DNA from: Saprospiraceae bacterium
GTDB lineage: Bacteria > Bacteroidota > Bacteroidia > Chitinophagales > Saprospiraceae
NCBI GenBank assembly: GCA_029212405.1
Contig: JARGNR010000009.1
Location: 1-64,000, forward strand
Reading direction: 5' to 3'
DNA length: 64,000 bases
Both the position numbers and the translations under genes were made by a program. The notes beneath the pieces were generated by a model, which was given only the letters and a program-made list of their open reading frames with translations, made no database searches and had not been told where the DNA came from. Positions 1 to 64,000 of this stretch are shown here, piece after piece; within the stretch, counting starts at the first letter, position 1; each line of letters starts with the position of its first letter.

Positions 1-158
1 ACCACATATCCCAAAACACTTATGACCGTGAGTCAATTTTTCTATGGTCCTTTTTACTCTTGAATCAATTTCTTAATTCAAACTTATCCATATACCATTC
101 CATCTATATCAAAGCCTACCTACATCAATATGTAGTGAAGCAACACTACCCTATACTC

Positions 159-166
159 TACCTTTG
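159..166 (+). promoter_or_regulatory. Bacteroidota -7 promoter element (TACCTTTG)
   Basis: TACCTTTG matches the Bacteroidota -7 consensus TAnnTTTG. It lies 60 bases before the ATG at 227, so a transcript would start near 171. I see no convincing -33 TTG at the usual distance. The rest of bases 1-226 shows no reading frame or RNA gene. Confidence 0.4.
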
Positions 167-226
167 TAGTGTTCACAGGAAGAAATGTAATTCCTCCTTC
201 TTATTTATACAACTAAACACCATCTT

Positions 227-1058
227 ATGAAAAATCAAATTGTGAAACACTCAAAAAAAAAGATACTCTTCACTCTACTTCTTTCATTTATGTAAATCGT
301 CCATACCTCTCCGCAAACACAACCTACCCCTGACAATGTATTTTTTGAAAATGCTTGTTTCAAAGTGAAAGTGACCAGGGGCAATGGACTATTTCAAAAC
401 AAAAGAAAACACAATCCAACACGCTATGATTCGTAAAGGCGTCATTGACAATTGGATGATGTATAAAGTGGATTATCCCAACGGGTCCACCTACGAATGC
501 GATTTCAGAGCCGTCTGTGTATTTAGAGGTATGACTTCTGTTGACAAATTAAAAGATTCAGAGTTTAGAACTTCCATAATTAAAGAAATCTGGCCAGAGA
601 AAACCAGATTAGACATAGCAGCTGAATTCAATGAGGTCATTGATTTTCGATATGCTCACATTTACCATATGAAAGATGCCCTTATTCCTGAAGCCACCAC
701 GAATAATCTAATGGTCGTAAATTTTATGGATGTGCAAGCCGATAATAGAAAGGAATACATAGAAATGGAGACAGGAGTATTCAAACCACTCCATCATGCC
801 AGATATAAGTCAGGTAAAATGATTGATTGGGTGGTCGCACAACGGATCATTCCTTATGGTTCAGAAATACAACCAGATTATATAACCATTGACAAATTCC
901 AACCCTATCCAGATATGCACAATCCTAATTTCAAAAAAGAGTTTGAAGAGGCACATCCCACAAAGAATTTTGTAAAAACAATGGATAGAATGGCAGAGCT
1001 TAGAACTGTAATCAAACCTGAAATTTGGAGAACCGTGCCGATTGATAAAGTAAATTAA
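227..1058 (+). pseudogene. Decayed exported protein with two ferredoxin-like (dimeric alpha/beta barrel) modules
   Basis: An open frame of 224 codons runs from the ATG at 384 to 1058, but the gene seems to have begun at the ATG at 227. That start opens a good signal peptide (lysines, then ILFTLLLSFM) that hits TAA at 293-295. After the stop the same frame reads a sensible mature N-terminus (IVHTSPQTQPTPDNVFFENA, then CFKVKVTRGN) up to about 383. A one-base shift there joins it to the frame of 384. The joined protein has two similar modules: FKV-DYFKTKENTIQHAMIRKG-DNW, and FMDV-EYIEMETGVFKPLHHARYKSG-DW. This resembles a family of exported bacteroidotal proteins with paired dimeric-barrel folds; the function is unknown. 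If the assembly is right, one nonsense and one frameshift have inactivated it. A cytoplasmic protein starting at 384 is less likely because it would lack the first strand of module one. Confidence 0.6.
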
Positions 1059-1077
1059 AAGAAAGTAATTCGTGCGC

Positions 1078-1113
1078 AAGGAAGGATGCCTGCTTTTGGA
1101 TGTTCTTCCTTTT
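1078..1113 (+). terminator. Probable terminator after the decayed gene
   Basis: AAGGAAG (1078-1084) pairs with CTTCCTT (1105-1111) around a 20-base loop and is followed by a short T-run on the plus strand. It sits between two convergent genes. Confidence 0.45.
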
Positions 1114-2309
1114 CATTTCCCTTCAATATTATTCAAAAATTGAGCAAGATATACCCCCATACTGAAACAGGCCTGTAACAAATACCCTCCAGTGGGTGCA
1201 TCCCAATCTACCATTTCTCCAATACAAAATGATTTTTTCACTTTGTTCAGTTCAAAATATTCATTCAATTCATCAAAAGGTATTCCCCCAATTGTAGAAA
1301 TTGCTTCATCGATTGGGGCCATGTCCACAACAGTCAAAGGAAGTCGATTAGTCAATTCGATCATCTTTTTACGGTCCACAAACACTTCTCGAGTAGTCAT
1401 TCCCTTTAGAAATTTAGACTGCACTTTACTCAGTTTTACATCACTTTTCAAGAAGGAAGATGTATTCTTGGCACTAGAACGATCATATCTCTCTACCAAT
1501 TTTTCTTTTGACAGCATTGGCTTCAAATCCAGATAAATTTGAGCCTCTCCTTTTTCTGTCAACTGATTTCTTATCGGAGCACTGAGTCCGTAAATAGCAT
1601 TTCCTTCCAACCCAAATTTAGTAATGACCACCTCTCCTTTTTGGGTCTTCTCACCACAAGCTATTGAAATGTTTTTTAACGGCTTACCTTCTAATTCTTG
1701 AATTACCTGTATTGGCCAAACTACCTTAAATGCACAATTGGAAGGTCGAAAATCATTTACCTTAATCCCTATTGATTCAAAAACAGCTTTCCAGATTCCC
1801 GAAGAACCTGTAACCTTCCAGCTCGCACCACCAAAGGCAAAAATATAATAGTCTGCCTCAATGATCGTATCATCGGCAAGTTTAGGAATTCCTCCCTCAT
1901 TCCATCCGTTCCACTTTTTTTGATATTCAATGCCAATGCCTCTTTTTACTATATGTTCAAGAATGCAGTTTAGCACTTCTACAGGCTTAATTCCTTTGAT
2001 GGGAAAGACTCGATTACTACTTCCAACAAACGTTTCTATACCTATTGAACCCAACCATTTCCGAAAATCCTGATTGGTAAATGTGTCTAATGATTTTGAT
2101 AAAAACGAAGAAGGTAAGTATCGCTCTTTTAATGTTTTCAATGCTTCTCCATGCGTCAAATTAAACCCTCCTTTACCAGCTACTAAGAATTTTCGACCAC
2201 ATGTTTTATTTTGCTCGTATATCGTAACAATATACTTCTTGGGATCTATGAATGATGCAAATGCAAGAGCAGCAGGTCCTCCACCAAAAATTGCAATCCT
2301 CTTTTTCAT
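1113..2309 (-). CDS. TIGR03862-type NAD(P)/FAD-dependent flavoprotein (BaiN-like)
   Basis: The 398-residue protein is a flavoprotein of the HI0933/BaiN superfamily, of the subgroup I recognise as the PP_4765 family (TIGR03862). It starts with the dinucleotide-binding motif GGGPAALAFAS (residues 9-19). A GRKFLVAGKGGFNLTHG segment near residue 38 and a C-terminal CIGEMVDWDAPTGGYLLQAC segment close the FAD site in this superfamily. No signal peptide is visible, so it should be cytoplasmic. The physiological substrate of the family is not established. It is convergent with the decayed gene and about 110 bases from the end of the acyl-CoA dehydrogenase gene on the same strand. Length and start (ATG at 2309) fit the family. 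Confidence 0.8.
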   Translation of the reverse strand: MKKRIAIFGGGPAALAFASFIDPKKYIVTIYEQNKTCGRKFLVAGKGGFNLTHGEALKTLKERYLPSSFLSKSLDTFTNQDFRKWLGSIGIETFVGSSNRVFPIKGIKPVEVLNCILEHIVKRGIGIEYQKKWNGWNEGGIPKLADDTIIEADYYIFAFGGASWKVTGSSGIWKAVFESIGIKVNDFRPSNCAFKVVWPIQVIQELEGKPLKNISIACGEKTQKGEVVITKFGLEGNAIYGLSAPIRNQLTEKGEAQIYLDLKPMLSKEKLVERYDRSSAKNTSSFLKSDVKLSKVQSKFLKGMTTREVFVDRKKMIELTNRLPLTVVDMAPIDEAISTIGGIPFDELNEYFELNKVKKSFCIGEMVDWDAPTGGYLLQACFSMGVYLAQFLNNIEGK

Positions 2310-2420
2310 GACTACTTATTATTTTTGGTAAACGACCAGATTAATATCTTTTACGATAGGAATAGATTCTAAAAAAGGTCCTGTATTCTTCAAAATAAAA
2401 AAGAAAGCATTACGCCAATT

Positions 2421-3932
2421 CTAGCATAAATCCAACCATGCACTGCCATCCTGATACTCCACAATAGGATTAACATCAGTAGCAAATTTGAATGAACTCA
2501 CAAAAGTAGTAACATCATGTTTCAGCGTCTCCAAACAATCTCTGATAAGATCTGGTCTAAATCCTCCAGAACCTAACTCTACGACAAATTGCGCTGAGAT
2601 GATTCGTGCTAAAATCCTTCCAAGTTCGACTAATTTTCGTTGAGGTAGCTTCCCTTCGATATTAAAATTGATCATGGATTTAAATTGATCTGCCACTTTA
2701 TTCGTCAGTTCATATTGTTTTAAATAATCAAGCAAGTTTGGAATTTTCTTCCTGTTCATCATTTTAGCTACCATCTCAGACATCTGAGAGTACAGCATTT
2801 CATTAGAACCTTCAAAAATTTGAAATGGTCTAGAATCTACAATTCCTCTTGCACCTAAACTTTCTTCTCTATACCCTTTTGCCCCTAATAATTGAGTTAA
2901 CATCTGTGAAGATTCTTGCATCAAATCTGTAACGTAAGCCTTCATTGCATTTGCTTCTACCGCATGTGGGGCCATATTATTTTCAATACCACTGAATGCC
3001 GAACTTCTAAAACACATCCCAGAACAAACGGTATATGCACTTTGCATTCTGCCTATGGCATGTTTAATTTGGTCTAACTCAAAAAGACTCTTACCTCCTA
3101 CGATTCTTTCTTGAGTATGTTTTATTGCCTCATCTAACATACGCTTTAAAAATCCCATTCCCATACCTGGAAATTGAAGTCGACTTCGATGCAATAAATC
3201 CATCATCAACTTCAGTCCAGTCGATTCTGGCACCAATTTGTATTCCTCTGGAACGATAATGTCTACTATGTTTTTACCATATGGTATTGGATAGAGTCCA
3301 ATATTATTGTACAATTCCTCTACAATTATTCGTTGATCAGGTTGGGATTCGTCGCATATAAAAAAGTCAATATCTCTCCCCAATTTACCTCCGTCTTTCA
3401 GTGGTCTACTTGTCATCAACCAATAGTCTGCTAAACTAGTAAGCCCTTGCCAGTGCTTAGTTCCTTTTATGTGGTAAGCATTTCCTTTCTTCTCATTTGA
3501 GGTCTGCATACCTAACGCATCACTACCAAAGTCTGGCTCGGTAATCATCAAACCGCCCAAATTCTGCTTGGTAAGAAACCGAGAAAATATTCCTTGTTTT
3601 ACAGATTCTTGACCATATTTCCCAACCGGCTCTAAAAACAGAGCGATGTTAATACCAAATGTGAGCGACAAGGGCAATGATTCGTAACTCGCCGCAGATA
3701 AGAGACCTAAACATTCTTTTACCTTAGCACCGCGTCCTCCGTATTTTTGTTCGATAGCCACTGACAAAGGAGCATCTGCCATAATATCTCTTAATACAAG
3801 AGCAGGAAAACCTCTTTTCTGTGTGAATTTTTCGATGTTGTCTCGTTCATAAAAAACACTTTTTAATGTCTTTTTGAATGACTCTAAAAATTTATCGTAC
3901 GCTGTTGAAGAATTTATTTCTGTAGAAAGCAT
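2421..3932 (-). CDS. Acyl-CoA dehydrogenase family protein
   Basis: This is a FAD-dependent acyl-CoA dehydrogenase of about 503 residues, expected to introduce the alpha-beta double bond in an acyl-CoA. The N-terminal helical part carries AIEQKYGGRG. The middle domain has the flavin-binding stretch MITEPDFGSDALGMQT and then GTKHWQGLTSLADYW. The C-terminal helical domain ends its active-site loop with IFEGSNEM, where Glu of the FEG motif is the usual catalytic base in MCAD-type enzymes. The tail after it is longer than in short-chain enzymes. The longest frame starts at a GTG at 3962; I prefer the ATG at 3932, ten codons in, which gives a normal N-terminus. Substrate chain length cannot be told. 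It stands alone, with a likely promoter about 260 bases upstream. Confidence 0.8.
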   Translation of the reverse strand: MLSTEINSSTAYDKFLESFKKTLKSVFYERDNIEKFTQKRGFPALVLRDIMADAPLSVAIEQKYGGRGAKVKECLGLLSAASYESLPLSLTFGINIALFLEPVGKYGQESVKQGIFSRFLTKQNLGGLMITEPDFGSDALGMQTSNEKKGNAYHIKGTKHWQGLTSLADYWLMTSRPLKDGGKLGRDIDFFICDESQPDQRIIVEELYNNIGLYPIPYGKNIVDIIVPEEYKLVPESTGLKLMMDLLHRSRLQFPGMGMGFLKRMLDEAIKHTQERIVGGKSLFELDQIKHAIGRMQSAYTVCSGMCFRSSAFSGIENNMAPHAVEANAMKAYVTDLMQESSQMLTQLLGAKGYREESLGARGIVDSRPFQIFEGSNEMLYSQMSEMVAKMMNRKKIPNLLDYLKQYELTNKVADQFKSMINFNIEGKLPQRKLVELGRILARIISAQFVVELGSGGFRPDLIRDCLETLKHDVTTFVSSFKFATDVNPIVEYQDGSAWLDLC

Positions 3933-4193
3933 TTTATTAATTTCAAGTGAATTAGGTAACACTATTTGAAAGATATTTTTGAAGCCAAATAGTCAAAATC
4001 AGTTCCAAAAATCCCAATTAGCAATAAAAATGTAAGATAACCAATTCGGTTGTAAATGATGCTCTTACTTTTATCTGATTTATTTTTTTGACATTGATAT
4101 GCTAATCTTTTTGAAAATCCCAACCTCATTTCATTTGTCTATCCACACTGAAATAAGTTCACTTGACATACCCTAAGTTGATATATCCTTATG

Positions 4194-4221
4194 CAAAGGT
4201 AGTAACAACCCGTATTTCCAA
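4194..4221 (-). promoter_or_regulatory. Promoter candidate for the acyl-CoA dehydrogenase
   Basis: Read leftwards, TTG (4221-4219), a 17-base spacer and TACCTTTG (4201-4194) form a good Bacteroidota promoter. The nearest gene downstream starts at 3932 or 3962, so the leader would be 220-255 bases. The 275-base gap 3963-4237 holds no other frame or RNA gene that I can recognise. Confidence 0.5.
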
Positions 4222-4237
4222 TGTTTAAAACCTTTTA

Positions 4238-4930
4238 CTATCCTAATTCTAGAAACATAGGACTGTGATCACTAATCGCATTTATCCGCCATGAATGATC
4301 ATAATTACAGGATTTGATCAAGGAGGTCAGTGTTTCTGAAACATAGGTATGATCATATCTATATCCATTCCCTTGATGAGAATACCATGAATACTCCTCC
4401 ACCTCACCATGCAAATACCTGAATGCATCGATCATTTGAATCTCTTCTAGGGAGTTTAGTTGATCCGTGTACCAAAATGAATCTCCCTTTTGATCAACAA
4501 AGTTTTTTCCTGTATTCAAGTCTCCAACTATCAAAAAAGGATTGGAAGATGAAGAAATCAACGTATGGATATATTCGAACAAATGATGCTTCTTCTTATG
4601 GGGCATATAAACCCCTATCAATGTAAAGGCTGAGAATTGTGCAGTAATTATATTATTGGCATAGATCAGATCAGCTTGTGGGTGAAGTTGAGTAGAGAAA
4701 GGGAGCTGAGCAGCAATTAAAACACTATTTTCCTGAGCTTTTGCTGCTGTTACACCTTGATACCTAAAACCTTCTCTTAATAATCTATTCCTTAATATGA
4801 TCCCATTAGAGTTGTTTCGAAATTCACTCAAAACAATAATATGAGCCTTACTTTTTTTAATACACTGAACGAGCGATGAAATTCTATTCCCTCCTCCTGC
4901 CTGAATATTCCATGATACGATTTTTATCAT
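4238..4930 (-). CDS. Endonuclease/exonuclease/phosphatase family protein (ExoIII-like)
   Basis: The 230-residue protein has the motifs of the metal-dependent EEP fold: SWNIQAGG at the N-terminus, the metal-binding Glu in LSEFR (about residue 36), GVYMPHKK in the middle, the Asp-Asn pair in VGDLNTG, and the C-terminal SDHSP with the catalytic Asp-His. The YSWYSHQGNGYRYDHTYVS segment resembles the ExoIII substrate loop, which favours a DNA nuclease over a lipid or sugar phosphatase. It has no signal peptide. Its ATG directly follows the TAA of the Ku gene (TAAATG), so the two are translated from one message. This suggests an end-processing role in break repair; that role is inference. Confidence 0.8.
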   Translation of the reverse strand: MIKIVSWNIQAGGGNRISSLVQCIKKSKAHIIVLSEFRNNSNGIILRNRLLREGFRYQGVTAAKAQENSVLIAAQLPFSTQLHPQADLIYANNIITAQFSAFTLIGVYMPHKKKHHLFEYIHTLISSSSNPFLIVGDLNTGKNFVDQKGDSFWYTDQLNSLEEIQMIDAFRYLHGEVEEYSWYSHQGNGYRYDHTYVSETLTSLIKSCNYDHSWRINAISDHSPMFLELG

Positions 4931-5719
4931 TTATACTCGTTTTGCTCTTTTAGCTGCTTCGATACTTTTTTTCAATGCTTCCATGATATCTACAACAGGC
5001 GCTTCATCTATGGTTTCTGATAAGGTAACAATCTCTTTTCCTGAGATTTTATCTTCAACAATTTCTAATAATGCATCTCTATATCTATCTTCAAAATCAA
5101 TTTTAGAAAATGGTTTGTTCAATGAAGCAATGAGTGTTTCAGCCAATTGCAATTGACTCAAATCTACTTCACGCTCTGAAAGATCAGGAATATCATCCAT
5201 ACTCCGTAATTCATAAGGGTATCTTAACTTGTATAATATGAGTCCTTTTTCTTGAGCAGTAATTAAAACAACATCTTCTCTATCTCTTAATATAATCCTA
5301 CCCACTCCCGCTTTTTGTGTTTTTAAAAGCGCCGCTTTAAATAAATTATAAGGTTCTTTGGCAATATCTCCATTAGGACCAATAAAATAGACTGCTTCAA
5401 ATCGAGAGGGATGCACTTCTTCAACATCTACAAATGATTCTATTTCTATCGCTCGATTGCTTTTTAGTTTTATTGCATTCAACTCCTCTTTATTCAAAAT
5501 CACATACTTGTCCGGTTCATATTCATATCCTTTTACAATATCTCTATATGGAATTTCTTCATCACAGGTAGAACATACTTTTTTATATCGAACTCTTCCG
5601 TGATCATCATTGTGCAACTGTTTAAAGCTAATTGCATTAGATGTTTCTACTGCACTGAAAACTTGAATTGGTATGGTAACTAATGAAAAACGAATATGGC
5701 CTTTCCAAATACTTCTCAT
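4931..5719 (-). CDS. ku: Ku protein, non-homologous end joining
   Basis: This is a bacterial Ku homodimer subunit of 262 residues, which binds broken DNA ends and recruits LigD. The start MRSIWKGHIRFSLVTIPIQV is the typical Ku beta-barrel opening. It is followed by the conserved RVRYKKVC-CDEEIPYRDIVKGYEY segment and by a core ending near residue 220. The C-terminus is a short basic helix (AAKRAKRV), as in minimal bacterial Ku proteins. No LigD lies in the window. The partner immediately downstream is an ExoIII-like nuclease instead. No clear promoter motif was found in the 117 bases to the next, divergent gene. Confidence 0.93.
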   Translation of the reverse strand: MRSIWKGHIRFSLVTIPIQVFSAVETSNAISFKQLHNDDHGRVRYKKVCSTCDEEIPYRDIVKGYEYEPDKYVILNKEELNAIKLKSNRAIEIESFVDVEEVHPSRFEAVYFIGPNGDIAKEPYNLFKAALLKTQKAGVGRIILRDREDVVLITAQEKGLILYKLRYPYELRSMDDIPDLSEREVDLSQLQLAETLIASLNKPFSKIDFEDRYRDALLEIVEDKISGKEIVTLSETIDEAPVVDIMEALKKSIEAAKRAKRV

Positions 5720-5836
5720 AGTCTATTATTTTTAATACGAATACTGCAATTTACATTCCATAATAATATGAACCAAAAAGGATAAAATATCAATACCTAT
5801 ACTTACATTAGCATAAGAAAATGAAACCTAACCGTA

Positions 5837-7351
5837 ATGACTACTTCTACCAGTACAAACCAAAATATTGGAAAAGCAAGTTTGCAGCAATATTTTGATC
5901 AATTTAGACAACAAATAATTGGAAAAGATCAAGAATTTGATTCCCCTTTTGGTAAACAACAAATCATTTATGCAGATTGGACTGCAAGCGGAAGAATGTA
6001 TCGTCCTATCGAACGATTAATTTCAGAAGAAATCGCACCTTTTGTTGGCAATACACATACAGAAACGACTATAACAGGTTCATCAATGACCCTTGCTTAT
6101 CACCGTGCAAAAGACATTATCAAAACCCACGTAAACGCCAATTCTGAAGATATTCTGATATCATCAAATTCTGGAATGACAGGAGTTGTCAATAAGTTGC
6201 AGCGTATACTGGGAATTAAGATTCACGAAAAGTTTGAATCAGACGTAAATATTCCTGAAACGGAACGCCCTGTGGTGTTTTGTTCACACATGGAACATCA
6301 TAGCAATCAGACAAGCTGGTTGGAGACAATATGCAATGTTGAAGTGATCAGAGCTTGTCCTCAAGGGAGGTGCGACCTTACTCATTTAAAGGAATTATTG
6401 GTAAAATACAAAGATAGAAGGGTAAAAATCGCTGCTGTCACATCATGTAGTAATGTGACAGGGATATTTACAGAATATTACGAAATTGCTAAAATAATGC
6501 ATCAGAATAATGGATTATGTTTCGTAGATTTTGCTTGTTCTGCTCCATACATTGATATTGATATGCATCCGTCTGACCCAGATGCTTACTTGGATGCCAT
6601 CTACTTCAGTCCACATAAATTTCTAGGAGGACCTTCTAGCTCAGGTATATTATTGTTCAACCAGAAACTGTATAGAAATAGAGTTCCAGATAATCCTGGA
6701 GGTGGTACAGTCGATTGGACAAACCCATGGGGCGAGCATAAGTACTACGATGCAATAGAAGCAAGAGAGGACGGAGGTACTCCTTCATTCATCCAGACGA
6801 TGCGCGTTGCCTTTTGCATCCAATTGAAAGAAAAAATGACTACGCAAAAGATATTGGATCGAGAACATGAAATGCTTGAATTAATGTGGCCCACGTTAGA
6901 ATCCATACCAAACCTGCACATTCTAGCTGATAATATTAAAGACCGATTGGGAGTAATTTCTTTTTATGTAGAAGATTTGCATTACAATTTGGCAGTAAAA
7001 CTACTGAATGATCGATATGGTATACAAGTGCGAGGAGGGTGTTCTTGTGCCGGAACTTATGGACACTATTTATTAGAAGTTTCTCAAGAAAAATCAATGC
7101 GAATAACTCAAACGATTTCTCAAGGGGACTTGACCAACAAACCGGGATGGGTCCGTATGTCCATACATCCAACAATGACGGATGAAGAAGTGATATACAT
7201 CGTAGAATCAATTAAAACACTAGCTGAAAATCATAAAGCTTGGGCGATTGACTATGAGTATTGTAATTCTTCCAATGAATTTACACACAAAGATGGAAAT
7301 TGTGGAGAGTCTGTATTAGTAGACAAATGGTTTTCCACTTCACTCACCTAG
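5837..7351 (+). CDS. Class V aminotransferase-fold PLP enzyme, cysteine desulfurase-like (long form)
   Basis: This 504-residue enzyme has the SufS/CsdA-type arrangement. An ADWTASGR segment opens the fold near residue 46. HMEHHSN lies at 151-157, the PLP-binding Asp in FVDFA at 231, and the Schiff-base lysine in SPHKFLGGPSSSG at Lys261. A cysteine-rich loop RGGCSCAGTYGHYL (Cys402, Cys404) takes the place of the desulfurase active-site cysteine. It is about 100 residues longer than SufS, with extra sequence at both ends. Cysteine desulfurase, selenocysteine lyase or a relative are all possible. It is followed 75 bases later by a second, IscS-like desulfurase; no Suf or Isc scaffold gene is nearby. 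Confidence 0.75.
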   Translation: MTTSTSTNQNIGKASLQQYFDQFRQQIIGKDQEFDSPFGKQQIIYADWTASGRMYRPIERLISEEIAPFVGNTHTETTITGSSMTLAYHRAKDIIKTHVNANSEDILISSNSGMTGVVNKLQRILGIKIHEKFESDVNIPETERPVVFCSHMEHHSNQTSWLETICNVEVIRACPQGRCDLTHLKELLVKYKDRRVKIAAVTSCSNVTGIFTEYYEIAKIMHQNNGLCFVDFACSAPYIDIDMHPSDPDAYLDAIYFSPHKFLGGPSSSGILLFNQKLYRNRVPDNPGGGTVDWTNPWGEHKYYDAIEAREDGGTPSFIQTMRVAFCIQLKEKMTTQKILDREHEMLELMWPTLESIPNLHILADNIKDRLGVISFYVEDLHYNLAVKLLNDRYGIQVRGGCSCAGTYGHYLLEVSQEKSMRITQTISQGDLTNKPGWVRMSIHPTMTDEEVIYIVESIKTLAENHKAWAIDYEYCNSSNEFTHKDGNCGESVLVDKWFSTSLT

Positions 7352-7426
7352 TCCTACAGAAATACACGTTTACATAGATCTATTTTAGGTATATCTTGTT
7401 TCTTCCTTAAATCATTATGTTAGCAA

Positions 7427-8581
7427 ATGAATAGAATATATTTTGATAATGCCTCAACAACTCCATTAGAACCAAGAGTTTATGATCTAATGATTAAAGT
7501 AATGAAGGAACAATATGGCAATCCTTCATCCATCCACTTTCATGGTAGACACGCTCGCTCTTTGATTGAGGATGCTCGAAAAAAAATTGCTAATATTTTG
7601 AGAGCCTCGATTGGAGAGATCTACTTTTGTTCAACTGCAACAGAAGCCAATAACATGGTGCTTAAAAATGCAGTAGAGTTTTTAGACGTCCAACGAATAA
7701 TTACCTCTCCTACCGAGCATCACTGTGTATTGCATACATTGGACTATTTGAAAGAAAATAAAAATATAGAAACTGTTTTTTTGGAGGTAGATAGCAAAGG
7801 GAACCCGAATTTGGATGAATTGGAAACCTTGTTAAAAGATACTTCTTCAAAAACTATAGTGTCTCTTATGCATGGAAATAATGAAATAGGCACTCAACTT
7901 GATTTTGAAAGAACATGTAATCTCTGTTCAGCACATAATGCACTTTTTCATTGTGATGCCGTTCAATCAATGGGTAAATATGACATTGACTTGAGCAAAC
8001 ATACTGTTTCCTTTTTATCGGGAGCTTCTCATAAATTTCACGGCCCGAAAGGGGTTGGTTTCTTTTATATGAATGGAGAAAATATCATTCCTCCCTTTAT
8101 TCATGGAGGAGCACAAGAGAGAAATATGAGAGCAGGAACAGAAAACTTACATGGCATAGTAGGTATGGCAGAAGCACTAACCATTGCCTACAACGAACGA
8201 GAAGATGTAATTGCCCATATATCAAAACTAAGGAAACACTTCAAACATAGGTTGATGCAGGAAATTCAAGATATTCAATTCAATGGAAATCAAGAAAATC
8301 ATTTTCTGCACCATGTGATAAGTGTTTCATTTCCTTCCACCCCAAAAGCAGAAATGCTTATGTTCAATCTAGATATTGCTGGAATCAGTGCATCTTCTGG
8401 AAGTGCTTGTAGCTCTGGAATTGAAACCGACTCCCATGTTTTGGTTGCTATTGGGCATGAAAAATCAAGAAAAACAGTCCGATTTTCATTTTCAAAATTC
8501 AATACGATTGAGGAAGTTGATGCCGTTGTGGAAAAAATTAAAACTATGACACCCACAAAAGCAAATACACTTGATGCATGA
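7427..8581 (+). CDS. Cysteine desulfurase, NifS/IscS type
   Basis: The 384-residue protein is a standard NifS/IscS enzyme that takes sulfur from L-cysteine to form a persulfide for Fe-S clusters or thiolation. It begins IYFDNASTTPLEPRV, has SPTEHH at 94-99 (PLP-stacking His), CDAVQS at 176-181, the PLP lysine in SGASHKFHGPKG at Lys203, and the mobile catalytic cysteine in SGSACSSG at Cys328. RAGTEN at 235-240 is also family-typical. The last codons overlap the start of ribD by 8 bases, so these two are translationally coupled. Confidence 0.92.
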   Translation: MNRIYFDNASTTPLEPRVYDLMIKVMKEQYGNPSSIHFHGRHARSLIEDARKKIANILRASIGEIYFCSTATEANNMVLKNAVEFLDVQRIITSPTEHHCVLHTLDYLKENKNIETVFLEVDSKGNPNLDELETLLKDTSSKTIVSLMHGNNEIGTQLDFERTCNLCSAHNALFHCDAVQSMGKYDIDLSKHTVSFLSGASHKFHGPKGVGFFYMNGENIIPPFIHGGAQERNMRAGTENLHGIVGMAEALTIAYNEREDVIAHISKLRKHFKHRLMQEIQDIQFNGNQENHFLHHVISVSFPSTPKAEMLMFNLDIAGISASSGSACSSGIETDSHVLVAIGHEKSRKTVRFSFSKFNTIEEVDAVVEKIKTMTPTKANTLDA

Positions 8582-9617
8582 TCGACACTATCTGCAACGC
8601 TGTTTGGACCTTGCAAAACTAGGAGGTTCTAAAGTTAGACCCAACCCAATGGTTGGTGCAGTCATCCTCTACAAGGGCAAAATTCTTGGAGAGGGTTACC
8701 ATAAAGAATATGGAGGTCCACATGCAGAAGTTAATGCGGTGAATAGTGTTAAAATAGAGGATCAGTATCTGTTGACTAAAAGTACCTTATACGTTTCCCT
8801 AGAACCTTGCTGTCATTCCGGAAAAACACCTCCATGTACAGACTTGATCATTCGACATAAAATACCCAAAGTTGTGATTGCGCAGTTGGACCCAAGTGAA
8901 AAAGTGCATTCAAAAGGTGTACAGAAACTACAAGATCATGGGATAGAGGTTAAGCTTATTGAAATGAAACATATAGATCACATTGCAGAATTTAAGGCTG
9001 TGCACATTCATCATCGACCTTTTGTCCAACTCAAATTTGCTAAGAGTAAGGATAATTATCTTGGCATTTCAGACAAACAAGTGTGGTTATCTAATGATAT
9101 AAGTAGTATATATAGCCATCGACTACGGGCGAATACAGATGCAATATTAGTAGGTACCAATACAGCCGTTATCGACAACCCCTCTTTAACACTTCGAAAT
9201 TATCCAGGAAAAGCTCCATTACGAATTGTTCTTGATCGAACAGGTAGGATTCCAAAGACCCATGCTTTACTTTCCGATAATTTGAAAACTCTTGTTATCA
9301 CGGAAACGCATCGTAAAAACTTAAATAATCATAAAATGCAATGGATTCTTGATTTTGAATCCGAAAATTTCGTAGATGAGCTATTATCAAAGTTATTAAA
9401 TTTTAATATATATCATCTTTTAATTGAAGGAGGTGCAAGCATGCATAAGACATTTATTTCGAAAAAAATATGGGATGAAGCGGTGATTATTCAAACTGAA
9501 AAAATATTAGAATCCGGTATAAAAGCACCTCATTTGAATGGACGATTGAAAAAGCAATACACGATTGACAACAATGAAATTTTCGTTGTCTCCCCCCTTC
9601 CAAATGATGAATTATAA
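8574..9617 (+). CDS. ribD: Riboflavin biosynthesis protein RibD (deaminase/reductase)
   Basis: RibD catalyses two riboflavin steps: deamination of the pyrimidine ring, then reduction of the ribose side chain. The N-terminal deaminase domain has VRPNPMVGAV at 21-30, HAE (50-52) and the zinc motif EPCCHSGKTPPC (77-88). The C-terminal domain has FVQLKFAKSKD and ANTDAILVGTNTAVIDNPSL, typical of RibG reductases, and ends in LLIEGGASMH. The ATG at 8574 gives 347 residues; a TTG one codon earlier is less likely. It overlaps the end of the cysteine desulfurase gene by 8 bases. No other rib gene is in the window. Confidence 0.93.
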   Translation: MHDRHYLQRCLDLAKLGGSKVRPNPMVGAVILYKGKILGEGYHKEYGGPHAEVNAVNSVKIEDQYLLTKSTLYVSLEPCCHSGKTPPCTDLIIRHKIPKVVIAQLDPSEKVHSKGVQKLQDHGIEVKLIEMKHIDHIAEFKAVHIHHRPFVQLKFAKSKDNYLGISDKQVWLSNDISSIYSHRLRANTDAILVGTNTAVIDNPSLTLRNYPGKAPLRIVLDRTGRIPKTHALLSDNLKTLVITETHRKNLNNHKMQWILDFESENFVDELLSKLLNFNIYHLLIEGGASMHKTFISKKIWDEAVIIQTEKILESGIKAPHLNGRLKKQYTIDNNEIFVVSPLPNDEL

Positions 9618-9677
9618 GTTTTAAGCATGATTTCCAATCACATTTCTTAATAAAATCGTTAAAAAAGAATTAAAGCG

Positions 9678-9704
9678 AATGATTCAAGTAGAAATAGAAT
9701 CATT
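9678..9704 (+). terminator. Hairpin after ribD, possible weak terminator
   Basis: AATGATTC (9678-9685) pairs with GAATCATT (9697-9704) around 11 bases, 60 bases after the ribD stop. There is no clean T-run after it, so termination is uncertain. Confidence 0.3.
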
Positions 9705-9761
9705 TAACCGTTAATTTAGAGTCAGTTTAATTAATTGTCTGTACTCAATTTAAATTATTGA

Positions 9762-10316
9762 ATGAAGTATTTAGTTAATATCTCTCTAGCAATGTTTGCT
9801 TTTTTAAGTGTTCACTCACAAGCCGTCGGTCAAAACAAGATCAAATGGATGACTTGGGAACAAGCACTTGAAGCTCAGAAATCACAGCCGAAGAAAATGG
9901 TGGTTGACATTTATACAGATTGGTGCATGTGGTGCAAAAGAATGGATAAGCAAACTTTCCAAAAAGATCACATTGCTCGTTATGTAAACAAACATTATTA
10001 CGCGATTAAATTTGATGCCGAACAGAAAGAAGATATTGTCTTCAATGGAAATACCTACAAATACATTAAAAAAGGGAGAAAAGGATACCATGAACTAGCT
10101 TTAGCTATCACTCAAGGTCAACTCAGCTACCCCACTGTTGTATTTTTAGACGAGAAACTCTCTGTCATCCAACCTATTCCAGGATTTCAAGATGCCCAGA
10201 TGTTTGAATTGATAATGACCTACTTCTCTGATAACCACTACAAAGATACTCCTTGGGCGGTTTATACCAGAGACTATAAAAGTGAAATAAAAACGCACAC
10301 CGTAAGCCACAAATAA
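9762..10316 (+). CDS. Exported thioredoxin-fold protein (WCMWCK)
   Basis: The 184-residue protein has a signal peptide (MKYLVNISLAMFAFLSVHSQ, cleaved near residue 20-24) and one thioredoxin-like domain of the Thioredoxin_7/DUF255-related type. The active site is DIYTDWCMWCKRMDKQTF, with both cysteines present. The cis-proline position is in LSYPTVVFLD. It should act in the periplasm, as a thiol reductant or in delivery or maturation of an exported cofactor protein. It is the first of three rightward genes (gap 41 bases to the redoxin lipoprotein), followed by a cytochrome c/copper monooxygenase. That suggests a role in its cysteines, haem or copper; this is inference from context. Confidence 0.8.
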   Translation: MKYLVNISLAMFAFLSVHSQAVGQNKIKWMTWEQALEAQKSQPKKMVVDIYTDWCMWCKRMDKQTFQKDHIARYVNKHYYAIKFDAEQKEDIVFNGNTYKYIKKGRKGYHELALAITQGQLSYPTVVFLDEKLSVIQPIPGFQDAQMFELIMTYFSDNHYKDTPWAVYTRDYKSEIKTHTVSHK

Positions 10317-10357
10317 AACGTCAATATTGACGACTATAATCTGCTAACATTAAATGA

Positions 10358-10897
10358 ATGAAGGGTTTTTACTCCTTGATCTTTTCAGTGATCATATCCT
10401 TCAGTTGTTCTGGTAACACAGACTCGCTTACCCTATACTTATTTCTATTAGACGATTGTCCCATTTGCATTCAATACACACCTACCTTAAATGAGTTGCA
10501 CGCTGCTTATGGAGAAGAAATTGCCTTTATTGGTTATTTTCCCAATTTTTCCTCAAAGCCAGAAAAGATAGAAGAATTCAAAAAACAATATGGTATTCAG
10601 TTTCCTCTATTTACTGATTATTATAAATCAAAAGCCAAACTATTCAATGCTCAAATCACACCTGAGGTGATACTTTATGATCATGAACAAAATCAGATAC
10701 TCTATCAAGGGCGAATAGATAATAAATTTTTCAAGTTGGGGAGAAGAAGGAATGTAGTCACCGAACATGACTTGAAAAATGCAATTGAGAATAGGTTAAA
10801 CGATCTCCCCATTGAAAAAAAATATGTTGAAGCAATAGGTTGTTATATCAACTACAGTGACAATTTCTCACCTAAAACCAAAAATCATCGAGAATAA
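10358..10897 (+). CDS. Redoxin-family lipoprotein (DCPIC)
   Basis: The 179-residue protein starts MKGFYSLIFSVIISFSCSGN, a short lipoprotein signal with Cys17 as the likely lipidated residue. The rest is a thioredoxin-like/AhpC-TSA domain: LFLLDDCPICIQYTPTLNEL carries a CxxC pair, then IAFIGYFPNFSSKPEKIEEF, QFPLFTDYYKSKAKLF, and the cis-Pro region ITPEVILYD. The segment ILYQGRIDNKF is typical of redoxin domains that in some bacteria are fused to cytochrome c and copper monooxygenase domains (from memory). Here exactly that protein is encoded next. It probably faces the periplasm. Confidence 0.75.
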   Translation: MKGFYSLIFSVIISFSCSGNTDSLTLYLFLLDDCPICIQYTPTLNELHAAYGEEIAFIGYFPNFSSKPEKIEEFKKQYGIQFPLFTDYYKSKAKLFNAQITPEVILYDHEQNQILYQGRIDNKFFKLGRRRNVVTEHDLKNAIENRLNDLPIEKKYVEAIGCYINYSDNFSPKTKNHRE

Positions 10898-10923
10898 ATT
10901 GATATTATTGTAAACATATCAAT
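10898..10923 (+). repeat. 8-bp inverted repeat between redoxin and monooxygenase genes
   Basis: ATTGATAT (10898-10905) and ATATCAAT (10916-10923) flank a 10-base loop that begins right after the redoxin stop. No T-run follows. It may be an mRNA-processing or stability element. A second palindrome, TACTAA-AA-TTAGTA (10934-10947), lies just before the ATG at 10950. Confidence 0.45.
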
Positions 10924-10949
10924 AATACCTCTCTACTAAAATTAGTAAC

Positions 10950-12533
10950 ATGAAAAAATTCCTCTCTTTAATTTCATTTTTCTTAATCGTAAATTGTGGT
11001 ATTCAAGGACAGAAAACCTTTGCTAAAGACGTTGCGCCTATTATTTATAATAAATGTACCACCTGTCATCGAACAGGCGAAATAGGACCTTTTTCTTTGA
11101 CTTCATATGATGATGTAGCAAATAGATCTAGTATTATAAAATCAGTTGTTTCTACTGGATACATGCCTCCTTGGAAACCTGATCCTGCGTATTCTCATTT
11201 CTTAGGGGAATACTATTTAACAGAAGATGAAAAACAGACAATTATTGACTGGGTTGATCAAGGTGCCGAGTATGGAGATAGTGTGGATGAGCCAGATCTT
11301 CCAAATTTCCCCGAAGGATCTCTATTAGGGGAACCAGATTTGGTATTAACTTTCGAAGAAACGCATGTTCATAAAGGAAACAACGATGATGAATATCGAT
11401 ATTTTGTTCTACCTACGGGTTTGACAGAAGATAGGGTAATAAAAGCAATAGAACTGCGACCGGGCAACTCACAAATTGTTCACCACGCCCTATTTTTTGA
11501 AGATACACAAGGACGAGCAGCTATGTTTGATGCGCAAACTCCAGAATATGGGTTTGAAGGCTTCGGTTCGTTTGGAACAGATGAAGTATTAAACTATGAT
11601 CAATACCCTGGATATGTTCCTGGAACCAAACCTATTTATTATCCAGATGGTTTTGGACAAAAGTTATCCGCTGGAGCAGACTTGGTCATTCAAATGCATT
11701 ATGCTCCCTGGCCAGTAGATGCGGAAGACAAATCATCAGTGAATATTTTCTTTGCAGATGAAGATGAAGTGGTAGATCGATTTGTAGATGATCGCATTAT
11801 GTTGCCTTTTGATCTTCCAGGAGGATTCTTTTCTTTTAATATTCCACCGAATCAAGTAAAAGAATTTCATGGTATTTGGAATATTAACCAAGATTTGAGT
11901 TTGATTGGATTATCTCCACATATGCATTATTTGGGAAAAAGCTGGGAAGTTTGGTTGGAAGATCCAATTGGCAACAAAACCAATTTGATAAAAATAAATG
12001 ATTGGGATTTCAATTGGCAAGGTGGATACTACTTCCCCAGGTTAATTCCAGCAAAAGCAGGCTCTAAGATTCATGCTGTGGCGGTATACGACAATACAGC
12101 GAGCAACCCACAAAATCCTTCGAATCCTCCAAAATATGTTTGGTGGGGCGAAGGTACTACTGATGAAATGTATTATTTACCAATCTTATCCATTCCATAT
12201 CAAGATGGTGACGAGGATGTAGTATTTAGTGATCAGACTTCATCCATCAATGAAATAGACTTTAGTTCTGGCAACTGGATGTCTCCAATATATCCGAATC
12301 CTGTTTCAGAGGGAAACATATTTATCAATTTTCACCTATCTAAAGCTACCTCTGTCAGAATAAACATTCTTGATATGCAAGGCAGATTAGTTAGAAATTT
12401 GCGTAGAAATGAATACTTTAATGTTGGCAATAATAAAATCATGGCCAATGTAAACTCATTAACGAAGGGTATGTATTTTATCAACATTAGTGGAGAAAAC
12501 GTCAATTTGGTAACGAAATTCATAAAAGAATAA
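10950..12533 (+). CDS. Secreted cytochrome c / copper type II monooxygenase fusion with T9SS sorting domain
   Basis: The 527-residue protein has a signal peptide (1-20) and a small c-type haem domain with CTTCH (36-40) and a possible axial Met in GYMPPW (Met72). A two-domain copper monooxygenase resembling peptidylglycine alpha-hydroxylating monooxygenase (PHM) follows. All six copper ligands of PHM have candidates: HH at 178-179, His250 (QMHYAP), HMH at 324-326 and Met407 (DEMYYL). A type A T9SS sorting domain begins near 447 (IYPNPVSEGNIFINF). It is therefore exported across the outer membrane and probably surface-attached. The haem could feed electrons to the copper site. The substrate is unknown. 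Thioredoxin-fold proteins are encoded just upstream. Confidence 0.82.
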   Translation: MKKFLSLISFFLIVNCGIQGQKTFAKDVAPIIYNKCTTCHRTGEIGPFSLTSYDDVANRSSIIKSVVSTGYMPPWKPDPAYSHFLGEYYLTEDEKQTIIDWVDQGAEYGDSVDEPDLPNFPEGSLLGEPDLVLTFEETHVHKGNNDDEYRYFVLPTGLTEDRVIKAIELRPGNSQIVHHALFFEDTQGRAAMFDAQTPEYGFEGFGSFGTDEVLNYDQYPGYVPGTKPIYYPDGFGQKLSAGADLVIQMHYAPWPVDAEDKSSVNIFFADEDEVVDRFVDDRIMLPFDLPGGFFSFNIPPNQVKEFHGIWNINQDLSLIGLSPHMHYLGKSWEVWLEDPIGNKTNLIKINDWDFNWQGGYYFPRLIPAKAGSKIHAVAVYDNTASNPQNPSNPPKYVWWGEGTTDEMYYLPILSIPYQDGDEDVVFSDQTSSINEIDFSSGNWMSPIYPNPVSEGNIFINFHLSKATSVRINILDMQGRLVRNLRRNEYFNVGNNKIMANVNSLTKGMYFINISGENVNLVTKFIKE

Positions 12534-12659
12534 GTATTTCGCACTTTTTTGAGAAATAAAGTTTAAAAACTAACGCATAAATCTTAAAATTGCAGCTTTT
12601 TAGAACTAGTCGAATTTAAGCATGAAATGTGCTAACTTAATATTAAACGTAATTAACAA

Positions 12660-13571
12660 ATGAATTCAAAATTTTTAGTATTCTTAATGATCTTAGGTCT
12701 TGGTCTAAGTTCATGTGTAAGTAAAAAGAAATTTACTGCACTTCAATCAGAACTTGATGCAGCAAACTCTGACCTTGGGAAAGCTGGGGAAGATTTAAAC
12801 AAAATGCTTGTCAAACTCGAAAAATGTGAGCAAGAAAGAGAACTTTTAAAAGGTGATCAAAAAGAACTTGCTATTAGAAATGAGCAAATCACTGATCTGA
12901 AATCTCAAATTAATGACTTAAAAGAACAAAGAGCGCAACAAATCAAACAAGTTGGAGATCTTACCGTTCTTTCTCAAGCTGCAAATGAAAACATTGGAGC
13001 AACCTTAAAACAATTAGAAGGTAAGGACCAATACATTCAAATGGTTCAAGCAGCAAGAACAAAAGCTGACTCAATGAATCTAGCATTAGCAGTTAACTTA
13101 AAAAGTGTATTGTCGGAAGGAATCTTAGATCAAGATATTGATGTAAAAGTAGACAAGACGGTTGTTTTTGTAAATCTATCTGATAAAATGTTGTACAAAT
13201 TTGGAAGCTCTAAGTTGACGGATCGTGCAAATGAAGTTTTAGCTAAAGTAGCTTCTATTATTAAGTCAAGACCAGATCTTGAGGTGATGGTTGAAGGATA
13301 TACAGATAACAAGCAATTAAAGACAAACAGCTGTTTGAAAGACAATTGGGATTTAAGTGTAAAAAGAGCTACTGCTGTAGTAAGATTATTACAAGACACG
13401 CATGAAATCGATCCTAATAGATTGATAGCTGCAGGTAGAGGTGAGTATAACGCAATTGCTACAAATGATACTGAAGAAGGTAGAGCATTGAATAGAAGAA
13501 CTAGAATAATAATTCTTCCTAAACTTGATCAGTTTTATGATATACTGAATCCAGCAAATGTTCCTGAATAA
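12660..13571 (+). CDS. OmpA-family lipoprotein with coiled coil
   Basis: The 303-residue protein has a lipoprotein signal ending LGLGLSSC (Cys19) and a long coiled coil of about 100 residues (SELDAANSDLGKAGEDLNKM onward, then ITDLKSQINDLKEQRAQQI). A C-terminal OmpA peptidoglycan-binding domain runs from about residue 175 to 290. Its signature is YKFGSSKLTDRANEVL, VEGYTDN, LSVKRATAVVRLL, and GRGEYNAIATN-EGRALNRRTRI. It likely spans from outer-membrane anchor to cell wall. It stands as a single gene with a strong terminator. Confidence 0.9.
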   Translation: MNSKFLVFLMILGLGLSSCVSKKKFTALQSELDAANSDLGKAGEDLNKMLVKLEKCEQERELLKGDQKELAIRNEQITDLKSQINDLKEQRAQQIKQVGDLTVLSQAANENIGATLKQLEGKDQYIQMVQAARTKADSMNLALAVNLKSVLSEGILDQDIDVKVDKTVVFVNLSDKMLYKFGSSKLTDRANEVLAKVASIIKSRPDLEVMVEGYTDNKQLKTNSCLKDNWDLSVKRATAVVRLLQDTHEIDPNRLIAAGRGEYNAIATNDTEEGRALNRRTRIIILPKLDQFYDILNPANVPE

Positions 13572-13595
13572 GAATATTTTTTAAAATATCTTTGT

Positions 13596-13630
13596 AAAAA
13601 GCAACTCGAGATTCGAGTTGCTTTTTTTTT
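13596..13630 (+). terminator. Strong intrinsic terminator after the OmpA lipoprotein
   Basis: GCAACTCGA (13601-13609) pairs perfectly with TCGAGTTGC (13613-13621) over a 3-base loop, with an A-run before and nine or more T after. Confidence 0.92.
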
Positions 13631-13707
13631 ACCCCTGAATTAGGACTAGAGGCCTTACACCTAAAAATATTACCCCTTTTTTAAGGCTTTCTCCCTATCA
13701 TACCATT

Positions 13708-16700
13708 TTATCGAATAATCGTAAGATCACCCTTCTTTATCACAACTTCATCATCAGGAAGTAAAATCTCAGCGTAAAACACATATACTCCCGAATTTAC
13801 AGGTGTTGTACCAAAACTTCCATCCCAACCTTGAAGAGGATCATTAGGAGAAAAAGATCTATTAATAAAAACTAAATTTCCCCATCGATCAAAAATTTGT
13901 ATAAGCGCTCCTTCGATATTTGAATAAATGGTGAAATTATCATTTTCATTCCCATCTTGATTCGGTGTAAATACATTCGGTGCTACAATAATGACTTCAT
14001 TGATCACTAATGTTTGAATCGAAGCAGTCGCAGTACATCCATTTATATCTGTAACTGTAATTTCATAAATAGCTCCATCTGTTGTTGTAGTTAACATCGG
14101 ATTCAAACAATCTGTACAAGATAGACCAGTTCCTGGGTTCCATTCAATAGAAAGAATTTCATCATCAGGAATAGTAACACTAGCAATAAGTTGAGATGTA
14201 GATCCAGCATTAATTGTAATTTCAGCCTCCAAATCAATTTCAAATGGATCCAACTGACCTACCATAAGTGTCGAATCAAAACTACATCCATTTTTATCAA
14301 CAATGAAGACTTCGTACGAAGCCGCACTTAGATTATCAATCATTGGATCATTTACTTGTTCACCATTTATGAATAAAATATACGGTGTAGTCCCACCGAT
14401 TATATTTCCAATAATAATTTGACCATCTCCATTTTCAGCACAGCTTTCATCTAAAATCGAAATTTCAGTACCTGCGATCAGCTCTGGTAAGTTCACCATA
14501 ATTGTATCCAATGTTTCGCACTGATTTTCATTATTTTGAACGGATACAAAATAAGTGCCTGGAGAATTAATAGTTAACAGCTCGGAGTCCTCTCCTGCTA
14601 TGATGCTTCCGTCTTGAGTTTCCCATGAAATCGTATAGTCGACCGCATTGCCATCTATACTTAATTCAACATCCGTTGTCTCTGCATCACATCTTATTTC
14701 CAAAGCATTACTTAAATCGATGAGGGGATACATAAAGTTGGATGAAACAAAAACAGAATCTAAATTACTACAGTTATTATCTGTGTCTACTAATTCAAGA
14801 TAATACCACCCTTCGTCCAAAACTTGAATTTCGTCCACTCCATTGTCGAGTACATTTCCATCACCATCATACCATGTATATTGAATACTACTTCCCATTT
14901 GCGAAGCGGAACCATCAAGCGAAACAGAACTATTCATACAATCAATTAAAGGAGGATCTGCAATATTTACTAAAGGATATTCTTCAAAATTCTCAATAAT
15001 CAACATACTTGAATCCCTACATCCAGAGATCGTATCTATTGCTAATAATTCGATGATGGCAGCATCGTCTATCAACAAGGATTCAGTGATGATTTCTACG
15101 TCATCTACATACCATTTATAAATTACATTGGGCTCATTGGCTGGATTCAAAAATATCTCATTGACTACACAATCTAATACATCAGCAGGATCAGCAGATA
15201 TTGAAGCATCGGGTAGATTTCGATTATCCATTACTTCTACTAAAACGGGAGGAGAAGAACAGTCCGTTTCTACATCATACACTTCAAAGAAATAGTTTCC
15301 TATATCCCCTACGGTCACACTTAGATCAGTTGAAATAACTGACATAGATGCATTCGTCCATTGATAAGTAAAATTACCACTGCCCCCATTTACTGCAGCC
15401 AATAACACCACCGAATCAATTTCGCAGGTAATTCCTAAAGGGGATTCGAGAACCACTTGAGGAATATCATTGGATACTGAAACAACCAAACTATCTGTCC
15501 GTATACAACCCTCTCCAAAATCGACTGTAAAATAATAAGTCCCTGGTACATCCACTGAAACAGCATACATATCCAGATTTAATCCACCTGGACCTTCCCA
15601 ACTCGGATTCCCTGGAATGGAAGAACTTCCTTCTAAATTCGCTTGTGTTATATCACAATCTAATTCAACATCCAATCCTGCTTCCACAGACTCGTCACAC
15701 GTTGAACAAGATAGAGGCGGATCAATAACTATACTATCAACACAATCCGAAACACCAGGATCAATCACTTCAATTGTCACACTCCCGTCTGAGATTAAGA
15801 ATGGTCCTAATGTAACCATCTGACCAGAAGTACCTGTTTCCCCAGTAGATACAATTTGCCAAGTTCCAGTACCGCCTACCAAATCGACAGATATTGTGGC
15901 TGTGTAGGTATCATCCAAAGGGTCATCACTTGTAGCTTCATTATTACAAAATATCTCTTCTAAGCTCAGAAGCACCGAACACGAACCACTACATGGATTC
16001 AATTCCGGTACAGTAACAGTAATAATACAAGCTTGATTTTCAGTATCTATGAATTCAATAATTGGAGTACTTCCATCTGCATTTAATGTATACGTCGATA
16101 ATTCTCCATAAGTGTAAGTTCCCTCGTTTGTTCCATTGATAAATAATTCAAATGTTGATGAGGAACTATTGGTAGCTAAAACGGTGAAAGTGAAGTTGTA
16201 TGTATCATCTTCCGGTACACCTATGGTACCATTATTATCACAAATGAAATTTTGATTATCTATAGAGAGAATACACTCAGATGAACAAGGATTTAGAGGA
16301 CCAATGGTTTGAGAAGAAAAGCACTGTGAATCTTCATTATCAGACAAAGTGATTAATGCATTTTGGCCCAACGCAGAAATAGTGATATGACCTCCTACTC
16401 CATATTCAAAATTATCTACAATATTTCCATCTACTAATACATTGAACGTATTATTGGATGCACCATTAATAACAGATGCATTTATAGTAATAATGTATAC
16501 ATCATCCGAGGGGTCAGTACTTGTACCATTTCCATCACATTCTATATCTAATGCCTCAATAGTAAGTTCACAACTAGTAGAACAAGGAGTCAGATCTCCT
16601 AAATCGATTTCTATAGAGCATTGAGAATCGATGTCTAAAATTGTTAGCGTTTCTGGTGACCCTGCATCAATATTCAAAGAGATAGCACCATAATTAAACA

Positions 16701-19700
16701 ATCCTAGCTCTTCTGAAGTAGTACTTACATTGACCATGCCCAATCCCCCCTGATTATTGGCAAGATTAAACATTATTTCATAAAAGTCATCGTCAGAATC
16801 CGACGACGTACCATTATCTGAGCACATAATTACAAGATCCGAGTAACTCAATTCAACTCCTTCTTCAATAGTAACATTTTCTGATACCTTGCATTGTTCT
16901 TCAGTGATCGCAAATACCGTATAATTTCCAGGAGAAAGTAAATCAAATGTCACCTCAGAAGTATAAGTCATATCATCCAGACTAAATTCTACACTGGCAG
17001 GCATTATATCAGTTATTGCAATCGAACCATCATTTTCGTTGATACATGATTCGGCCTCTATCGTTAATGTATATGTAGGGATGGGGTTCACTTCTATTTC
17101 TACGGTTCCTATAGCGGAACATCCAGAAGTATTTGTAACTACTACATAAATGGTGGATGTACTGGACAAAACAAATGGGCTATCTAATGCATTCGTCAAA
17201 TCCTCAGCATCCATTAATGAGACAAAATATAAAAATGAAAAATTCGCATTTGAATTGATCATTGCATTAAAAGATTGCAGATCTACTGACACATTACCAT
17301 CGCTGTCGGCACAAAACGACACCAAAATATTTGTGACATCGGGCTGCGCATTTATTGTTAAGGTAACAGGTGTCCGAATAAGACTAACGCAACCGTCCTC
17401 ATCTACAGCTTCCGCATAGAATGTATATACTCCAGGAGCAGAAACTTCAGGTAAATACACAAGAGACATTTCAATCAACGGATCTTGACTCGTTTGATCG
17501 CTATACCAATTCACGGTATTGTTTCCTGAAACGGTAACTGAAAGTTCTGGAAGGTCATCTCCTTCACAAATCTCTAGGTCCCCATTCGAAATTGGAGATT
17601 CTACATCTGGACAATCACAATCTGGAGGATTGACAAAAATATCGGAAATACAGAACGCATCCTGATCAATTGCAGAAATGACAACCAATTCTCCAGCAGG
17701 TATATCTGAAATAATTACCGAATTAGCATCTACTTGATTTACTGTTCCTAAACTTGAAAATATATTGTTTCCATTTGGAAAAACATTCACTATGTAGGTC
17801 GCCCCGCCTGGTGCACATTCAATACTCAATATCTCAAATTCTAACTCACCGATCACTTCAATCATTGCCGTAGCGGAAGCATCAGGGCATGAATTTGTTG
17901 AAAAAATAGTATACGTAAAATTGTACACTCCTGCAGGTACACCATTAAAATTTACAGAGAATGGATTATCAATATTAACTCCTGATCCATCCGTATCAAA
18001 CCACGTTCCTCCTGACTCTGGATTGCCCCCAATGTAATCGAATAAGTTATACGTCAAATTAGCCCCACAGACCAATCCACTGCCATCGACACCCGCATTC
18101 GTAGGACTGTCTACATTGATAGTGAACGTTGTTTCATCACTACAACCAGAATCATTAGTTGCAATTATTAGATAATTTGATGTAGTGATGGGACTTACGG
18201 TTGAAGTAGATAATGGAGTTCCATTTTGATCTTGGAATGTCACAGTGAATGGATTCCCATTGGCATCTGTCACCACAATTGTGGATAAATCAAATTCATC
18301 ACCAATACAAATAGAAGTACTCAAAGGATCAATAGAAATAGCTGGAGTAGTTACTCCCGTTACATTCTGAGTGTGCGTAACACTGCTACCATTACAAGCA
18401 TTCGTTATTGACCATGTGTAGGTAGTTACGGTTCCATTTTCAACCGTAGTTGGAAGTACAGTGCCCGAAATAGCGCACGATCCAGAAAGGTTATTCGTGT
18501 AATCTAATGGTGGGTCAACTGGAAAGGCTTGATCACAATCTAACGTAATATCAACAGGAGGATCTATAAATACTGGGTCTGGTGCAGGATTTACTGTTAT
18601 CTGTTGATTGTGAGACAATGTTCTATTGCATTCATCTATAAATGTCCATGTATAGGTAATTTCTCCTCCGCATTCATTATAAAATCCAGACTGAATACCA
18701 ATTTGAGAACCAGATATAAGACAGACACCTGTTGCGTTATTGGTATAATCCAATGAAGGGATGGTGGAACTTACTTCATCACAGTTGAGGGTAATATCAT
18801 CAGGGAGGGTAAGAAAAGCAGCCGGTGGTGCTTCTTCTATAGTTACGTCTTGATTATGAGTTATGGTTCTACCACAATCATCAATAAATTCCCATCTATA
18901 CGTTACAGTTACTCCACAAGGAGAAGGGTTTCCGATTAACATGCCTGGAACACTTCCAGAAATTTCACATAAATTACCTTCACTATTCGTATAATTCAAA
19001 TTTGGTGGTGTAGGATTAAATTCTTCACAACTTACTGTAATTTCTGCTGGTGGATCAATAAAAACAGCCTGAGATGCAGGTTCAATCACTACCGTCTGGA
19101 CATGCTGGATAACTCGACCACATATATCGGTAAACTCCCATGTGAAAAGTATTTCGCCCCCACATGCATCATATCCGCCAGATTGAACGGGTGAGACCAT
19201 ACCAGAAATCAAACACCCTACTCCCCCATTATTTGTATATTCTAAATCACCAGGATTGGTAGCATCATCTCCACAAGCTACGGTTGTATTTGCTGGAATA
19301 TTTTGAAATATAGCTTCTTCTGCAGGATTAATGGTGATCGTTTGAATGTGTAAAAGTTGACGTCCACATTCATCTGTAAAATCCCAACTATTAACAATCT
19401 CTCCACCACATATAGTAAAGTTTTCATCGACCACAGGATCAACTGTACCCATAATTTCACAAGGGTCACTATTCGTGTAAGCAAGCGCTTCTGCTGGTGG
19501 AGGAAGACTTCCACAGTCAACTGTTATATCCGTAGGCAAAGTAGTATACTGAGGAGCTGGAGCTTCCTCAATGGTTATCAATTGTGTATGAGAAATCACA
19601 CGATTACAAGGATCTGTAAACTCCCAAATATATTGAACCTCTCCTCCACAACTATTTGAGTTGTCCTCAACAGTTGGATTTACACTCCCTGAAATAAGAC

Positions 19701-22377
19701 AATCCCCAGCCTCACCATTTTCATAATCTATACTTGGTGGCGTGGGAGGAATCTCGTCACATCCTATGGTTATATTTGCAGGTAAGCTTGTAAAAGTCGG
19801 CTCCGGAGCAGGTTCAACTGTAATGATTTGCTGATACATAAATGTACGACTACATAAATCTGTGAACTCCCATGTATTTGTAATCGTTCCACCACAGATG
19901 TCGTAATCATTGTCAGTGACAGGAGGCACATCCCCCATTATTTCACAAGAACCACTTTCCCCATTGGTATAGCTCAATGTAGGAGCAGTGGTAGGAACGT
20001 TAGCGCATGAAACGGTCACATCTGCTGGTGGATCAATAAAATCAGGTTCTGCCAGAGGTTCAATAATTATGGTTTGGGTGTGTGAAAGCACTACTCCACA
20101 TTCATCTGTAAACTCCCATATACTAATAACATCTCCTCCACAAATATCCCCTTCTGTAGTGACTAATGGTTCAATGGTACCCGCTATCAAACAATCTCCT
20201 GTGGCATTGTTGGTATAATCCAAATCATCTGGCATTGGAAATTCTTCTACACAAGAGATGGTCATATCTGCTGGAGGACCAATAAAAGCAGGTTCAGGTG
20301 CAGGTAAAATCGTAATATTCTGAACGTAAGAACTCACATTAAAACAATCATCTGTAAATACCCATACCACGGTAATTGTTCCACCACAAATGGTAGGATC
20401 ACCCATCACTTCAGGATCTGCTGTACCTATTATTTCGCAATCACCCACTTGATTATTGGTAAAGGACAACGCATCAAAGGAAGTCGGTACTTCATCACAA
20501 TTGAACGTAATATTTGCAGGCGGAGGATTTATTGCTTCGGCCAATGGAGGTGGACTCACCATAATGAATTGTGTGTGATCAGTAACTGCTCCACATCCAT
20601 CTGTATAGGTCCAAAAACGTGTAATACTTCCTCCAGAACATGGTTCTACATCAATATCTTCTGTTCCTACAACGGTGGCTGTTCCATCACAATCGCCCAT
20701 CCAAGTAAGGTTTTCCATCGGAAGTAAATCGTTGAGGTCACATTCCACGGTCACATCCTCAGGCATATCAACAAACTCTCCTGGATTTGCTGCATTTATG
20801 GTAAAGGTTTGAATATACTCTGTAAACCCTCCGCAAGCATCATTATAACTCCATGTTCTAGTAACCTGCCCTCCTGAACATAAATCGGCATCTCCTGAAT
20901 CAACAGGACTTACTACGGCTGTTCCATCACAATCTCCAGTCCAATTTAAATCCATCAATGGAGGAATATCTGCCTCACAATCAAAGGTCATATCTTCCGG
21001 TTCAGAATCAAAACTTCCTCCATTTTGAGCATTTATGGTGATTGTTTGTATGTATTCTACTTCATTCATACAGACATCCTCATAAACCCATGTTCTCGTT
21101 ATAGTACCTCCCATGCATACATCATAACTGTCATCTTGGATTCCTTCTACTGTACCAGCTCCATCACAATTATCTTCCCAATTGACAGGATCCATTGTCG
21201 GAATCATATCATTACACTCCAATGTAATATCAGCTGGAGTGCCTGAAAGAGTTGGAAATTCATTGTCTTCAAAAACTACATCTATCGACTCCGTATCGCA
21301 ACAAACACTCCCACAGTTGGGTACAGTATATACATCTCCGACGTTAGGCAAAGCAGGGCTGTCGGCAGGGTTATAATTATAACTGTATACCGTAACTGTA
21401 CCACATTCATCATAGGTCACATCAATTGTTTCTCCTGAATTGACACCTATTACAGTGCCATCTGGACCAACAGCAATCATAGCCTGTTCTATGGGTGGTG
21501 AATCTATATAACCTGAAGCAGTAACCGTCGAAGTACCTCCAGGGCATAGAGTTTCAGGATCTGCAGAGAGCATCCCAGCATCTGCTTCAAGTACATTTAA
21601 TATATAACAAACAGGAGTAGTCTGAGTACAACCATTATCTCCAGTTACACATATTTCATACATTCCCGTCGAATTAAACGTAGCTGAAAATTCATTACTC
21701 CCATTTATTGTAGTTCCATTGGGAGGAGATGGTGTCACTGTCCATATATAGTCAATCGATAAGTCTAGACCATCTGGCTCAAATGTAAACGTCTCTCCCG
21801 TACCACAAACATTTCCATCCATAGGACAATTGCCACTAATACAGAGTACACCATCTGGTTGGGGTACAGGAACAGGTTCACCACCAGAAATCACCTCGAT
21901 TTCGTAATCACAATATGTTCCCAGATCTCCATCGATAAAGAAGAAATAATCATCGCCTGGCACCATACCATCCAAATTTACGGTAATGGGACTGGAAACA
22001 TTTACACCGCCACCACCACCAAAACAAACAATGGCTTCAGAAAAACTACAATCGGTATATACCCCATATTGGACTTGATTTCCACTTTGACAATTTGTAA
22101 ATGTTATTTCAAATACTGCTGAAGCGGAACCAGCAATAAAAGCAAACCAAGTGATATTTTGATTGGTTCCACCAGGTGCATCAGACCCGGGAGGACACAT
22201 TCCACCTGTTGGAAATTCGCCAGTAAAATTTGATTCCGGCATGGATCCAGTAAATCCATCTAATTCACTAAGAGAACACAGAACTTCAGCTGTTTCGCAG
22301 GTATTTGCCTGACTATTTAAAAGTATAGCATTGCTGCTTAAAAGAAGTAGAAAAAAGCATTTTTTAAAATAGTTCAT
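13708..22377 (-). CDS. Giant T9SS-secreted repeat protein with gliding-motility-type C-terminal domain
   Basis: This is a 2889-residue surface or secreted protein. A signal peptide (MNYFKKCFFLLLLSSNAILL) leads to an N-terminal domain with paired cysteines (NTCETAEVLCSLSELDGFTG). From about residue 373 to 1344 there are twelve ~80-residue HYR-like beta modules. Each opens with P-x-DIT-x-C (for example PPADVTVSC) and closes with CGG-x-I-x-x-W-x-FTD-x-C. Mixed Ig/PKD-like domains follow. Four modules rich in Asp (DNGTSSDSDDDFY and relatives) lie near 1849-2224, then more PKD-like domains. Residues 2799-2889 are a type B T9SS sorting domain (APNVFTPNQDGNENDNF, FDRWGNLVF, GWDG, PVNSGVYVFYAEI). Adhesion or matrix function is likely but not proven. 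It is transcribed alone. Confidence 0.88.
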   Translation of the reverse strand: MNYFKKCFFLLLLSSNAILLNSQANTCETAEVLCSLSELDGFTGSMPESNFTGEFPTGGMCPPGSDAPGGTNQNITWFAFIAGSASAVFEITFTNCQSGNQVQYGVYTDCSFSEAIVCFGGGGGVNVSSPITVNLDGMVPGDDYFFFIDGDLGTYCDYEIEVISGGEPVPVPQPDGVLCISGNCPMDGNVCGTGETFTFEPDGLDLSIDYIWTVTPSPPNGTTINGSNEFSATFNSTGMYEICVTGDNGCTQTTPVCYILNVLEADAGMLSADPETLCPGGTSTVTASGYIDSPPIEQAMIAVGPDGTVIGVNSGETIDVTYDECGTVTVYSYNYNPADSPALPNVGDVYTVPNCGSVCCDTESIDVVFEDNEFPTLSGTPADITLECNDMIPTMDPVNWEDNCDGAGTVEGIQDDSYDVCMGGTITRTWVYEDVCMNEVEYIQTITINAQNGGSFDSEPEDMTFDCEADIPPLMDLNWTGDCDGTAVVSPVDSGDADLCSGGQVTRTWSYNDACGGFTEYIQTFTINAANPGEFVDMPEDVTVECDLNDLLPMENLTWMGDCDGTATVVGTEDIDVEPCSGGSITRFWTYTDGCGAVTDHTQFIMVSPPPLAEAINPPPANITFNCDEVPTSFDALSFTNNQVGDCEIIGTADPEVMGDPTICGGTITVVWVFTDDCFNVSSYVQNITILPAPEPAFIGPPADMTISCVEEFPMPDDLDYTNNATGDCLIAGTIEPLVTTEGDICGGDVISIWEFTDECGVVLSHTQTIIIEPLAEPDFIDPPADVTVSCANVPTTAPTLSYTNGESGSCEIMGDVPPVTDNDYDICGGTITNTWEFTDLCSRTFMYQQIITVEPAPEPTFTSLPANITIGCDEIPPTPPSIDYENGEAGDCLISGSVNPTVEDNSNSCGGEVQYIWEFTDPCNRVISHTQLITIEEAPAPQYTTLPTDITVDCGSLPPPAEALAYTNSDPCEIMGTVDPVVDENFTICGGEIVNSWDFTDECGRQLLHIQTITINPAEEAIFQNIPANTTVACGDDATNPGDLEYTNNGGVGCLISGMVSPVQSGGYDACGGEILFTWEFTDICGRVIQHVQTVVIEPASQAVFIDPPAEITVSCEEFNPTPPNLNYTNSEGNLCEISGSVPGMLIGNPSPCGVTVTYRWEFIDDCGRTITHNQDVTIEEAPPAAFLTLPDDITLNCDEVSSTIPSLDYTNNATGVCLISGSQIGIQSGFYNECGGEITYTWTFIDECNRTLSHNQQITVNPAPDPVFIDPPVDITLDCDQAFPVDPPLDYTNNLSGSCAISGTVLPTTVENGTVTTYTWSITNACNGSSVTHTQNVTGVTTPAISIDPLSTSICIGDEFDLSTIVVTDANGNPFTVTFQDQNGTPLSTSTVSPITTSNYLIIATNDSGCSDETTFTINVDSPTNAGVDGSGLVCGANLTYNLFDYIGGNPESGGTWFDTDGSGVNIDNPFSVNFNGVPAGVYNFTYTIFSTNSCPDASATAMIEVIGELEFEILSIECAPGGATYIVNVFPNGNNIFSSLGTVNQVDANSVIISDIPAGELVVISAIDQDAFCISDIFVNPPDCDCPDVESPISNGDLEICEGDDLPELSVTVSGNNTVNWYSDQTSQDPLIEMSLVYLPEVSAPGVYTFYAEAVDEDGCVSLIRTPVTLTINAQPDVTNILVSFCADSDGNVSVDLQSFNAMINSNANFSFLYFVSLMDAEDLTNALDSPFVLSSTSTIYVVVTNTSGCSAIGTVEIEVNPIPTYTLTIEAESCINENDGSIAITDIMPASVEFSLDDMTYTSEVTFDLLSPGNYTVFAITEEQCKVSENVTIEEGVELSYSDLVIMCSDNGTSSDSDDDFYEIMFNLANNQGGLGMVNVSTTSEELGLFNYGAISLNIDAGSPETLTILDIDSQCSIEIDLGDLTPCSTSCELTIEALDIECDGNGTSTDPSDDVYIITINASVINGASNNTFNVLVDGNIVDNFEYGVGGHITISALGQNALITLSDNEDSQCFSSQTIGPLNPCSSECILSIDNQNFICDNNGTIGVPEDDTYNFTFTVLATNSSSSTFELFINGTNEGTYTYGELSTYTLNADGSTPIIEFIDTENQACIITVTVPELNPCSGSCSVLLSLEEIFCNNEATSDDPLDDTYTATISVDLVGGTGTWQIVSTGETGTSGQMVTLGPFLISDGSVTIEVIDPGVSDCVDSIVIDPPLSCSTCDESVEAGLDVELDCDITQANLEGSSSIPGNPSWEGPGGLNLDMYAVSVDVPGTYYFTVDFGEGCIRTDSLVVSVSNDIPQVVLESPLGITCEIDSVVLLAAVNGGSGNFTYQWTNASMSVISTDLSVTVGDIGNYFFEVYDVETDCSSPPVLVEVMDNRNLPDASISADPADVLDCVVNEIFLNPANEPNVIYKWYVDDVEIITESLLIDDAAIIELLAIDTISGCRDSSMLIIENFEEYPLVNIADPPLIDCMNSSVSLDGSASQMGSSIQYTWYDGDGNVLDNGVDEIQVLDEGWYYLELVDTDNNCSNLDSVFVSSNFMYPLIDLSNALEIRCDAETTDVELSIDGNAVDYTISWETQDGSIIAGEDSELLTINSPGTYFVSVQNNENQCETLDTIMVNLPELIAGTEISILDESCAENGDGQIIIGNIIGGTTPYILFINGEQVNDPMIDNLSAASYEVFIVDKNGCSFDSTLMVGQLDPFEIDLEAEITINAGSTSQLIASVTIPDDEILSIEWNPGTGLSCTDCLNPMLTTTTDGAIYEITVTDINGCTATASIQTLVINEVIIVAPNVFTPNQDGNENDNFTIYSNIEGALIQIFDRWGNLVFINRSFSPNDPLQGWDGSFGTTPVNSGVYVFYAEILLPDDEVVIKKGDLTIIR
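15705..16832 (-). repeat. Four tandem Asp-rich ~94-residue modules inside the giant protein
   Basis: Within the giant gene, four modules share a start of the form C-(S/D/N)-(D/G/N)-N-(G/E)-x-x-x-(D/V)-x-x-D-D-x-Y and an end of the form C-x-x-x-(I/V)-x-(L/P)-x-L-(T/N)-PCS. The acidic loops resemble calcium-binding turns, though that role is not shown by the sequence alone. Bounds are approximate. Confidence 0.65.
18345..21260 (-). repeat. Twelve tandem HYR-like modules inside the giant protein
   Basis: About 2.9 kb encodes twelve diverged modules of 75-85 residues with conserved cysteine spacing: a Cys after the DIT strand, a Cys in the GDC or CEI turn, a Cys before GG, and a Cys in FTDxC. 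DNA identity between copies is modest, so they are not recent duplications. Bounds are approximate. Confidence 0.8.
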
Positions 22378-22697
22378 CGAAATTCTTTCAATTTATCATG
22401 CTATGGGTTCAACCAATATAATTAAGAAAAGAGAAAACATCTCCCTTTGTTCATAATTACGTAAATAAGACTCTCTTAGGTTTGTAAATGATGCAAGAAA
22501 TATCTGAGATTCTCATTTTTACACGAAAAACGTCTCGCCAAACATACTTTTCTGAATTAATCCTTAAAATAATCAATTGTCTCGTTATTCTATTAGAACA
22601 ACTACTTCATTACTATTCTCTCTAACAAATAACATTATTCAAATCTTTTTGTAGCTTTCTTTCCATGCCATCCGCTTTTCATTCAACCACAATTAAC
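22378..22697. other. Intergenic region, 320 bases, upstream of the giant gene
   Basis: I found no tRNA or clear leftward promoter here. On the plus strand a TAGGTTTG (22477-22484) looks like a -7 element and is followed by a 45-codon frame (ATG 22488 to TAA 22625) of ordinary composition. Nothing else supports it as a gene. Confidence 0.4.
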
Positions 22698-22733
22698 AAA
22701 AAGGGACAATCTTTACGCAGATTATCCCTTTTT
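22698..22733 (-). terminator. Intrinsic terminator of the TPR gene
   Basis: AAAAAGGGA-C-AATCT pairs with AGATT-A-TCCCTTTTT with one mismatch and a 6-base loop. It lies 27 bases after the stop of the leftward TPR gene. The A/T-flanked symmetry would also stop rightward transcripts. Confidence 0.88.
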
Positions 22734-22759
22734 AATATTATTTGATATAGTTGCACAAT

Positions 22760-23566
22760 TTATTTTCCGCCCAACTCTTTAATTTTATATTCTGCCTGAG
22801 GCTTATATTTCTCTCCAGTCACTAATTTGTATGCATTGATAGCATCTTGCTTCTTACTCATTTTTTCATACGCTTTAGCTTTCGCTACGTAATATTTGTC
22901 ATCTACTGTTTCTCCAGACAACTCAATAGCTTTATCAATGTGTGTAATTGCTTCTTCTGTTGCATTGGATTCTGTAATTGCTCTGCAAACGTAGTAATTT
23001 ACTTCTGCATTATCTCTCAATTCTAAAAATGCTTTACCTGCAGCAATAGCACCTTCAAAATCATCTGCCTGGTACATTTTACCAACCATATTTCTTGCTT
23101 TCTTGTATAATTTTTCAGCTCGATCTGCTTTTCCACTTGCAGTTGTTTTATCTCCAGCCATTACATACATACCAATCGAAGCTATTTTATCCCCCTTTGC
23201 TTCAGTTGCTGCTGCCAATCCACTATAATTAGATGCATAATCAGGTGCCCATTCAATACCTTTGTTATATAAAGCAATTGCCTCATCGAAGGCCCCAGCT
23301 TTCTTCTTAGAATTTCCTAGGTTGTAAGCTGCTTTAGAGCCGTTCTTCTTGGACAAGCCGACAACTTTTTCGTTTTCCTCTTCAGTTGCTTTTTCTAATG
23401 CAGATTCCAAAATAGGTAAGCCAGCTTCGTAATCTTTTGCTTTTAGTAGTGCTAGTCCCTCATTGTATAGGGAAGCTGCAGATTTTGCATCTTGAGCAGT
23501 AATTGATCCAACAACTAAGCAAAATCCAAGTAAAAAGATCGAAATTCTTTTTAATGATGATGTCAT
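22760..23566 (-). CDS. Exported tetratricopeptide-repeat protein
   Basis: From the ATG at 23566 the protein has 268 residues and starts with a signal peptide (MTSSLKRISIFLLGFCLVVG, cleaved after SITAQ). An upstream ATG at 23602 would bury this signal behind 12 charged residues, so I do not use it. The mature part is TPR helices: AASLYNEGLALLKAKDYEAG, AAYNLGNSKKKAGAFDEAIA, NYYVCRAITESNATEEAITH, and KAYEKMSKKQDAINAY near the end. It probably serves as a periplasmic scaffold; the partner is unknown. It has its own terminator and lies divergent from gapA. Confidence 0.82.
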   Translation of the reverse strand: MTSSLKRISIFLLGFCLVVGSITAQDAKSAASLYNEGLALLKAKDYEAGLPILESALEKATEEENEKVVGLSKKNGSKAAYNLGNSKKKAGAFDEAIALYNKGIEWAPDYASNYSGLAAATEAKGDKIASIGMYVMAGDKTTASGKADRAEKLYKKARNMVGKMYQADDFEGAIAAGKAFLELRDNAEVNYYVCRAITESNATEEAITHIDKAIELSGETVDDKYYVAKAKAYEKMSKKQDAINAYKLVTGEKYKPQAEYKIKELGGK

Positions 23567-23821
23567 ATTAATTTTTTTTGTATTTAATTCTTGAAGGCGC
23601 AAAAAGAATAAAATTTTTTGATTAATAAAAATCTGAAAGCAATTTTTAGGCTTTTTTAAGATTTATCAAATTATTGCATGCTATATATCTGATTGTCAAA
23701 ATTGTATTAATCTAAACACCTTATAAACATTTTATTTTTAATTCAGTTTACTAACAATAAACTGTCTAATTAGTTTAATTATTGTTAATTTTACACTAAC
23801 TAAGAAATAAATATAAATACA

Positions 23822-24817
23822 ATGGCAAAGAAAAGAATTGCAATCAATGGTTTTGGAAGAATAGGTAGACTAACTTTCAGAAACTTATTGTCAAATACAG
23901 ACGTAGAAATAGTAGCAATCAATGACCTTACCGATAATGGTACTTTGGCTCATTTATTGAAATATGATAGCGCTCATGGTAAATTTGATGGAACTGTAAC
24001 ATTCACCGATGACAAGCTAATCGTAAACGGTAATGAAATATTAGCCACTTCTACTAGAAATCCTGAAGAATTGCCATGGTCAGAAAATAATATTGATGTT
24101 GTATTAGAATGTACTGGTATTTTCAGAACAAAAGAGGCAGCTTCTAAACACATCACTGCAGGTGCAAAAAAAGTAGTTATTTCTGCTCCAGGAAAAGGAG
24201 ATGGAATCAAAACAGTAGTACTTGGTGTTAACGGAGATGAAATCACAGGTGAAGAGACAGTGATCAGTAATGCAAGTTGCACAACAAATTGTTTAGCTCC
24301 AGTATGTAAGATCATTAATGACAACTGGGGATTTCAAAGAGGTTCATTGACTACTACTCATGCATATACTGCAGATCAAAATATTCAAGATGCACCACAC
24401 TCTGATTTGAGAAGAGCAAGAGCAGCTGCATTCAACATCGTACCTACCAGTACTGGAGCTGCGAATGCTGTAGGACTTGTTGTTCCTGAAGTAAAAGGTA
24501 AAATGTTTGCCATTGCTATTCGAGTACCTGTAATCACGGGATCTTTAATCGAATTGAACGTATTAGTAGATAAGAATGTGACCAAAGAGGAAGTGAATGC
24601 TAAGTTCAAGGAAATGGCAGATGGTCCAATGAAAGGGGTATTGGAATTCTCAACGGATCCATTAGTATCTTCTGATATCGTTGGAAATAAACATTCATCA
24701 ATTTTTGATTCATTGTTGACCGATGTTAAAGATGGTAACTTCTTAAAAGTAGTGAGCTGGTATGACAATGAAGCTGGATACAGTGCAAGATTAGCTGACT
24801 TGGTTTCAAGAGTATAG
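23822..24817 (+). CDS. gapA: Glyceraldehyde-3-phosphate dehydrogenase, type I
   Basis: This is a 331-residue glycolytic GAPDH, converting glyceraldehyde 3-phosphate, phosphate and NAD to 1,3-bisphosphoglycerate. The Rossmann motif is INGFGRIGRL (8-17), with the adenine-ribose-binding INDLTD at 34-39. The catalytic cysteine is Cys153 in SNASCTTNCLAP, with His180 in TTTHAYT. The C-terminal WYDNEAGYSARLADLV is typical. It is followed by a strong terminator and then pgk. They are therefore neighbours in one pathway but probably separate transcripts, since pgk has its own promoter-like element. Confidence 0.96.
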   Translation: MAKKRIAINGFGRIGRLTFRNLLSNTDVEIVAINDLTDNGTLAHLLKYDSAHGKFDGTVTFTDDKLIVNGNEILATSTRNPEELPWSENNIDVVLECTGIFRTKEAASKHITAGAKKVVISAPGKGDGIKTVVLGVNGDEITGEETVISNASCTTNCLAPVCKIINDNWGFQRGSLTTTHAYTADQNIQDAPHSDLRRARAAAFNIVPTSTGAANAVGLVVPEVKGKMFAIAIRVPVITGSLIELNVLVDKNVTKEEVNAKFKEMADGPMKGVLEFSTDPLVSSDIVGNKHSSIFDSLLTDVKDGNFLKVVSWYDNEAGYSARLADLVSRV

Positions 24818-24843
24818 ATTTCAGTTTGTTATAACAATAAAAC

Positions 24844-24887
24844 AAAGGACTTTTTAATGTGAAACGCATTATCAAGTCCTTTTTTTA
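24844..24887 (+). terminator. Intrinsic terminator after gapA
   Basis: AAAGGACTT (24844-24852) pairs with AAGTCCTTT (24874-24882), with an inner AATG/CATT stem and a T-run to 24887. The GTG at 24859 that could extend pgk upstream lies inside this hairpin. Confidence 0.9.
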
Positions 24888-24938
24888 TATCGTTAAATTA
24901 TATTCATTATTCTTCGGGTATACGCGCCCTGAAAATTT

Positions 24939-24946
24939 TATCTTCG
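24939..24946 (+). promoter_or_regulatory. -7 element before pgk (TATCTTCG)
   Basis: TATCTTCG differs from TAnnTTTG at one base and lies 18 bases before the pgk ATG. This also excludes the upstream GTG as the start of pgk. Confidence 0.45.
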
Positions 24947-24963
24947 CGAAACAAAATGATAGT

Positions 24964-26178
24964 ATGAGAACCATAAAAGATTTAGATCTAAATAATAAGA
25001 AAGTATTAGTCCGAGTGGATTTTAACGTTCCATTGAACGCAAATTATGAAATCACCGATGATACAAGGATGCAAAAAGCAATGCCTACTATAAAATATTT
25101 ATTATCTGAAGGTGCTGCTGTTATATTGTGTTCTCACTTGGGGAGACCACAGAAAAAGAAAAATGAAGACGGAACTATCAATGTAAAAAAATATACGCTC
25201 AAGCATGTAGTGGAGCATCTTGCAAGCCTTACAGGTGCTGAAGTACAGTTTGCCAGTGATTGTGTTGGAGGTGAAACAGAATTGATGGCAGAGAGATTAG
25301 AAGCAGGACAAATACTACTTTTAGAAAACACTCGGTTTTATGCTGGAGAATCTAAAGGCGATTTGGACTTAGCCATTAAATTATCAAGACTGGCAGAAAT
25401 CTATGTCAATGATGCATTTGGAACAGCACATAGGGCACACGCTTCCACTGCTACTGTTGCACAATATTTCAAACCAGAAAATAAAGCTTTGGGCTTTTTA
25501 ATGCACAGTGAGATTGAAAGTGCCGATAAACTTTTAAAGAGTCCGAAACGACCTGTTGTTGCCATTGTAGGTGGCGCTAAAGTAAGTGATAAAATTAAAC
25601 TTCTTGAAAAGTTGATTGAAGTCGTAAATCACGTATGCATAGGCGGTGGAATGGCCTATACATTTAAAAAAGCACTGGGCGGAAGTATTGGTCAATCATT
25701 ATGTGAAGATGAATACATGGACCTTGCGCTAGAAATACTAGCAAAAGCTAAAGATTTAGGTACGGAGATTCATTTACCAATTGATACATTGATCGCTGAT
25801 GATTTTAACAATGAAGCAAATACCGATGTAGTAGATACCAACCATATCCCTGATGATTGGCAAGGACTTGATATTGGTCCCAAAACGATCGAGGCTTTTC
25901 GAAAGGTTGTCTTGGGTGCTCAATCTATTTTGTGGAATGGACCAATGGGTGTTTTTGAAATGGAAACCTTTGCCAAAGGAACAAACCAAATCGCTCTTGC
26001 TGTGGGCGAAGCAACTCAAAATGGAGCATACTCCCTGATTGGTGGTGGGGACAGTGTTGCTGCGATTAATAAGGCGGGATTGTCAGATAAAGTGAGTTTT
26101 ATATCTACGGGTGGTGGAGCTATGCTAGAATATCTTGAAGGGAAAGTACTTCCAGGTATCAAAGCCATTAGTGAATAA
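24964..26178 (+). CDS. pgk: Phosphoglycerate kinase
   Basis: This glycolytic kinase makes ATP from 1,3-bisphosphoglycerate. From the ATG at 24964 it has 404 residues, the normal length. The family marks are VLVRVDFNVP (14-23), the substrate-binding CSHLGRP (56-62), LLLENTRFYAGE, YVNDAFGTAHRAHAST, ILWNGPMGVFE and the nucleotide-binding SLIGGGDSVAAINK near the C-terminus. A longer frame from the GTG at 24859 would add a hydrophobic leader translated from the gapA terminator and is rejected. The nitrilase-family gene follows 65 bases later. Confidence 0.95.
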   Translation: MRTIKDLDLNNKKVLVRVDFNVPLNANYEITDDTRMQKAMPTIKYLLSEGAAVILCSHLGRPQKKKNEDGTINVKKYTLKHVVEHLASLTGAEVQFASDCVGGETELMAERLEAGQILLLENTRFYAGESKGDLDLAIKLSRLAEIYVNDAFGTAHRAHASTATVAQYFKPENKALGFLMHSEIESADKLLKSPKRPVVAIVGGAKVSDKIKLLEKLIEVVNHVCIGGGMAYTFKKALGGSIGQSLCEDEYMDLALEILAKAKDLGTEIHLPIDTLIADDFNNEANTDVVDTNHIPDDWQGLDIGPKTIEAFRKVVLGAQSILWNGPMGVFEMETFAKGTNQIALAVGEATQNGAYSLIGGGDSVAAINKAGLSDKVSFISTGGGAMLEYLEGKVLPGIKAISE

Positions 26179-26243
26179 ATGTACAATGCACTCGATTAGT
26201 AATACGAATAAATTGCTTAATACGTCCAACAACAATTGTGCTT

Positions 26244-27179
26244 ATGACCAAAATCGCTCTAGTTCAAAAAGCTCCTGTGTTCTTAGATACCAAGAAGTCT
26301 GCTAGTAATGCAGTTACACACATTAATGAAGCCGCAAAGCAAGATGCCAATATTATTGTTTTTGGAGAAGGTTGGCTGAGTGGGTATCCTGCCTGGATAG
26401 ACTACTCCATTCATATGGGATGTTGGGATCAAAAAGAAATCAAACAAGTTTGGGCACAAATGTATGCGGATGCTATTGAAATAGATGGACCTGAGATTCA
26501 GAGCATCAAAGAAGCTGCAAAAGAAAGTGCGAAATATGTGGTCATTGGAGCCAATGAAGCCATTAAAAAAGGTAAAGGAAACGGTAGTTTGTACAATACC
26601 TTATTGATCATTACTCCCGAAGGAGAAATTGCTGTCCATCATAGGAAATTGATGCCCACCTTCAATGAAAAACTTGTTCATGCATATGGAGACGCCTTCG
26701 GGTTAAAAACTATTCAGACTCCTTACGGAAATATTGGTGGACTGATCTGTTGGGAACATTGGATGCCACTTACTAGACAAGCGATGCACGATGAAGGGGA
26801 AGACATTCATTTTGGTCTCTGGCCAGCTGTAAAATCATCCCATAAACTAGCAAGCAGACATTATGCATTTGAAGGGCGTTGTTATGTAGTTGCCATGGGA
26901 CAAATCTTAAGAAAAAACAGTATTCCAAATTTTCTGGAGATGAAACCAGAACTGGTAAATAACAACAGTGAATTTATCCTTGATGGAGGTAGCTGTGTGA
27001 TTGACCCCAATGGAAATTTCATTTTGGAGCCACAATATGGGCGGGAAGAAATCATTTATATCGATTTGCCTCCACTCCATGATCTATACACCGAGCGGAT
27101 GAATCTTTCTACCAGTGGACATTATCAAAGACCTGATGTCTTCACATTCAACGTAGACAAAAGAAGAATGACAGATTGA
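26244..27179 (+). CDS. Nitrilase-family carbon-nitrogen hydrolase
   Basis: The 311-residue enzyme has the complete catalytic triad of the nitrilase superfamily: Glu42 (VFGEGWLSGYP), Lys135 (HHRKLMPT) and Cys169 (GGLICWEHWMPLTRQAM). The CWEHWMPL context and the later FEGRCYVV are those of true nitrilases (nitrile to acid plus ammonia) rather than amidases or NAD synthetase domains. The substrate is unknown. I start at the ATG at 26244; a GTG two codons upstream is possible. It has no signal peptide. Its stop is 5 bases from the end of the convergent PorE-like gene, with no terminator between. Confidence 0.85.
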   Translation: MTKIALVQKAPVFLDTKKSASNAVTHINEAAKQDANIIVFGEGWLSGYPAWIDYSIHMGCWDQKEIKQVWAQMYADAIEIDGPEIQSIKEAAKESAKYVVIGANEAIKKGKGNGSLYNTLLIITPEGEIAVHHRKLMPTFNEKLVHAYGDAFGLKTIQTPYGNIGGLICWEHWMPLTRQAMHDEGEDIHFGLWPAVKSSHKLASRHYAFEGRCYVVAMGQILRKNSIPNFLEMKPELVNNNSEFILDGGSCVIDPNGNFILEPQYGREEIIYIDLPPLHDLYTERMNLSTSGHYQRPDVFTFNVDKRRMTD

Positions 27180-27184
27180 TCTTC

Positions 27185-29200
27185 TTATTCTAAAATTTTG
27201 AATGTCGTTCTTCTATTAATTTGATGTTCTTCTTCTGTACAATCATCACAATTACAGTTTACAGCCAATTGACTTTCACCGTAGCCTTTGGCAGTGAGCC
27301 GATCTCTTGGAACTCCTTTGGATACCATATATTCAACTGCCGACTCTGCTCTTTTTTGTGACAATATCGAATTGTATTGATCATCTGCCCTACAATCCGT
27401 ATGAGAAGACAATTGCACGTTAATTTGAGGATTGTTCAATAATATCGTGGCCAAACTATCCAATGTAGGTTTTGCATCATCTCGAATGTTCCACTTATTA
27501 AAATTATAATAAATATTATCCAGGGTGATCTCTACATTTGAGAAGATCTTGGAGAGCACAAGTTCTACATTTATGGTCGTAGAGAGTTCTCCCTCAGGAA
27601 TTTTAAGATTAAAGGTACTTACTCGTTGAATGTCATTCAAATATCCAATTTTGCTGGCCCTCAACGTATAGTTTTTATCTTTTTCAAGTTGGACAATAAA
27701 CCTCCCCTCTTCATCAGAATAAACCTTTTGCTTTGCCTGACCATCATTGATTTCTATATAGCATTCAGGGAGTGCCATCTTACCCGTTTCTGGACTATTT
27801 GGATCATCAGGATTTTCGTAAGACACTTCTTTTGTTTTTCCCGCTAAGTAGATCTCTACTACTACTTCTTCTGCTTTTGCTATACTATCACTCGGAGGAG
27901 GTGGTGTAACAGGAACATACGTTTTTCTGCGTTCAAATTGATAAATATCTTCTTTTCCAAATCCTTTCCTGGTCGAAGTGAAAAATCCCTTTTGAACGAT
28001 CTTTCCCCTGAGAACCGCATCATAATCAATCACCAATCCAAAATCATCAAATGAAGAATTAATCGGCTTTTTTAAATTCTGAGGTGGAGCCCATTGACCA
28101 TTAGGTTGCAACCAAGTCTTAAAAATATCTAAGCCACCCAACCCTGCAAAGTAGTCTGAAGAAAAATAAAGGGTATCTCCATCACCTGTTGGAAACATTT
28201 CATTCCCTGCAGAATTAACCGTTTGCGGAAAAATAAAAGGCTCGCCCCATTCTACTTGATTATTCTCACTCATGTATCGCTCTACATAATACAAATCATG
28301 GCCTCCTACCCCATCTGTCATCTCTGCACTAAAAACCAATACACTGTCATCTTCGATAAATGTAGGGTGACCATAATTTACCCCATTTTCAACAAAAGGT
28401 AAGGGCTGTGGTTCCGCCCAAATACCAGAAGTTCTCTCACTATACATCAATTTACAATAGCCATCTGAATCTCCATCGACATAACAACGCACAAATACCA
28501 TTTCCTGACCATCTTTAGAGAAACTTGCTGTTCCTTCATTTTGATCCGTATTTATACCTGCATCAAACCTTTTAATATCAGATCCATTTTTTAACATGAC
28601 AAACAAGTCCGTATGTTTATTTCCGGTCCACTTATAAGAATCATTTCCAGTACTTTGATTATTATCAGAAGTAAATACCAAAAAATTTCTATCTAACAAC
28701 ACTGGAGAATATTCAGAATATCCAGAATTTTCATTGATGGGTTCAATTTCTACTTCAGAATCTTCATCATTAGCCCATGATGCAACTTCTCTCAAAACAT
28801 ATATTTCACGATCTATTTGTCTTGAAGCACTACTGTTCAACTTTAGTTGTTCGTATGAATCAATTGCAGATTGATAGTCTCCTGACTTTTTATACTCCTT
28901 GGCTACCGCCAATAAAGCTTCATTCCCGTAACCTTTATTTAATGCTTTTTCCAACCAGTCAATGGCCAATCGATTCTCTTCCAAATAGATATAACTCATA
29001 CCAAGTAAATAAGCACTTCTTGCCCTGAATCTGGTGTTATCTGATTCTTCGTACTCTTTGGAAAGGAGATCTACAGCTACCGCATATTGTTTCCGTTCAT
29101 ATGCCAATTCACCAGTTTTGACTTTTTTACCAAAGCTGCATCCCGTAAGTAATAATCCTACGAAACATACTATTAAAAATGACTTTATTGAATATGACAT
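27185..29200 (-). CDS. PorE-like OmpA lipoprotein: TPR, PD40 propeller, CRD-like and OmpA domains
   Basis: The 671-residue lipoprotein (LLTGC, lipid Cys21) has TPR helices (about 30-140), a PD40/WD40-like propeller (about 165-415; repeats such as YSEYSPVLLDRNFLVFTSDN, EGTASFSKDGQEMVFVRC and DTLYFSSDYFAGLGGLDIFK), and a proline linker. A carboxypeptidase-regulatory-like domain (about 470-540) precedes a C-terminal OmpA domain (about 555-671; YYNFNKWNIRDDAKPTLDSL, LSSHTDCRADDQYN, GYGESQL, INRRTTF). This order is that of PorE, the T9SS component that binds peptidoglycan, but Bacteroidota have several paralogues with the same layout. A GTG at 29206 would start the frame earlier but lies within the promoter element, so I choose the ATG at 29200. 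Confidence 0.82.
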   Translation of the reverse strand: MSYSIKSFLIVCFVGLLLTGCSFGKKVKTGELAYERKQYAVAVDLLSKEYEESDNTRFRARSAYLLGMSYIYLEENRLAIDWLEKALNKGYGNEALLAVAKEYKKSGDYQSAIDSYEQLKLNSSASRQIDREIYVLREVASWANDEDSEVEIEPINENSGYSEYSPVLLDRNFLVFTSDNNQSTGNDSYKWTGNKHTDLFVMLKNGSDIKRFDAGINTDQNEGTASFSKDGQEMVFVRCYVDGDSDGYCKLMYSERTSGIWAEPQPLPFVENGVNYGHPTFIEDDSVLVFSAEMTDGVGGHDLYYVERYMSENNQVEWGEPFIFPQTVNSAGNEMFPTGDGDTLYFSSDYFAGLGGLDIFKTWLQPNGQWAPPQNLKKPINSSFDDFGLVIDYDAVLRGKIVQKGFFTSTRKGFGKEDIYQFERRKTYVPVTPPPPSDSIAKAEEVVVEIYLAGKTKEVSYENPDDPNSPETGKMALPECYIEINDGQAKQKVYSDEEGRFIVQLEKDKNYTLRASKIGYLNDIQRVSTFNLKIPEGELSTTINVELVLSKIFSNVEITLDNIYYNFNKWNIRDDAKPTLDSLATILLNNPQINVQLSSHTDCRADDQYNSILSQKRAESAVEYMVSKGVPRDRLTAKGYGESQLAVNCNCDDCTEEEHQINRRTTFKILE

Positions 29201-29205
29201 GTACA

Positions 29206-29213
29206 CAAATATA
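29206..29213 (-). promoter_or_regulatory. -7 element (TATATTTG) directly before the PorE-like gene
   Basis: Read leftwards, TATATTTG (29213-29206) ends 5 bases before the ATG at 29200. If used, the transcript would have almost no leader. Confidence 0.4.
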
Positions 29214-29290
29214 ATTTATAATATCAAAGCATTTATATAACGCACAAAATTGAATTATTGATCAATGAAGGCGAAGAAAAATTTCTTCTA

Positions 29291-29325
29291 AAAAAAAATG
29301 CCTTGACATTTCTATCAAGGCATTT
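29291..29325 (-). terminator. Intrinsic terminator of secDF
   Basis: ATGCCTTGA (29298-29306) pairs with TCAAGGCAT (29315-29323). Read leftwards it is followed by a long T-run (A-run 29291-29297 on the plus strand). It lies about 22 bases after the secDF stop. Confidence 0.9.
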
Positions 29326-29347
29326 GAATATATTTTAAATCATTTGA

Positions 29348-32300
29348 TTATTCAGCGGATGCCGCAGCTCTTTTTGCTGCTCTACCAAATCCACCTGAAT
29401 CGTTTGATTTATTTGACTTTCTTACTGTTCCTTTCAAATCATCAGATAAATCTCTTACGATTGGTGTTGCTACGAATATGGAAGAATATGTACCCACCAA
29501 AATTCCTATAAGCAATGCAAAAGCAAACCCTTTGATCGTACTTCCACCAAATATCAATAAGATGGCAACAACAATCAACGTAGTTAACGATGTGATCACT
29601 GTTCTTGAGAATGTACTGTTTAAGGCTGAATCCAAGATTTCGTCTTTTTCTTTATTTGTATAAATTCCTAGATACTCTCTAATTCTATCAAATACAACAA
29701 CCGTATCATTTATGGAATAACCGATTACTGTCAATATTGCGGCAATAAATGCTTGATCAATCTCCAATGAGAAAGGCATTACATCTTTCAACAATGAGAA
29801 TAATCCCAATACAATCAATGAATCGTGGAACAATGCAGCTACCGCACCCATTGAGTATTGCCATTTATTAAATCGAATAAAGATGTATAAGAAAATTAAG
29901 ATCAATGCAAACAAACCTGCTTTCAATGAGCTCACTCTAATATCATCTGCAATAGTAGGTCCAACCTTACTGCTGCTAATAACATGCATTCCAGCGTCAA
30001 AACTTGAATCTTCAAAGTTCTCTTGTGTAGAAGCTGTAGGGTCAATATTCTTTAATCCCTCATACAACTTAGCCATTACCAATTGATCATTACCTTCCGT
30101 CTTATCATCAATTAAATAATCCGTAGTAATTTGGTAAGTGTTGTCCGTATCGACTGTTTTTACGATAGGTGCACCTCCAAATACATCTGTTAATGCCGTA
30201 GAGATATCTTCTTGAGAAACATTTTCTCCAAACTGTACATCGTAAGCATATCCCCCTTTGAAGTCAACCCCTAGATTAAAACCTCTAGTGAAGATAGAAG
30301 CCAATCCAGCTACAATTAATACTGTAGATACTATGTACGCTACTTTTCTCTTAGACATCCAACTAATCGTCAAATTTGCAAAGGCATTTTTTGACCATCC
30401 AGACCAGAAACTCATTTCTTTTCCTGAAGCTGTGTATCCATCGATAATTAACTTACCAAATAATACAGCAGTTAATAAGGATGATAACACACCAATAATC
30501 AATACAACAGCAAATCCTTTAATCGGTCCAAGACCATAGTAAGCCAATACTGTTGCCACCAATAAAGTGGTTACGTTAGCATCTATAATGGCAGAGTAGG
30601 ATGCTCTAAATCCATCAGCAATAGATGCTATGGTCGACTTTCCAGCTCTTAACTCTTCCCGAATCCTTTCAAATATAATTACGTTCGCATCAACGGCCAT
30701 ACCAATAGTCAATACGATACCTGCAATACCAGGTAATGTCAACACGGTACCTAATGAAGATAATGTTCCGAAAATAAAGAACATATTCGCCAATAGCGCA
30801 ATGATAGATACTAATCCACCTTTCCCATAGTAGAACAACATAAACAATAAGAGTAATACAAAACCGATAATCAGTGAAGTAACACTACTCTTAATATTTT
30901 TTGCCCCAAGTGAAGGTCCAACAATAGATTCTTGAATAATATTTGTTTTGGCAGGTAATTTTCCTACTTCCAGTATATTGGCAAAATCAACAGCCTCTTG
31001 TATCGTAAAGCTTCCTGAGATAGATGATCTACCGCCTGTAATCGCTCCATTATTTACTCCCGGTGCAGAAACTACTTGACTATCTAGTGTAATTGCAATT
31101 TCTCTACCTCCATTATTATAGGCAATTTCTGTCATTTTTGCCCATTTCTTTGCTCCATCAGAATTCATTGACAAAGAAACTTCAGGTTCTCCTGTAGTTG
31201 GGTCAATTTGTTGTGAAGCTTCAATAACTACATCTCCTTCTAGTGGTGCTTGACCCGATGCTGTAGTTTTGATTAAGTATAATTCATATTCATCAGTAAG
31301 ATCGCCCTCTTGGTTCTTATATGGTTTGTAAGAAAATGCAAACCTTGAATTTTTAGGAAAATACGTTCTTATGTCTTCTGAATTAAGTGTACTCTTTACA
31401 AAGGATACATCTTTTTTATTTACCAATCCCATTACGGTGGCATAATACTGCTGACCTCCTAATCCATTTAATTTCAACTTACTTAAAAGCGGTCCTTGAG
31501 CACCGAATACATCCGTGCTAGGTTGGATTACTTGTGTGGAATCTATTATGTTACCATCTTCATCATACTGAGGAGTGTAAATAGTATCCATTTTAGCTAC
31601 GACCTCTTCTCCATTGATGGTTGCCAATCGCTTATCAGCATCTTGAAACATATTAATGATGCCTGGATCAGTAACTCTATACGTGTCCCAAAACTCCAAT
31701 TGAGCTGAAGCTTGGATCAAGTCCCTCATCCTTTTTGGATTATCAACCCCAGGCATTTCTACCAAAATAAGGTCTCTGGATGCATCCAATGATATATTGG
31801 GTTGTACAACACCAGATCGATCAATTCTCTCTTTTAGCATTTTGAAGGTACGATCCACTGTTTCATCTGCAGCAGTTCTCAACAATTTGATCACTTCACC
31901 ATCTGAAGTCTCATTGTTGATTTCACCTAGTGTTTTACTTCTTTGAAATAATTTACCCATCTTTTTGCCATCAGCGATATCTCTGTAGGCATTTGAAAAT
32001 AAGGTAATATAATCTGAAGAGCTACTTTCTAAATCCAAAGATGCTTTATCTAAAGCAGCTACAAAATCAGGATCATTTTTCTTACTTCCTGCCAATGCAG
32101 TTAATACTCCTCTAAGATCTACTTGCAGCACAGCACTCATACCCCCTTTCAAATCCAAACCAAAACCCAGTTGTCTTTTCTTCAAATCTGCATATGAATA
32201 ATTCGCTAGCCCTGGAATTTCAAGAATAGTCTCATCAGAAATTGAATCTAAGAACTTTGCCTTAGCAATCTTCATCGTGGTAGATTTGCTTAGCTCGTCT

Positions 32301-32437
32301 ACATTACTTGCTTTGTTTGCCGCATATTCAATTGCTTCTTTTTCAACCCGGTTTGTTGGTATGAAATATAGTAGCTGGACAACACTCACAATAGCTATGA
32401 GCGTCAAGAAAAACTTCAATAATCCTTTACCTTGCAT
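29348..32437 (-). CDS. secDF: Fused protein translocase subunit SecDF
   Basis: This is a single 1029-residue SecD-SecF fusion that uses the proton gradient to aid Sec export. The N-terminus has one membrane helix and a long first periplasmic domain with the SecD signature LGFGLDLKGGM (about residues 90-100). Six-helix membrane bundles follow; the SecD half has GIVLTIGMAVDANVIIFERI. The SecF half starts with NLGVDFKGGYAYDV and has YSINDTVVVFDRIRE. The long periplasmic insertion in the SecD half and the fusion are normal for Bacteroidota. All T9SS cargo first needs Sec export, so it serves the secreted proteins of this window. It is monocistronic, with its own promoter and terminator. Confidence 0.95.
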   Translation of the reverse strand: MQGKGLLKFFLTLIAIVSVVQLLYFIPTNRVEKEAIEYAANKASNVDELSKSTTMKIAKAKFLDSISDETILEIPGLANYSYADLKKRQLGFGLDLKGGMSAVLQVDLRGVLTALAGSKKNDPDFVAALDKASLDLESSSSDYITLFSNAYRDIADGKKMGKLFQRSKTLGEINNETSDGEVIKLLRTAADETVDRTFKMLKERIDRSGVVQPNISLDASRDLILVEMPGVDNPKRMRDLIQASAQLEFWDTYRVTDPGIINMFQDADKRLATINGEEVVAKMDTIYTPQYDEDGNIIDSTQVIQPSTDVFGAQGPLLSKLKLNGLGGQQYYATVMGLVNKKDVSFVKSTLNSEDIRTYFPKNSRFAFSYKPYKNQEGDLTDEYELYLIKTTASGQAPLEGDVVIEASQQIDPTTGEPEVSLSMNSDGAKKWAKMTEIAYNNGGREIAITLDSQVVSAPGVNNGAITGGRSSISGSFTIQEAVDFANILEVGKLPAKTNIIQESIVGPSLGAKNIKSSVTSLIIGFVLLLLFMLFYYGKGGLVSIIALLANMFFIFGTLSSLGTVLTLPGIAGIVLTIGMAVDANVIIFERIREELRAGKSTIASIADGFRASYSAIIDANVTTLLVATVLAYYGLGPIKGFAVVLIIGVLSSLLTAVLFGKLIIDGYTASGKEMSFWSGWSKNAFANLTISWMSKRKVAYIVSTVLIVAGLASIFTRGFNLGVDFKGGYAYDVQFGENVSQEDISTALTDVFGGAPIVKTVDTDNTYQITTDYLIDDKTEGNDQLVMAKLYEGLKNIDPTASTQENFEDSSFDAGMHVISSSKVGPTIADDIRVSSLKAGLFALILIFLYIFIRFNKWQYSMGAVAALFHDSLIVLGLFSLLKDVMPFSLEIDQAFIAAILTVIGYSINDTVVVFDRIREYLGIYTNKEKDEILDSALNSTFSRTVITSLTTLIVVAILLIFGGSTIKGFAFALLIGILVGTYSSIFVATPIVRDLSDDLKGTVRKSNKSNDSGGFGRAAKRAAASAE

Positions 32438-32471
32438 GTTTTTATTTTATTTATTTCTTGGAAAAACGACG

Positions 32472-32479
32472 CAAATATA
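32472..32479 (-). promoter_or_regulatory. -7 element of secDF (TATATTTG)
   Basis: Read leftwards, TATATTTG (32479-32472) lies 35 bases before the secDF ATG, a usual leader length. No clear -33 TTG is seen. Confidence 0.5.
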
Positions 32480-32794
32480 CGTCTTTAATTTACATACCTA
32501 CTATATAAATCAACCTAAGTCATATAATTATACAGAATAATGTATAAAACACCTGATTTTCAGTTCTTAATTTATAAGTAAATTTTTTAAAATGAGCTAG
32601 ATTCGTGATATATTGACTTAATATTGCTATTTCTGTCAAAAATGAAGAGGAATACTTTTTAAACAATATCAAATATGCAGCAAATACTTTGATCCAATAG
32701 CCAATGGAATGTTAATGGACTCAAATATTCGATATTTTCATACAATCCATCTGAATCAGACCGAAGTAAACTATACATTCAAACATTTTCAAAT
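32480..32794. other. Intergenic region between secDF and the M28 peptidase, 315 bases
   Basis: Very AT-rich, with only very short frames. Apart from the promoter elements at its two ends I see no RNA gene, repeat or terminator in it. Confidence 0.5.
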
Positions 32795-32802
32795 TATATT
32801 TG
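32795..32802 (+). promoter_or_regulatory. -7 element (TATATTTG) of the M28 peptidase gene
   Basis: TATATTTG lies 16 bases before the ATG at 32818. A TTG start codon at 32800 in the same frame falls inside this element and is therefore excluded. Confidence 0.55.
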
Positions 32803-32817
32803 CCTCAAATATCTACT

Positions 32818-34074
32818 ATGAAATATACAATTCGAATTCTACTCTTTTTATTAGTTGCCGTATTTTCCACTTATGGGTGTAAAACAAAAAAAGAACTTTC
32901 TATTTCTAACTTAAGTATGGAATCTGTCAAAAGAGATGTTGTAATCTTATCTGCGGATGACATGGAAGGAAGAGAAACAGGTACCCCTGGAGAAAAAAAA
33001 GCAGCTGGATACATTGCTAGTAGAATGGAAGACATAGGACTTAGCCCTAGAGGAGTCCACGATGGTTATTACCAATCTTTTGAAAGGAAAATAAAAAGCA
33101 ATCCACATGCAACAGAACCTTCTCCTGATGATAAAACAATAATTGGTCTTAATGTAGTAGGTGTGATTGACAACGGAGCAAAATATACAGCAGTTATAGG
33201 TGCACATTATGATCATTTGGGATATGGAGCTGAAGGTTCTCTTCATGTTGGTGAACCTGAAATTCACAATGGAGCCGATGACAATGCTAGCGGTGTAGCT
33301 GGAATGTTACGAATTGCTGAAGAACTAATGAAAGAAGAGGATGAAGCTTTAAATTACTTATTTATAGCATTTAGTGGAGAAGAAAAGGGGCTATGGGGAA
33401 GTAATTACTTCTCAAAAAATCCAACCATTGACATCAATGAAATTAATTATATGATCAACATGGATATGATTGGTCGACTGAATGAAGAAAAACAATTGGC
33501 TATTTATGGTACTGGAACCACACCTATTTGGGAAAAGGCTTTATTAGTAGATGAAGGAAATGCGTTTAGGAAAAAAGAAGAAGCCTCAGGAGTAGGACCA
33601 TCAGATCATACATCTTTTTATTTGGAGAACTTACCCGTACTTCAATTTTTCACGGGTCAACATGCCGATTATCACCGACCGTCTGATGATGCACATTTAA
33701 TCAACTATCGAGGAATTATTGAAATCACGAATTATATAATGGCTGTCATAGATTATACGGAAGGCCGTGGAAAATTACAATTTACAAAAACCAAAGATGA
33801 AAGCCAGGAAACTCCAGACTTCAAAGTGACGTTGGGAGTAATTCCAGATTATTTATACGATGGCAGAGGAATGCGGATAGATGGAGTAAAAGATAATAGA
33901 CCTGCTTTTAACGCTAATCTTAAAAAAGGGGACGTCATTATAAAAATGGGTGCATTAGAAATTGTGGATATGATGAGTTATATGAAAGCACTAGGTGCAC
34001 ATGAAAAAGGTCAAACTATAGATATTACAATTATCCGTGATGGAAAAGAAAACACAAGAAAACTAACATTCTAA
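32818..34074 (+). CDS. M28-family zinc aminopeptidase lipoprotein with PDZ domain
   Basis: The 418-residue lipoprotein (FSTYGC, lipid Cys21) is a two-zinc M28 peptidase that should remove N-terminal residues from peptides in the periplasm. The zinc ligands are all visible: His130 (GAHYDH), Asp in GADDNASG (154-155), the catalytic Glu pair in SGEEKG (188-189), Asp216 (NMDMIG) and the late His in ADYHRPSDD. The last 90 residues (LGVIPDYLYDGRGMRIDGV, ANLKKGDVIIKMG) form a PDZ domain. Start at 32818 chosen by signal peptide and promoter. It is followed 43 bases later by an M32 carboxypeptidase gene, a likely peptide-degrading pair. Confidence 0.9.
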   Translation: MKYTIRILLFLLVAVFSTYGCKTKKELSISNLSMESVKRDVVILSADDMEGRETGTPGEKKAAGYIASRMEDIGLSPRGVHDGYYQSFERKIKSNPHATEPSPDDKTIIGLNVVGVIDNGAKYTAVIGAHYDHLGYGAEGSLHVGEPEIHNGADDNASGVAGMLRIAEELMKEEDEALNYLFIAFSGEEKGLWGSNYFSKNPTIDINEINYMINMDMIGRLNEEKQLAIYGTGTTPIWEKALLVDEGNAFRKKEEASGVGPSDHTSFYLENLPVLQFFTGQHADYHRPSDDAHLINYRGIIEITNYIMAVIDYTEGRGKLQFTKTKDESQETPDFKVTLGVIPDYLYDGRGMRIDGVKDNRPAFNANLKKGDVIIKMGALEIVDMMSYMKALGAHEKGQTIDITIIRDGKENTRKLTF

Positions 34075-34117
34075 TATCTCTTTTCGACTAATTAATAAAT
34101 TGACAAATTAAGATACT

Positions 34118-35611
34118 ATGGCAAGGGTTTACGACAGATACAAAAGTAAAATGCAAAAGGTAGCAGATATAAATCATGCCATTGCGGTACTCTCATGGGA
34201 CAAAGAAGTCAATCTACCCAAAGATTCTGCACCACATAGATCCCAGCAAGTAGCTACCTTGGCAGGTATGAGTCATAATGAATTTGTCAGTAAGGACTTT
34301 GGTGCATTATTGAACCGCTTAGCCAATATGAAGAGTCTAAGTGCGGCAGAGAAAAAGAACATTTCTGTCACCTTGGATGCCTACCAAAAAGCTACTAAAT
34401 TCAGTGAAGCATTTATCATTCGTAAATCTACCATTGAATCAAACGCCTATCACGCATGGTTAAAGGCCAGAGAAGCGAATGATTACGGAGTATTTAAAGA
34501 TGCCTTGAAAGAATTGGTGGACCTAAAACGAGAAGAGGCAAAAAAATTGAAGGCAACAGAGCATCCTTATGATGCATTATTGGACATCTATGAACCAGGA
34601 CTTACGGTAGCGCAATTAGACCCAATTTTTGGTGGAATCAAAATCTCGTTGAAAAAACTCATCAAAAAAATAAATAAGTCAAAACAGGTAAAAAATAACT
34701 TCTTAAGAAAGCGGTATTCGTGGAATAAGCAATGGGAGTTCGGTTTGGATATTCTTGAAAACATGGGCTATGACTTTAATCGCGGACGACAAGATATTAG
34801 TGCTCATCCGTTTACGACCTCCTTTTCTCCTACAGATGTACGAGTGACCACAAGAGTAGATGAAAATGATTTTGCTTATATGCTTTGGAGTACGATACAT
34901 GAAGGGGGACATGCATTATATGAACAAGGGCTTTCTTCAGAAGAATATGGTCTTCCGACAGGATCTTACATTTCATTGTCTATTCATGAATCTCAATCAA
35001 GACTATGGGAAAATCATGTAGGCAGAAGTAAGGAGTATTGGTCCTTTTGGTATCCTAGTCTTCAAGCAGAGTTTCCAAAGAATTTAAATAATGTTAGTCT
35101 TAATAAATTTTATGCTGGAATCAATAGAATTGCTCCTAATTTAATTCGGACAGAAGCTGATGAATTGCATTATCACTTTCATGTATTAATCCGATATGAA
35201 ATAGAAAAGGGGTTAATTGAAGGAAGTATTGATACTGATAATCTGAGTGAAGTTTGGAATGAAAAGTATAAAGAATATTTAGGCATATCTGCCAAAGATG
35301 ATAATACAGGAGTCCTTCAAGATGTGCATTGGGGACATGGCAGTTTTGGCTATTTCCCTACTTATTCGTTAGGAAGTTTTTATGCGGCACAATTCTATGC
35401 ACAGGCAGAAAAAGACATTCCTAAATTGAATAAAAAAATAGCTAAAGGAAATACAACACCACTCCTAAATTGGTTGAGAGAGAATATTCATCAACATGGT
35501 AGAAGATATGAAGCTGATGAATTGTGCAACAATATCACCGGAGAATCACTGAATGTAGAACACTTTCTAAACTATGCCAACACAAAATTTAAATCGATTT
35601 ATAAGAAGTAG
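34118..35611 (+). CDS. M32-family zinc carboxypeptidase
   Basis: This 497-residue cytoplasmic metallopeptidase of the thermostable carboxypeptidase Taq type removes C-terminal residues from peptides. The zinc site is HEGGH (261-265) with the third ligand Glu291 in SIHESQSRLWEN. DVRVTTRVDEND before it and IRTEADELHYHFHVLIRYE after it are family signatures. HWGHGSFGYFPTYSLGSFYA marks the C-terminal part. It has no signal peptide. It follows the M28 gene closely and may share its transcript. No terminator was seen in the 45 bases to the convergent ferredoxin gene. Confidence 0.93.
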   Translation: MARVYDRYKSKMQKVADINHAIAVLSWDKEVNLPKDSAPHRSQQVATLAGMSHNEFVSKDFGALLNRLANMKSLSAAEKKNISVTLDAYQKATKFSEAFIIRKSTIESNAYHAWLKAREANDYGVFKDALKELVDLKREEAKKLKATEHPYDALLDIYEPGLTVAQLDPIFGGIKISLKKLIKKINKSKQVKNNFLRKRYSWNKQWEFGLDILENMGYDFNRGRQDISAHPFTTSFSPTDVRVTTRVDENDFAYMLWSTIHEGGHALYEQGLSSEEYGLPTGSYISLSIHESQSRLWENHVGRSKEYWSFWYPSLQAEFPKNLNNVSLNKFYAGINRIAPNLIRTEADELHYHFHVLIRYEIEKGLIEGSIDTDNLSEVWNEKYKEYLGISAKDDNTGVLQDVHWGHGSFGYFPTYSLGSFYAAQFYAQAEKDIPKLNKKIAKGNTTPLLNWLRENIHQHGRRYEADELCNNITGESLNVEHFLNYANTKFKSIYKK

Positions 35612-35656
35612 TAAATCACTCTTGTGTGCCTTTGCGTGAATATGGAAGGTACTGTT

Positions 35657-36007
35657 TTAGTCTACTGGCGCTAATTTAACAACTAATCCGTCCAGTTCAT
35701 TCTTCATTTGGATTTGACAACCCAGTCTCGAATTGTCTTCCACAAAAAATGCTTGATCTAGCATGTTTTCTTCATCATCAGAAGCTTCATGCAATTCATG
35801 GTCACTCATTACATAACAATGGCAAGAGGCACATAATGCCATTCCTCCGCAAATACCTTCTACAGGAAGCTCATAAGAACGGCATACTTCCATAAGATTC
35901 ATTGCCATATCCGTAGGGGCATCCAATTCATGAGGAACATCTTCTCTATCTATTACTGTAATTTTTATTATATCGTCCACTTGTATCGACTTTTCAAAAA
36001 TGTGCAA
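35657..36007 (-). CDS. 2Fe-2S ferredoxin (adrenodoxin-like)
   Basis: This small electron carrier of about 116 residues has the vertebrate/ISC-type motif C-x5-C-x2-C...C: Cys53, Cys59, Cys62 (GICGGMALCASCHC) and Cys97 (RLGCQIQ). The acidic stretch SDDEENMLDQA is typical of partner-binding helix 3. The longest frame starts at a TTG (36007), just 3 bases after the reductase stop; a GTG at 35980 would give a 107-residue form that matches typical ferredoxin N-termini better. It is co-transcribed with the ferredoxin-NADP reductase upstream and is its obvious redox partner. Confidence 0.85.
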   Translation of the reverse strand: MHIFEKSIQVDDIIKITVIDREDVPHELDAPTDMAMNLMEVCRSYELPVEGICGGMALCASCHCYVMSDHELHEASDDEENMLDQAFFVEDNSRLGCQIQMKNELDGLVVKLAPVD

Positions 36008-36010
36008 GTA

Positions 36011-37018
36011 TTACTCAAATCCATTAACACCTGCAACTGTTGTGTACTTAAAACTTAATTTCTGTTCTGGGTATATGTATTTGAATGCAGATTGTACCAT
36101 AAGGGTTCCTTCATGAAAACCACAAAGTATTAATTTCAATTTTCCATCATAAGTATTAATATCGCCAATGGCATATATTCCAGGAATATTGGTACTGTAG
36201 TCTTTAGTATCTACCACTATGGCATTCTTTTCTATTTCTAAATCCCATTCTCCTATCGGTCCCAATTTTGGTGACAATCCAAATAAAGGAATGAAATGAT
36301 CCACATCAATAGAATAATCTCCTTTGTTCTTATCTTTAATATGTACACTTGATAATCTATCTTGTCCTTCTAGTCCAACAACTTGAGCTTCTGTGATCAA
36401 ATTGATTTTCCCCTCTTTGGCCAAGTCCATTACCTTATCCACTGAGTCCAATGCTCCTCTAAATGAAGTTCTTCGATGCACTAGTGTCACTTCACTGGCA
36501 ATGGTAGCCAGGATAATTGTCCAATCGAGCGCAGAGTCTCCCCCACCCGCAACAACAATTTTCTTATCTCTATATATCTCAGGATCTTTAATGATATATT
36601 CTACCCCTTTATCTTCAAATTCAGCGATATTTGAAATCGGTGGTTTTCTAGGTTCAAACGAGCCCAAGCCACCAGCAATTGCAATCACAGGAGCTTGAAT
36701 CTTTGATCCTTTACTCGTTGTAATTTCATACAGTTTATCCCCAATCTTCTCAATGGTTTCAGCTCTTTCTCCTAATGTAAATCCTGGTTTAAAAGGTTCT
36801 ATTTGTTCCATTAGATTATCCACTAATTCTCCAGCCAAAATGGATGGAAAACCAGGTATATCATAAATGGGTTTCTTAGGATAAATCTCAGACAACTGTC
36901 CGCCTGGTTGAGGAAGAGCATCTATTAAGTGACATTTTAATTTTAGAAGCCCCGCCTCAAAGACGGTGAACAATCCTACTGGACCTGCACCTATAATCGC
37001 TATATCTGTTTGAATCAT
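36011..37018 (-). CDS. Ferredoxin-NADP+ reductase, thioredoxin-reductase-like (YumC type)
   Basis: The 335-residue flavoprotein has the FAD motif IIGAGPVG (8-15), PQPGGQLSEIYP (41-52) and the NADPH motif VVAGGGDSALDW. It has no CxxC redox pair, so it is a ferredoxin (or flavodoxin) reductase of the YumC/TrxR-like class and not a thioredoxin reductase. It should pass electrons between NADPH and the 2Fe-2S ferredoxin encoded 3 bases downstream. Length and start (ATG 37018) are normal. Confidence 0.88.
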   Translation of the reverse strand: MIQTDIAIIGAGPVGLFTVFEAGLLKLKCHLIDALPQPGGQLSEIYPKKPIYDIPGFPSILAGELVDNLMEQIEPFKPGFTLGERAETIEKIGDKLYEITTSKGSKIQAPVIAIAGGLGSFEPRKPPISNIAEFEDKGVEYIIKDPEIYRDKKIVVAGGGDSALDWTIILATIASEVTLVHRRTSFRGALDSVDKVMDLAKEGKINLITEAQVVGLEGQDRLSSVHIKDKNKGDYSIDVDHFIPLFGLSPKLGPIGEWDLEIEKNAIVVDTKDYSTNIPGIYAIGDINTYDGKLKLILCGFHEGTLMVQSAFKYIYPEQKLSFKYTTVAGVNGFE

Positions 37019-37062
37019 TTAATCTTCTATTAGAATGTAAAATTTCAAAATATTAATTAAAA

Positions 37063-37084
37063 GTATGTAACATTATATACATAC
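37063..37084 (-). terminator. AT-rich hairpin after trmD
   Basis: GTATGTA and TACATAC (7 bp, 8-base loop), followed leftwards by TTTT, lie 13 bases after the trmD stop. It is weak as a terminator but well placed. Confidence 0.4.
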
Positions 37085-37096
37085 AAAATAGCCCTC

Positions 37097-37777
37097 TCAA
37101 TCTTCAGTCAATAAATCAGGTCTTCTCTCTTCTGTTCTCTTCATTGCTTGGTCATTCCGCCAATCATCAATCAATTTATCATTTCCAGATAGCAACACAT
37201 CTGGAACTTTCCATCCATTATATTCCGAAGGTCTGGTATAAATAGGCGGAGCAAGCATACTATCTTGAAAGGAATCAAATAAAGCAGAACTTTCATCTCC
37301 TAGAACTCCTGGTAGCAATCTACCAATCGAATCCACTATCAAAGCTGCTGCTAATTCACCACCTGACAATACGAAGTCTCCAATAGAAAGTTCTCTTGTA
37401 ATAAAATGCTCTCGGACACGCTCATCTACACCCTTGTAATGACCACATAACAAAATCAGGTTTTGTTTAAGCGATAGTTCATTGGCAATACCTTGATTGT
37501 ACGTCACACCATCCGGAGTAAGGTAGATGATTTCGTCATATGCTCGTTCTGCTCTAAGGGAGTTAATACAAGACTCTATTGGCTCGATCATCATGACCAT
37601 TCCAGCACCACCACCATATTGATAATCATCAATCTGATTGTTTTTACCTAAACCAAATTTTTTAAGATCGTGAACAACTACTTCAAACAAGCCTTTCTCA
37701 TTCGCTCGCTTTAAAATACTATGGCTGAACGGGCCGTCTAGTAATCCAGGAATTACGGAAATTACATCAATACGCAT
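37097..37777 (-). CDS. trmD: tRNA (guanine-37-N1)-methyltransferase TrmD
   Basis: This 226-residue SPOUT methyltransferase modifies G37 of tRNAs that read CNN and related codons, preventing frameshifts. It is recognised by MRIDVISVIPGLLDGPFSHS, DYQYGGGAGMVMMIEP, the knot motif LLCGHYKGVDERV, and SIGDFVLSGGELAA. The C-terminal segment ends with RRPDLL. It lies 1 base after an FKBP isomerase gene and is certainly co-transcribed with it. The usual rimM or rplS neighbours are absent. Confidence 0.95.
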   Translation of the reverse strand: MRIDVISVIPGLLDGPFSHSILKRANEKGLFEVVVHDLKKFGLGKNNQIDDYQYGGGAGMVMMIEPIESCINSLRAERAYDEIIYLTPDGVTYNQGIANELSLKQNLILLCGHYKGVDERVREHFITRELSIGDFVLSGGELAAALIVDSIGRLLPGVLGDESSALFDSFQDSMLAPPIYTRPSEYNGWKVPDVLLSGNDKLIDDWRNDQAMKRTEERRPDLLTED

Positions 37778-37778
37778 A

Positions 37779-38456
37779 TTATTCTATACCCAATAATTCT
37801 ACTTCAAAAACAAGTGTAGAATGTGGTGGAATTTTAGCTCCAGCACCTCGAGAACCATACGCTAATTCAGAAGGAATAACCAATCTCCATTTATCACCGA
37901 CACTCATCAATTGCAATGCTTCTTGCCATCCTTTGATTACACCTCCTACTTGAAATGATATTGGTTCTCCTCGATCAACAGAACTATCAAAAACAGTTCC
38001 ATCAATAAGCATCCCATGATAATGTGTTCTCACTTTATCTGATGCAGTTGGTTTTGGACCGGTCCCACTTGTTATCACTTCATATTGAAGACCACTTGCT
38101 GTCACCATTACACCTTCTTTCTCTTTATTTTCAGCTAAATATGCAACCCCACTCAATTTTGCTCCAGCAGTTTTTTCTTCGTTTATTCTTTTCATGTAAC
38201 TCATGTACATTGCTTGACATTCATTTTCTGGAATAACTCGAGTCTCTCCATTCATGTAGTCATTGATTGCCTTCGCCACAACTTCTGCATTCAATTCTTT
38301 TACTCCTTGCTGCTTAATATTTTTGGCAAACAATACTCCAACACTATATGAAACAGAATCTAATTTGTTCGATATCTCTTGAGCTAATGAAATTGAACTT
38401 AAGGATAAAAATAAGGCACAGCAGATTCCTGTGATTTTGACATTTTTAAAATTCAT
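37779..38456 (-). CDS. FKBP-type peptidyl-prolyl isomerase, exported
   Basis: The 225-residue protein has a signal peptide (ICCALFLSLSSISLAQ, cut near residue 26) and an N-terminal dimerisation domain as in FkpA/Mip (NKLDSVSYSVGVLFAKNIKQ). A C-terminal FKBP domain follows, with active-site segments VRTHYHGMLIDGTVFDSS, FQVGGVIKGWQEALQLM and IPSELAYGSRGAG. It should catalyse proline isomerisation and act as a periplasmic chaperone. A Cys in the signal region (ICC) could make it a lipoprotein, which is less likely. It shares an operon with trmD. Confidence 0.92.
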   Translation of the reverse strand: MNFKNVKITGICCALFLSLSSISLAQEISNKLDSVSYSVGVLFAKNIKQQGVKELNAEVVAKAINDYMNGETRVIPENECQAMYMSYMKRINEEKTAGAKLSGVAYLAENKEKEGVMVTASGLQYEVITSGTGPKPTASDKVRTHYHGMLIDGTVFDSSVDRGEPISFQVGGVIKGWQEALQLMSVGDKWRLVIPSELAYGSRGAGAKIPPHSTLVFEVELLGIE

Positions 38457-38488
38457 TTGTAATTTTTTATTCTATTAATCTTTAAAAC

Positions 38489-38506
38489 GATGTAAATGGA
38501 TACATC
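38489..38506 (-). terminator. Short hairpin after the dipeptidase gene
   Basis: GATGTA and TACATC (6 bp, 6-base loop), followed leftwards by G and TTTT, lie 24 bases after the dipeptidase stop. Weak evidence. Confidence 0.35.
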
Positions 38507-38529
38507 TACACGCAATACAACTCTTTTAA

Positions 38530-39918
38530 TTACTTTTTTAGTTCAGAATAGTATTTGAAATAATATGGAATGGTCTCAATTCCTTTGTAATAATTAAATA
38601 ATCCATAATGCTCGTTGGGTGAATGAATAGAGTCCGAATCCAATCCAAATCCCATCAAAACAGTTTTTGTTCCTAATACTTTTTCAAATAAAGATACGAT
38701 TGGTATACTTCCACCGCTTCTTTGGGGTATCGGTTTTTTGCCATATGTTTGCTCCATAGCCATAGATGCAGCCTGATATTCAACTGTATCCGTTGGTGTT
38801 ACAGCTGCATCTCCTCCATGGTGAGGCGTTACTTTTACTTTTACACTTGATGGAGCAATAGACTCAAAATGAGATTTAAATAGTTCAGTAATTTCATCTG
38901 GAGTCTGATTTGGTACTAGTCGCATGGAAATTTTTGCAAAGGCTTGTGAAGGCAAGACAGTCTTTGCCCCCTCACCTATGTAACCTCCCCAAATACCATT
39001 TACATCCAATGTAGGTCTAATTGAAGTTTGCTCTAGTACTGTATATCCTTTTTCACCATCAATGGCGTCTATCTCTAAATCTTCTTTGTATTTTTCTAGA
39101 TTAAATGGAGCCTTATTCATTTCCACTCGCTCTTCTGTACTTACAACCTCTACGTTATCATAAAATCCAGGGATAGTAATATGATTATTTTCATCTTTTA
39201 GCGATGCAATCATCTCACACATAATATTGACTGGATTTCCAACCGCTCCACCATAAACTCCAGAGTGCAAATCTCGATTGGGTCCCGTCACTTCAACCTC
39301 CACATAACTCAACCCTCTCAGACCAACAGTCACCGATGGCACATCATTAGAAATTACAGAAGTATCTGATATCAATACAACATCACATGCCAATTTTTCC
39401 TTATTCTCTTCGCAAAATTTACCTAAGTTCACCGAACCTACTTCTTCCTCTCCTTCAATCATGAATTTCACATTGCATGGGATTTCGTTGGATGCTGCCA
39501 TAGCTTCGAATGCCTTAACATGCATAAACATCTGGCCTTTATCATCACAAGAACCTCTTGCGAAAATCGCCCCATCTGGATGGATATCTGTCTTTTTAAT
39601 GACAGGTTCAAATGGTGGACTATCCCATAATTCAATAGGATCTGCAGGTTGTACATCATAATGTCCATAAACCAAAACAGTCGGCAAAGACGGATCTATT
39701 ATTTTTTCGCCATAAACTATTGGATGCCCAGCAGTTGCATGAACTTCGACCAAGTCACAACCTGCATTTTCCAAACTCGACTTGACAAATTGAGCAGTAG
39801 CTTTTACATCCTCCGAGAAAGCAGGATCAGCAGAAACTGAAGGAATTTTTAATAATTCTATCAATTCTGATAAAAATCTGTCTTTGTTCTCTTGGATATA
39901 CGATTGTGTATTTTTCAT
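38530..39918 (-). CDS. M20-family dipeptidase
   Basis: The 462-residue zinc peptidase of the M20/carnosinase-like group hydrolyses dipeptides in the cytoplasm. Metal and catalytic residues are in VYGHYDVQPADPIELWDSPP (first His and catalytic Asp), GSCDDKGQ (bridging Asp), the Glu pair in MIEGEEEVGS, and the late His in DSIHSPNEHY. GPNRDLHSGVYGG marks the dimerisation lid. It is 45 bases downstream of pdhB on the same strand and may be read from the same message. Confidence 0.92.
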   Translation of the reverse strand: MKNTQSYIQENKDRFLSELIELLKIPSVSADPAFSEDVKATAQFVKSSLENAGCDLVEVHATAGHPIVYGEKIIDPSLPTVLVYGHYDVQPADPIELWDSPPFEPVIKKTDIHPDGAIFARGSCDDKGQMFMHVKAFEAMAASNEIPCNVKFMIEGEEEVGSVNLGKFCEENKEKLACDVVLISDTSVISNDVPSVTVGLRGLSYVEVEVTGPNRDLHSGVYGGAVGNPVNIMCEMIASLKDENNHITIPGFYDNVEVVSTEERVEMNKAPFNLEKYKEDLEIDAIDGEKGYTVLEQTSIRPTLDVNGIWGGYIGEGAKTVLPSQAFAKISMRLVPNQTPDEITELFKSHFESIAPSSVKVKVTPHHGGDAAVTPTDTVEYQAASMAMEQTYGKKPIPQRSGGSIPIVSLFEKVLGTKTVLMGFGLDSDSIHSPNEHYGLFNYYKGIETIPYYFKYYSELKK

Positions 39919-39963
39919 ATCTTTTAGTTCAAAATCTTAAAAAATGAAAAGTAGAGCCTTCTC

Positions 39964-40947
39964 TTAAGATACATAAGTCACTTCCTTAACCGCTCTGATA
40001 ACTTTTTCTGGATTAGGAAGATACTCTTCAACAAAAGTAGGAGCATACCCGAGAGAAACATCCGCAGAATTTACTCTCGTGACGGGTGCATCCAAATAAT
40101 CAAATGCATATTTTTGAATTTCATAGGCTATCTCTGCAGAAACTCCACCAAAAGGCCATGATTCATCAACTACAACCAATCTATTCGTTTTCTTCACAGA
40201 ATTCACAATAGTTTCATGATCCAGTGGACGAATAGTCCTCAAATCGATTACCTCTGCATTAATTCCTTCTTTTTGTAACTGTTCAGCAGCATCCATGGCT
40301 ACCAACATCATTTTATTATATGATACGATGGTCACATCAGTACCTTCTCTTCTTACTATAGCTTTACCAATCGGAGTTAAATATTCTTCTTCTGGCACAT
40401 CTCCTTTGAGTCCGTATAAGCTTTCCGATTCAAAAACACAAACTGGATCTTCGTCCCGTATTGCAGATTTCAACAATCCCTTTGCATCTTTTGGATCAAT
40501 ACAAGAAACCACCTTTAATCCTGGAGTATTTGCCATCCAAGATTCAAATGTTTGCGAGTGCTGTTGAGCCAATTGACCAGCGGCTCCTGATGGTCCACGA
40601 AAAACAATAGGACAACCAAACTGACCTGCTGATTGAGATAATGTTTTGGCTGCATTATTAACGATTTGATCAAAAGCTAATACTGCAAAATTCCAAGTCA
40701 TGAATTCAACAATTGGACGTAAACCATTCATTGCTGCACCTACTCCTATTCCCGCAAACCCCAGTTCAGCAATCGGAGTATCAATTACTCTTTTTGGACC
40801 AAATTCATCCAACATTCCTCTACTCACTTTATATGCACCATTGTATTCTGCTACTTCTTCCCCCATTAAGAAGACTGACTCATCTCTTCTCATTTCTTCT
40901 TTCATTGCCTCATTAAGTGCATCTCGTAGTGTTATTAGTCTTGCCAT
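39964..40947 (-). CDS. pdhB: Pyruvate dehydrogenase E1 component, beta subunit
   Basis: The 327-residue subunit pairs with E1 alpha to decarboxylate pyruvate with thiamine diphosphate. It is recognised by LRDALNEAMKEEM, MGEEVAEYNGAYKVSRG (TPP-binding Glu), TPIAELGFAGIGVGAAM, EFMTWNFAVLAFDQIVNNAA and the C-terminal VEVIDLRTIRPLD-type stretch. The alpha subunit and E2 are not in the window. A good -7 element sits 26 bases upstream, so pdhB is transcribed on its own or with the dipeptidase. E1 beta of a branched-chain complex is a less likely alternative. Confidence 0.93.
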   Translation of the reverse strand: MARLITLRDALNEAMKEEMRRDESVFLMGEEVAEYNGAYKVSRGMLDEFGPKRVIDTPIAELGFAGIGVGAAMNGLRPIVEFMTWNFAVLAFDQIVNNAAKTLSQSAGQFGCPIVFRGPSGAAGQLAQQHSQTFESWMANTPGLKVVSCIDPKDAKGLLKSAIRDEDPVCVFESESLYGLKGDVPEEEYLTPIGKAIVRREGTDVTIVSYNKMMLVAMDAAEQLQKEGINAEVIDLRTIRPLDHETIVNSVKKTNRLVVVDESWPFGGVSAEIAYEIQKYAFDYLDAPVTRVNSADVSLGYAPTFVEEYLPNPEKVIRAVKEVTYVS

Positions 40948-40972
40948 TTTTTTCTAGTTTTAAATTGGACTG

Positions 40973-40980
40973 CAAAAATA
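40973..40980 (-). promoter_or_regulatory. -7 element of pdhB (TATTTTTG)
   Basis: Read leftwards, TATTTTTG (40980-40973) lies 26 bases before the pdhB ATG. No -33 element at the proper distance. Confidence 0.5.
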
Positions 40981-41229
40981 GAATTATTTCCCAAACTTTG
41001 AGGCGTTTACTCCTTCTCAAAGAATTAAATTGTATTCCATCCTTTTATAAATATTAATATATAGCAAACAACTTCCATATGAATATGTTTAACAGTCTGA
41101 GATTGTATTTATTAACATTATTGAGCAAATAGTTATTTTTTTTAGAAGCATGTCATATTACATATTTTTATAATATATTTACAACTCATTATCAATAAGT
41201 AATATTTTTAATTTCGTTTAGATGACAAA
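40981..41229. other. AT-rich intergenic region between pdhB and the peroxidase gene
   Basis: 249 bases with no reading frame of note, no RNA gene and no terminator; the right end leads into the inverted repeat and promoter of the peroxidase gene. Confidence 0.5.
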
Positions 41230-41265
41230 AAGGAGAAAATTATTAACTATCTGTTTGTTCTCCTT
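41230..41265 (+). promoter_or_regulatory. Inverted repeat next to the peroxidase promoter, possible operator
   Basis: AAGGAGAA (41230-41237) and TTCTCCTT (41258-41265) are perfect inverted arms with a 20-base gap. The right arm begins one base after the -33 TTG, so a protein bound here would affect the promoter. Its role as an operator is inference. Confidence 0.4.
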
Positions 41266-41285
41266 AGATTCATGTAATATCTTTG
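41255..41285 (+). promoter_or_regulatory. Complete Bacteroidota promoter of the peroxidase gene
   Basis: TTG (41255-41257), a 20-base spacer and TATCTTTG (41278-41285) match the Bacteroidota consensus. The ATG follows 38 bases later. Confidence 0.75.
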
Positions 41286-41323
41286 CAGTCTGAATGAAAA
41301 TGTAATTTAAACAGACATATTAA

Positions 41324-42664
41324 ATGAAAAAGAAGATTTTAGTTTTTTCAGCCTTAGTATTTTTTGTTGCCGCTTGCACCAAAGATAAAATGCCTGTTTT
41401 AGTAGAATTAGATAACCAGCTAAGAAATTTAGTTTCAGCAAGTTCTCCTGACGGGAGTCTCGATTTTTACATTCTACCTGACGAAACAGATTACGAAAAC
41501 ATACCAGCAGACCCTAAAAACCCTTTGACTGCTAAAAAAGTAGAATTGGGTAAATTTATGTTTTACGATACCGGATTAGCTCAAGATGCGTTGAAACCTT
41601 CTGGAATAGGAACGTATTCTTGTGCGACTTGTCATATTCCTGAAGCAGGATTCAAACCTGGAAGTTTTCAGGGAATTGCAGATGGTGGCCTCGGATTTGG
41701 TATCAACGGTGAAAATAGAGTACGTAATACTGAATATGAAGAGTCAGAACTGGACGTTCAAGATGCTAGAGCATTAAGCTTGGTCAATGTTGCCTATGTA
41801 ACAAATACCTTTTGGAATGGCCAATTCGGAGCTTTTGGAGTAAATGAAGGAACAGAGGACGTGTGGGAGAATGATGAAGGAACAGAAAGAAATCACCTTG
41901 GTTTTTCTGGAATCGAAACTCAAAACTTTGAAGGATTAATTGCCCATAGAATATCTATTAACAAACCTCTTCTAGACAGTATCGGGTATACACCCATGTT
42001 TGATGAAGTCTTTGCAGACGTACCAGAAGAAGAAAGATACACTGTGGAAACTGCATCCCTCGCTTTTTCAGCATATCTCAGATCTATCATTTCAAACAAA
42101 GCACCATTTCAAAATTGGTTAAGAGGAAATGAAGCCGCTTTGGATTATGAATCCAAAAAAGGAGCTATCTTATTTTTTAGTAAAGCAAATTGTTACACGT
42201 GTCATTACAATCAAAACTTGGGATCTCCTGAGTTTCATGCCTTAGGTGTGAATGATATGTATCAACAACCTTCTTACTCTTCCGAAGAAGATGATTTTAG
42301 AAACCTGGGTAGAGGAGGATTTACATTAAACGAAGAAGATCTGTACAAATTTAAAGTTCCTGGCATCTACAACAATGCAGATTCTGACTTTTTCTTTCAT
42401 GGTGCGAGTGTAAAAAAGATTGAAGAATTAGTAGAGTATTTCAATTTAGCTGAACCAGAAAATTCTAATGTTCCTCTATCACAGATTTCAAAAAAGTTTA
42501 AGCCACTTAATCTTACCCAAGAAGAAAAAGAACATCTCGTACAATTTTTAAAGGTGGGACTACGAGATCCTAATCTTGATAGATACAGACCTAGTTCTGT
42601 TCCTTCTGGATTATGTTTTCCTAATGCAGACCCACAATCAATAATTGATCTGGGCTGCCAATAA
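41324..42664 (+). CDS. Di-haem cytochrome c peroxidase (CCP/MauG family) lipoprotein
   Basis: The 446-residue lipoprotein (FFVAAC, lipid Cys18) has two haem c sites, CATCH (100-104) and CYTCH (290-294), as in bacterial cytochrome c peroxidases. KKVELGKFMFYDTGLA and SCATCHIPEAGFKPG begin the first haem domain. VNVAYVTNTFWNGQFGAFG is the loop that in CCP/MauG proteins lies near the active haem, and FKVPGIYNNADSDFFFHGAS is in the second domain. It should reduce hydrogen peroxide in the periplasm or oxidise a partner protein as MauG does. It is transcribed alone, with a full promoter and a perfect terminator. Confidence 0.88.
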   Translation: MKKKILVFSALVFFVAACTKDKMPVLVELDNQLRNLVSASSPDGSLDFYILPDETDYENIPADPKNPLTAKKVELGKFMFYDTGLAQDALKPSGIGTYSCATCHIPEAGFKPGSFQGIADGGLGFGINGENRVRNTEYEESELDVQDARALSLVNVAYVTNTFWNGQFGAFGVNEGTEDVWENDEGTERNHLGFSGIETQNFEGLIAHRISINKPLLDSIGYTPMFDEVFADVPEEERYTVETASLAFSAYLRSIISNKAPFQNWLRGNEAALDYESKKGAILFFSKANCYTCHYNQNLGSPEFHALGVNDMYQQPSYSSEEDDFRNLGRGGFTLNEEDLYKFKVPGIYNNADSDFFFHGASVKKIEELVEYFNLAEPENSNVPLSQISKKFKPLNLTQEEKEHLVQFLKVGLRDPNLDRYRPSSVPSGLCFPNADPQSIIDLGCQ

Positions 42665-42699
42665 AATAAATTCAATCTCGCATTAGAGAAACTGATTTT

Positions 42700-42740
42700 A
42701 AATAGAGGAAATAGAATTGAATTCTATTTCCTCTATTTAT
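42700..42740 (+). terminator. Long palindromic terminator after the peroxidase gene
   Basis: Nineteen bases (42700-42718, starting AAATAGAGG) pair perfectly with 42720-42738 across a single-base centre, with A/T flanks on both sides. Confidence 0.8.
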
Positions 42741-42764
42741 ATTATTAAAATCTAGATAATAAAC

Positions 42765-42772
42765 TATTTTTG
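42765..42772 (+). promoter_or_regulatory. -7 element (TATTTTTG) before the thioesterase gene
   Basis: TATTTTTG lies 18 bases before the ATG at 42791, right after the upstream terminator. Confidence 0.55.
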
Positions 42773-42790
42773 GTGTACAATCAAGATTGA

Positions 42791-43210
42791 ATGAAAGACT
42801 TAGACAGTTACAAAGTACAATTAGAGGTCCCAGTAAGATGGTCAGACATGGATGCTTTCCGCCATGTAAATAATACGGTATATCTCCAATGGGCAGAAAT
42901 GGCAAGAATTGAATATCTCACCAAATACATTACCGGAAGTTTGGAAAATATTACACTTGGTCCTATTCTTGCCCGACAAGATTGTAGATATATTTTTCCT
43001 GTTAAATTCCCTGATACTGTAATTGTTTGTTTTAAGGTAGCAGAAATTCAAGAAGATCGATTGATCTGCGAGTGTAAGATTTTTAGTAAAAAGTATGAAA
43101 AACTTAGTGCCATTATTTACAATACAATTATGGCGTATGACTTTATTAATCTTCGAAAAGCTGAGATTCCTATTGATTGGGTAATGAAAATTCAAGACAT
43201 AGAAGACTAA
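42791..43210 (+). CDS. Acyl-CoA thioesterase, YbgC/4HBT hotdog family
   Basis: The 139-residue single hotdog domain hydrolyses acyl-CoA thioesters. The active-site segment is VRWSDMDAFRHVNNTVYLQW, with the catalytic Asp of the DMDAFRHVNN motif. LGPILARQDCRYIFPVKFPD follows as in YbgC-like proteins. The substrate is unknown. Its stop overlaps the stop of the convergent patatin gene by 4 bases. Confidence 0.85.
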   Translation: MKDLDSYKVQLEVPVRWSDMDAFRHVNNTVYLQWAEMARIEYLTKYITGSLENITLGPILARQDCRYIFPVKFPDTVIVCFKVAEIQEDRLICECKIFSKKYEKLSAIIYNTIMAYDFINLRKAEIPIDWVMKIQDIED

Positions 43211-45468
43211 AAAAAGTGTCTCCATCCGAGGCTCAATGCTGTGCGAACTGTTTCCGCTTCACTATTGTATCCAATGTCAAATATTAAAGGTCCAATGGGT
43301 AACATAATTCCAAATTCAAACCCTAGACCATATGCCGTAAATCTGGTATCCCTTTGGTGATCCGAATATTGAAAAACTTGACTTTCCCCTACGATAATGT
43401 TACCTACAATAGAAACAGAAACGTTATCAAACATTCCTATTCGTATCTCTGTCCTTCCATATAAGTGTTGATCCATTCTTAATTCTTCTTCTCTGAATCC
43501 TATGAATGGTAAGTTCCTAATGCCTTCCAAACTAGTACCTCCAACCGTATAATTATCCAATAATGAGGCTTTATTCTTAAAATAAAAGTCGCCCATAAAT
43601 GTCCACCAAACTTTATCAGAAACGGGTATTGTTCGTGAAATAAACAATTCTCCTTCAATGAAATTTTCAGCACGTGGAAAAGTCAAACTTGAAGAAGCAT
43701 CTGGCAGCGTATAACTGACATCGTTATTATTTATAAAGCCCAATCCAATCCTAGAATACATAAACAATCCTGTCTTAGTAAATGCTCTAGCGTCCCGATC
43801 ATCCACATCCAATATCAAGCTTAAATTACTACCTGACTCTACATACCTCTTTATATCTACATCTGCTCGAATTTCATTTCTAAAATCGTACCTTTTCAAA
43901 CTGTATTCCGCCCGCAAACTAGACACATTATTAAATTCATAGGTTAAATATGGAGTGATAAATCCTTCCCACATAAATCCATTCTTTTTAGGGCTTCCTT
44001 TGGATTCAAACACCAAATCATATCGCTGAGCTTCCATTCGTGCACCAAAAACCCAATTTTTATTATTTAGACCTCCTCTTAAAAAATATTCACCACCAAA
44101 AGCTGCATTATCCGACAAGCGTATAGTGGCTCTCAAATTTGAAAGCCGAAATAAAAAATTCCTAATTTGTCCATTTAAAATCAACGAAGAATTTGTTGTC
44201 GAAAAATGATTTATGTTAACTCCAATTTTCTTTTCTTCTCTAGGCACAGCTTCAATTAATAGAAAATGACCTGATTTATTTTGAACCACATCATACGAAA
44301 CCGATTCAAAATTCAAGGTAGAACTTATTCTGTTTATCCCCTTTTCAATCTGTTTGAACGTCATATAAGAGCGTTCTTTTAATGCCAATTTATCCTGAAT
44401 CAATTTGATATCACCAACAGGCATTTCATTTATCTTGATAGAGTCAATAAATACAAAGCCAGGATCATCTAAGGGATTGATGCCATTCTTTGGGTACTGC
44501 TGAAGCATTTTAGCCAATTTCATTAGCGCTTCTTTATTTCTAGAAGCAGATTCGTACCCTCTTTCAATAAAAAATTGGTAATCATTAAAATCAAAAACGC
44601 CCTTCCCCTTTACATCTGGTTGTAAAAGTAAATCTGTGAGTTCTTTTTGCTTTTCAGAATCTACAATACTCATCATAAAAGCGGCCTCAGTCATAATATC
44701 TACCAACGTCCTCAATTTGGAAATATCTGCTTTTTCACGTCCAACATAAGACCCAATTACAAGCTCTGCACCCATAGCAATATTATCAGAAACAGGAAAA
44801 TTTCGCATAAGCCCTCCGTCTACAAAATATTTACCCTGGTAATATTTAGGTGCAAAAACCGAGGGTATAGCCATACTCGCTCTCAAAGCTTTAGCTAAGC
44901 GTCCATTGTCCAATGTTACAATTTCACCTTTTTCTATATCTACCCCAAAACATTGAAAAGGAATAGGTAAATCATTAAAGTCTTCAATATTTGCCGCAGG
45001 AGAAAACAACCTCGCCAATTCTAATTCTAATCGATTTGTATTCAAAAACCCTTGAGGCAGTAAAAGGCTGTTGTCATCAATCACAAATGTCAAGGGATAT
45101 TTATTGTGATAGAGCTTTTCAACTGCCGCAACTCCATTCAATGGTATTTCATTATTGAGTAGGGCCGTCCAATCCAGCTCCGATGCAATTTGCTCAATTT
45201 TATTGCCATTATACCCCATGGAATAAAGCGCCCCAATTATAGCCCCCATACTCGTCCCAGATATGTAATCGATCTCAATACCCAATTCATCCAAATACTG
45301 GATAACTCCAATATGGGCTAGACCGTGCGCAGCGCCACCACTAAGTACAAGGCCTACTTTTGGACGTTCGCCAGTAGATGCTAAACTATCCAAACGAAGA
45401 AATCCTTCCTGTCCATAGATTTGGTTGCTTAATGTCCCTAAAATTAGTATTAAAATAATTCTAAGCAT
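43207..45468 (-). CDS. Patatin-like phospholipase with outer-membrane beta-barrel (PlpD-like)
   Basis: The 753-residue protein joins a patatin lipase to an Omp85/BamA-like barrel. A signal peptide (residues 1-20) precedes the oxyanion motif SGGAAHG (43-49), the nucleophile Ser73 in GTSMG and the partner Asp217 in FVDGGLMRNFPV, so the lipase dyad is intact. A single POTRA-like segment (about 345-415) leads to strands with alternating residues to the C-terminal FSLGWRHFF-type end (aromatic last residue), typical of an outer-membrane barrel. This is the type Vd autotransporter architecture, though in Bacteroidota the lipase may stay periplasmic. It is likely co-transcribed with the DUF1415 gene upstream. 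Confidence 0.88.
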   Translation of the reverse strand: MLRIILILILGTLSNQIYGQEGFLRLDSLASTGERPKVGLVLSGGAAHGLAHIGVIQYLDELGIEIDYISGTSMGAIIGALYSMGYNGNKIEQIASELDWTALLNNEIPLNGVAAVEKLYHNKYPLTFVIDDNSLLLPQGFLNTNRLELELARLFSPAANIEDFNDLPIPFQCFGVDIEKGEIVTLDNGRLAKALRASMAIPSVFAPKYYQGKYFVDGGLMRNFPVSDNIAMGAELVIGSYVGREKADISKLRTLVDIMTEAAFMMSIVDSEKQKELTDLLLQPDVKGKGVFDFNDYQFFIERGYESASRNKEALMKLAKMLQQYPKNGINPLDDPGFVFIDSIKINEMPVGDIKLIQDKLALKERSYMTFKQIEKGINRISSTLNFESVSYDVVQNKSGHFLLIEAVPREEKKIGVNINHFSTTNSSLILNGQIRNFLFRLSNLRATIRLSDNAAFGGEYFLRGGLNNKNWVFGARMEAQRYDLVFESKGSPKKNGFMWEGFITPYLTYEFNNVSSLRAEYSLKRYDFRNEIRADVDIKRYVESGSNLSLILDVDDRDARAFTKTGLFMYSRIGLGFINNNDVSYTLPDASSSLTFPRAENFIEGELFISRTIPVSDKVWWTFMGDFYFKNKASLLDNYTVGGTSLEGIRNLPFIGFREEELRMDQHLYGRTEIRIGMFDNVSVSIVGNIIVGESQVFQYSDHQRDTRFTAYGLGFEFGIMLPIGPLIFDIGYNSEAETVRTALSLGWRHFF

Positions 45469-45517
45469 GTGGCAATATACTGATATTATAAACTCCTTTA
45501 AATCTTTATTTTGTTCT

Positions 45518-46081
45518 TTAGATGTATGCTTTGTTTTTTTCTATAAAATCCTCTTCAAACACTTCTGACACCTTTTTTAAATTAATTTTTTCCAATAACT
45601 CTTTATTTCTAAATGGGATCGAATCAACATCGGGAGTTGCTTCAATTGCACGTTCTACCTCTTCCGAACGCAACACATGAAGCATCGGTAATGGGGATCG
45701 GTTTACATAATTTCCAGGAGCATGAAATACTTCATCGCCAAATTGAAAATCAGGATGAAAAACCACAGTCTGATATAGTCCTTCCAACCCATTTTTCTTA
45801 AGTTCTGTATCCGTCTTTGACTTCAAATCAAGCACAAAATTAAATGACAATGTTGAATTTAAAATCAAAAAGGCATTTGAAATCTTTACTTCCTCCTCTT
45901 TTGACATAAATTCAATTAAGCACAACGCATCATCTTTGCAATCGCTCAGTTTTATATGAGGTGATACATTGTAATAAATTGTCTCATCATAAAATGAATA
46001 GTGTGCAAATGGGCATAGTTTCAACCCAATTACAAATCTTTCTATCCACAGTTTTGTTAACTTCACATCCTCGTTCTCCAT
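45518..46081 (-). CDS. DUF1415 family protein
   Basis: The 187-residue cytoplasmic protein is recognised by WIERFVIGLKLCPFA, with the family's conserved Cys-Pro-Phe-Ala, and by QTVVFHPDFQFGDE and PHIKL. Its function is unknown. The longest frame begins at a TTG (46099); the ATG at 46081 is the better start. A TATTTTTG element lies 37 bases upstream. The patatin/barrel gene starts 49 bases after its stop. Confidence 0.75.
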   Translation of the reverse strand: MENEDVKLTKLWIERFVIGLKLCPFAHYSFYDETIYYNVSPHIKLSDCKDDALCLIEFMSKEEEVKISNAFLILNSTLSFNFVLDLKSKTDTELKKNGLEGLYQTVVFHPDFQFGDEVFHAPGNYVNRSPLPMLHVLRSEEVERAIEATPDVDSIPFRNKELLEKINLKKVSEVFEEDFIEKNKAYI

Positions 46082-46117
46082 TCTTCTTAATTTAAGCAAA
46101 ATTGATCAAATAGTATT

Positions 46118-46125
46118 CAAAAATA
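46118..46125 (-). promoter_or_regulatory. -7 element (TATTTTTG) of the DUF1415 gene
   Basis: Read leftwards, TATTTTTG (46125-46118) lies 37 bases before the ATG at 46081, in the short divergent region shared with the hotdog gene. Confidence 0.5.
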
Positions 46126-46132
46126 CACAATA

Positions 46133-46561
46133 ATGATTTGGAAAAACAACCCTTCAATAGAAGTACTTAATAATATGGCTAAAGGAAACATGTTGGAGCA
46201 CCTTGGTATCAAAATCACTGAAATTGGACCAGATTTCATAAAAGCTACTATGCCTGTGGATCATCGCACAAAACAGCCTATGGGATTATTGCATGGAGGT
46301 GCCTCCGTTGCATTAAGTGAATCTATGGGAAGCTTTGCCAGCGTACTTATACTTGATAACCCATCAGAATATTCCATAGTAGGAATAGAAATTAATGCCA
46401 ATCATTTAAAGGCTGTAAGATCAGGAAGTGTTTATTCCATTACCAAACCCATTCGTATAGGGAGAAAAATCCAAGTGTGGAATACTGAAATTTATAACCA
46501 TGAAGATCAATTAACATGTACTTCCAGACTAACCACCATGACTTTGGAAAATAAAAATTAA
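46133..46561 (+). CDS. Hotdog thioesterase, PaaI/YdiI-like
   Basis: The 142-residue protein has the YdiI/PaaI active-site helix MGLLHGGASVALSESMGSFA. Glu63 matches the catalytic glutamate of YdiI (1,4-dihydroxy-2-naphthoyl-CoA thioesterase), and HGG lies just before it. VGIEINANHLKAVRSG follows as usual. It could act in menaquinone synthesis or on aromatic or acyl-CoA thioesters; nothing nearby decides this. Confidence 0.82.
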   Translation: MIWKNNPSIEVLNNMAKGNMLEHLGIKITEIGPDFIKATMPVDHRTKQPMGLLHGGASVALSESMGSFASVLILDNPSEYSIVGIEINANHLKAVRSGSVYSITKPIRIGRKIQVWNTEIYNHEDQLTCTSRLTTMTLENKN

Positions 46562-46580
46562 CCATTAAACCCTGAGAATG

Positions 46581-46639
46581 TCTTTTTGGACACCCTTTTG
46601 AAATAAAAAAGTCAAAAAGAAAGGATACATTTGGGTGTC
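46581..46639 (+). repeat. Two overlapping, mutually exclusive inverted repeats
   Basis: TCTTTTTGGAC (46581-46591) can pair with GTCAAAAAGA (46611-46620), with one bulge. GACACCC (46589-46595) can pair with GGGTGTC (46633-46639). Both use bases 46589-46591, so only one can form at a time. They lie between two rightward genes. Confidence 0.4.
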
Positions 46640-46717
46640 GATTCAACAAAATTGAGTATCCCCCGTTGATATTCAAAGTGTTACAATTTTATTTTAAAGT
46701 TTAATCTTATCTAAAAA

Positions 46718-49117
46718 ATGCAAAAATTTATACAAATTCTTGTTTTCTCTTTTATTTCATTAATTGGCTTTAGTCAGGAAGATTTCAATCTAGAATTAAT
46801 CTCGAATGTTTCTGTAGGAGAAAGAGGCAATGATGTTTGGGGTTATGTAGATTCTACAGGCACTGAATATGCCATTATGGGGTCTCAAACCAAAACCACT
46901 ATTTGGTCGCTTGAAGATCCAGCTAATCCAATTGTAAGAGCTGAAATCAACGGACCTTCTGGTACATGGAGAGATATCAAAAGTTATGAGGATCACTTAT
47001 ATGTTACCTCAGATCAAGGAAGTGCAGGACTATTAATTATTGATATGTCTGGCGCCCCTGAAACAATAACATCTCAATATTGGAAACCACTTGACTTAGA
47101 AGTGAGTGGTGACATTTATGAGTTGACCAAGTGTCACAACTTATACATTGATACTGAACAGGGCTTTTGCTACTTAGCTGGCTGTGGTGATGTAGGTAGA
47201 GAAGGCGTGTTAATTTTGGACTTAAAACAAGATAAAAAAGTACCTGTTCTTGTTGGTGCAATGGACAATAACTACTCTCATGATGTATTCGTAAAAGATG
47301 ACAAAATGTATACTTCGGATATTTTTCTTGGAACATTTGGAGTGTACGATATCACAGATAAAAGTAATCCTGTTTTACTAGGCAGTGCTGAAACATCGAG
47401 AAGATTTACGCATAATGCATGGCTATCGGATGATGGGAATTACTTGTTTACTACAGATGAAAGAGCAAATGCATGGGTGGACGCCTTTGACATTTCAGAC
47501 TTGGAAAATATAGAATTTCTTGATAGATATAGACCACTAGAAACAGAGGGCAATGGCGTGATTCCACACAATACCCACTACCACAAAGGATTTTTAGTCA
47601 CCAGTTGGTATACAGATGGTGTTGTTGTAATAGATGCAACTAAGCCTGATAATTTGGTCAAGGTAGCTTCTTATGATACAGAATTAGTGATACCAAATGA
47701 TTTTGAAGGATGCTGGGGTGCCTATCCATTTTTGCCATCTGGATTAGTGTTGGCAGGTGATAGAAATCATGGATTATTTGTACTACAACCCAAAACACAA
47801 AATAATGATCTTGGATATCAAAGAGCTTGTTATTTAGAAGGAACAGTTACAGATAAAAATACAGGAGCGGCCATCCCAAATGCTAGAATTGAAATACTAT
47901 CTGATAATCCGAATGAGAGTTCAACTCAATTGTCTGGAAAGTACAAAACGGGTCAAGTAACTCCAGGAGAATTTATGGTAGAGTTTAGTCACCCCAATTA
48001 TGATCCTGAAATATTAACGGCTACCTTAGAAAGTGGTGAGGTAACCATCTTGGATGCGCAACTAGGAAATACAGAATTAACTGGAAAAGTAATTGATACG
48101 GATGGAAATGCTTTAGAGAATGCAAAAGTGTTGGTAGAGAATACAGACAATGGAACTAGTATTTTCGCTACTGCGGATGAGGAAGGAAATTGGTCCGTTC
48201 GAACAAGATCAAACATCACTTATTCTGTGTACGCAGCACTTTGGGGGTATACAGGAGTTGTGCAAGAAATTGAATTAACAGAGGAAAATAATACTATAGA
48301 GTTGACTATAGACTTAGGATATGAAGATGACTTTTTTGTTGACTTAGGATGGGAAACTGGTGGCACTGCAAATTCTGGATTATGGGAAATCGCAGCGCCA
48401 AATTTCATTTTTGGATCTGGCCAAACCACACAAACTAGTTCAGATATCAATTCAGATTTGGGGAACACCTATTATGTGACTGGTGCTGATGGTAATAGCC
48501 AAGGCGCAAATGATGTAGACGATGGTACAGCGGTTTTAACCTCTCCTGAAATGGATTTTTCAGGATATGATAGAATAGACTTTTCGTATTATTTGTGGTT
48601 TGCGAATGTTTCTGGGCAAGGAGCTGTAAATGACTATGTAACGGTAAGTATTACAGATGGTGTAGAAACGATAGAGTTGACAAGAGACGAAGAAAATGAT
48701 GACCAATGGTCCTCTATTATAGAAACATCGGTAGAAGCAACTGAACTTAATTTTGATAACCCATTGAGAATAATTGTTCAAACTGAAGATGTAGGGAACG
48801 GTCACGTAGTGGAAGCTGGTTTTGACAGTTTTAAAGCAACAGGATTTAAAATTACAAGTACAGAAGAGGTAGTAAATCTAGGATTAACTGTATTCCCAAA
48901 TCCAACGGATCGATTGATTACACTTCGCGCAAACTCAGAACTGGACGGGGTAAATCAAGTTATTATAACGGATAATTCAGGTAGAGTTGTTCTGAAGCAA
49001 AATTTCCAAGGTTCGGAGATGAATATGGATGTGACTGAATTGAATTCAGGTTTATATTCGATACAACTCATTGGAAAAAATAAAAGATCAGAAACGATAC
49101 GATTTTCAAAAATCTAA
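46718..49117 (+). CDS. Secreted choice-of-anchor-B propeller protein with T9SS sorting domain
   Basis: The 799-residue protein has a signal peptide (1-20, ending GFSQ). A propeller of LVIVD-like repeats (about 22-365) carries signatures such as GNDVWGYVDSTGTEYAIMGS, YVTSDQGSAGLLIIDMSG, SHDVFVKDDKMYTSDIF and THNAWLSDDGNYLFTTDE, with the late HNTHYHKGFLVTSWYTDGV. This is the choice-of-anchor-B family. Two carboxypeptidase-regulatory-like domains (about 375-530) and a MAM/jelly-roll-like domain (about 540-715) follow. A type A T9SS sorting domain starts near 725 (VFPNPTDRLITLRA). It is exported to the cell surface; its enzymatic function, if any, is unknown. It has a strong terminator. Confidence 0.85.
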   Translation: MQKFIQILVFSFISLIGFSQEDFNLELISNVSVGERGNDVWGYVDSTGTEYAIMGSQTKTTIWSLEDPANPIVRAEINGPSGTWRDIKSYEDHLYVTSDQGSAGLLIIDMSGAPETITSQYWKPLDLEVSGDIYELTKCHNLYIDTEQGFCYLAGCGDVGREGVLILDLKQDKKVPVLVGAMDNNYSHDVFVKDDKMYTSDIFLGTFGVYDITDKSNPVLLGSAETSRRFTHNAWLSDDGNYLFTTDERANAWVDAFDISDLENIEFLDRYRPLETEGNGVIPHNTHYHKGFLVTSWYTDGVVVIDATKPDNLVKVASYDTELVIPNDFEGCWGAYPFLPSGLVLAGDRNHGLFVLQPKTQNNDLGYQRACYLEGTVTDKNTGAAIPNARIEILSDNPNESSTQLSGKYKTGQVTPGEFMVEFSHPNYDPEILTATLESGEVTILDAQLGNTELTGKVIDTDGNALENAKVLVENTDNGTSIFATADEEGNWSVRTRSNITYSVYAALWGYTGVVQEIELTEENNTIELTIDLGYEDDFFVDLGWETGGTANSGLWEIAAPNFIFGSGQTTQTSSDINSDLGNTYYVTGADGNSQGANDVDDGTAVLTSPEMDFSGYDRIDFSYYLWFANVSGQGAVNDYVTVSITDGVETIELTRDEENDDQWSSIIETSVEATELNFDNPLRIIVQTEDVGNGHVVEAGFDSFKATGFKITSTEEVVNLGLTVFPNPTDRLITLRANSELDGVNQVIITDNSGRVVLKQNFQGSEMNMDVTELNSGLYSIQLIGKNKRSETIRFSKI

Positions 49118-49134
49118 TTTTTTTTGATTTTCTC

Positions 49135-49175
49135 AAAAAGCGGCAGCATTCAAATGAAGAGTGTTGCCGCTTTTT
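49135..49175 (+). terminator. Intrinsic terminator after the choice-of-anchor-B gene
   Basis: AAAAAGCGGCA pairs with TGCCGCTTTTT (49135-49145 with 49165-49175). Confidence 0.9.
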
Positions 49176-49213
49176 AGTTATTTTGGGGTCTAAACAACTC
49201 AAACATTCATTCC

Positions 49214-50557
49214 ATGGCGATTCATATACCATTTTCAAGCGATACTTACAAAGAACGAAGACAATCCCTCATTTCATCTATGACAAATGGCCAAATTCTT
49301 CTCTTGGCCAATGAGGAAGCATCAATCAACTTCAAAGACAATTGGTATCCTTATAGACAGGATAGTACTTTCCTTTACTATGGAGCAATTAGTCTACCTG
49401 AGATGGCCATATTAATTGATATTGAAGAAGGAACAACAAAACTTTTTGCAGATGATGTATCGATTGATATGGTCATTTGGACGGGACCACAACCTAAAAT
49501 AGAATCTCTCGCAGAACAAGTGGGCATCACTCATACCTTCAGCTATAATGAATTGAAGAAGCACTTAAGGGGTCAAGTACATTATTTACCTCCATATCGA
49601 GCGGAACAAAGTGATAAATTAAAAGCTTTATTAAATACTTCTACCCTATCACCTTCTTTGGAATTGATTGATGCAATACAAAAACAGAGATCAATTAAAA
49701 CTCAAGAAGAAGTGGTAGAAATAGAAGAAGCATGTAGGTTGAGTAAAGGAATGCACGCTGAAGTTATCAAACACATTCGACCAGGCATATACGAATATGA
49801 ATTAGTCGGAATTGCTAGTAAATATGCTTTCGATCACAATGTACGATGGTCGTTTCCTCCAATATTGACAAAAAATGGGAATACACTTCATAATCATTAT
49901 CATGGTCACAAAATAGAAGAGAACGATATTGTATTGGTAGATGGAGGAATTGAATTGGCCAGTGGATATTGTGGCGACATCACTAGAACTACTCCAGCGA
50001 ATGGAAAATTTTCTTCAGAAAGGCAGGAAATCTATGATTTAGTGCATAAAATGTATAATGAGGCTATCGTAAAGTCTACTCCGGGCACCCCTTATAAAGA
50101 CGTACATCTACATGCGGCATCAGTTTTAGTAAATGGTATGAAGGACATCGGTTTAATGAAAGGAGATACCGCAGAAGCCGTTGCTGAAGGGGCGCATGCA
50201 ATGTTTTTCCAACATGGTTTAGGGCACCTTATGGGACTAGATGTGCACGACATGGAAAATTTTGGAGAAGAACATATTGGCTATACCGATACTATAAAAA
50301 AATCTACTCAATTCGGATTAAAATCTTTGCGCTTAGGAAAAGAACTGGAAGTCGGAAATGTGATTACCATAGAACCAGGTATTTACATCATTCCTGACCT
50401 CATCGATAAATTCCAAGCAGAAAACAGATTTGCATCTTTTATCAACTATGACAAATTGAATCGTATGAGGCACATTGGTGGCATGCGAATTGAAGATGAT
50501 TTTCTTATTACTGCTGATGGTGCTAAAATGTTGGGAGGAGATCAACCCATGCCTTAA
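49214..50557 (+). CDS. Xaa-Pro aminopeptidase (M24B)
   Basis: The 447-residue cytoplasmic enzyme removes an N-terminal residue that precedes proline. The N-terminal creatinase-like domain begins FSSDTYKERRQSLISSM. The dinuclear metal site is seen in VLVDGGIELASGYCGDITRT (two Asp), HGLGHLMGLDVHD (His), TIEPGIYI (Glu) and MRIEDDFLIT (Glu). The length is that of bacterial PepP-type enzymes. It stands alone after a terminator. Confidence 0.92.
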   Translation: MAIHIPFSSDTYKERRQSLISSMTNGQILLLANEEASINFKDNWYPYRQDSTFLYYGAISLPEMAILIDIEEGTTKLFADDVSIDMVIWTGPQPKIESLAEQVGITHTFSYNELKKHLRGQVHYLPPYRAEQSDKLKALLNTSTLSPSLELIDAIQKQRSIKTQEEVVEIEEACRLSKGMHAEVIKHIRPGIYEYELVGIASKYAFDHNVRWSFPPILTKNGNTLHNHYHGHKIEENDIVLVDGGIELASGYCGDITRTTPANGKFSSERQEIYDLVHKMYNEAIVKSTPGTPYKDVHLHAASVLVNGMKDIGLMKGDTAEAVAEGAHAMFFQHGLGHLMGLDVHDMENFGEEHIGYTDTIKKSTQFGLKSLRLGKELEVGNVITIEPGIYIIPDLIDKFQAENRFASFINYDKLNRMRHIGGMRIEDDFLITADGAKMLGGDQPMP

Positions 50558-50677
50558 TTTACAAATCCATAACACAAGAATAGGCCCAAAAGTACAATCA
50601 AAGGGGTAAATCGTCCTGTTTACAGATATAGGAATACTAGATATTTGTATTATCAATTAAACAGAAATATTTATCCA

Positions 50678-51352
50678 ATGAAAAGTTATTTAATCGCATT
50701 TATACTAGTGTCTTTGAGTCTATTTGGTTGTATCAAAGATGATTTTATTGAGGATTTCGTAGAACCCACCTTACGTATCACTACAGTTCCAGATACCATT
50801 CTAGTCAATTCAGAATACCAATTTGAATTTATGTTTCTGAACAATATAGGTGTAGAAGAAGAGGTAAATGCGGTGTGGTCCAGTTCCAATACTGATATAA
50901 TTGAAATTGATGAAAGTGGTTTGGCCTTGACGAAAACCATAGGTATAGCAGATATAAAAGTTATGTATTCCAATAATGAAATTAACTTGGAAGAAGTTGC
51001 TACAGTTCGAGTGGGAATGTCTACAGTGGAAGCAATAACAGAACGAGATGGAAGGATAAAAACAACCAGTTCATATACGCTAGAAGGTGATTTTAAGTTA
51101 TCAGAAAATCAAGGACAACTGACAATTGAATTCTTTGAAGATTATAGAGCATCCACTGCCCTACCAGGCTTGTATGTTTATCTTTCAAATAATCCAAATG
51201 CTATTGGAAATGCATTAGAAATTGGTGCGGTAGAAACATTTTCAGGTAGCCATGTGTACACCTTAGAGAATATAGGAATTAATGATTATGAATACCTCGT
51301 TTATTTTTGTAAACCTTTTAATGTCAAAGTAGGAGACGGTACCATTAACTAA
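50678..51352 (+). CDS. Lipoprotein with Ig-like and DM13 (electron-transfer) domains
   Basis: The 224-residue lipoprotein (SLSLFGC, lipid Cys18) has a Big2-like Ig domain (about 32-112; WSSSNTDIIEIDESGLALTK). A C-terminal DM13 domain (about 120-224) contains YTLEGDFKLSENQGQLTI, LPGLYVYLSNN, SGSHVYTLENIGINDYEY and the conserved Cys211 in VYFCKPFNVKVG. DM13 domains have been proposed to work in electron transfer. The upstream TTG at 50645 would place 11 residues before the lipoprotein signal, so I start at 50678. It is followed 65 bases later by a predicted outer-membrane barrel, probably in the same operon. Confidence 0.75.
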   Translation: MKSYLIAFILVSLSLFGCIKDDFIEDFVEPTLRITTVPDTILVNSEYQFEFMFLNNIGVEEEVNAVWSSSNTDIIEIDESGLALTKTIGIADIKVMYSNNEINLEEVATVRVGMSTVEAITERDGRIKTTSSYTLEGDFKLSENQGQLTIEFFEDYRASTALPGLYVYLSNNPNAIGNALEIGAVETFSGSHVYTLENIGINDYEYLVYFCKPFNVKVGDGTIN

Positions 51353-51417
51353 TCAAGAATGTCTGTCTATCGTTTTGTCTCTCCCACTTATCAATACTAA
51401 ATTTAAAATCAACAATC

Positions 51418-52290
51418 ATGAAAAATAGCATTGCAGTCTTATTCTTATCTCTATTTATCGTTTCAATCGCAACGGCTGGTGGGCCATGGACCCAACAAAA
51501 AGGAAAAGGATATTATAAGCTGTCTGAATGGTGGCTTACGTATAATCAACACTATACTGATACGGGTGCAACGGACCCCAATATCACCACTGGTATATTC
51601 AATACTTCTCTATATGCAGAGTATGGATTTACTGATCGATTGACAGGAGTGATCTATGCACCGCTTTTCAGCAGAAACTACTACAACAATCAAGTTTCAA
51701 ATACAACAGGAGAGGTTATCATTCAAGGAGAATCACTTAATTCGGTTGGAGATTTTGATGTATCTATTAAATATGGTTTAACTCAACCAGGCGCGAAAAT
51801 TCCAATAGCAGTGACGCTAACATTGGGGTTACCACTTGGCCAAACAGGGCAAGGAGCATTGAATATTTTGCAAACCGGCGATGGGGAATTTAACCAAATG
51901 ATTCAATTTGATGCTGGGACAAGTTTTCAATTTGGGAATATCAATGTATATTCTAGTGCAACAATTGGATTCAATAATAGGACCAAAGGATTCTCTGAAG
52001 AATTTAGGTATGGGTATGAAATCGGCGCGGGGCTTATGAATCAGAAGTTATGGTTAATCGGACGATTAGGAGGCGTAGAGTCGTTTCAAAACGGGGCATT
52101 GACCGATCCCAATACCAGTACAAGCATTTTTGCCAATAATTCAGAATTTACAAGTTTTGGAATTGAGGCTGCATATTACGTAACGAAACAATTTGGAGTA
52201 TCTGCTTCTTTTGCTTCAGCATTTAGAGGAAGAATAATAGCAGCGGCACCATCCTATTCTATTGGGGTATTTTATGATTTAAGTAAATAA
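51418..52290 (+). CDS. Predicted outer-membrane beta-barrel protein
   Basis: The 290-residue protein has a signal peptide (SIAVLFLSLFIVSIATAGG) and a mature part made of alternating strands with aromatic ends (GYYKLSEWWLTYNQHYTD, YAEYGFTDRLTGVIYAPL). It ends in IGVFYDLSK, a possible final strand. It resembles small Bacteroidota porin or transporter-like proteins of unknown cargo. No motif shows specificity. The preceding DM13 lipoprotein is its likely partner; the pair ends at a good terminator. Confidence 0.65.
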   Translation: MKNSIAVLFLSLFIVSIATAGGPWTQQKGKGYYKLSEWWLTYNQHYTDTGATDPNITTGIFNTSLYAEYGFTDRLTGVIYAPLFSRNYYNNQVSNTTGEVIIQGESLNSVGDFDVSIKYGLTQPGAKIPIAVTLTLGLPLGQTGQGALNILQTGDGEFNQMIQFDAGTSFQFGNINVYSSATIGFNNRTKGFSEEFRYGYEIGAGLMNQKLWLIGRLGGVESFQNGALTDPNTSTSIFANNSEFTSFGIEAAYYVTKQFGVSASFASAFRGRIIAAAPSYSIGVFYDLSK

Positions 52291-52321
52291 CATTTAAGGG
52301 GTATACTAATCTATTAAAAGT

Positions 52322-52358
52322 AAAAGGGTTTTCAGATTCATTTCTGAACGCCCTTTTT
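52322..52358 (+). terminator. Intrinsic terminator after the barrel gene
   Basis: AAAAGGG and TTCAGA pair with TCTGAA and CCCTTTT, with a 2-base internal loop, followed by T. The rest of the gap to 52530 holds only an ATGAAAT/ATTTCAT hairpin near 52392 and two direct copies of AATAATATTTT (52414, 52438). Confidence 0.85.
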
Positions 52359-52530
52359 GGATTATAGAAGTTCATTAATTTTAACGCATAAGATGAAATG
52401 CTTCATTTCATAGAATAATATTTTGCTTTATCGACGAAATAATATTTTTATAAGACCAATACAAGCCTCAAAAGAAATTATTACATTGTGAATTGCATTA
52501 ATGGTAGTATAATCTATAAAACATCAACTT

Positions 52531-53040
52531 ATGCTCACTACTCTACTCTACATCTCTTTAATTTCTGGAGGCATTCTCGTTTTCATGGTTTTATTAAGCT
52601 TTCTTGGAGGTCTTGACTTTGACATTGATTTTGGTGAAGGCGACGATGGAGGAGGCGTAATCAAGGGTGTTCTTACATTCTTTTCAGTGGGAGCCTACAT
52701 TTGGAGAGGTTTTCTGATGGCCGATACAAATCCATTGTTATCTCTTGCTGCGGGTTTAATCGCCGGCACCATTGCTGTTATTGTTTTAATTAGTTTTTTG
52801 AGATGGATCATGAGACAACAAGAAAATGTAAATTGGTCGTTAGAAGATGCTTTATTTGAAAAAGGAAAGGTCTACCTAAAAATTCCAGTTTCCGGTTCAG
52901 GCATTGTCCAAGTAACCATTAACGGTGTAAACCGAGAATTTAAGGCAAAATCAAGTGATGAAAAAGAAATACCCACAGGTGCCATTATTCAAGTAGAATC
53001 TATTGAAGATGAGTTCGCTATTGTAACTACAAATTTTTAA
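52531..53040 (+). CDS. NfeD-like membrane protein with OB-fold domain
   Basis: The 169-residue protein has an N-terminal membrane helix (LLYISLISGGILVFMVLLSF), an acidic glycine-rich loop (DFDIDFGEGDDGGG), two more helices (GVLTFFSVGAYIWRGF, SLAAGLIAGTIAVIVLISFL) and a C-terminal OB-fold domain (about 105-169; GKVYLKIPVSGSGIVQVTIN). It lies 38 bases before a flotillin gene. NfeD and flotillin form a well-known pair in bacterial membrane microdomains. Confidence 0.85.
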   Translation: MLTTLLYISLISGGILVFMVLLSFLGGLDFDIDFGEGDDGGGVIKGVLTFFSVGAYIWRGFLMADTNPLLSLAAGLIAGTIAVIVLISFLRWIMRQQENVNWSLEDALFEKGKVYLKIPVSGSGIVQVTINGVNREFKAKSSDEKEIPTGAIIQVESIEDEFAIVTTNF

Positions 53041-53078
53041 ACTATCAATATAATTTAATCACAAACTAAAACCAAACT

Positions 53079-54635
53079 ATGATTGAAAATCCATTAACAA
53101 CAGCCCTTATTACATTCGCTGTCTTTCTTATCGTACTAGGTATTGGGGTATTTTTGGCCCGATACAAACGATGTCCCAGTGATAAAATATTAGTCGTATA
53201 CGGAAGAACTGGAGGCGGTGCATCTGCAAAATGTTATGCAGGTGGCGCCACATTTGTATTGCCATTTTTTCAAGATTATCGTTTTTTAGAATTGACTCCT
53301 TTATCTATTGATGTCAATTTGCAAGACGCCCTTTCTAAACAAAACATTCGGGTATCTGTACCTGCTCAATTTACCGTGGGTATTTCCAACAAACCCCATT
53401 TAATGATTGCCGCTGCAGAACGATTATTGGCACTAGGCAGACCAGACATTTCTTCACTTGCTCATGACATTATTATGGGACAAATGAGGTTGGTAATCGC
53501 GAATATGGATATTGAGGAATTGAATACCGATCGAGATAAATTTGTGGAATCTGTATATCGGAATGTTGGAGACGAATTACATAAAATCGGTTTGGAACTC
53601 ATTAATGTAAATGTAACGGATATTCAGGATGAATCTGGATACATCAAGGCGTTGGGACAAGAAGCTGCGGCAAAAGCCATCAATGATGCGAAAGTGAAAG
53701 TGGCCAATGAAGTAAGAACAGGGTCCATTGGAGAGGCAGAAGCCAAACAAGAACAAAGGGTAAAAGTGGCAGACGCCAATTCACGTGCAGAAATTGGAGA
53801 AGCAAAAGCGACACAAGAACAACGGGTAAAAGTGGCAGAATCCAACTCTCTCGCAGAAATCGGTGAAGCCGAAGCCAATCAATCGCAAAGAATACAAGTG
53901 GCTGATGCCAATTCCAGAGCAGAAGTTGGTGAAGCCATTGCCAATGCAACTGCAATTGATGGTAAGAACCAAAGTGCAATTAAAATTGCAGATTCCAATA
54001 CTCAGAGAGACATCAAAATAGCAGAGATGGAAAGAGAATCTGTCGCTGCAAAAAAGGTAGCTGCTGCAAAAGCATTAGAAGAAGCTTACCGTGCAGAGCA
54101 AATTGCTGAAGAAGCAAGAGGAAAGAGAGATATGGCTCAACGTTCTGCAGATGAAGTTGTTGCAGAACAAATTGAGAAGGAAAAAGCAGTGCTTAGAGCA
54201 CAAGCGGAAGCGGAACGACAAAGAGAAATTGCAAAAGGAGAAGCAGATGCCATTCTTTCCAAACTTTCTGCACAAGCAAAAGGTATGGAAGAATTGTTGA
54301 GCAAGCAAGCAGATGGTTTCAACAAATTAGTGAATGCTGCCAATGGTGATCCACAAAGTGCGATTAATTTTTTAATGATTGATAAGTTGGCTGAGTTGAC
54401 AGAAATCCAGACTTCTGCAATCAAAGAGCTCGACATTGACAAAGTCGTTGTATATGACAATGGAAGTGGAAAAGGAGTATCTAATTTTGTTCAAGGACTA
54501 TACGGAATGATGCCTCAATTGAATGACTTTTTAAGCCAAAGTGGTATGACTTTGCCAGAAGGCTTGGTCAAAAAAAACAATAAAATTGAAACACCTAAAT
54601 CCAGTACTGAAACTGAAAATGATTCTTCAGAATAA
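53079..54635 (+). CDS. Flotillin-like SPFH protein
   Basis: The 518-residue scaffold protein has one N-terminal membrane helix (9-27), an SPFH/PHB domain (about 30-200; YGRTGGGASAKCYAGGATFV, FQDYRFLELTPLSIDV, VNVTDIQDESGYIKALGQEA) and a long coiled-coil flotillin region with many EA pairs. Residues 217-282 are three clean 22-residue repeats of the form IGEAEAxQEQRVKVADANSRAE. The tail is acidic. It should organise membrane domains with its NfeD partner. It ends at a terminator shared with the convergent CDGSH gene. Confidence 0.92.
   Translation: MIENPLTTALITFAVFLIVLGIGVFLARYKRCPSDKILVVYGRTGGGASAKCYAGGATFVLPFFQDYRFLELTPLSIDVNLQDALSKQNIRVSVPAQFTVGISNKPHLMIAAAERLLALGRPDISSLAHDIIMGQMRLVIANMDIEELNTDRDKFVESVYRNVGDELHKIGLELINVNVTDIQDESGYIKALGQEAAAKAINDAKVKVANEVRTGSIGEAEAKQEQRVKVADANSRAEIGEAKATQEQRVKVAESNSLAEIGEAEANQSQRIQVADANSRAEVGEAIANATAIDGKNQSAIKIADSNTQRDIKIAEMERESVAAKKVAAAKALEEAYRAEQIAEEARGKRDMAQRSADEVVAEQIEKEKAVLRAQAEAERQREIAKGEADAILSKLSAQAKGMEELLSKQADGFNKLVNAANGDPQSAINFLMIDKLAELTEIQTSAIKELDIDKVVVYDNGSGKGVSNFVQGLYGMMPQLNDFLSQSGMTLPEGLVKKNNKIETPKSSTETENDSSE
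53727..53924 (+). repeat. Three tandem 66-bp repeats in the flotillin coiled coil
   Basis: Three 22-residue units (217-238, 239-260, 261-282) start IGEA and end (R/L)AE, and a decaying fourth begins VGEAIAN. Twenty-two residues equal two hendecads, the periodicity of a nearly straight coiled coil. Confidence 0.8.
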
Positions 54636-54662
54636 AAGTATCTAACAAAATGAATTCAAAAT

Positions 54663-54693
54663 AAAAAGGTGCGATTTTAGTCGCACCTTTTTT
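54663..54693. terminator. Bidirectional terminator between flotillin and CDGSH genes
   Basis: AAAAAGGTGCGA (54663-54674) pairs with TCGCACCTTTTT (54681-54692) over a 6-base loop. A/T runs on both sides serve both converging genes. Confidence 0.92.
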
Positions 54694-54728
54694 ATTTTTA
54701 GCATCTTAGTAAATATGAATATTTGATT

Positions 54729-54929
54729 CTATTTCCAATCAATAGACTTATGTGCTCCATCGCAATACGGCTTATTTGAAGAAGCACCACATCTACAATA
54801 GGTAGAACGATTTTCTTTAGTTTCTACAGAACCATCCGCGTGCGTTACTTGACAAGTACCCGTTATCATAAGTGGTCCTCCAGGGATTACTTTTACTTCA
54901 ATGTTTTCGTTGTTGTTTTGATCTTCCAT
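54729..54929 (-). CDS. CDGSH-type iron-sulfur protein
   Basis: This 66-residue protein has one CDGSH domain. The ligands of a [2Fe-2S] cluster are Cys45, Cys47, Cys56 and His60 in YCRCGASSNKPYCDGAH, matching the C-x-C-x2-(S/T)-x3-P-x-C-D-G-(A/S/T)-H signature. An N-terminal strand region (GGPLMITGTCQVTHADGS) is usual in the bacterial single-domain forms. It should be a cytoplasmic redox or cluster-transfer protein. It lies 25 bases after the antiporter gene and is the last gene of that leftward run before a shared terminator; no promoter is seen in the gap. Confidence 0.9.
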   Translation of the reverse strand: MEDQNNNENIEVKVIPGGPLMITGTCQVTHADGSVETKENRSTYCRCGASSNKPYCDGAHKSIDWK

Positions 54930-54954
54930 GTTTATATTTATTTAATAAAAAAAA

Positions 54955-56241
54955 TTATTTCAATTCAGGCACTTTCCATTTGGTCTCTCCTACCTCAGTA
55001 GATTTCACCTTATTAATGGCTTTATTCGTTCGTTGTTTATCAAAAATCAAACTAACGGTCATCACCAGACTGGTTCCGATAATTATAAACAATAAAATTC
55101 CTTGGCTAAAGTCATAAATCACAAGATCTTCTCCAATATCATAAAACAACAATATAGTGATTAGCCCTCTAGGTGCTATATATAATTGGGGAACAATATC
55201 TTTCCCTAAACTGACTCGTAAAAGCAAAAAGCGAATCAAATAGATTACTGCTAGGCATAATAAGGAAAGAAAAAAGACCGACCAACTAGCCAATGTTGAA
55301 AAAACGATGGTCACACCAAATACAACGAAGAAAAATGTTCTTACTACAAAAGCTGTTTCCATAGTAATGGTATGTAATCCATGATATATTTCATCAGCTT
55401 TTTTAGCATCTAACCATTTTTTTAAAGGACCAAAAAAGAATATGTCTTTGTTTGCAATTACTAATCCAAATACCAATATGATCAATAAAGAGGATAAGTG
55501 CTGTAATTTTGCAACAGAATAAATCAAGAGCAAGGTAGAGATCAGTAAAAACAACTTGGTTTGAGAACTAATTTTTTGAAAGATTAGAACCAACAAATAA
55601 CTCGATACGATAGCAATCACCAAAGTCAAAAGTGTGGTTAAAATAAAACTACCAAAGCCTCCATGAGTATCTCCCCCTTCTAAGATCACCATACCTTTTA
55701 AAAAATAGAATAACATAATTCCAAGAATGTCAGAGAATGTACTTTCATAAATATGGAATTCCTTTTTATCCTGCCTTAATTCATTCACACTAGGTATGAT
55801 AATTGCGCTGGATAAGATAGATAAAGGAGTTGCATAAATCCAAGCCACAAGTTTGCCTTGCTCACAAAACTTATCCTGGAAATTAGGAATAAAATGATAG
55901 ATTAATTCTGCTGTTATCCAAGTTGATAACAACAAACCAGCCAGAGCTATACCCAAGGACATCACAATAGGTAGTAACTTACTTCTTTCCAATTTTAATT
56001 CTAGTGCGGCCTCTAAAACAATCATTATTAACCCTACAATCCCTAATATCTCCAAAGCTCCCATGAAATTTGAATCTTCCAATCCGACATAGTCCATTCC
56101 AAACTTGAGCAGTACACCGAGAACAATGAGCATCAAAACAGAAGGTATACTTGTGCGTTTTGAAATTTCTCCAAAGAAAAAAGAAATTATCAAAACAACA
56201 GATGCTTCAATAATCAATGCATATGATGATGAATAATCCAT
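54955..56241 (-). CDS. Cation/proton antiporter (CPA family, NhaP-like)
   Basis: The 428-residue membrane protein has 11-13 predicted helices from end to end and no large soluble domain. The ion site of CPA transporters is recognisable: ATPLSILSSAIIIPS (137-151), Glu166 and Asp171 in ESTFSDILG, Arg301 in VVRTFFFVVFG and Arg358 in APRGLITILL, as in NhaP-type exchangers with one ion-binding Asp. It should exchange Na+ or K+ for protons in the inner membrane. Many homologues carry a cytosolic regulatory TrkA or universal-stress domain; this one does not. Regulation may lie in the genes co-transcribed upstream: MscS-like protein (12-base gap) and ATPase. Confidence 0.85.
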   Translation of the reverse strand: MDYSSSYALIIEASVVLIISFFFGEISKRTSIPSVLMLIVLGVLLKFGMDYVGLEDSNFMGALEILGIVGLIMIVLEAALELKLERSKLLPIVMSLGIALAGLLLSTWITAELIYHFIPNFQDKFCEQGKLVAWIYATPLSILSSAIIIPSVNELRQDKKEFHIYESTFSDILGIMLFYFLKGMVILEGGDTHGGFGSFILTTLLTLVIAIVSSYLLVLIFQKISSQTKLFLLISTLLLIYSVAKLQHLSSLLIILVFGLVIANKDIFFFGPLKKWLDAKKADEIYHGLHTITMETAFVVRTFFFVVFGVTIVFSTLASWSVFFLSLLCLAVIYLIRFLLLRVSLGKDIVPQLYIAPRGLITILLFYDIGEDLVIYDFSQGILLFIIIGTSLVMTVSLIFDKQRTNKAINKVKSTEVGETKWKVPELK

Positions 56242-56253
56242 AAATATTCTTTA

Positions 56254-56937
56254 TTAGTTGTTTTTATTTAACTCAAATCCAGCTTTTTCAATATGCTTCA
56301 TTAAGCCTACTTTAAATTTTTCATGATCAATTCTAGCCGCTACTTTAAATTCATCCCGCTCTTTATCTATTGAAACCTTAGTCACTGCCAAAAATGGATA
56401 ATTGAATAAATTCTTTTTTAAATGATTAAGGGATTGATAATCACTTCTGTCATGCACATCTTTACACATAAAGGAAATTAATACCGTTCCTTTTTCTGAC
56501 TCTCTAATTATTTTATCTCCTTTCCAAGCATTAAATGGAAAATAGATCTTATTCTCTGGAGTGAGTAGATGTAATCCTCCATAATTAACAGCAATTAAGG
56601 TACCCGTATCATTTCCAAGACTAATCTTATCTCCCAACTTTACGTTAGAAAAATACAAGCTCAATAACGCCTTTGAATAAGAGATGATGTTTTTATAAAA
56701 TGCACCAAATACGATTAAAAGTAAAAACAAATGATACAAAGGATGAATCAACGTAAACGATACCACTATGATCACGAATAACAGATATGAAAACATTCTA
56801 AACCCAATCGACTTTTCTTTGGCATCTTTACGGAATAGATGAATCTTGTTCACTATAAAATATAATACACCACATCCAAAGAGGATGATTGCAAATTGAA
56901 ACCATGATAGAAAATCATCTTGTAATAACTCTGCCAT
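56254..56937 (-). CDS. Reduced MscS-like membrane protein
   Basis: The 227-residue protein has three membrane helices (about 12-30, 46-64 and 66-97). Then comes a beta domain with the MscS pattern NVKLGDKISLGNDTGTLIAV (98-117) and GLHLLTPENKIYFPFNAW (121-138), and an alpha/beta C-terminal part up to 227. The pore helix region (HLFLLLIVFGAFYKNIISYS) lacks the Ala/Gly packing pattern of MscS TM3. It is therefore an MscS-domain protein that may not form a normal stretch-gated pore. It sits between ATPase and antiporter genes with 6- and 12-base gaps, so all three are surely made together. Confidence 0.7.
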   Translation of the reverse strand: MAELLQDDFLSWFQFAIILFGCGVLYFIVNKIHLFRKDAKEKSIGFRMFSYLLFVIIVVSFTLIHPLYHLFLLLIVFGAFYKNIISYSKALLSLYFSNVKLGDKISLGNDTGTLIAVNYGGLHLLTPENKIYFPFNAWKGDKIIRESEKGTVLISFMCKDVHDRSDYQSLNHLKKNLFNYPFLAVTKVSIDKERDEFKVAARIDHEKFKVGLMKHIEKAGFELNKNN

Positions 56938-56943
56938 AACTAT

Positions 56944-59196
56944 CTACAGTTTTAATAATATTCTCTCAATCAAATGAATCAAAAAAGGATGAATCGAAAT
57001 GTGCCCTTTTTTGGGTCTAACCAATATTTTTTGACCCACCAAAAAATCTATAGATTTAATCGTCGTTCTAAATTCAAGTTCTGATAATGAATCTGATAAA
57101 AACTTAACTGAAGACATATGGTAGGCGGAAATATATTTAAGGAGTGTTTCATGCCTGGATATGAGTTCTTTAAATTCCTGGGATTTCATATTCTGCTTGT
57201 AGCCAATGCCAAATGATCTACAATACTCCAACATAGCCAATCCCGGATTACCTTTTGATTCTCTATAAATGGATCGTATTTTTGGGTCGATCTCAGCTTC
57301 TTCCCATTTCAATTGTTGATTGACTTTTGCTCTAAGGTAAAGCGCTTCTCTCGTTTGATTGAGGTTCAAATTTTCAACTCTGATTTGCTTAGAAAAAATT
57401 TCATTCAGATCCATAAAAATCTGTACCCTTTCCTTTAAAAATGGAGTAGCGGTAACAACAAAAAATATTCTTTTACGATATTTTGGGATAGCAGTAAATA
57501 ACTTCGAAATATTGTCAAATAGTTCAATATCATCATTGTGCCAATGCTCCAAATCATCAATACACAAGATCACTTTTTTACCACTTGTTCTCTTTAAAAC
57601 ATTTTCAATAAGCGCTTTAATTTCAAAATTGGGAGGATATGATTGATGTTCAATAAAATAAGATTCTCCCGCTTTTAGATGAATCAATTCCTCATTCATT
57701 CCAATATGATTGAGTTTACCGAGTAGGGTCGATTTTCCACTACCCGTTGGACCAGATAATAATATCGCTCCTGTAAAACCTTCTTTCCATAATTTATAGT
57801 CTTCAAAAATCGGATCGATAATTTCAGGTCTCGGGACAGTAAATGACTTGCCTAAATACCCCTTCTTCAGAAAGAGAGCAAGGGAATCATTCTCATCATC
57901 AATCATTAACTTGTTTTGTACATATTGACTGTACTGTGTTCTATCTATTTCTAGGTATCTCGATAAAACCTTACTCAATGAAGACTTAATTTCATTGGTA
58001 TATTTATTGAAATTGTGTATTATTCTCTTCTGGGCATCCCTACTGAGATTTGATATTTGACTTCTTTCATTTTCTGGTAGAAACAATTTTTCTTTGGAAT
58101 AAACATTGGAGACTACTACATGATTTTCAAGATGATCCGTTATGTATTGATTTTGTTTTTCTTCCTCTTTACTCAAGGCATTCAGTACATCACGATGTAA
58201 TCTTGAAAAAACATTATCCAACTCCCTGTTCAAATCTGTTCCCTTGTCAATATCTGCTAAACTGATAGCAGCGATTCTTGCTTGAACTTGTTTTAGGACT
58301 TGCAATACCTTCTCAACTGCATGATCTCTTCGACTTTCAAGTTCAATAACTTTTGGGTAAATGAAAGAGGAAAACCACTTTGCAAATTCAGACCTAACAT
58401 TAATCGATTTATAAACTAATTTGTTTTGATCAATACTTATAGGTAATGACAATATTTCTCTATTGGGGTACGGAATTACCTCTATGGACTCTGTACTTTG
58501 AATCAATTCCAACTTTTGAATATCTTCTCCGATCCGATCCACTATATGACTAATCTTTGTTTCTGAAAAATCAACTGAAACATCTTTGGTTATTTCCATC
58601 ACCTCATTCACAATATCAATCAAATTAGAAATTGCTGACGATTGAAATGAATACTGCAATTGGAAATCTCGGATATAAATATTGATATTCGCTCGAACAT
58701 CTTCAATTTTAGAAATACTACGATAAATCTTTTTTGCCTGTTTTTCCAGTTCAGATAACTGAAGTGTAATTTCAGAAACCGGACTTTTTTGGTATCTCCA
58801 TAGATTCAATTGCTCTTGTGTAGGCTTTCCTTCGTTAAACGAATTTTCAGTTTCTTCCGCAGCATCGCAAATGGTTTGTCTTATCTCATTTAAATATCTC
58901 TCATCTACAGGTCTGCCATCTTTTTGAAATTGCTCGTATTTCGTCACCGCTAAAAGAGAATCTCTCAATAAAATAGTGAAATCTCGAGCTGTTGAAGTCC
59001 ATTCGTATGCTTTGAATTTCAATCTATCCGAATCAGGAAATTTACTTAATTCATTACATTGAGTTAATAATTCCTGAATCGTACCATCAATTTTTTGACT
59101 AAGCATCAATGGATTAAAGTCAGAAATAGGAATATTCTTCCAATACCCTAAATCTATTGAGGTCACATTTGTAGAAGGTTCAGATTGAATATCCAT
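56944..59196 (-). CDS. Large P-loop ATPase with N-terminal helical region and C-terminal winged-helix-like end
   Basis: I do not recognise this 750-residue family by name. Residues 1-450 are mainly helical and rich in charged residues, with coiled-coil-like stretches (for example LSELEKQAKKIYRSISKIED and VEKVLQVLKQVQARI) and no membrane helix. Residues 450-680 are an AAA+/STAND-like NTPase. Walker A is SGPTGSGKST (481-490), Walker B is VILCIDDLEHW (542-552), a sensor-like strand is FFVVTATPF (578-586), and SKGNPGLAMLEYC (647-659) resembles the end of ORC/STAND modules. The last 45 residues (ELEFRTTIKSIDFLVGQKIL) look like a winged helix. It is first in a four-gene operon with the MscS-like protein, antiporter and CDGSH protein, so it may gate or assemble the transporters. 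Confidence 0.7.
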   Translation of the reverse strand: MDIQSEPSTNVTSIDLGYWKNIPISDFNPLMLSQKIDGTIQELLTQCNELSKFPDSDRLKFKAYEWTSTARDFTILLRDSLLAVTKYEQFQKDGRPVDERYLNEIRQTICDAAEETENSFNEGKPTQEQLNLWRYQKSPVSEITLQLSELEKQAKKIYRSISKIEDVRANINIYIRDFQLQYSFQSSAISNLIDIVNEVMEITKDVSVDFSETKISHIVDRIGEDIQKLELIQSTESIEVIPYPNREILSLPISIDQNKLVYKSINVRSEFAKWFSSFIYPKVIELESRRDHAVEKVLQVLKQVQARIAAISLADIDKGTDLNRELDNVFSRLHRDVLNALSKEEEKQNQYITDHLENHVVVSNVYSKEKLFLPENERSQISNLSRDAQKRIIHNFNKYTNEIKSSLSKVLSRYLEIDRTQYSQYVQNKLMIDDENDSLALFLKKGYLGKSFTVPRPEIIDPIFEDYKLWKEGFTGAILLSGPTGSGKSTLLGKLNHIGMNEELIHLKAGESYFIEHQSYPPNFEIKALIENVLKRTSGKKVILCIDDLEHWHNDDIELFDNISKLFTAIPKYRKRIFFVVTATPFLKERVQIFMDLNEIFSKQIRVENLNLNQTREALYLRAKVNQQLKWEEAEIDPKIRSIYRESKGNPGLAMLEYCRSFGIGYKQNMKSQEFKELISRHETLLKYISAYHMSSVKFLSDSLSELEFRTTIKSIDFLVGQKILVRPKKGHISIHPFLIHLIERILLKL

Positions 59197-59323
59197 TTAT
59201 TATCTATGATTATACCATTATTCAATACAAGAATAATACCTTTCTTTTAAGAAGGAAAACAAAAGATAAATAATTAAACTCAATTCCATACTTATCTTTT
59301 ACCAATCCCTCTTCTAGAGTGAA

Positions 59324-59331
59324 CAAAAGTA
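59324..59331 (-). promoter_or_regulatory. -7 element (TACTTTTG) of the ATPase/antiporter operon
   Basis: Read leftwards, TACTTTTG (59331-59324) would start transcripts near 59319, about 120 bases before the ATPase ATG. It mirrors the element at 59345. Confidence 0.5.
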
Positions 59332-59344
59332 CAGCCACTTTTAT

Positions 59345-59352
59345 TACTTTTG
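59345..59352 (+). promoter_or_regulatory. -7 element (TACTTTTG) of the carboxylase operon
   Basis: TACTTTTG lies 16 bases before the ATG at 59368. With flanking bases, ACAAAAGTA (59323-59331) and TACTTTTGT (59345-59353) form a 9-bp inverted repeat with 13 bases between. Confidence 0.6.
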
Positions 59353-59367
59353 TAGTCTAAAATTTCA

Positions 59368-59847
59368 ATGATGTATAAAGTTCTTATAAAGAACCAAGAG
59401 ATAGAAGTCAGCCAAAAAGACCTGGACGAGTTAAACATCTCTTTCGACAATAGAAACAATTGCTTTCAGATACTAAAAGATGGAAAATCTCATCGAATCT
59501 ATCCGATCGATAGTTCAAAAAATGGAAAATCACAACGTATGATGGTCGATGACCTAGATATCGAGACTGTGATTCTTGATCATTTAGATCAACAAGTAGA
59601 ATCCATGGGACTTTCTGACATAGATGACCATAAGTCGATGAATATTACAGCACCCATGCCAGGATTGATCCTAGATATTATGTGTGAAGAAGGGGAAGAG
59701 ATAGAAGCAGGAAAATCAATTCTTATTCTCGAAGCTATGAAGATGGAAAATGTAATTAAGGCCGAAGGAAATGGCACCATTGTCAAAATCCATAATTCTG
59801 TTGGTGAGTCTGTTGAAAAAGGGCAACTAATTATCGAAATCGAATAA
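59368..59847 (+). CDS. Biotin carboxyl carrier protein of an acyl-CoA carboxylase
   Basis: The 159-residue protein has a C-terminal biotinyl domain (about 90-159) with the biotin-accepting lysine Lys125 in LEAMKMENVIKAEG and the preceding TAPMPGLILDIMCEEGEEI. The N-terminal 85 residues form a short domain that in propionyl-CoA-type carboxylases links to the carboxyltransferase. It is first in a three-gene operon with biotin carboxylase and carboxyltransferase genes. Two ATG codons in a row start the frame (59368 and 59371); either may be used. Confidence 0.9.
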   Translation: MMYKVLIKNQEIEVSQKDLDELNISFDNRNNCFQILKDGKSHRIYPIDSSKNGKSQRMMVDDLDIETVILDHLDQQVESMGLSDIDDHKSMNITAPMPGLILDIMCEEGEEIEAGKSILILEAMKMENVIKAEGNGTIVKIHNSVGESVEKGQLIIEIE

Positions 59848-59883
59848 TAACCCCTATACCATTTATTCTTTAAGAAATTTCAA

Positions 59884-61359
59884 ATGAAAAAAATACTTGT
59901 CGCCAATAGAGGTGAAATTGCCCTTAGGATTATGAAATCTGCAAAAAAAATGGGCATTAAAACTGTGGCCGTTTACTCAGAAATTGATCGTCACACCCCT
60001 CATGTCCTATTTGCGGATGAGGCAATTGAAATCGGTCCAGCACCTTCTGCACAATCCTATTTAGTCATTGACAAAATAATCGATGCGGCCAAAAAGACAG
60101 GGGCTGAAGGAATTCACCCAGGATATGGTTTTTTGAGCGAAAATTCTGAATTTGCCAAAGCTGTTACTGATGCGGGAATTATCTTCATTGGTCCCAATGT
60201 ACATGCTATTGAAGTAATGGGCAGTAAACTAGCAGCCAAAGAAGCGGTAAAAGCATATGACATACCAATGGTTCCAGGAATTGATGAAGCCATTGAAGAT
60301 GTGGAAGAAGCAAAAAAAATTGCAATAGAAATAGGATTTCCTATTTTGATTAAAGCTTCTGCTGGAGGAGGTGGAAAAGGTATGCGTATCGTAGAACATA
60401 TCGATGAATTATCTGAGCAAATGGAACGAGCCATTAGTGAAGCAGAATCTGCATTTGGCGACGGATCTGTTTTTATCGAAAAATACGTCACTTCACCTAG
60501 ACATATTGAACTGCAGGTTTTAGCGGATGCTCATGGGAATGTTGTCCATCTTTTTGAAAGAGAATGCAGTATCCAAAGACGGCATCAGAAAGTAGTCGAA
60601 GAAGCACCATCCAGTGTATTGACTCCACAGCTGCGGGAGGAAATGGGAGCAGCCGCAGTAAGAGTTGCGCAAGCATGCAATTATGAAGGAGCAGGAACAG
60701 TAGAATTTCTATTAGACGATCAATTGAATTTTTACTTTTTAGAGATGAATACCCGTCTTCAAGTAGAACATCCTGTTACAGAACTAATAAGTGGAGTAGA
60801 TTTAGTCGAGCAACAGATTAGAATAGCCAGAGGAGAAAAATTGAGTTTCACACAATCTGATCTTAATATAGAAGGCCATGCGATGGAATTGAGAGTCTAT
60901 GCAGAAGATCCAATGAACAACTTTCTTCCAAGTATAGGAACATTACACACGTATCGTCGTCCTGAGGGAGATAATATAAGAGTAGATGATGGATATGAAG
61001 AAGGTATGACCATACCCATTTATTATGATCCCATGATTGCAAAATTAATCACCTATGGTTCCACAAGAGAAGAATCCATAGACATTATGAAACGAGCAAT
61101 CGCAGAATATAAAATAGAAGGAATAGAAACAACACTTGATTTTGGGGCATTTGTTTTTCGCCATGAGGACTTCATATCTGGAAAGTTTGATACTCACTTT
61201 GTGAAGAAAAACTTTTCTGCAGAATCCGTAGAAGAAAGTCAACACAGTCAGCGAAAGGTTGCTGCAATTTTTGCCGTGAAGCAATACATAAAATCAAAAA
61301 GCAAATTAAAATCCATAGAACACAATTCTAGTATTTGGACCAAAAGTAGAAATCAATAA
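59884..61359 (+). CDS. accC: Biotin carboxylase subunit of an acyl-CoA carboxylase
   Basis: The 491-residue ATP-grasp enzyme carboxylates biotin using bicarbonate and ATP. Marks are ILVANRGEIALRIMKSAKKM (4-23), EGIHPGYGFLSENSEFA, the ATP-binding loop KASAGGGGKGMR, FERECSIQRRHQKVVEEAPS, FLEMNTRLQVEHPVTELISG and ELRVYAEDP. It is 40 residues longer at the C-terminus than E. coli AccC, as in propionyl- or methylcrotonyl-CoA carboxylase alpha subunits whose biotin domain is separate. Gap to the carboxyltransferase gene is 3 bases. Confidence 0.94.
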   Translation: MKKILVANRGEIALRIMKSAKKMGIKTVAVYSEIDRHTPHVLFADEAIEIGPAPSAQSYLVIDKIIDAAKKTGAEGIHPGYGFLSENSEFAKAVTDAGIIFIGPNVHAIEVMGSKLAAKEAVKAYDIPMVPGIDEAIEDVEEAKKIAIEIGFPILIKASAGGGGKGMRIVEHIDELSEQMERAISEAESAFGDGSVFIEKYVTSPRHIELQVLADAHGNVVHLFERECSIQRRHQKVVEEAPSSVLTPQLREEMGAAAVRVAQACNYEGAGTVEFLLDDQLNFYFLEMNTRLQVEHPVTELISGVDLVEQQIRIARGEKLSFTQSDLNIEGHAMELRVYAEDPMNNFLPSIGTLHTYRRPEGDNIRVDDGYEEGMTIPIYYDPMIAKLITYGSTREESIDIMKRAIAEYKIEGIETTLDFGAFVFRHEDFISGKFDTHFVKKNFSAESVEESQHSQRKVAAIFAVKQYIKSKSKLKSIEHNSSIWTKSRNQ

Positions 61360-61362
61360 TCC

Positions 61363-62904
61363 ATGAAAGAAAAGCAAGATATACTGAAGAAAAAGATTGA
61401 AGCGGCTTACTTAGGTGGTGGACAGACTCGAATCGATAAGCAGCACGAAAAAGGAAAGTTGACAGCCAGAGAACGAGTACAACTCTTAATGGATGAAGGC
61501 TCATTTGAAGAAATTGGCATATTGGTTACCCATAGAACCAAAGATTTTGGGATGGAAAATCAAATATTTAATGGAGATGGGGTCGTGACGGGTTATGGAA
61601 CTGTCAATGGTCGATTGGTTTATGTTTTTGCTCAAGATTTCACCGTTTTTGGAGGATCATTATCTGAGACCCACGCTGAAAAAATATGTAAAATCATGGA
61701 TATGGCCATGAAAACGGGTGCACCGTTGATTGGACTCAACGATAGTGGAGGAGCCAGAATTCAAGAAGGAGTTAGATCATTGGGGGGCTATGCTGATATT
61801 TTCTATCGAAACGTAATGGCTTCTGGAGTGATTCCTCAAATTTCTGCAATTATGGGACCATGTGCTGGAGGTGCTGTTTATTCACCCGCCATTACCGATT
61901 TCACCATAATGGTCGAGAAGACAAGCTACATGTTTGTGACGGGGCCTAATGTTGTCAAAACGGTAACCAACGAAGAAGTTACTTCTGAAGAACTAGGTGG
62001 AGCAAGTACGCACTCCACTAAATCAGGTGTAACTCATCTCACTGCTGGGAACGACTTGGATTGCATACGGAAAATAAAGCAACTGCTAAGTTATCTTCCT
62101 CAAAACTGTGAAGAAAAACCGATGAAGTATGAGGTGGAATTAGATACTGAATACAGAGAAGAGTTGGAGTCCATTGTTCCAGACAGTGCAAATAAGCCTT
62201 ACGATATGCATGAGGTTATTCAAGGAATAATAGATAGAGATTCATTTTTTGAAATTCATAAAAATTATGCGGATAATATCTTGGTTGGATTTGCAAGATT
62301 GGGAGGACGAAGTATTGGCATCGTAGCGAATCAACCGATGAGTCTTGCTGGATGTTTGGATGTCGACAGTTCAAAAAAAGCAGCAAGATTTACTCGATTC
62401 TGTGATTGTTTTAATATTCCACTGCTTGTTCTCGTAGATGTTCCTGGATTTTTGCCAGGTACTGATCAAGAATGGAATGCCATCATAACCAATGGAGCAA
62501 AGCTTTTATATGCCTTGAGTGAAGCCACGGTGCCTAGGATTTCATTGATCACCAGAAAAGCTTATGGAGGTGCCTATGATGTTATGAATAGCAAACATAT
62601 CGGAGCTGATATGAATTATGCATGGCCTTCTGCTGAAATTGCAGTTATGGGAGCAAAAGGGGCGAGTGAAATTATTTTCAGAAAAGAAATTAAGTCTTCA
62701 GACGATCCTCAGGCTACTTTGAAGGAGAAAGAGCAAGAGTATGCGAATTTATTTGCCAACCCCTACTCTGCTGCGCAAAGAGGCTTTATTGATGAAGTAA
62801 TTCTTCCAAAAAATACAAGACGAAAATTAATTAAGGCATTTTCCATGTTGGAAAATAAAGCGGTCAAAATTCCTAAAAAGAAACATGGGAATATCCCACT
62901 CTAG
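61363..62904 (+). CDS. Acyl-CoA carboxylase, carboxyltransferase (beta) subunit
   Basis: The 513-residue subunit moves CO2 from biotin to an acyl-CoA. It is of the PccB type, with both crotonase-fold halves in one chain: the N-half has [54 protein letters not shown] and [17 protein letters not shown]. The C-half has [41 protein letters not shown] and [20 protein letters not shown]. The residue that sets chain length follows DVPGFLPG-type motifs, but I cannot decide propionyl-CoA from acetyl-CoA with confidence; propionyl-CoA carboxylase is the best guess. Confidence 0.93.
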
Positions 62905-62960
62905 ATCAAGTAAGAACTGGGTATCTATTTAAGACTAGCGTTCTTTAATCTAAGTAAAAT

Positions 62961-62996
62961 AAAAAACAGGTATTTCCGACTTTTGGAAATACCTGT
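62961..62996 (-). terminator. Intrinsic terminator of the Crp/Fnr gene
   Basis: ACAGGTATTTCC (62966-62977) pairs perfectly with GGAAATACCTGT (62985-62996). Leftwards it is followed by six T. On the plus strand it lacks a T-run, so it mainly serves the leftward regulator gene. Confidence 0.88.
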
Positions 62997-63063
62997 CTAT
63001 AGCTAGGATTTCAGGTAAATGTCTATGAGAAAACTTTTAACTCTGAAAGTTCATTTTAAATTC

Positions 63064-63768
63064 TTATGCTAAAGATTTCAAATCTCTAATAAGAATACTT
63101 TTTCTTTTAAAATAGATCTGATTTGAATTTCGTAGATCATTTAATACAGAAGTTACTGTCTGTCTAGAAGTTCCTGTAAAATTTGCAATATCCTGTTGAG
63201 TTAAGCTATGTTTTAACAACATCTCATACCCTACTTTTCTACCAAAATTGTTTGCATTTTCTTTAATAAACTCCACAATTCTCGTTCTGGCATCATTAAA
63301 TACTAGTGACTCTAGTCTACTTTCTATTTTATGAATTTTCTTCCCAAGGTTTTCTACAACTTTGAGGTTAAAATCAAAATTACTTTTCATTAATTCCTTA
63401 AAACCATCAACATGAATCTGCATCAATCTCACATCAGAGTCAATTGCTTTTGCAAATGATTTTCTTTCTTTTAAAGACCCTAATCCAGATTCTCCAAATA
63501 GTGCTGTTGGGTGAAGGATAGTTTTTATGACTTCTTTACCATCATTTGATGTATTTCCAATTTTGATTGTTCCATTAATCAAAACATATAGATATTCACT
63601 TTCATCTCCACTTCTGTAAATATACCTGTGTTTTCCAACAGCTTTAATACTAGTAGATCTTGCCAAATCTTGTAATTCTTCTTCTGTAAGGTCAGTGAAG
63701 AGGTTGAATTGTCTAAGCATTGAAACTTTGTCAATTATCTCGAAGAAAGCATTCGGTGTATTAGTCAT
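63064..63768 (-). CDS. Crp/Fnr-family transcription regulator
   Basis: The 234-residue protein (from the ATG at 63768) has a cyclic-nucleotide-binding-like domain (about 15-130; YIYRSGDESEYLYVLINGTI, ALFGESGLGSLKERKSFAKA) and a C-terminal winged helix with LTQQDIANFTGTSRQTVTSVLNDL (recognition helix SRQTVTSVL). The binding pocket has GESGLGS followed by RKSFAKA, near the pattern of cAMP binders, but the ligand cannot be told. No Fnr-type cysteine cluster is seen at the N-terminus. Longer starts (ATG 63792, TTG 63813) are possible but poorer. The upstream region contains direct repeats that could be its own binding sites. Confidence 0.88.
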   Translation of the reverse strand: MTNTPNAFFEIIDKVSMLRQFNLFTDLTEEELQDLARSTSIKAVGKHRYIYRSGDESEYLYVLINGTIKIGNTSNDGKEVIKTILHPTALFGESGLGSLKERKSFAKAIDSDVRLMQIHVDGFKELMKSNFDFNLKVVENLGKKIHKIESRLESLVFNDARTRIVEFIKENANNFGRKVGYEMLLKHSLTQQDIANFTGTSRQTVTSVLNDLRNSNQIYFKRKSILIRDLKSLA

Positions 63769-63804
63769 TTTTTTTACTTTTTTTATTCTCATTACATAAA
63801 CAAG

Positions 63805-63822
63805 ACACGACAATACACGACA
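63805..63822. repeat. Direct repeat ACACGACA x2 upstream of the Crp/Fnr gene
   Basis: ACACGACA at 63805-63812 and 63815-63822, spaced 10 bases, one helical turn. Placed just before the likely start codon, on the leader or promoter of the regulator gene. Confidence 0.6.
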
Positions 63823-63869
63823 TCCCCCTATTCAAAACATAAAATATTTTACATTTTTTTAAGTCAATT

Positions 63870-63950
63870 TGCTATATTCCAGCAATTTAGCACGCAATAA
63901 ATATGATTATGTGCTATTTACATATTGATTTTTTGCTATTTGTTAACAAA
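63870..63950. repeat. TGCTATTT direct repeats and TTTGTTAACAAA palindrome
   Basis: TGCTATAT at 63870 and TGCTATTT at 63912 and 63934, spaced by about two or four helical turns (42 and 22 bases). They end at a 12-bp palindrome TTTGTTAACAAA (63939-63950). The region to the window edge holds no other frame. Confidence 0.5.
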
Positions 63951-64000
63951 AAAAAATATCAAATTTTAATCTTTTTCTATTAAATACTTTTTTGGATTGA

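Follow-up and report, generated by a model that had tools for sequence, protein, structure and literature searches.

Gene organization of the locus

The window, a stretch of 64,000 nucleotides from a Saprospiraceae bacterium, carries four adjacent genes on the minus strand, which are separated by gaps of 6, 12 and 25 bases as the initial annotation had described. The features of the locus are listed below.

56944..59196, minus strand: STAND-like AAA+ ATPase, 750 aa (ORF; AlphaFold2; family alignment A4)
57727..57753, minus strand: Walker A GPTGSGKST, residues 482-490 (alignment of 51 members)
57541..57570, minus strand: Walker B ILCIDDLEHW, residues 543-552 (alignment of 51 members)
56254..56937, minus strand: MscS-like membrane protein, 227 aa (AlphaFold2, Foldseek, family profile)
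54955..56241, minus strand: CPA-type cation/proton antiporter, 428 aa, no appended regulatory domain (PF00999)
54967..54990, minus strand: antiporter tail motif GETKWKVP, candidate docking peptide (family consensus VGxx[K/R]WKAP)
54729..54929, minus strand: CDGSH iron-sulfur protein, 66 aa (PF09360, 2.8e-16)
54663..54692, both strands: bidirectional intrinsic terminator-like hairpin at the operon end and at a convergent flotillin-like gene (stem plus T run)

The hairpin has a stem of 12-13 pairs with a T run. The stem is readable on both strands, so that the convergent flotillin-like gene shares it. The terminator annotated at this place is present as a structure, but is not backed by the whole scan, in which three terminator-like sites were found against a shuffle mean of 2.9. 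With no excess over the shuffled level, the stem is persuasive by eye and not by count. No complete Bacteroidetes-type promoter (TTTG-N17-23-TAnnTTTG) was found on the operon strand from 59600 to 54700, and a single isolated -7-like element lies upstream of the ATPase gene at 59331.

Predicted folds of the ATPase, the MscS-like protein and the antiporter

The ATPase consists of an N-terminal half of long helices (about residues 1-430), a P-loop ATPase domain and a winged-helix-like C-terminal end, and its AlphaFold2 model has a mean pLDDT of 87.7. An AAA+/STAND fold with a C-terminal winged helix was recovered from the model by both VIA, which matched NSF D2, ORC/Cdc6 and RFC (Z 13-14), and Foldseek, whose rows include ORC2, Cdc6 and CED-4. 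These matches apply to residues of about 435-750; residues 1-430 were barely covered by the fold searches. Matches to haemagglutinin and gp41 were taken as artefacts of the long helices. In Pfam, the AAA and STAND families match below threshold only (best nSTAND_NTPase5, 22.6 bits versus a cutoff of 34), and no named or curated STAND/nSTAND family reaches its own cutoff for this protein, which agrees with its earlier description as AAA+/STAND-like and of no named family.

Alignment A4 contains 51 sequences of the ATPase family. The Walker A Lys488 is present in 47 of them and replaced by Arg in 4, and Ser/Thr489 is found in all 51. In Walker B, Asp547 is invariant (51/51) and Trp552 is nearly so (48/51). 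Two further motifs, an hhGR box before the P-loop and a GxP box, are characteristic of STAND proteins. The former is recognizable from Arg456 (51/51) and Phe452 (49/51), but its Gly occurs in 28/51 members only and is Pro in the window protein. The latter is replaced by GN(I/V)G, and Pro at residue 651 is found in one member of 51, the window protein itself.

The AlphaFold2 model of the MscS-like protein (pLDDT 88.8) contains three membrane helices, a beta domain and a C-terminal alpha/beta domain. The earlier description as a reduced MscS-domain protein was right about the MscS type, but "reduced" does not quite suit a model that retains these parts. The model matches E. coli MscS in Foldseek (1.3e-9), and the family profile matches MscS and YnaI chains with E from 1e-6. 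The VIA result (Z 9.6 over 204 residues, rmsd 16) is undecisive alone because unrelated small copper-chaperone-like domains receive the same Z, so the assignment of an MscS fold with three membrane helices is decided by the family profile and Foldseek. The window protein has no significant Pfam match, with the PF00924 beta domain not above cutoff. PF00924 matches 20/51 family members with E of 0.1 or lower, the best at 2.2e-7, and the relative L160 passes its cutoff. Much of the MscS signature has been lost in these proteins, and conduction may be absent.

PF00999 is the sole domain found in the antiporter (4.2e-17, 62.5 bits versus a cutoff of 26.2), as expected from its annotation as an antiporter without its own regulatory domain. 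It scores 44 of 355 bits only against the PRK05326 K+/H+ model, and is 56-75% identical to 13 linked relatives.

Conservation of the ATPase–MscS-like–antiporter triplet

A genome-contig scan with the ATPase alone as query returned no relative, so the named loci were collected with the antiporter as query. All three genes are present at 63 of these 80 loci, which are the best of 584 antiporter matches and biased towards close antiporters, and also at L087; the median gaps are 3 and 10 bases. The first relatives with an ATPase of the antiporter type were linked in 13/13 cases. Among 296 Saprospiraceae genomes, the antiporter lies directly downstream in 98 of 108 rows of antiporter-type ATPases, and among 395 genomes of the phylum Bacteroidota the linkage holds for 5/5 ATPase matches of that type. 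In seven of the ten exceptions the ATPase ends at a contig end, and in another (G188) all three genes are present but the ATPase is separated from the MscS-antiporter pair. In G230, the ATPase has no recognisable MscS gene next to it.

Saprospiraceae, Algoriphagus and several Flavobacteriaceae genera retain the triplet with an identity of about 20%. The antiporter is its most conserved part, with a median identity of 64% versus 23% and 21% for the other two proteins, and the median for the ATPase and MscS-like proteins is about 22%. After removing the distances of the antiporter, the ATPase and MscS-like distances correlate at 0.83, and the other pairs have partial r of 0.17 and 0.28. Together, the three genes constitute a conserved module.

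The antiporter tail accompanies the partner genes

Trp422 and Pro425 of the tail are invariant in 14/14 linked antiporters. The VGxx(K/R)WKAP pattern was found in 62/63 triplet antiporters (from the best 80 of 584 loci), and in the 63rd, whose gene is frameshifted, the tail is encoded by the second fragment. The tail is absent in 12 of the 13 antiporters that have no partner genes in view; the remaining one (L096) is cut off by the contig edge, and the same genome has the ATPase and MscS genes at another contig end. None of the seven searched genomes with a tail-less antiporter contains the ATPase anywhere. The correlation between tail and partners is unable to reach significance because partner loss and tail loss amount to only two independent transitions on the tree (sign test p 0.5). 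In G176, the antiporter retains the tail and its upstream neighbour is not MscS-like.

Solitary antiporters occur in Zobellia, Maribacter and Aureibaculum. In one Pfam-scanned locus (L108), the neighbours are NusA, RimP, IF-2 and a TMEM260-like protein, with no sign of a substitute partner. Clustering of the three genes by chance or history, without joint function, would agree with such partnerless antiporters. However, it is contradicted already by the linkage counts, as well as by the retention of the triplet at low identity, the tail and the fusions described below, and its probability is close to negligible.

The ATPase and the MscS-like protein are combined with different transporters

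The ATPase and the MscS-like protein form the usual core, and the transporter varies: a CPA antiporter, a fused NKCC/KCC-like cotransporter, or none besides MscS. In giant variants of 1636-1703 aa, the cotransporter is fused to the ATPase. The eight giants fetched have the N-terminal cotransporter part in common, with PF00324 matching the two scanned ones at 1.5e-48 and 5.3e-48, SLC12 PF03522 matching L153 at 7.4e-7, and the N-terminal 700 aa of L160, the one giant compared, matching NKCC1 at 1.4e-82. The giants, which are not part of the window, therefore carry an SLC12-homologous transmembrane domain, and at the C-terminus they align with the family of the window ATPase (532 columns, E 6e-43). 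An MscS-family gene directly follows 8/8 giants and 11/11 shorter variants, that is, 19/19 fetched distant loci. The antiporter is not the partner in the distant variants, which have the fused NKCC-like cotransporter or nothing instead. No shared transporter gene lies next to the ATPase variants of ~1000 aa, and the Walker A lysine is missing from 5/9 of these, so hydrolysis of ATP is perhaps not a general property.

The MscS gene can also be missing. In 4 of the 98 adjoining pairs (G119, G134, G140 and G212), no MscS gene lies between ATPase and antiporter, indicating that some of these systems can do without the membrane part of MscS. The tails of these antiporters keep the Trp and read KWKPKS, KWSAKS or KWNPKS. 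The four ATPases have a C-terminal extension that is weakly like the C-terminal (cytosolic) domain of the MscS-like family. For this match hhalign gives a probability of 51% and a score of 29.8, against maxima of 1.4% and 16.8 for 40 controls made by shuffling or reversal.

The ATPase and the MscS-like protein alone might be the real unit, as an ATPase-gated channel or vestibule cap, with the antiporter expressed alongside only to bring ions or pH back once the channel has opened, and not in physical contact. The distant variants that have both proteins without a common transporter gene fit this explanation, as does the tighter co-evolution of the two with each other than with the antiporter. 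The covalent fusion of the ATPase to a cotransporter in eight loci, the specific tail on partnered antiporters and the four genomes that retain ATPase and antiporter without the MscS gene argue against it and make it unlikely.

ATPase homologues occurring mostly without the membrane genes would speak against a joint system, and this is not what was found. With the antiporter after 98/108 antiporter-type ATPases and an MscS-family gene after 19/19 distant ones, sequence comparison gives good support to a functional link of the three genes, that is, a joint ATPase/channel-like/transporter function. This part of the system proposed in the initial annotation is supported, but its CDGSH and defence parts are not, as described in the following section.

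The CDGSH gene and the flanking genes

Among 94 flanking loci, a CDGSH gene was found beside the operon in the same genus only (three genomes besides the window, with L017 and L060 being one record). It was rejected as a fourth member of the module outside the genus and is regarded as a co-linear genus-level addition. Flanks are shared by members of a genus, as in Gillisia and Algoriphagus. Two kinds of neighbours recur beyond one genus, namely thioredoxin-like genes near 10/63 triplet loci, mostly in Algoriphagus, and a family looking AraC-like by eye near 5/63.

The operon could serve pH or redox homeostasis, with a non-conducting MscS-like scaffold, an ATPase that senses the ATP level or cytosolic ions and gates the antiporter as KefF/KefG do Kef, and CDGSH as redox input. 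The high conservation of the antiporter, the CDGSH gene inside the operon in the genus of the window and the nearby thioredoxin-like genes are in its favour. However, CDGSH is not found outside the genus, and pH or redox control is hard to reconcile with the exchange of the antiporter for an NKCC-like cotransporter, so this explanation is quite improbable.

An anti-phage or abortive-infection system, in which the STAND-like ATPase senses infection and opens an ion flux, is more improbable still. It would accord with the STAND-like fold and the fast divergence of the ATPase, and with single strong PADLOC matches in the flanks. In 28 of the 63 triplet loci, 139 flanking proteins were compared with PADLOC, and 28 models matched at 1e-10; a type II methyltransferase (2.4e-119) was the strongest, followed by a type II restriction enzyme (2.5e-81) and PDC-S22 (6e-51). 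However, no model among the matches listed occurs in more than 2 of the 139 proteins; the commonest Pfam families in the flanks are ordinary ones, and the flanks are those shared within genera. The four proteins themselves have no significant PADLOC match (best E 0.075, in the P-loop stretch only). Relatives of the window ATPase were found neither in plasmids or phages (two tblastn searches) nor in viral contigs (short exact patterns), searches that reach fairly close relatives and could miss distant ones. The proposal of defence by ion flux was thus not borne out.

A proposed ion-transport control unit

The module may be one ion-transport control unit, in which the STAND-like ATPase and the MscS-type core govern a secondary transporter, a reading that we consider somewhat better than evenly probable. 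The cytosolic ATPase and the MscS-type membrane protein would together be the sensing and switching core, which would set the activity of a secondary ion transporter, in the window the CPA cation/proton antiporter. The short VGxx(K/R)WKAP tail at the C-terminus of the antiporter, a candidate docking peptide for one of the partner proteins, would hold it in a physical complex. In the sister systems, the place of the antiporter would be taken by the NKCC/KCC-like cotransporter that forms one polypeptide with the ATPase, or the MscS channel alone would be the output. Control is probably exerted in response to turgor or volume. The MscS-type part would be the sensor, and its likeliest input would be membrane tension, turgor or cell volume; tension is suggested as the signal by the MscS fold, and the nucleotide cycle of the ATPase would make the response switch-like. 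The labels "ATP-gated" and "membrane-state-gated" given in the initial annotation could both describe such a unit.

A wider reading is possible but rather doubtful. The module would be a prokaryotic cell-volume machine, with an MscS-type tension sensor and a STAND-like ATPase switch on its cytosolic side, possibly matching its sevenfold symmetry, that drives a sodium/proton-type exchanger via the VGxxKWKAP tail and an NKCC-type cotransporter via fusion. These are the transporter kinds that animal cells use for regaining volume.

Relation to known systems

In the Kef system, KefC has its own nucleotide-binding domain and is associated with the ancillary, flavodoxin-like KefF/KefG. The window module is similar in that a CPA-type antiporter would depend on a cytosolic partner encoded beside it, but a STAND-like ATPase and an MscS-type protein take the place of the flavodoxin-like partner, and a short tail forms the C-terminus of the antiporter. 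The MscS-like protein shares the fold, the layout of three helices, beta and alpha/beta domains and the profile matches to YnaI and MscS with the MscS superfamily (MscS, YnaI, MscK; PF00924), and differs in its near-constant ATPase neighbour and weak sequence signature. The ATPase resembles STAND/ORC-type ATPases (CED-4, Cdc6/ORC, nSTAND) in the AAA+/STAND core, the winged-helix-like end, the conserved F/R box and Walker A and B. In contrast to them, it is below every named-family cutoff, is tied to ion transport and does not conserve the GxP-box Pro. A prokaryotic member of the cation-chloride cotransporter family (SLC12: NKCC1, KCC) was reportedly described by Warmuth in 2009. One giant variant resembles NKCC1 over its N-terminal 700 aa, but the giants, outside the window, add some 900 residues ending in the STAND-like ATPase, followed by the MscS-like gene. 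In the parts of the open-access literature that were consulted, including PMC4301019, PMC4230888, PMC7159879 and PMC8195603, no system like this module was found.

If the proposal is true, one dedicated ATPase core would be used with a choice of ion transporters, a regulatory principle that would be new, and STAND-like ATPases would gain a role in ion transport. NKCC-like transporters, which are a drug target family in people, would come under the control of a bacterial regulator. The idea is directly testable through the tail motif. Bacterial turgor is thought to be managed by separate channels and transporters, and the conserved unit, together with the fusion of its ATPase to a cotransporter in relatives, hints at an undescribed cell-volume control system in Bacteroidota.

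Organization of the operon in the window

The window genome (G000) is 6.8 Mb in size. The initial annotation described four leftward genes followed by a terminator; this arrangement was confirmed at 54729–59196, with gaps of 6, 12 and 25 bases along transcription, and the terminator corresponds to a terminator-like hairpin. The features of the region are as follows.

56944–59196, minus strand: ATPase (750 aa)
56254–56937, minus strand: MscS-like protein (227 aa)
54955–56241, minus strand: antiporter (428 aa)
54729–54929, minus strand: CDGSH iron-sulfur protein (66 aa)
54663–54692: terminator-like hairpin, bidirectional
59368–62904, plus strand: divergent cluster upstream of the ATPase, read as biotin carboxyl carrier (the gene at 59368), biotin carboxylase and carboxyltransferase
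52531–54635, plus strand: 169-aa small membrane protein, then a 518-aa SPFH/Band 7 flotillin-like gene, downstream of the operon and convergent with it
50645–51352, plus strand: DM13 'electron transfer' domain protein (PF10517), N-terminus lipoprotein-like by eye

The CDGSH protein is co-linear with the other three but is not supported as a module member: among 94 flanking loci it occurs beside the operon in this genus only, as a genus-level addition. Genes similar in size to those of the biotin cluster also lie beside the operon in L016, L017 and L018, which represent the other three genomes of the genus. A similar-sized gene pair (175 and 537 aa) lies downstream in L016, in the orientation opposite to the 169/518-aa pair of the window. 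The 169-aa protein appears NfeD-like by eye and has no significant Pfam match.

Predicted folds of the three proteins

All matches of the ATPase to AAA/STAND families were below threshold. In its AlphaFold2 model (mean pLDDT 87.7), the N-terminal half is built of long helices, and the C-terminal part forms an AAA+/STAND core that resembles ORC/Cdc6, NSF D2 and CED-4. In the family alignment, the Walker A lysine is present in 47 and the Walker B aspartate in all of 51 members. Only 1 of 51 has the GxP-box proline of STAND proteins, and therefore the ATPase was labelled STAND-like rather than filed as a STAND member. The 227-aa protein adopts an MscS-like fold (pLDDT 88.8; Foldseek 1.3e-9), and its family profile finds chains of MscS and YnaI (E from 1e-6). 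The antiporter has PF00999 as its sole domain, and a search of solved chains with its family profile gave no match at 1e-3.

Conservation of the gene linkage

Whether the membrane genes stay with ATPase homologues was examined in several sets of relatives. Among the first relatives with this ATPase type, an MscS-position gene and an antiporter lie downstream in 13 of 13, although two of these MscS genes (L019 and L022) did not reach the phmmer cutoff and were assigned from position and alignment. Identity to the window in these relatives is 17–38% for the ATPases and 56–75% for the antiporters. A fourteenth relative (L029) has a longer ATPase and an MscS-like gene, and the antiporter is absent.

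Antiporter similarity also yielded a set of named loci, the best 80 of 584. All three genes were present in 63 of these 80, some of them broken or truncated in a few loci, and the median gaps were 3 and 10 bases; judged by record title, Saprospiraceae, Algoriphagus, Gillisia, Polaribacter, Cellulophaga and Eudoraea are among them. L087 also has all three genes, with the antiporter interrupted. The antiporter stands alone in 11 (Zobellia, Maribacter, Aureibaculum and relatives), two are partnerless near a contig edge, two have MscS and antiporter, and L071 has ATPase and antiporter.

Across 296 family genomes, we used the strongest 108 of 133 ATPase rows (the 25 weaker, largely fused or longer types, were left out) and 102 of 127 antiporter rows, namely the strongest 100 plus two fragments (G091 and G219) adjoining ATPases. 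For 98 of the 108 ATPases, or 96 if these fragments are left out, an antiporter lies on the same strand within 2 kb downstream (median distance 792 bases). In seven of the ten exceptions the ATPase ends at a contig end (G120, G209, G183, G065, G176, G164 and G100), and G133 is split over two contigs, judged from coordinates. In G230 no MscS gene was recognised next to the ATPase and the antiporter begins at a contig end. In G188 the ATPase is truly elsewhere, with MscS and antiporter still paired. Among 395 phylum genomes, the antiporter adjoins 5 of 5 ATPase matches of the window type, and two close antiporters (G451 and G496) are solitary.

In 59 triplets, pairs of ATPases have a median identity of 23%, pairs of MscS-like proteins 21% and pairs of antiporters 64%. 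The correlation between the ATPase and MscS distances is 0.92 (0.83 once the antiporter's are removed).

A defence role had also been suggested. PADLOC assigned none of the four window proteins to a defence family and gave only scattered, non-recurrent matches on flanking genes, and searches reaching fairly close relatives showed no association of the window ATPase with plasmids, phages or viral contigs, which argues against this role. No description of the ATPase/MscS/transporter combination was found in the open-access literature searched.

A C-terminal tail marks partnered antiporters

Partnered antiporters end with VGxx(K/R)WKAP, immediately past the last membrane helix. Within the best 80 of 584 loci, a simple-pattern search found this tail in 62 of 63 triplet antiporters and in both MscS-antiporter pairs; the single triplet miss (L099) is frameshifted, and its tail sits in the second piece. 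It is absent in 12 of 13 antiporters without a visible partner. The remaining one (L096) has its start 67 bases away from a contig edge, and the genome to which it belongs (G164) carries ATPase and MscS genes at a different contig end. By inspection, the tail is likewise missing from twelve antiporters that are paralogous or more distant, and from the two found solitary in the phylum genomes. A family ATPase is present in 0 of 7 genomes with tail-less solitary antiporters. The tail is retained in G188, where the ATPase has relocated.

In an antiporter tree computed without the tail residues, 14 solitary antiporters form one clade within a group holding 19 partnered ones (SH-aLRT 99 for both). 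Most simply, tail and partner would have been lost together, with only two independent transitions, too few for significance.

A different tail, conserved and acidic (of the kind DEIDEE...RNEAED), is common to several solitary antiporters (L108, L109, L121, L130 and others) and might serve to bind something else. The window genome also encodes a second, more distant antiporter (L169, G000:C124:29000-32500) without the tail motif, and ATPase and MscS genes are absent from the 3.5 kb around it.

Systems with other transporters or without MscS

The weaker ATPase matches have different architectures. Nineteen such loci were fetched from the family and phylum searches, picked for taxonomic spread. 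Eight encode giant proteins of 1636–1703 aa with 11–12 predicted membrane stretches. Two giants were scanned and matched AA_permease (PF00324, 1.5e-48 and 5.3e-48), and one of the two matched SLC12 as well. In L160, the first 700 residues matched NKCC1 at 1.4e-82, and conserved columns along the transporter part are common to all eight. Their C-termini align with the window ATPase family (532 columns, E 6e-43). The other 11 lack the transporter and are ATPases about 1000 aa long, or shorter in the gene calls. Nine long-type ATPases, among them L029, align with the window family over 546 columns (E 1.7e-33). The next downstream gene matches the MscS-like profile in 19 of 19 variants (that of L150 also PF00924, at 2.9e-19), so ATPase and MscS are the usual pair.

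Five of the nine aligned ~1000-aa ATPases (L151, L157, L166, L168 and L029) have R, A, V, N or T in place of the Walker A lysine, which suggests nucleotide binding without hydrolysis, or no binding. At L157:5779-12961, a 1011-aa ATPase, an MscS-like gene, CorA, a PF00924 MscS and a further weakly MscS-like gene lie in a row as an ion-transport cluster.

Conversely, four of the 98 adjacent ATPase-antiporter cases (G119, G134, G212 and G140, by coordinates the genome of L071) have no MscS gene between, and the antiporter directly adjoins an ATPase of 846–876 aa. Their antiporters retain the tail tryptophan (KWKPKS, KWSAKS or KWNPKS). In hhalign, the extra C-terminal 95 residues of these ATPases resemble the cytosolic domain at the C-terminus of the MscS-like family (probability 51%, score 29.8, E 1.5e-4 for one comparison), while 40 shuffled or reversed controls reached at most 1.4% and 16.8. 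This weak match suggests that the ATPase acquired the cytosolic domain upon loss of the membrane part; such a takeover is expected if ATPase and MscS-like protein touch at this domain. Elsewhere in the L071 genome there is no close family member (best E 1.4e-7). These four systems show that the MscS membrane part is dispensable.

Proposed function of the module

Taken together, linkage, fusion and tail indicate that a secondary ion transporter is the target or the co-worker of the ATPase and the MscS-like protein. The MscS fold of the 227-aa protein suggests that membrane tension would be the input. The transporters swapped in, an exchanger and an NKCC-like cotransporter, correspond to the pair that classically restores volume in animal cells. 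The MscS-less systems, the C-terminal extension and the additional exceptions weigh both for and against the proposed function. Because of the MscS fold, and because the swapped-in transporters correspond to the animal pair, we favour turgor or volume control as the likely function of the module.
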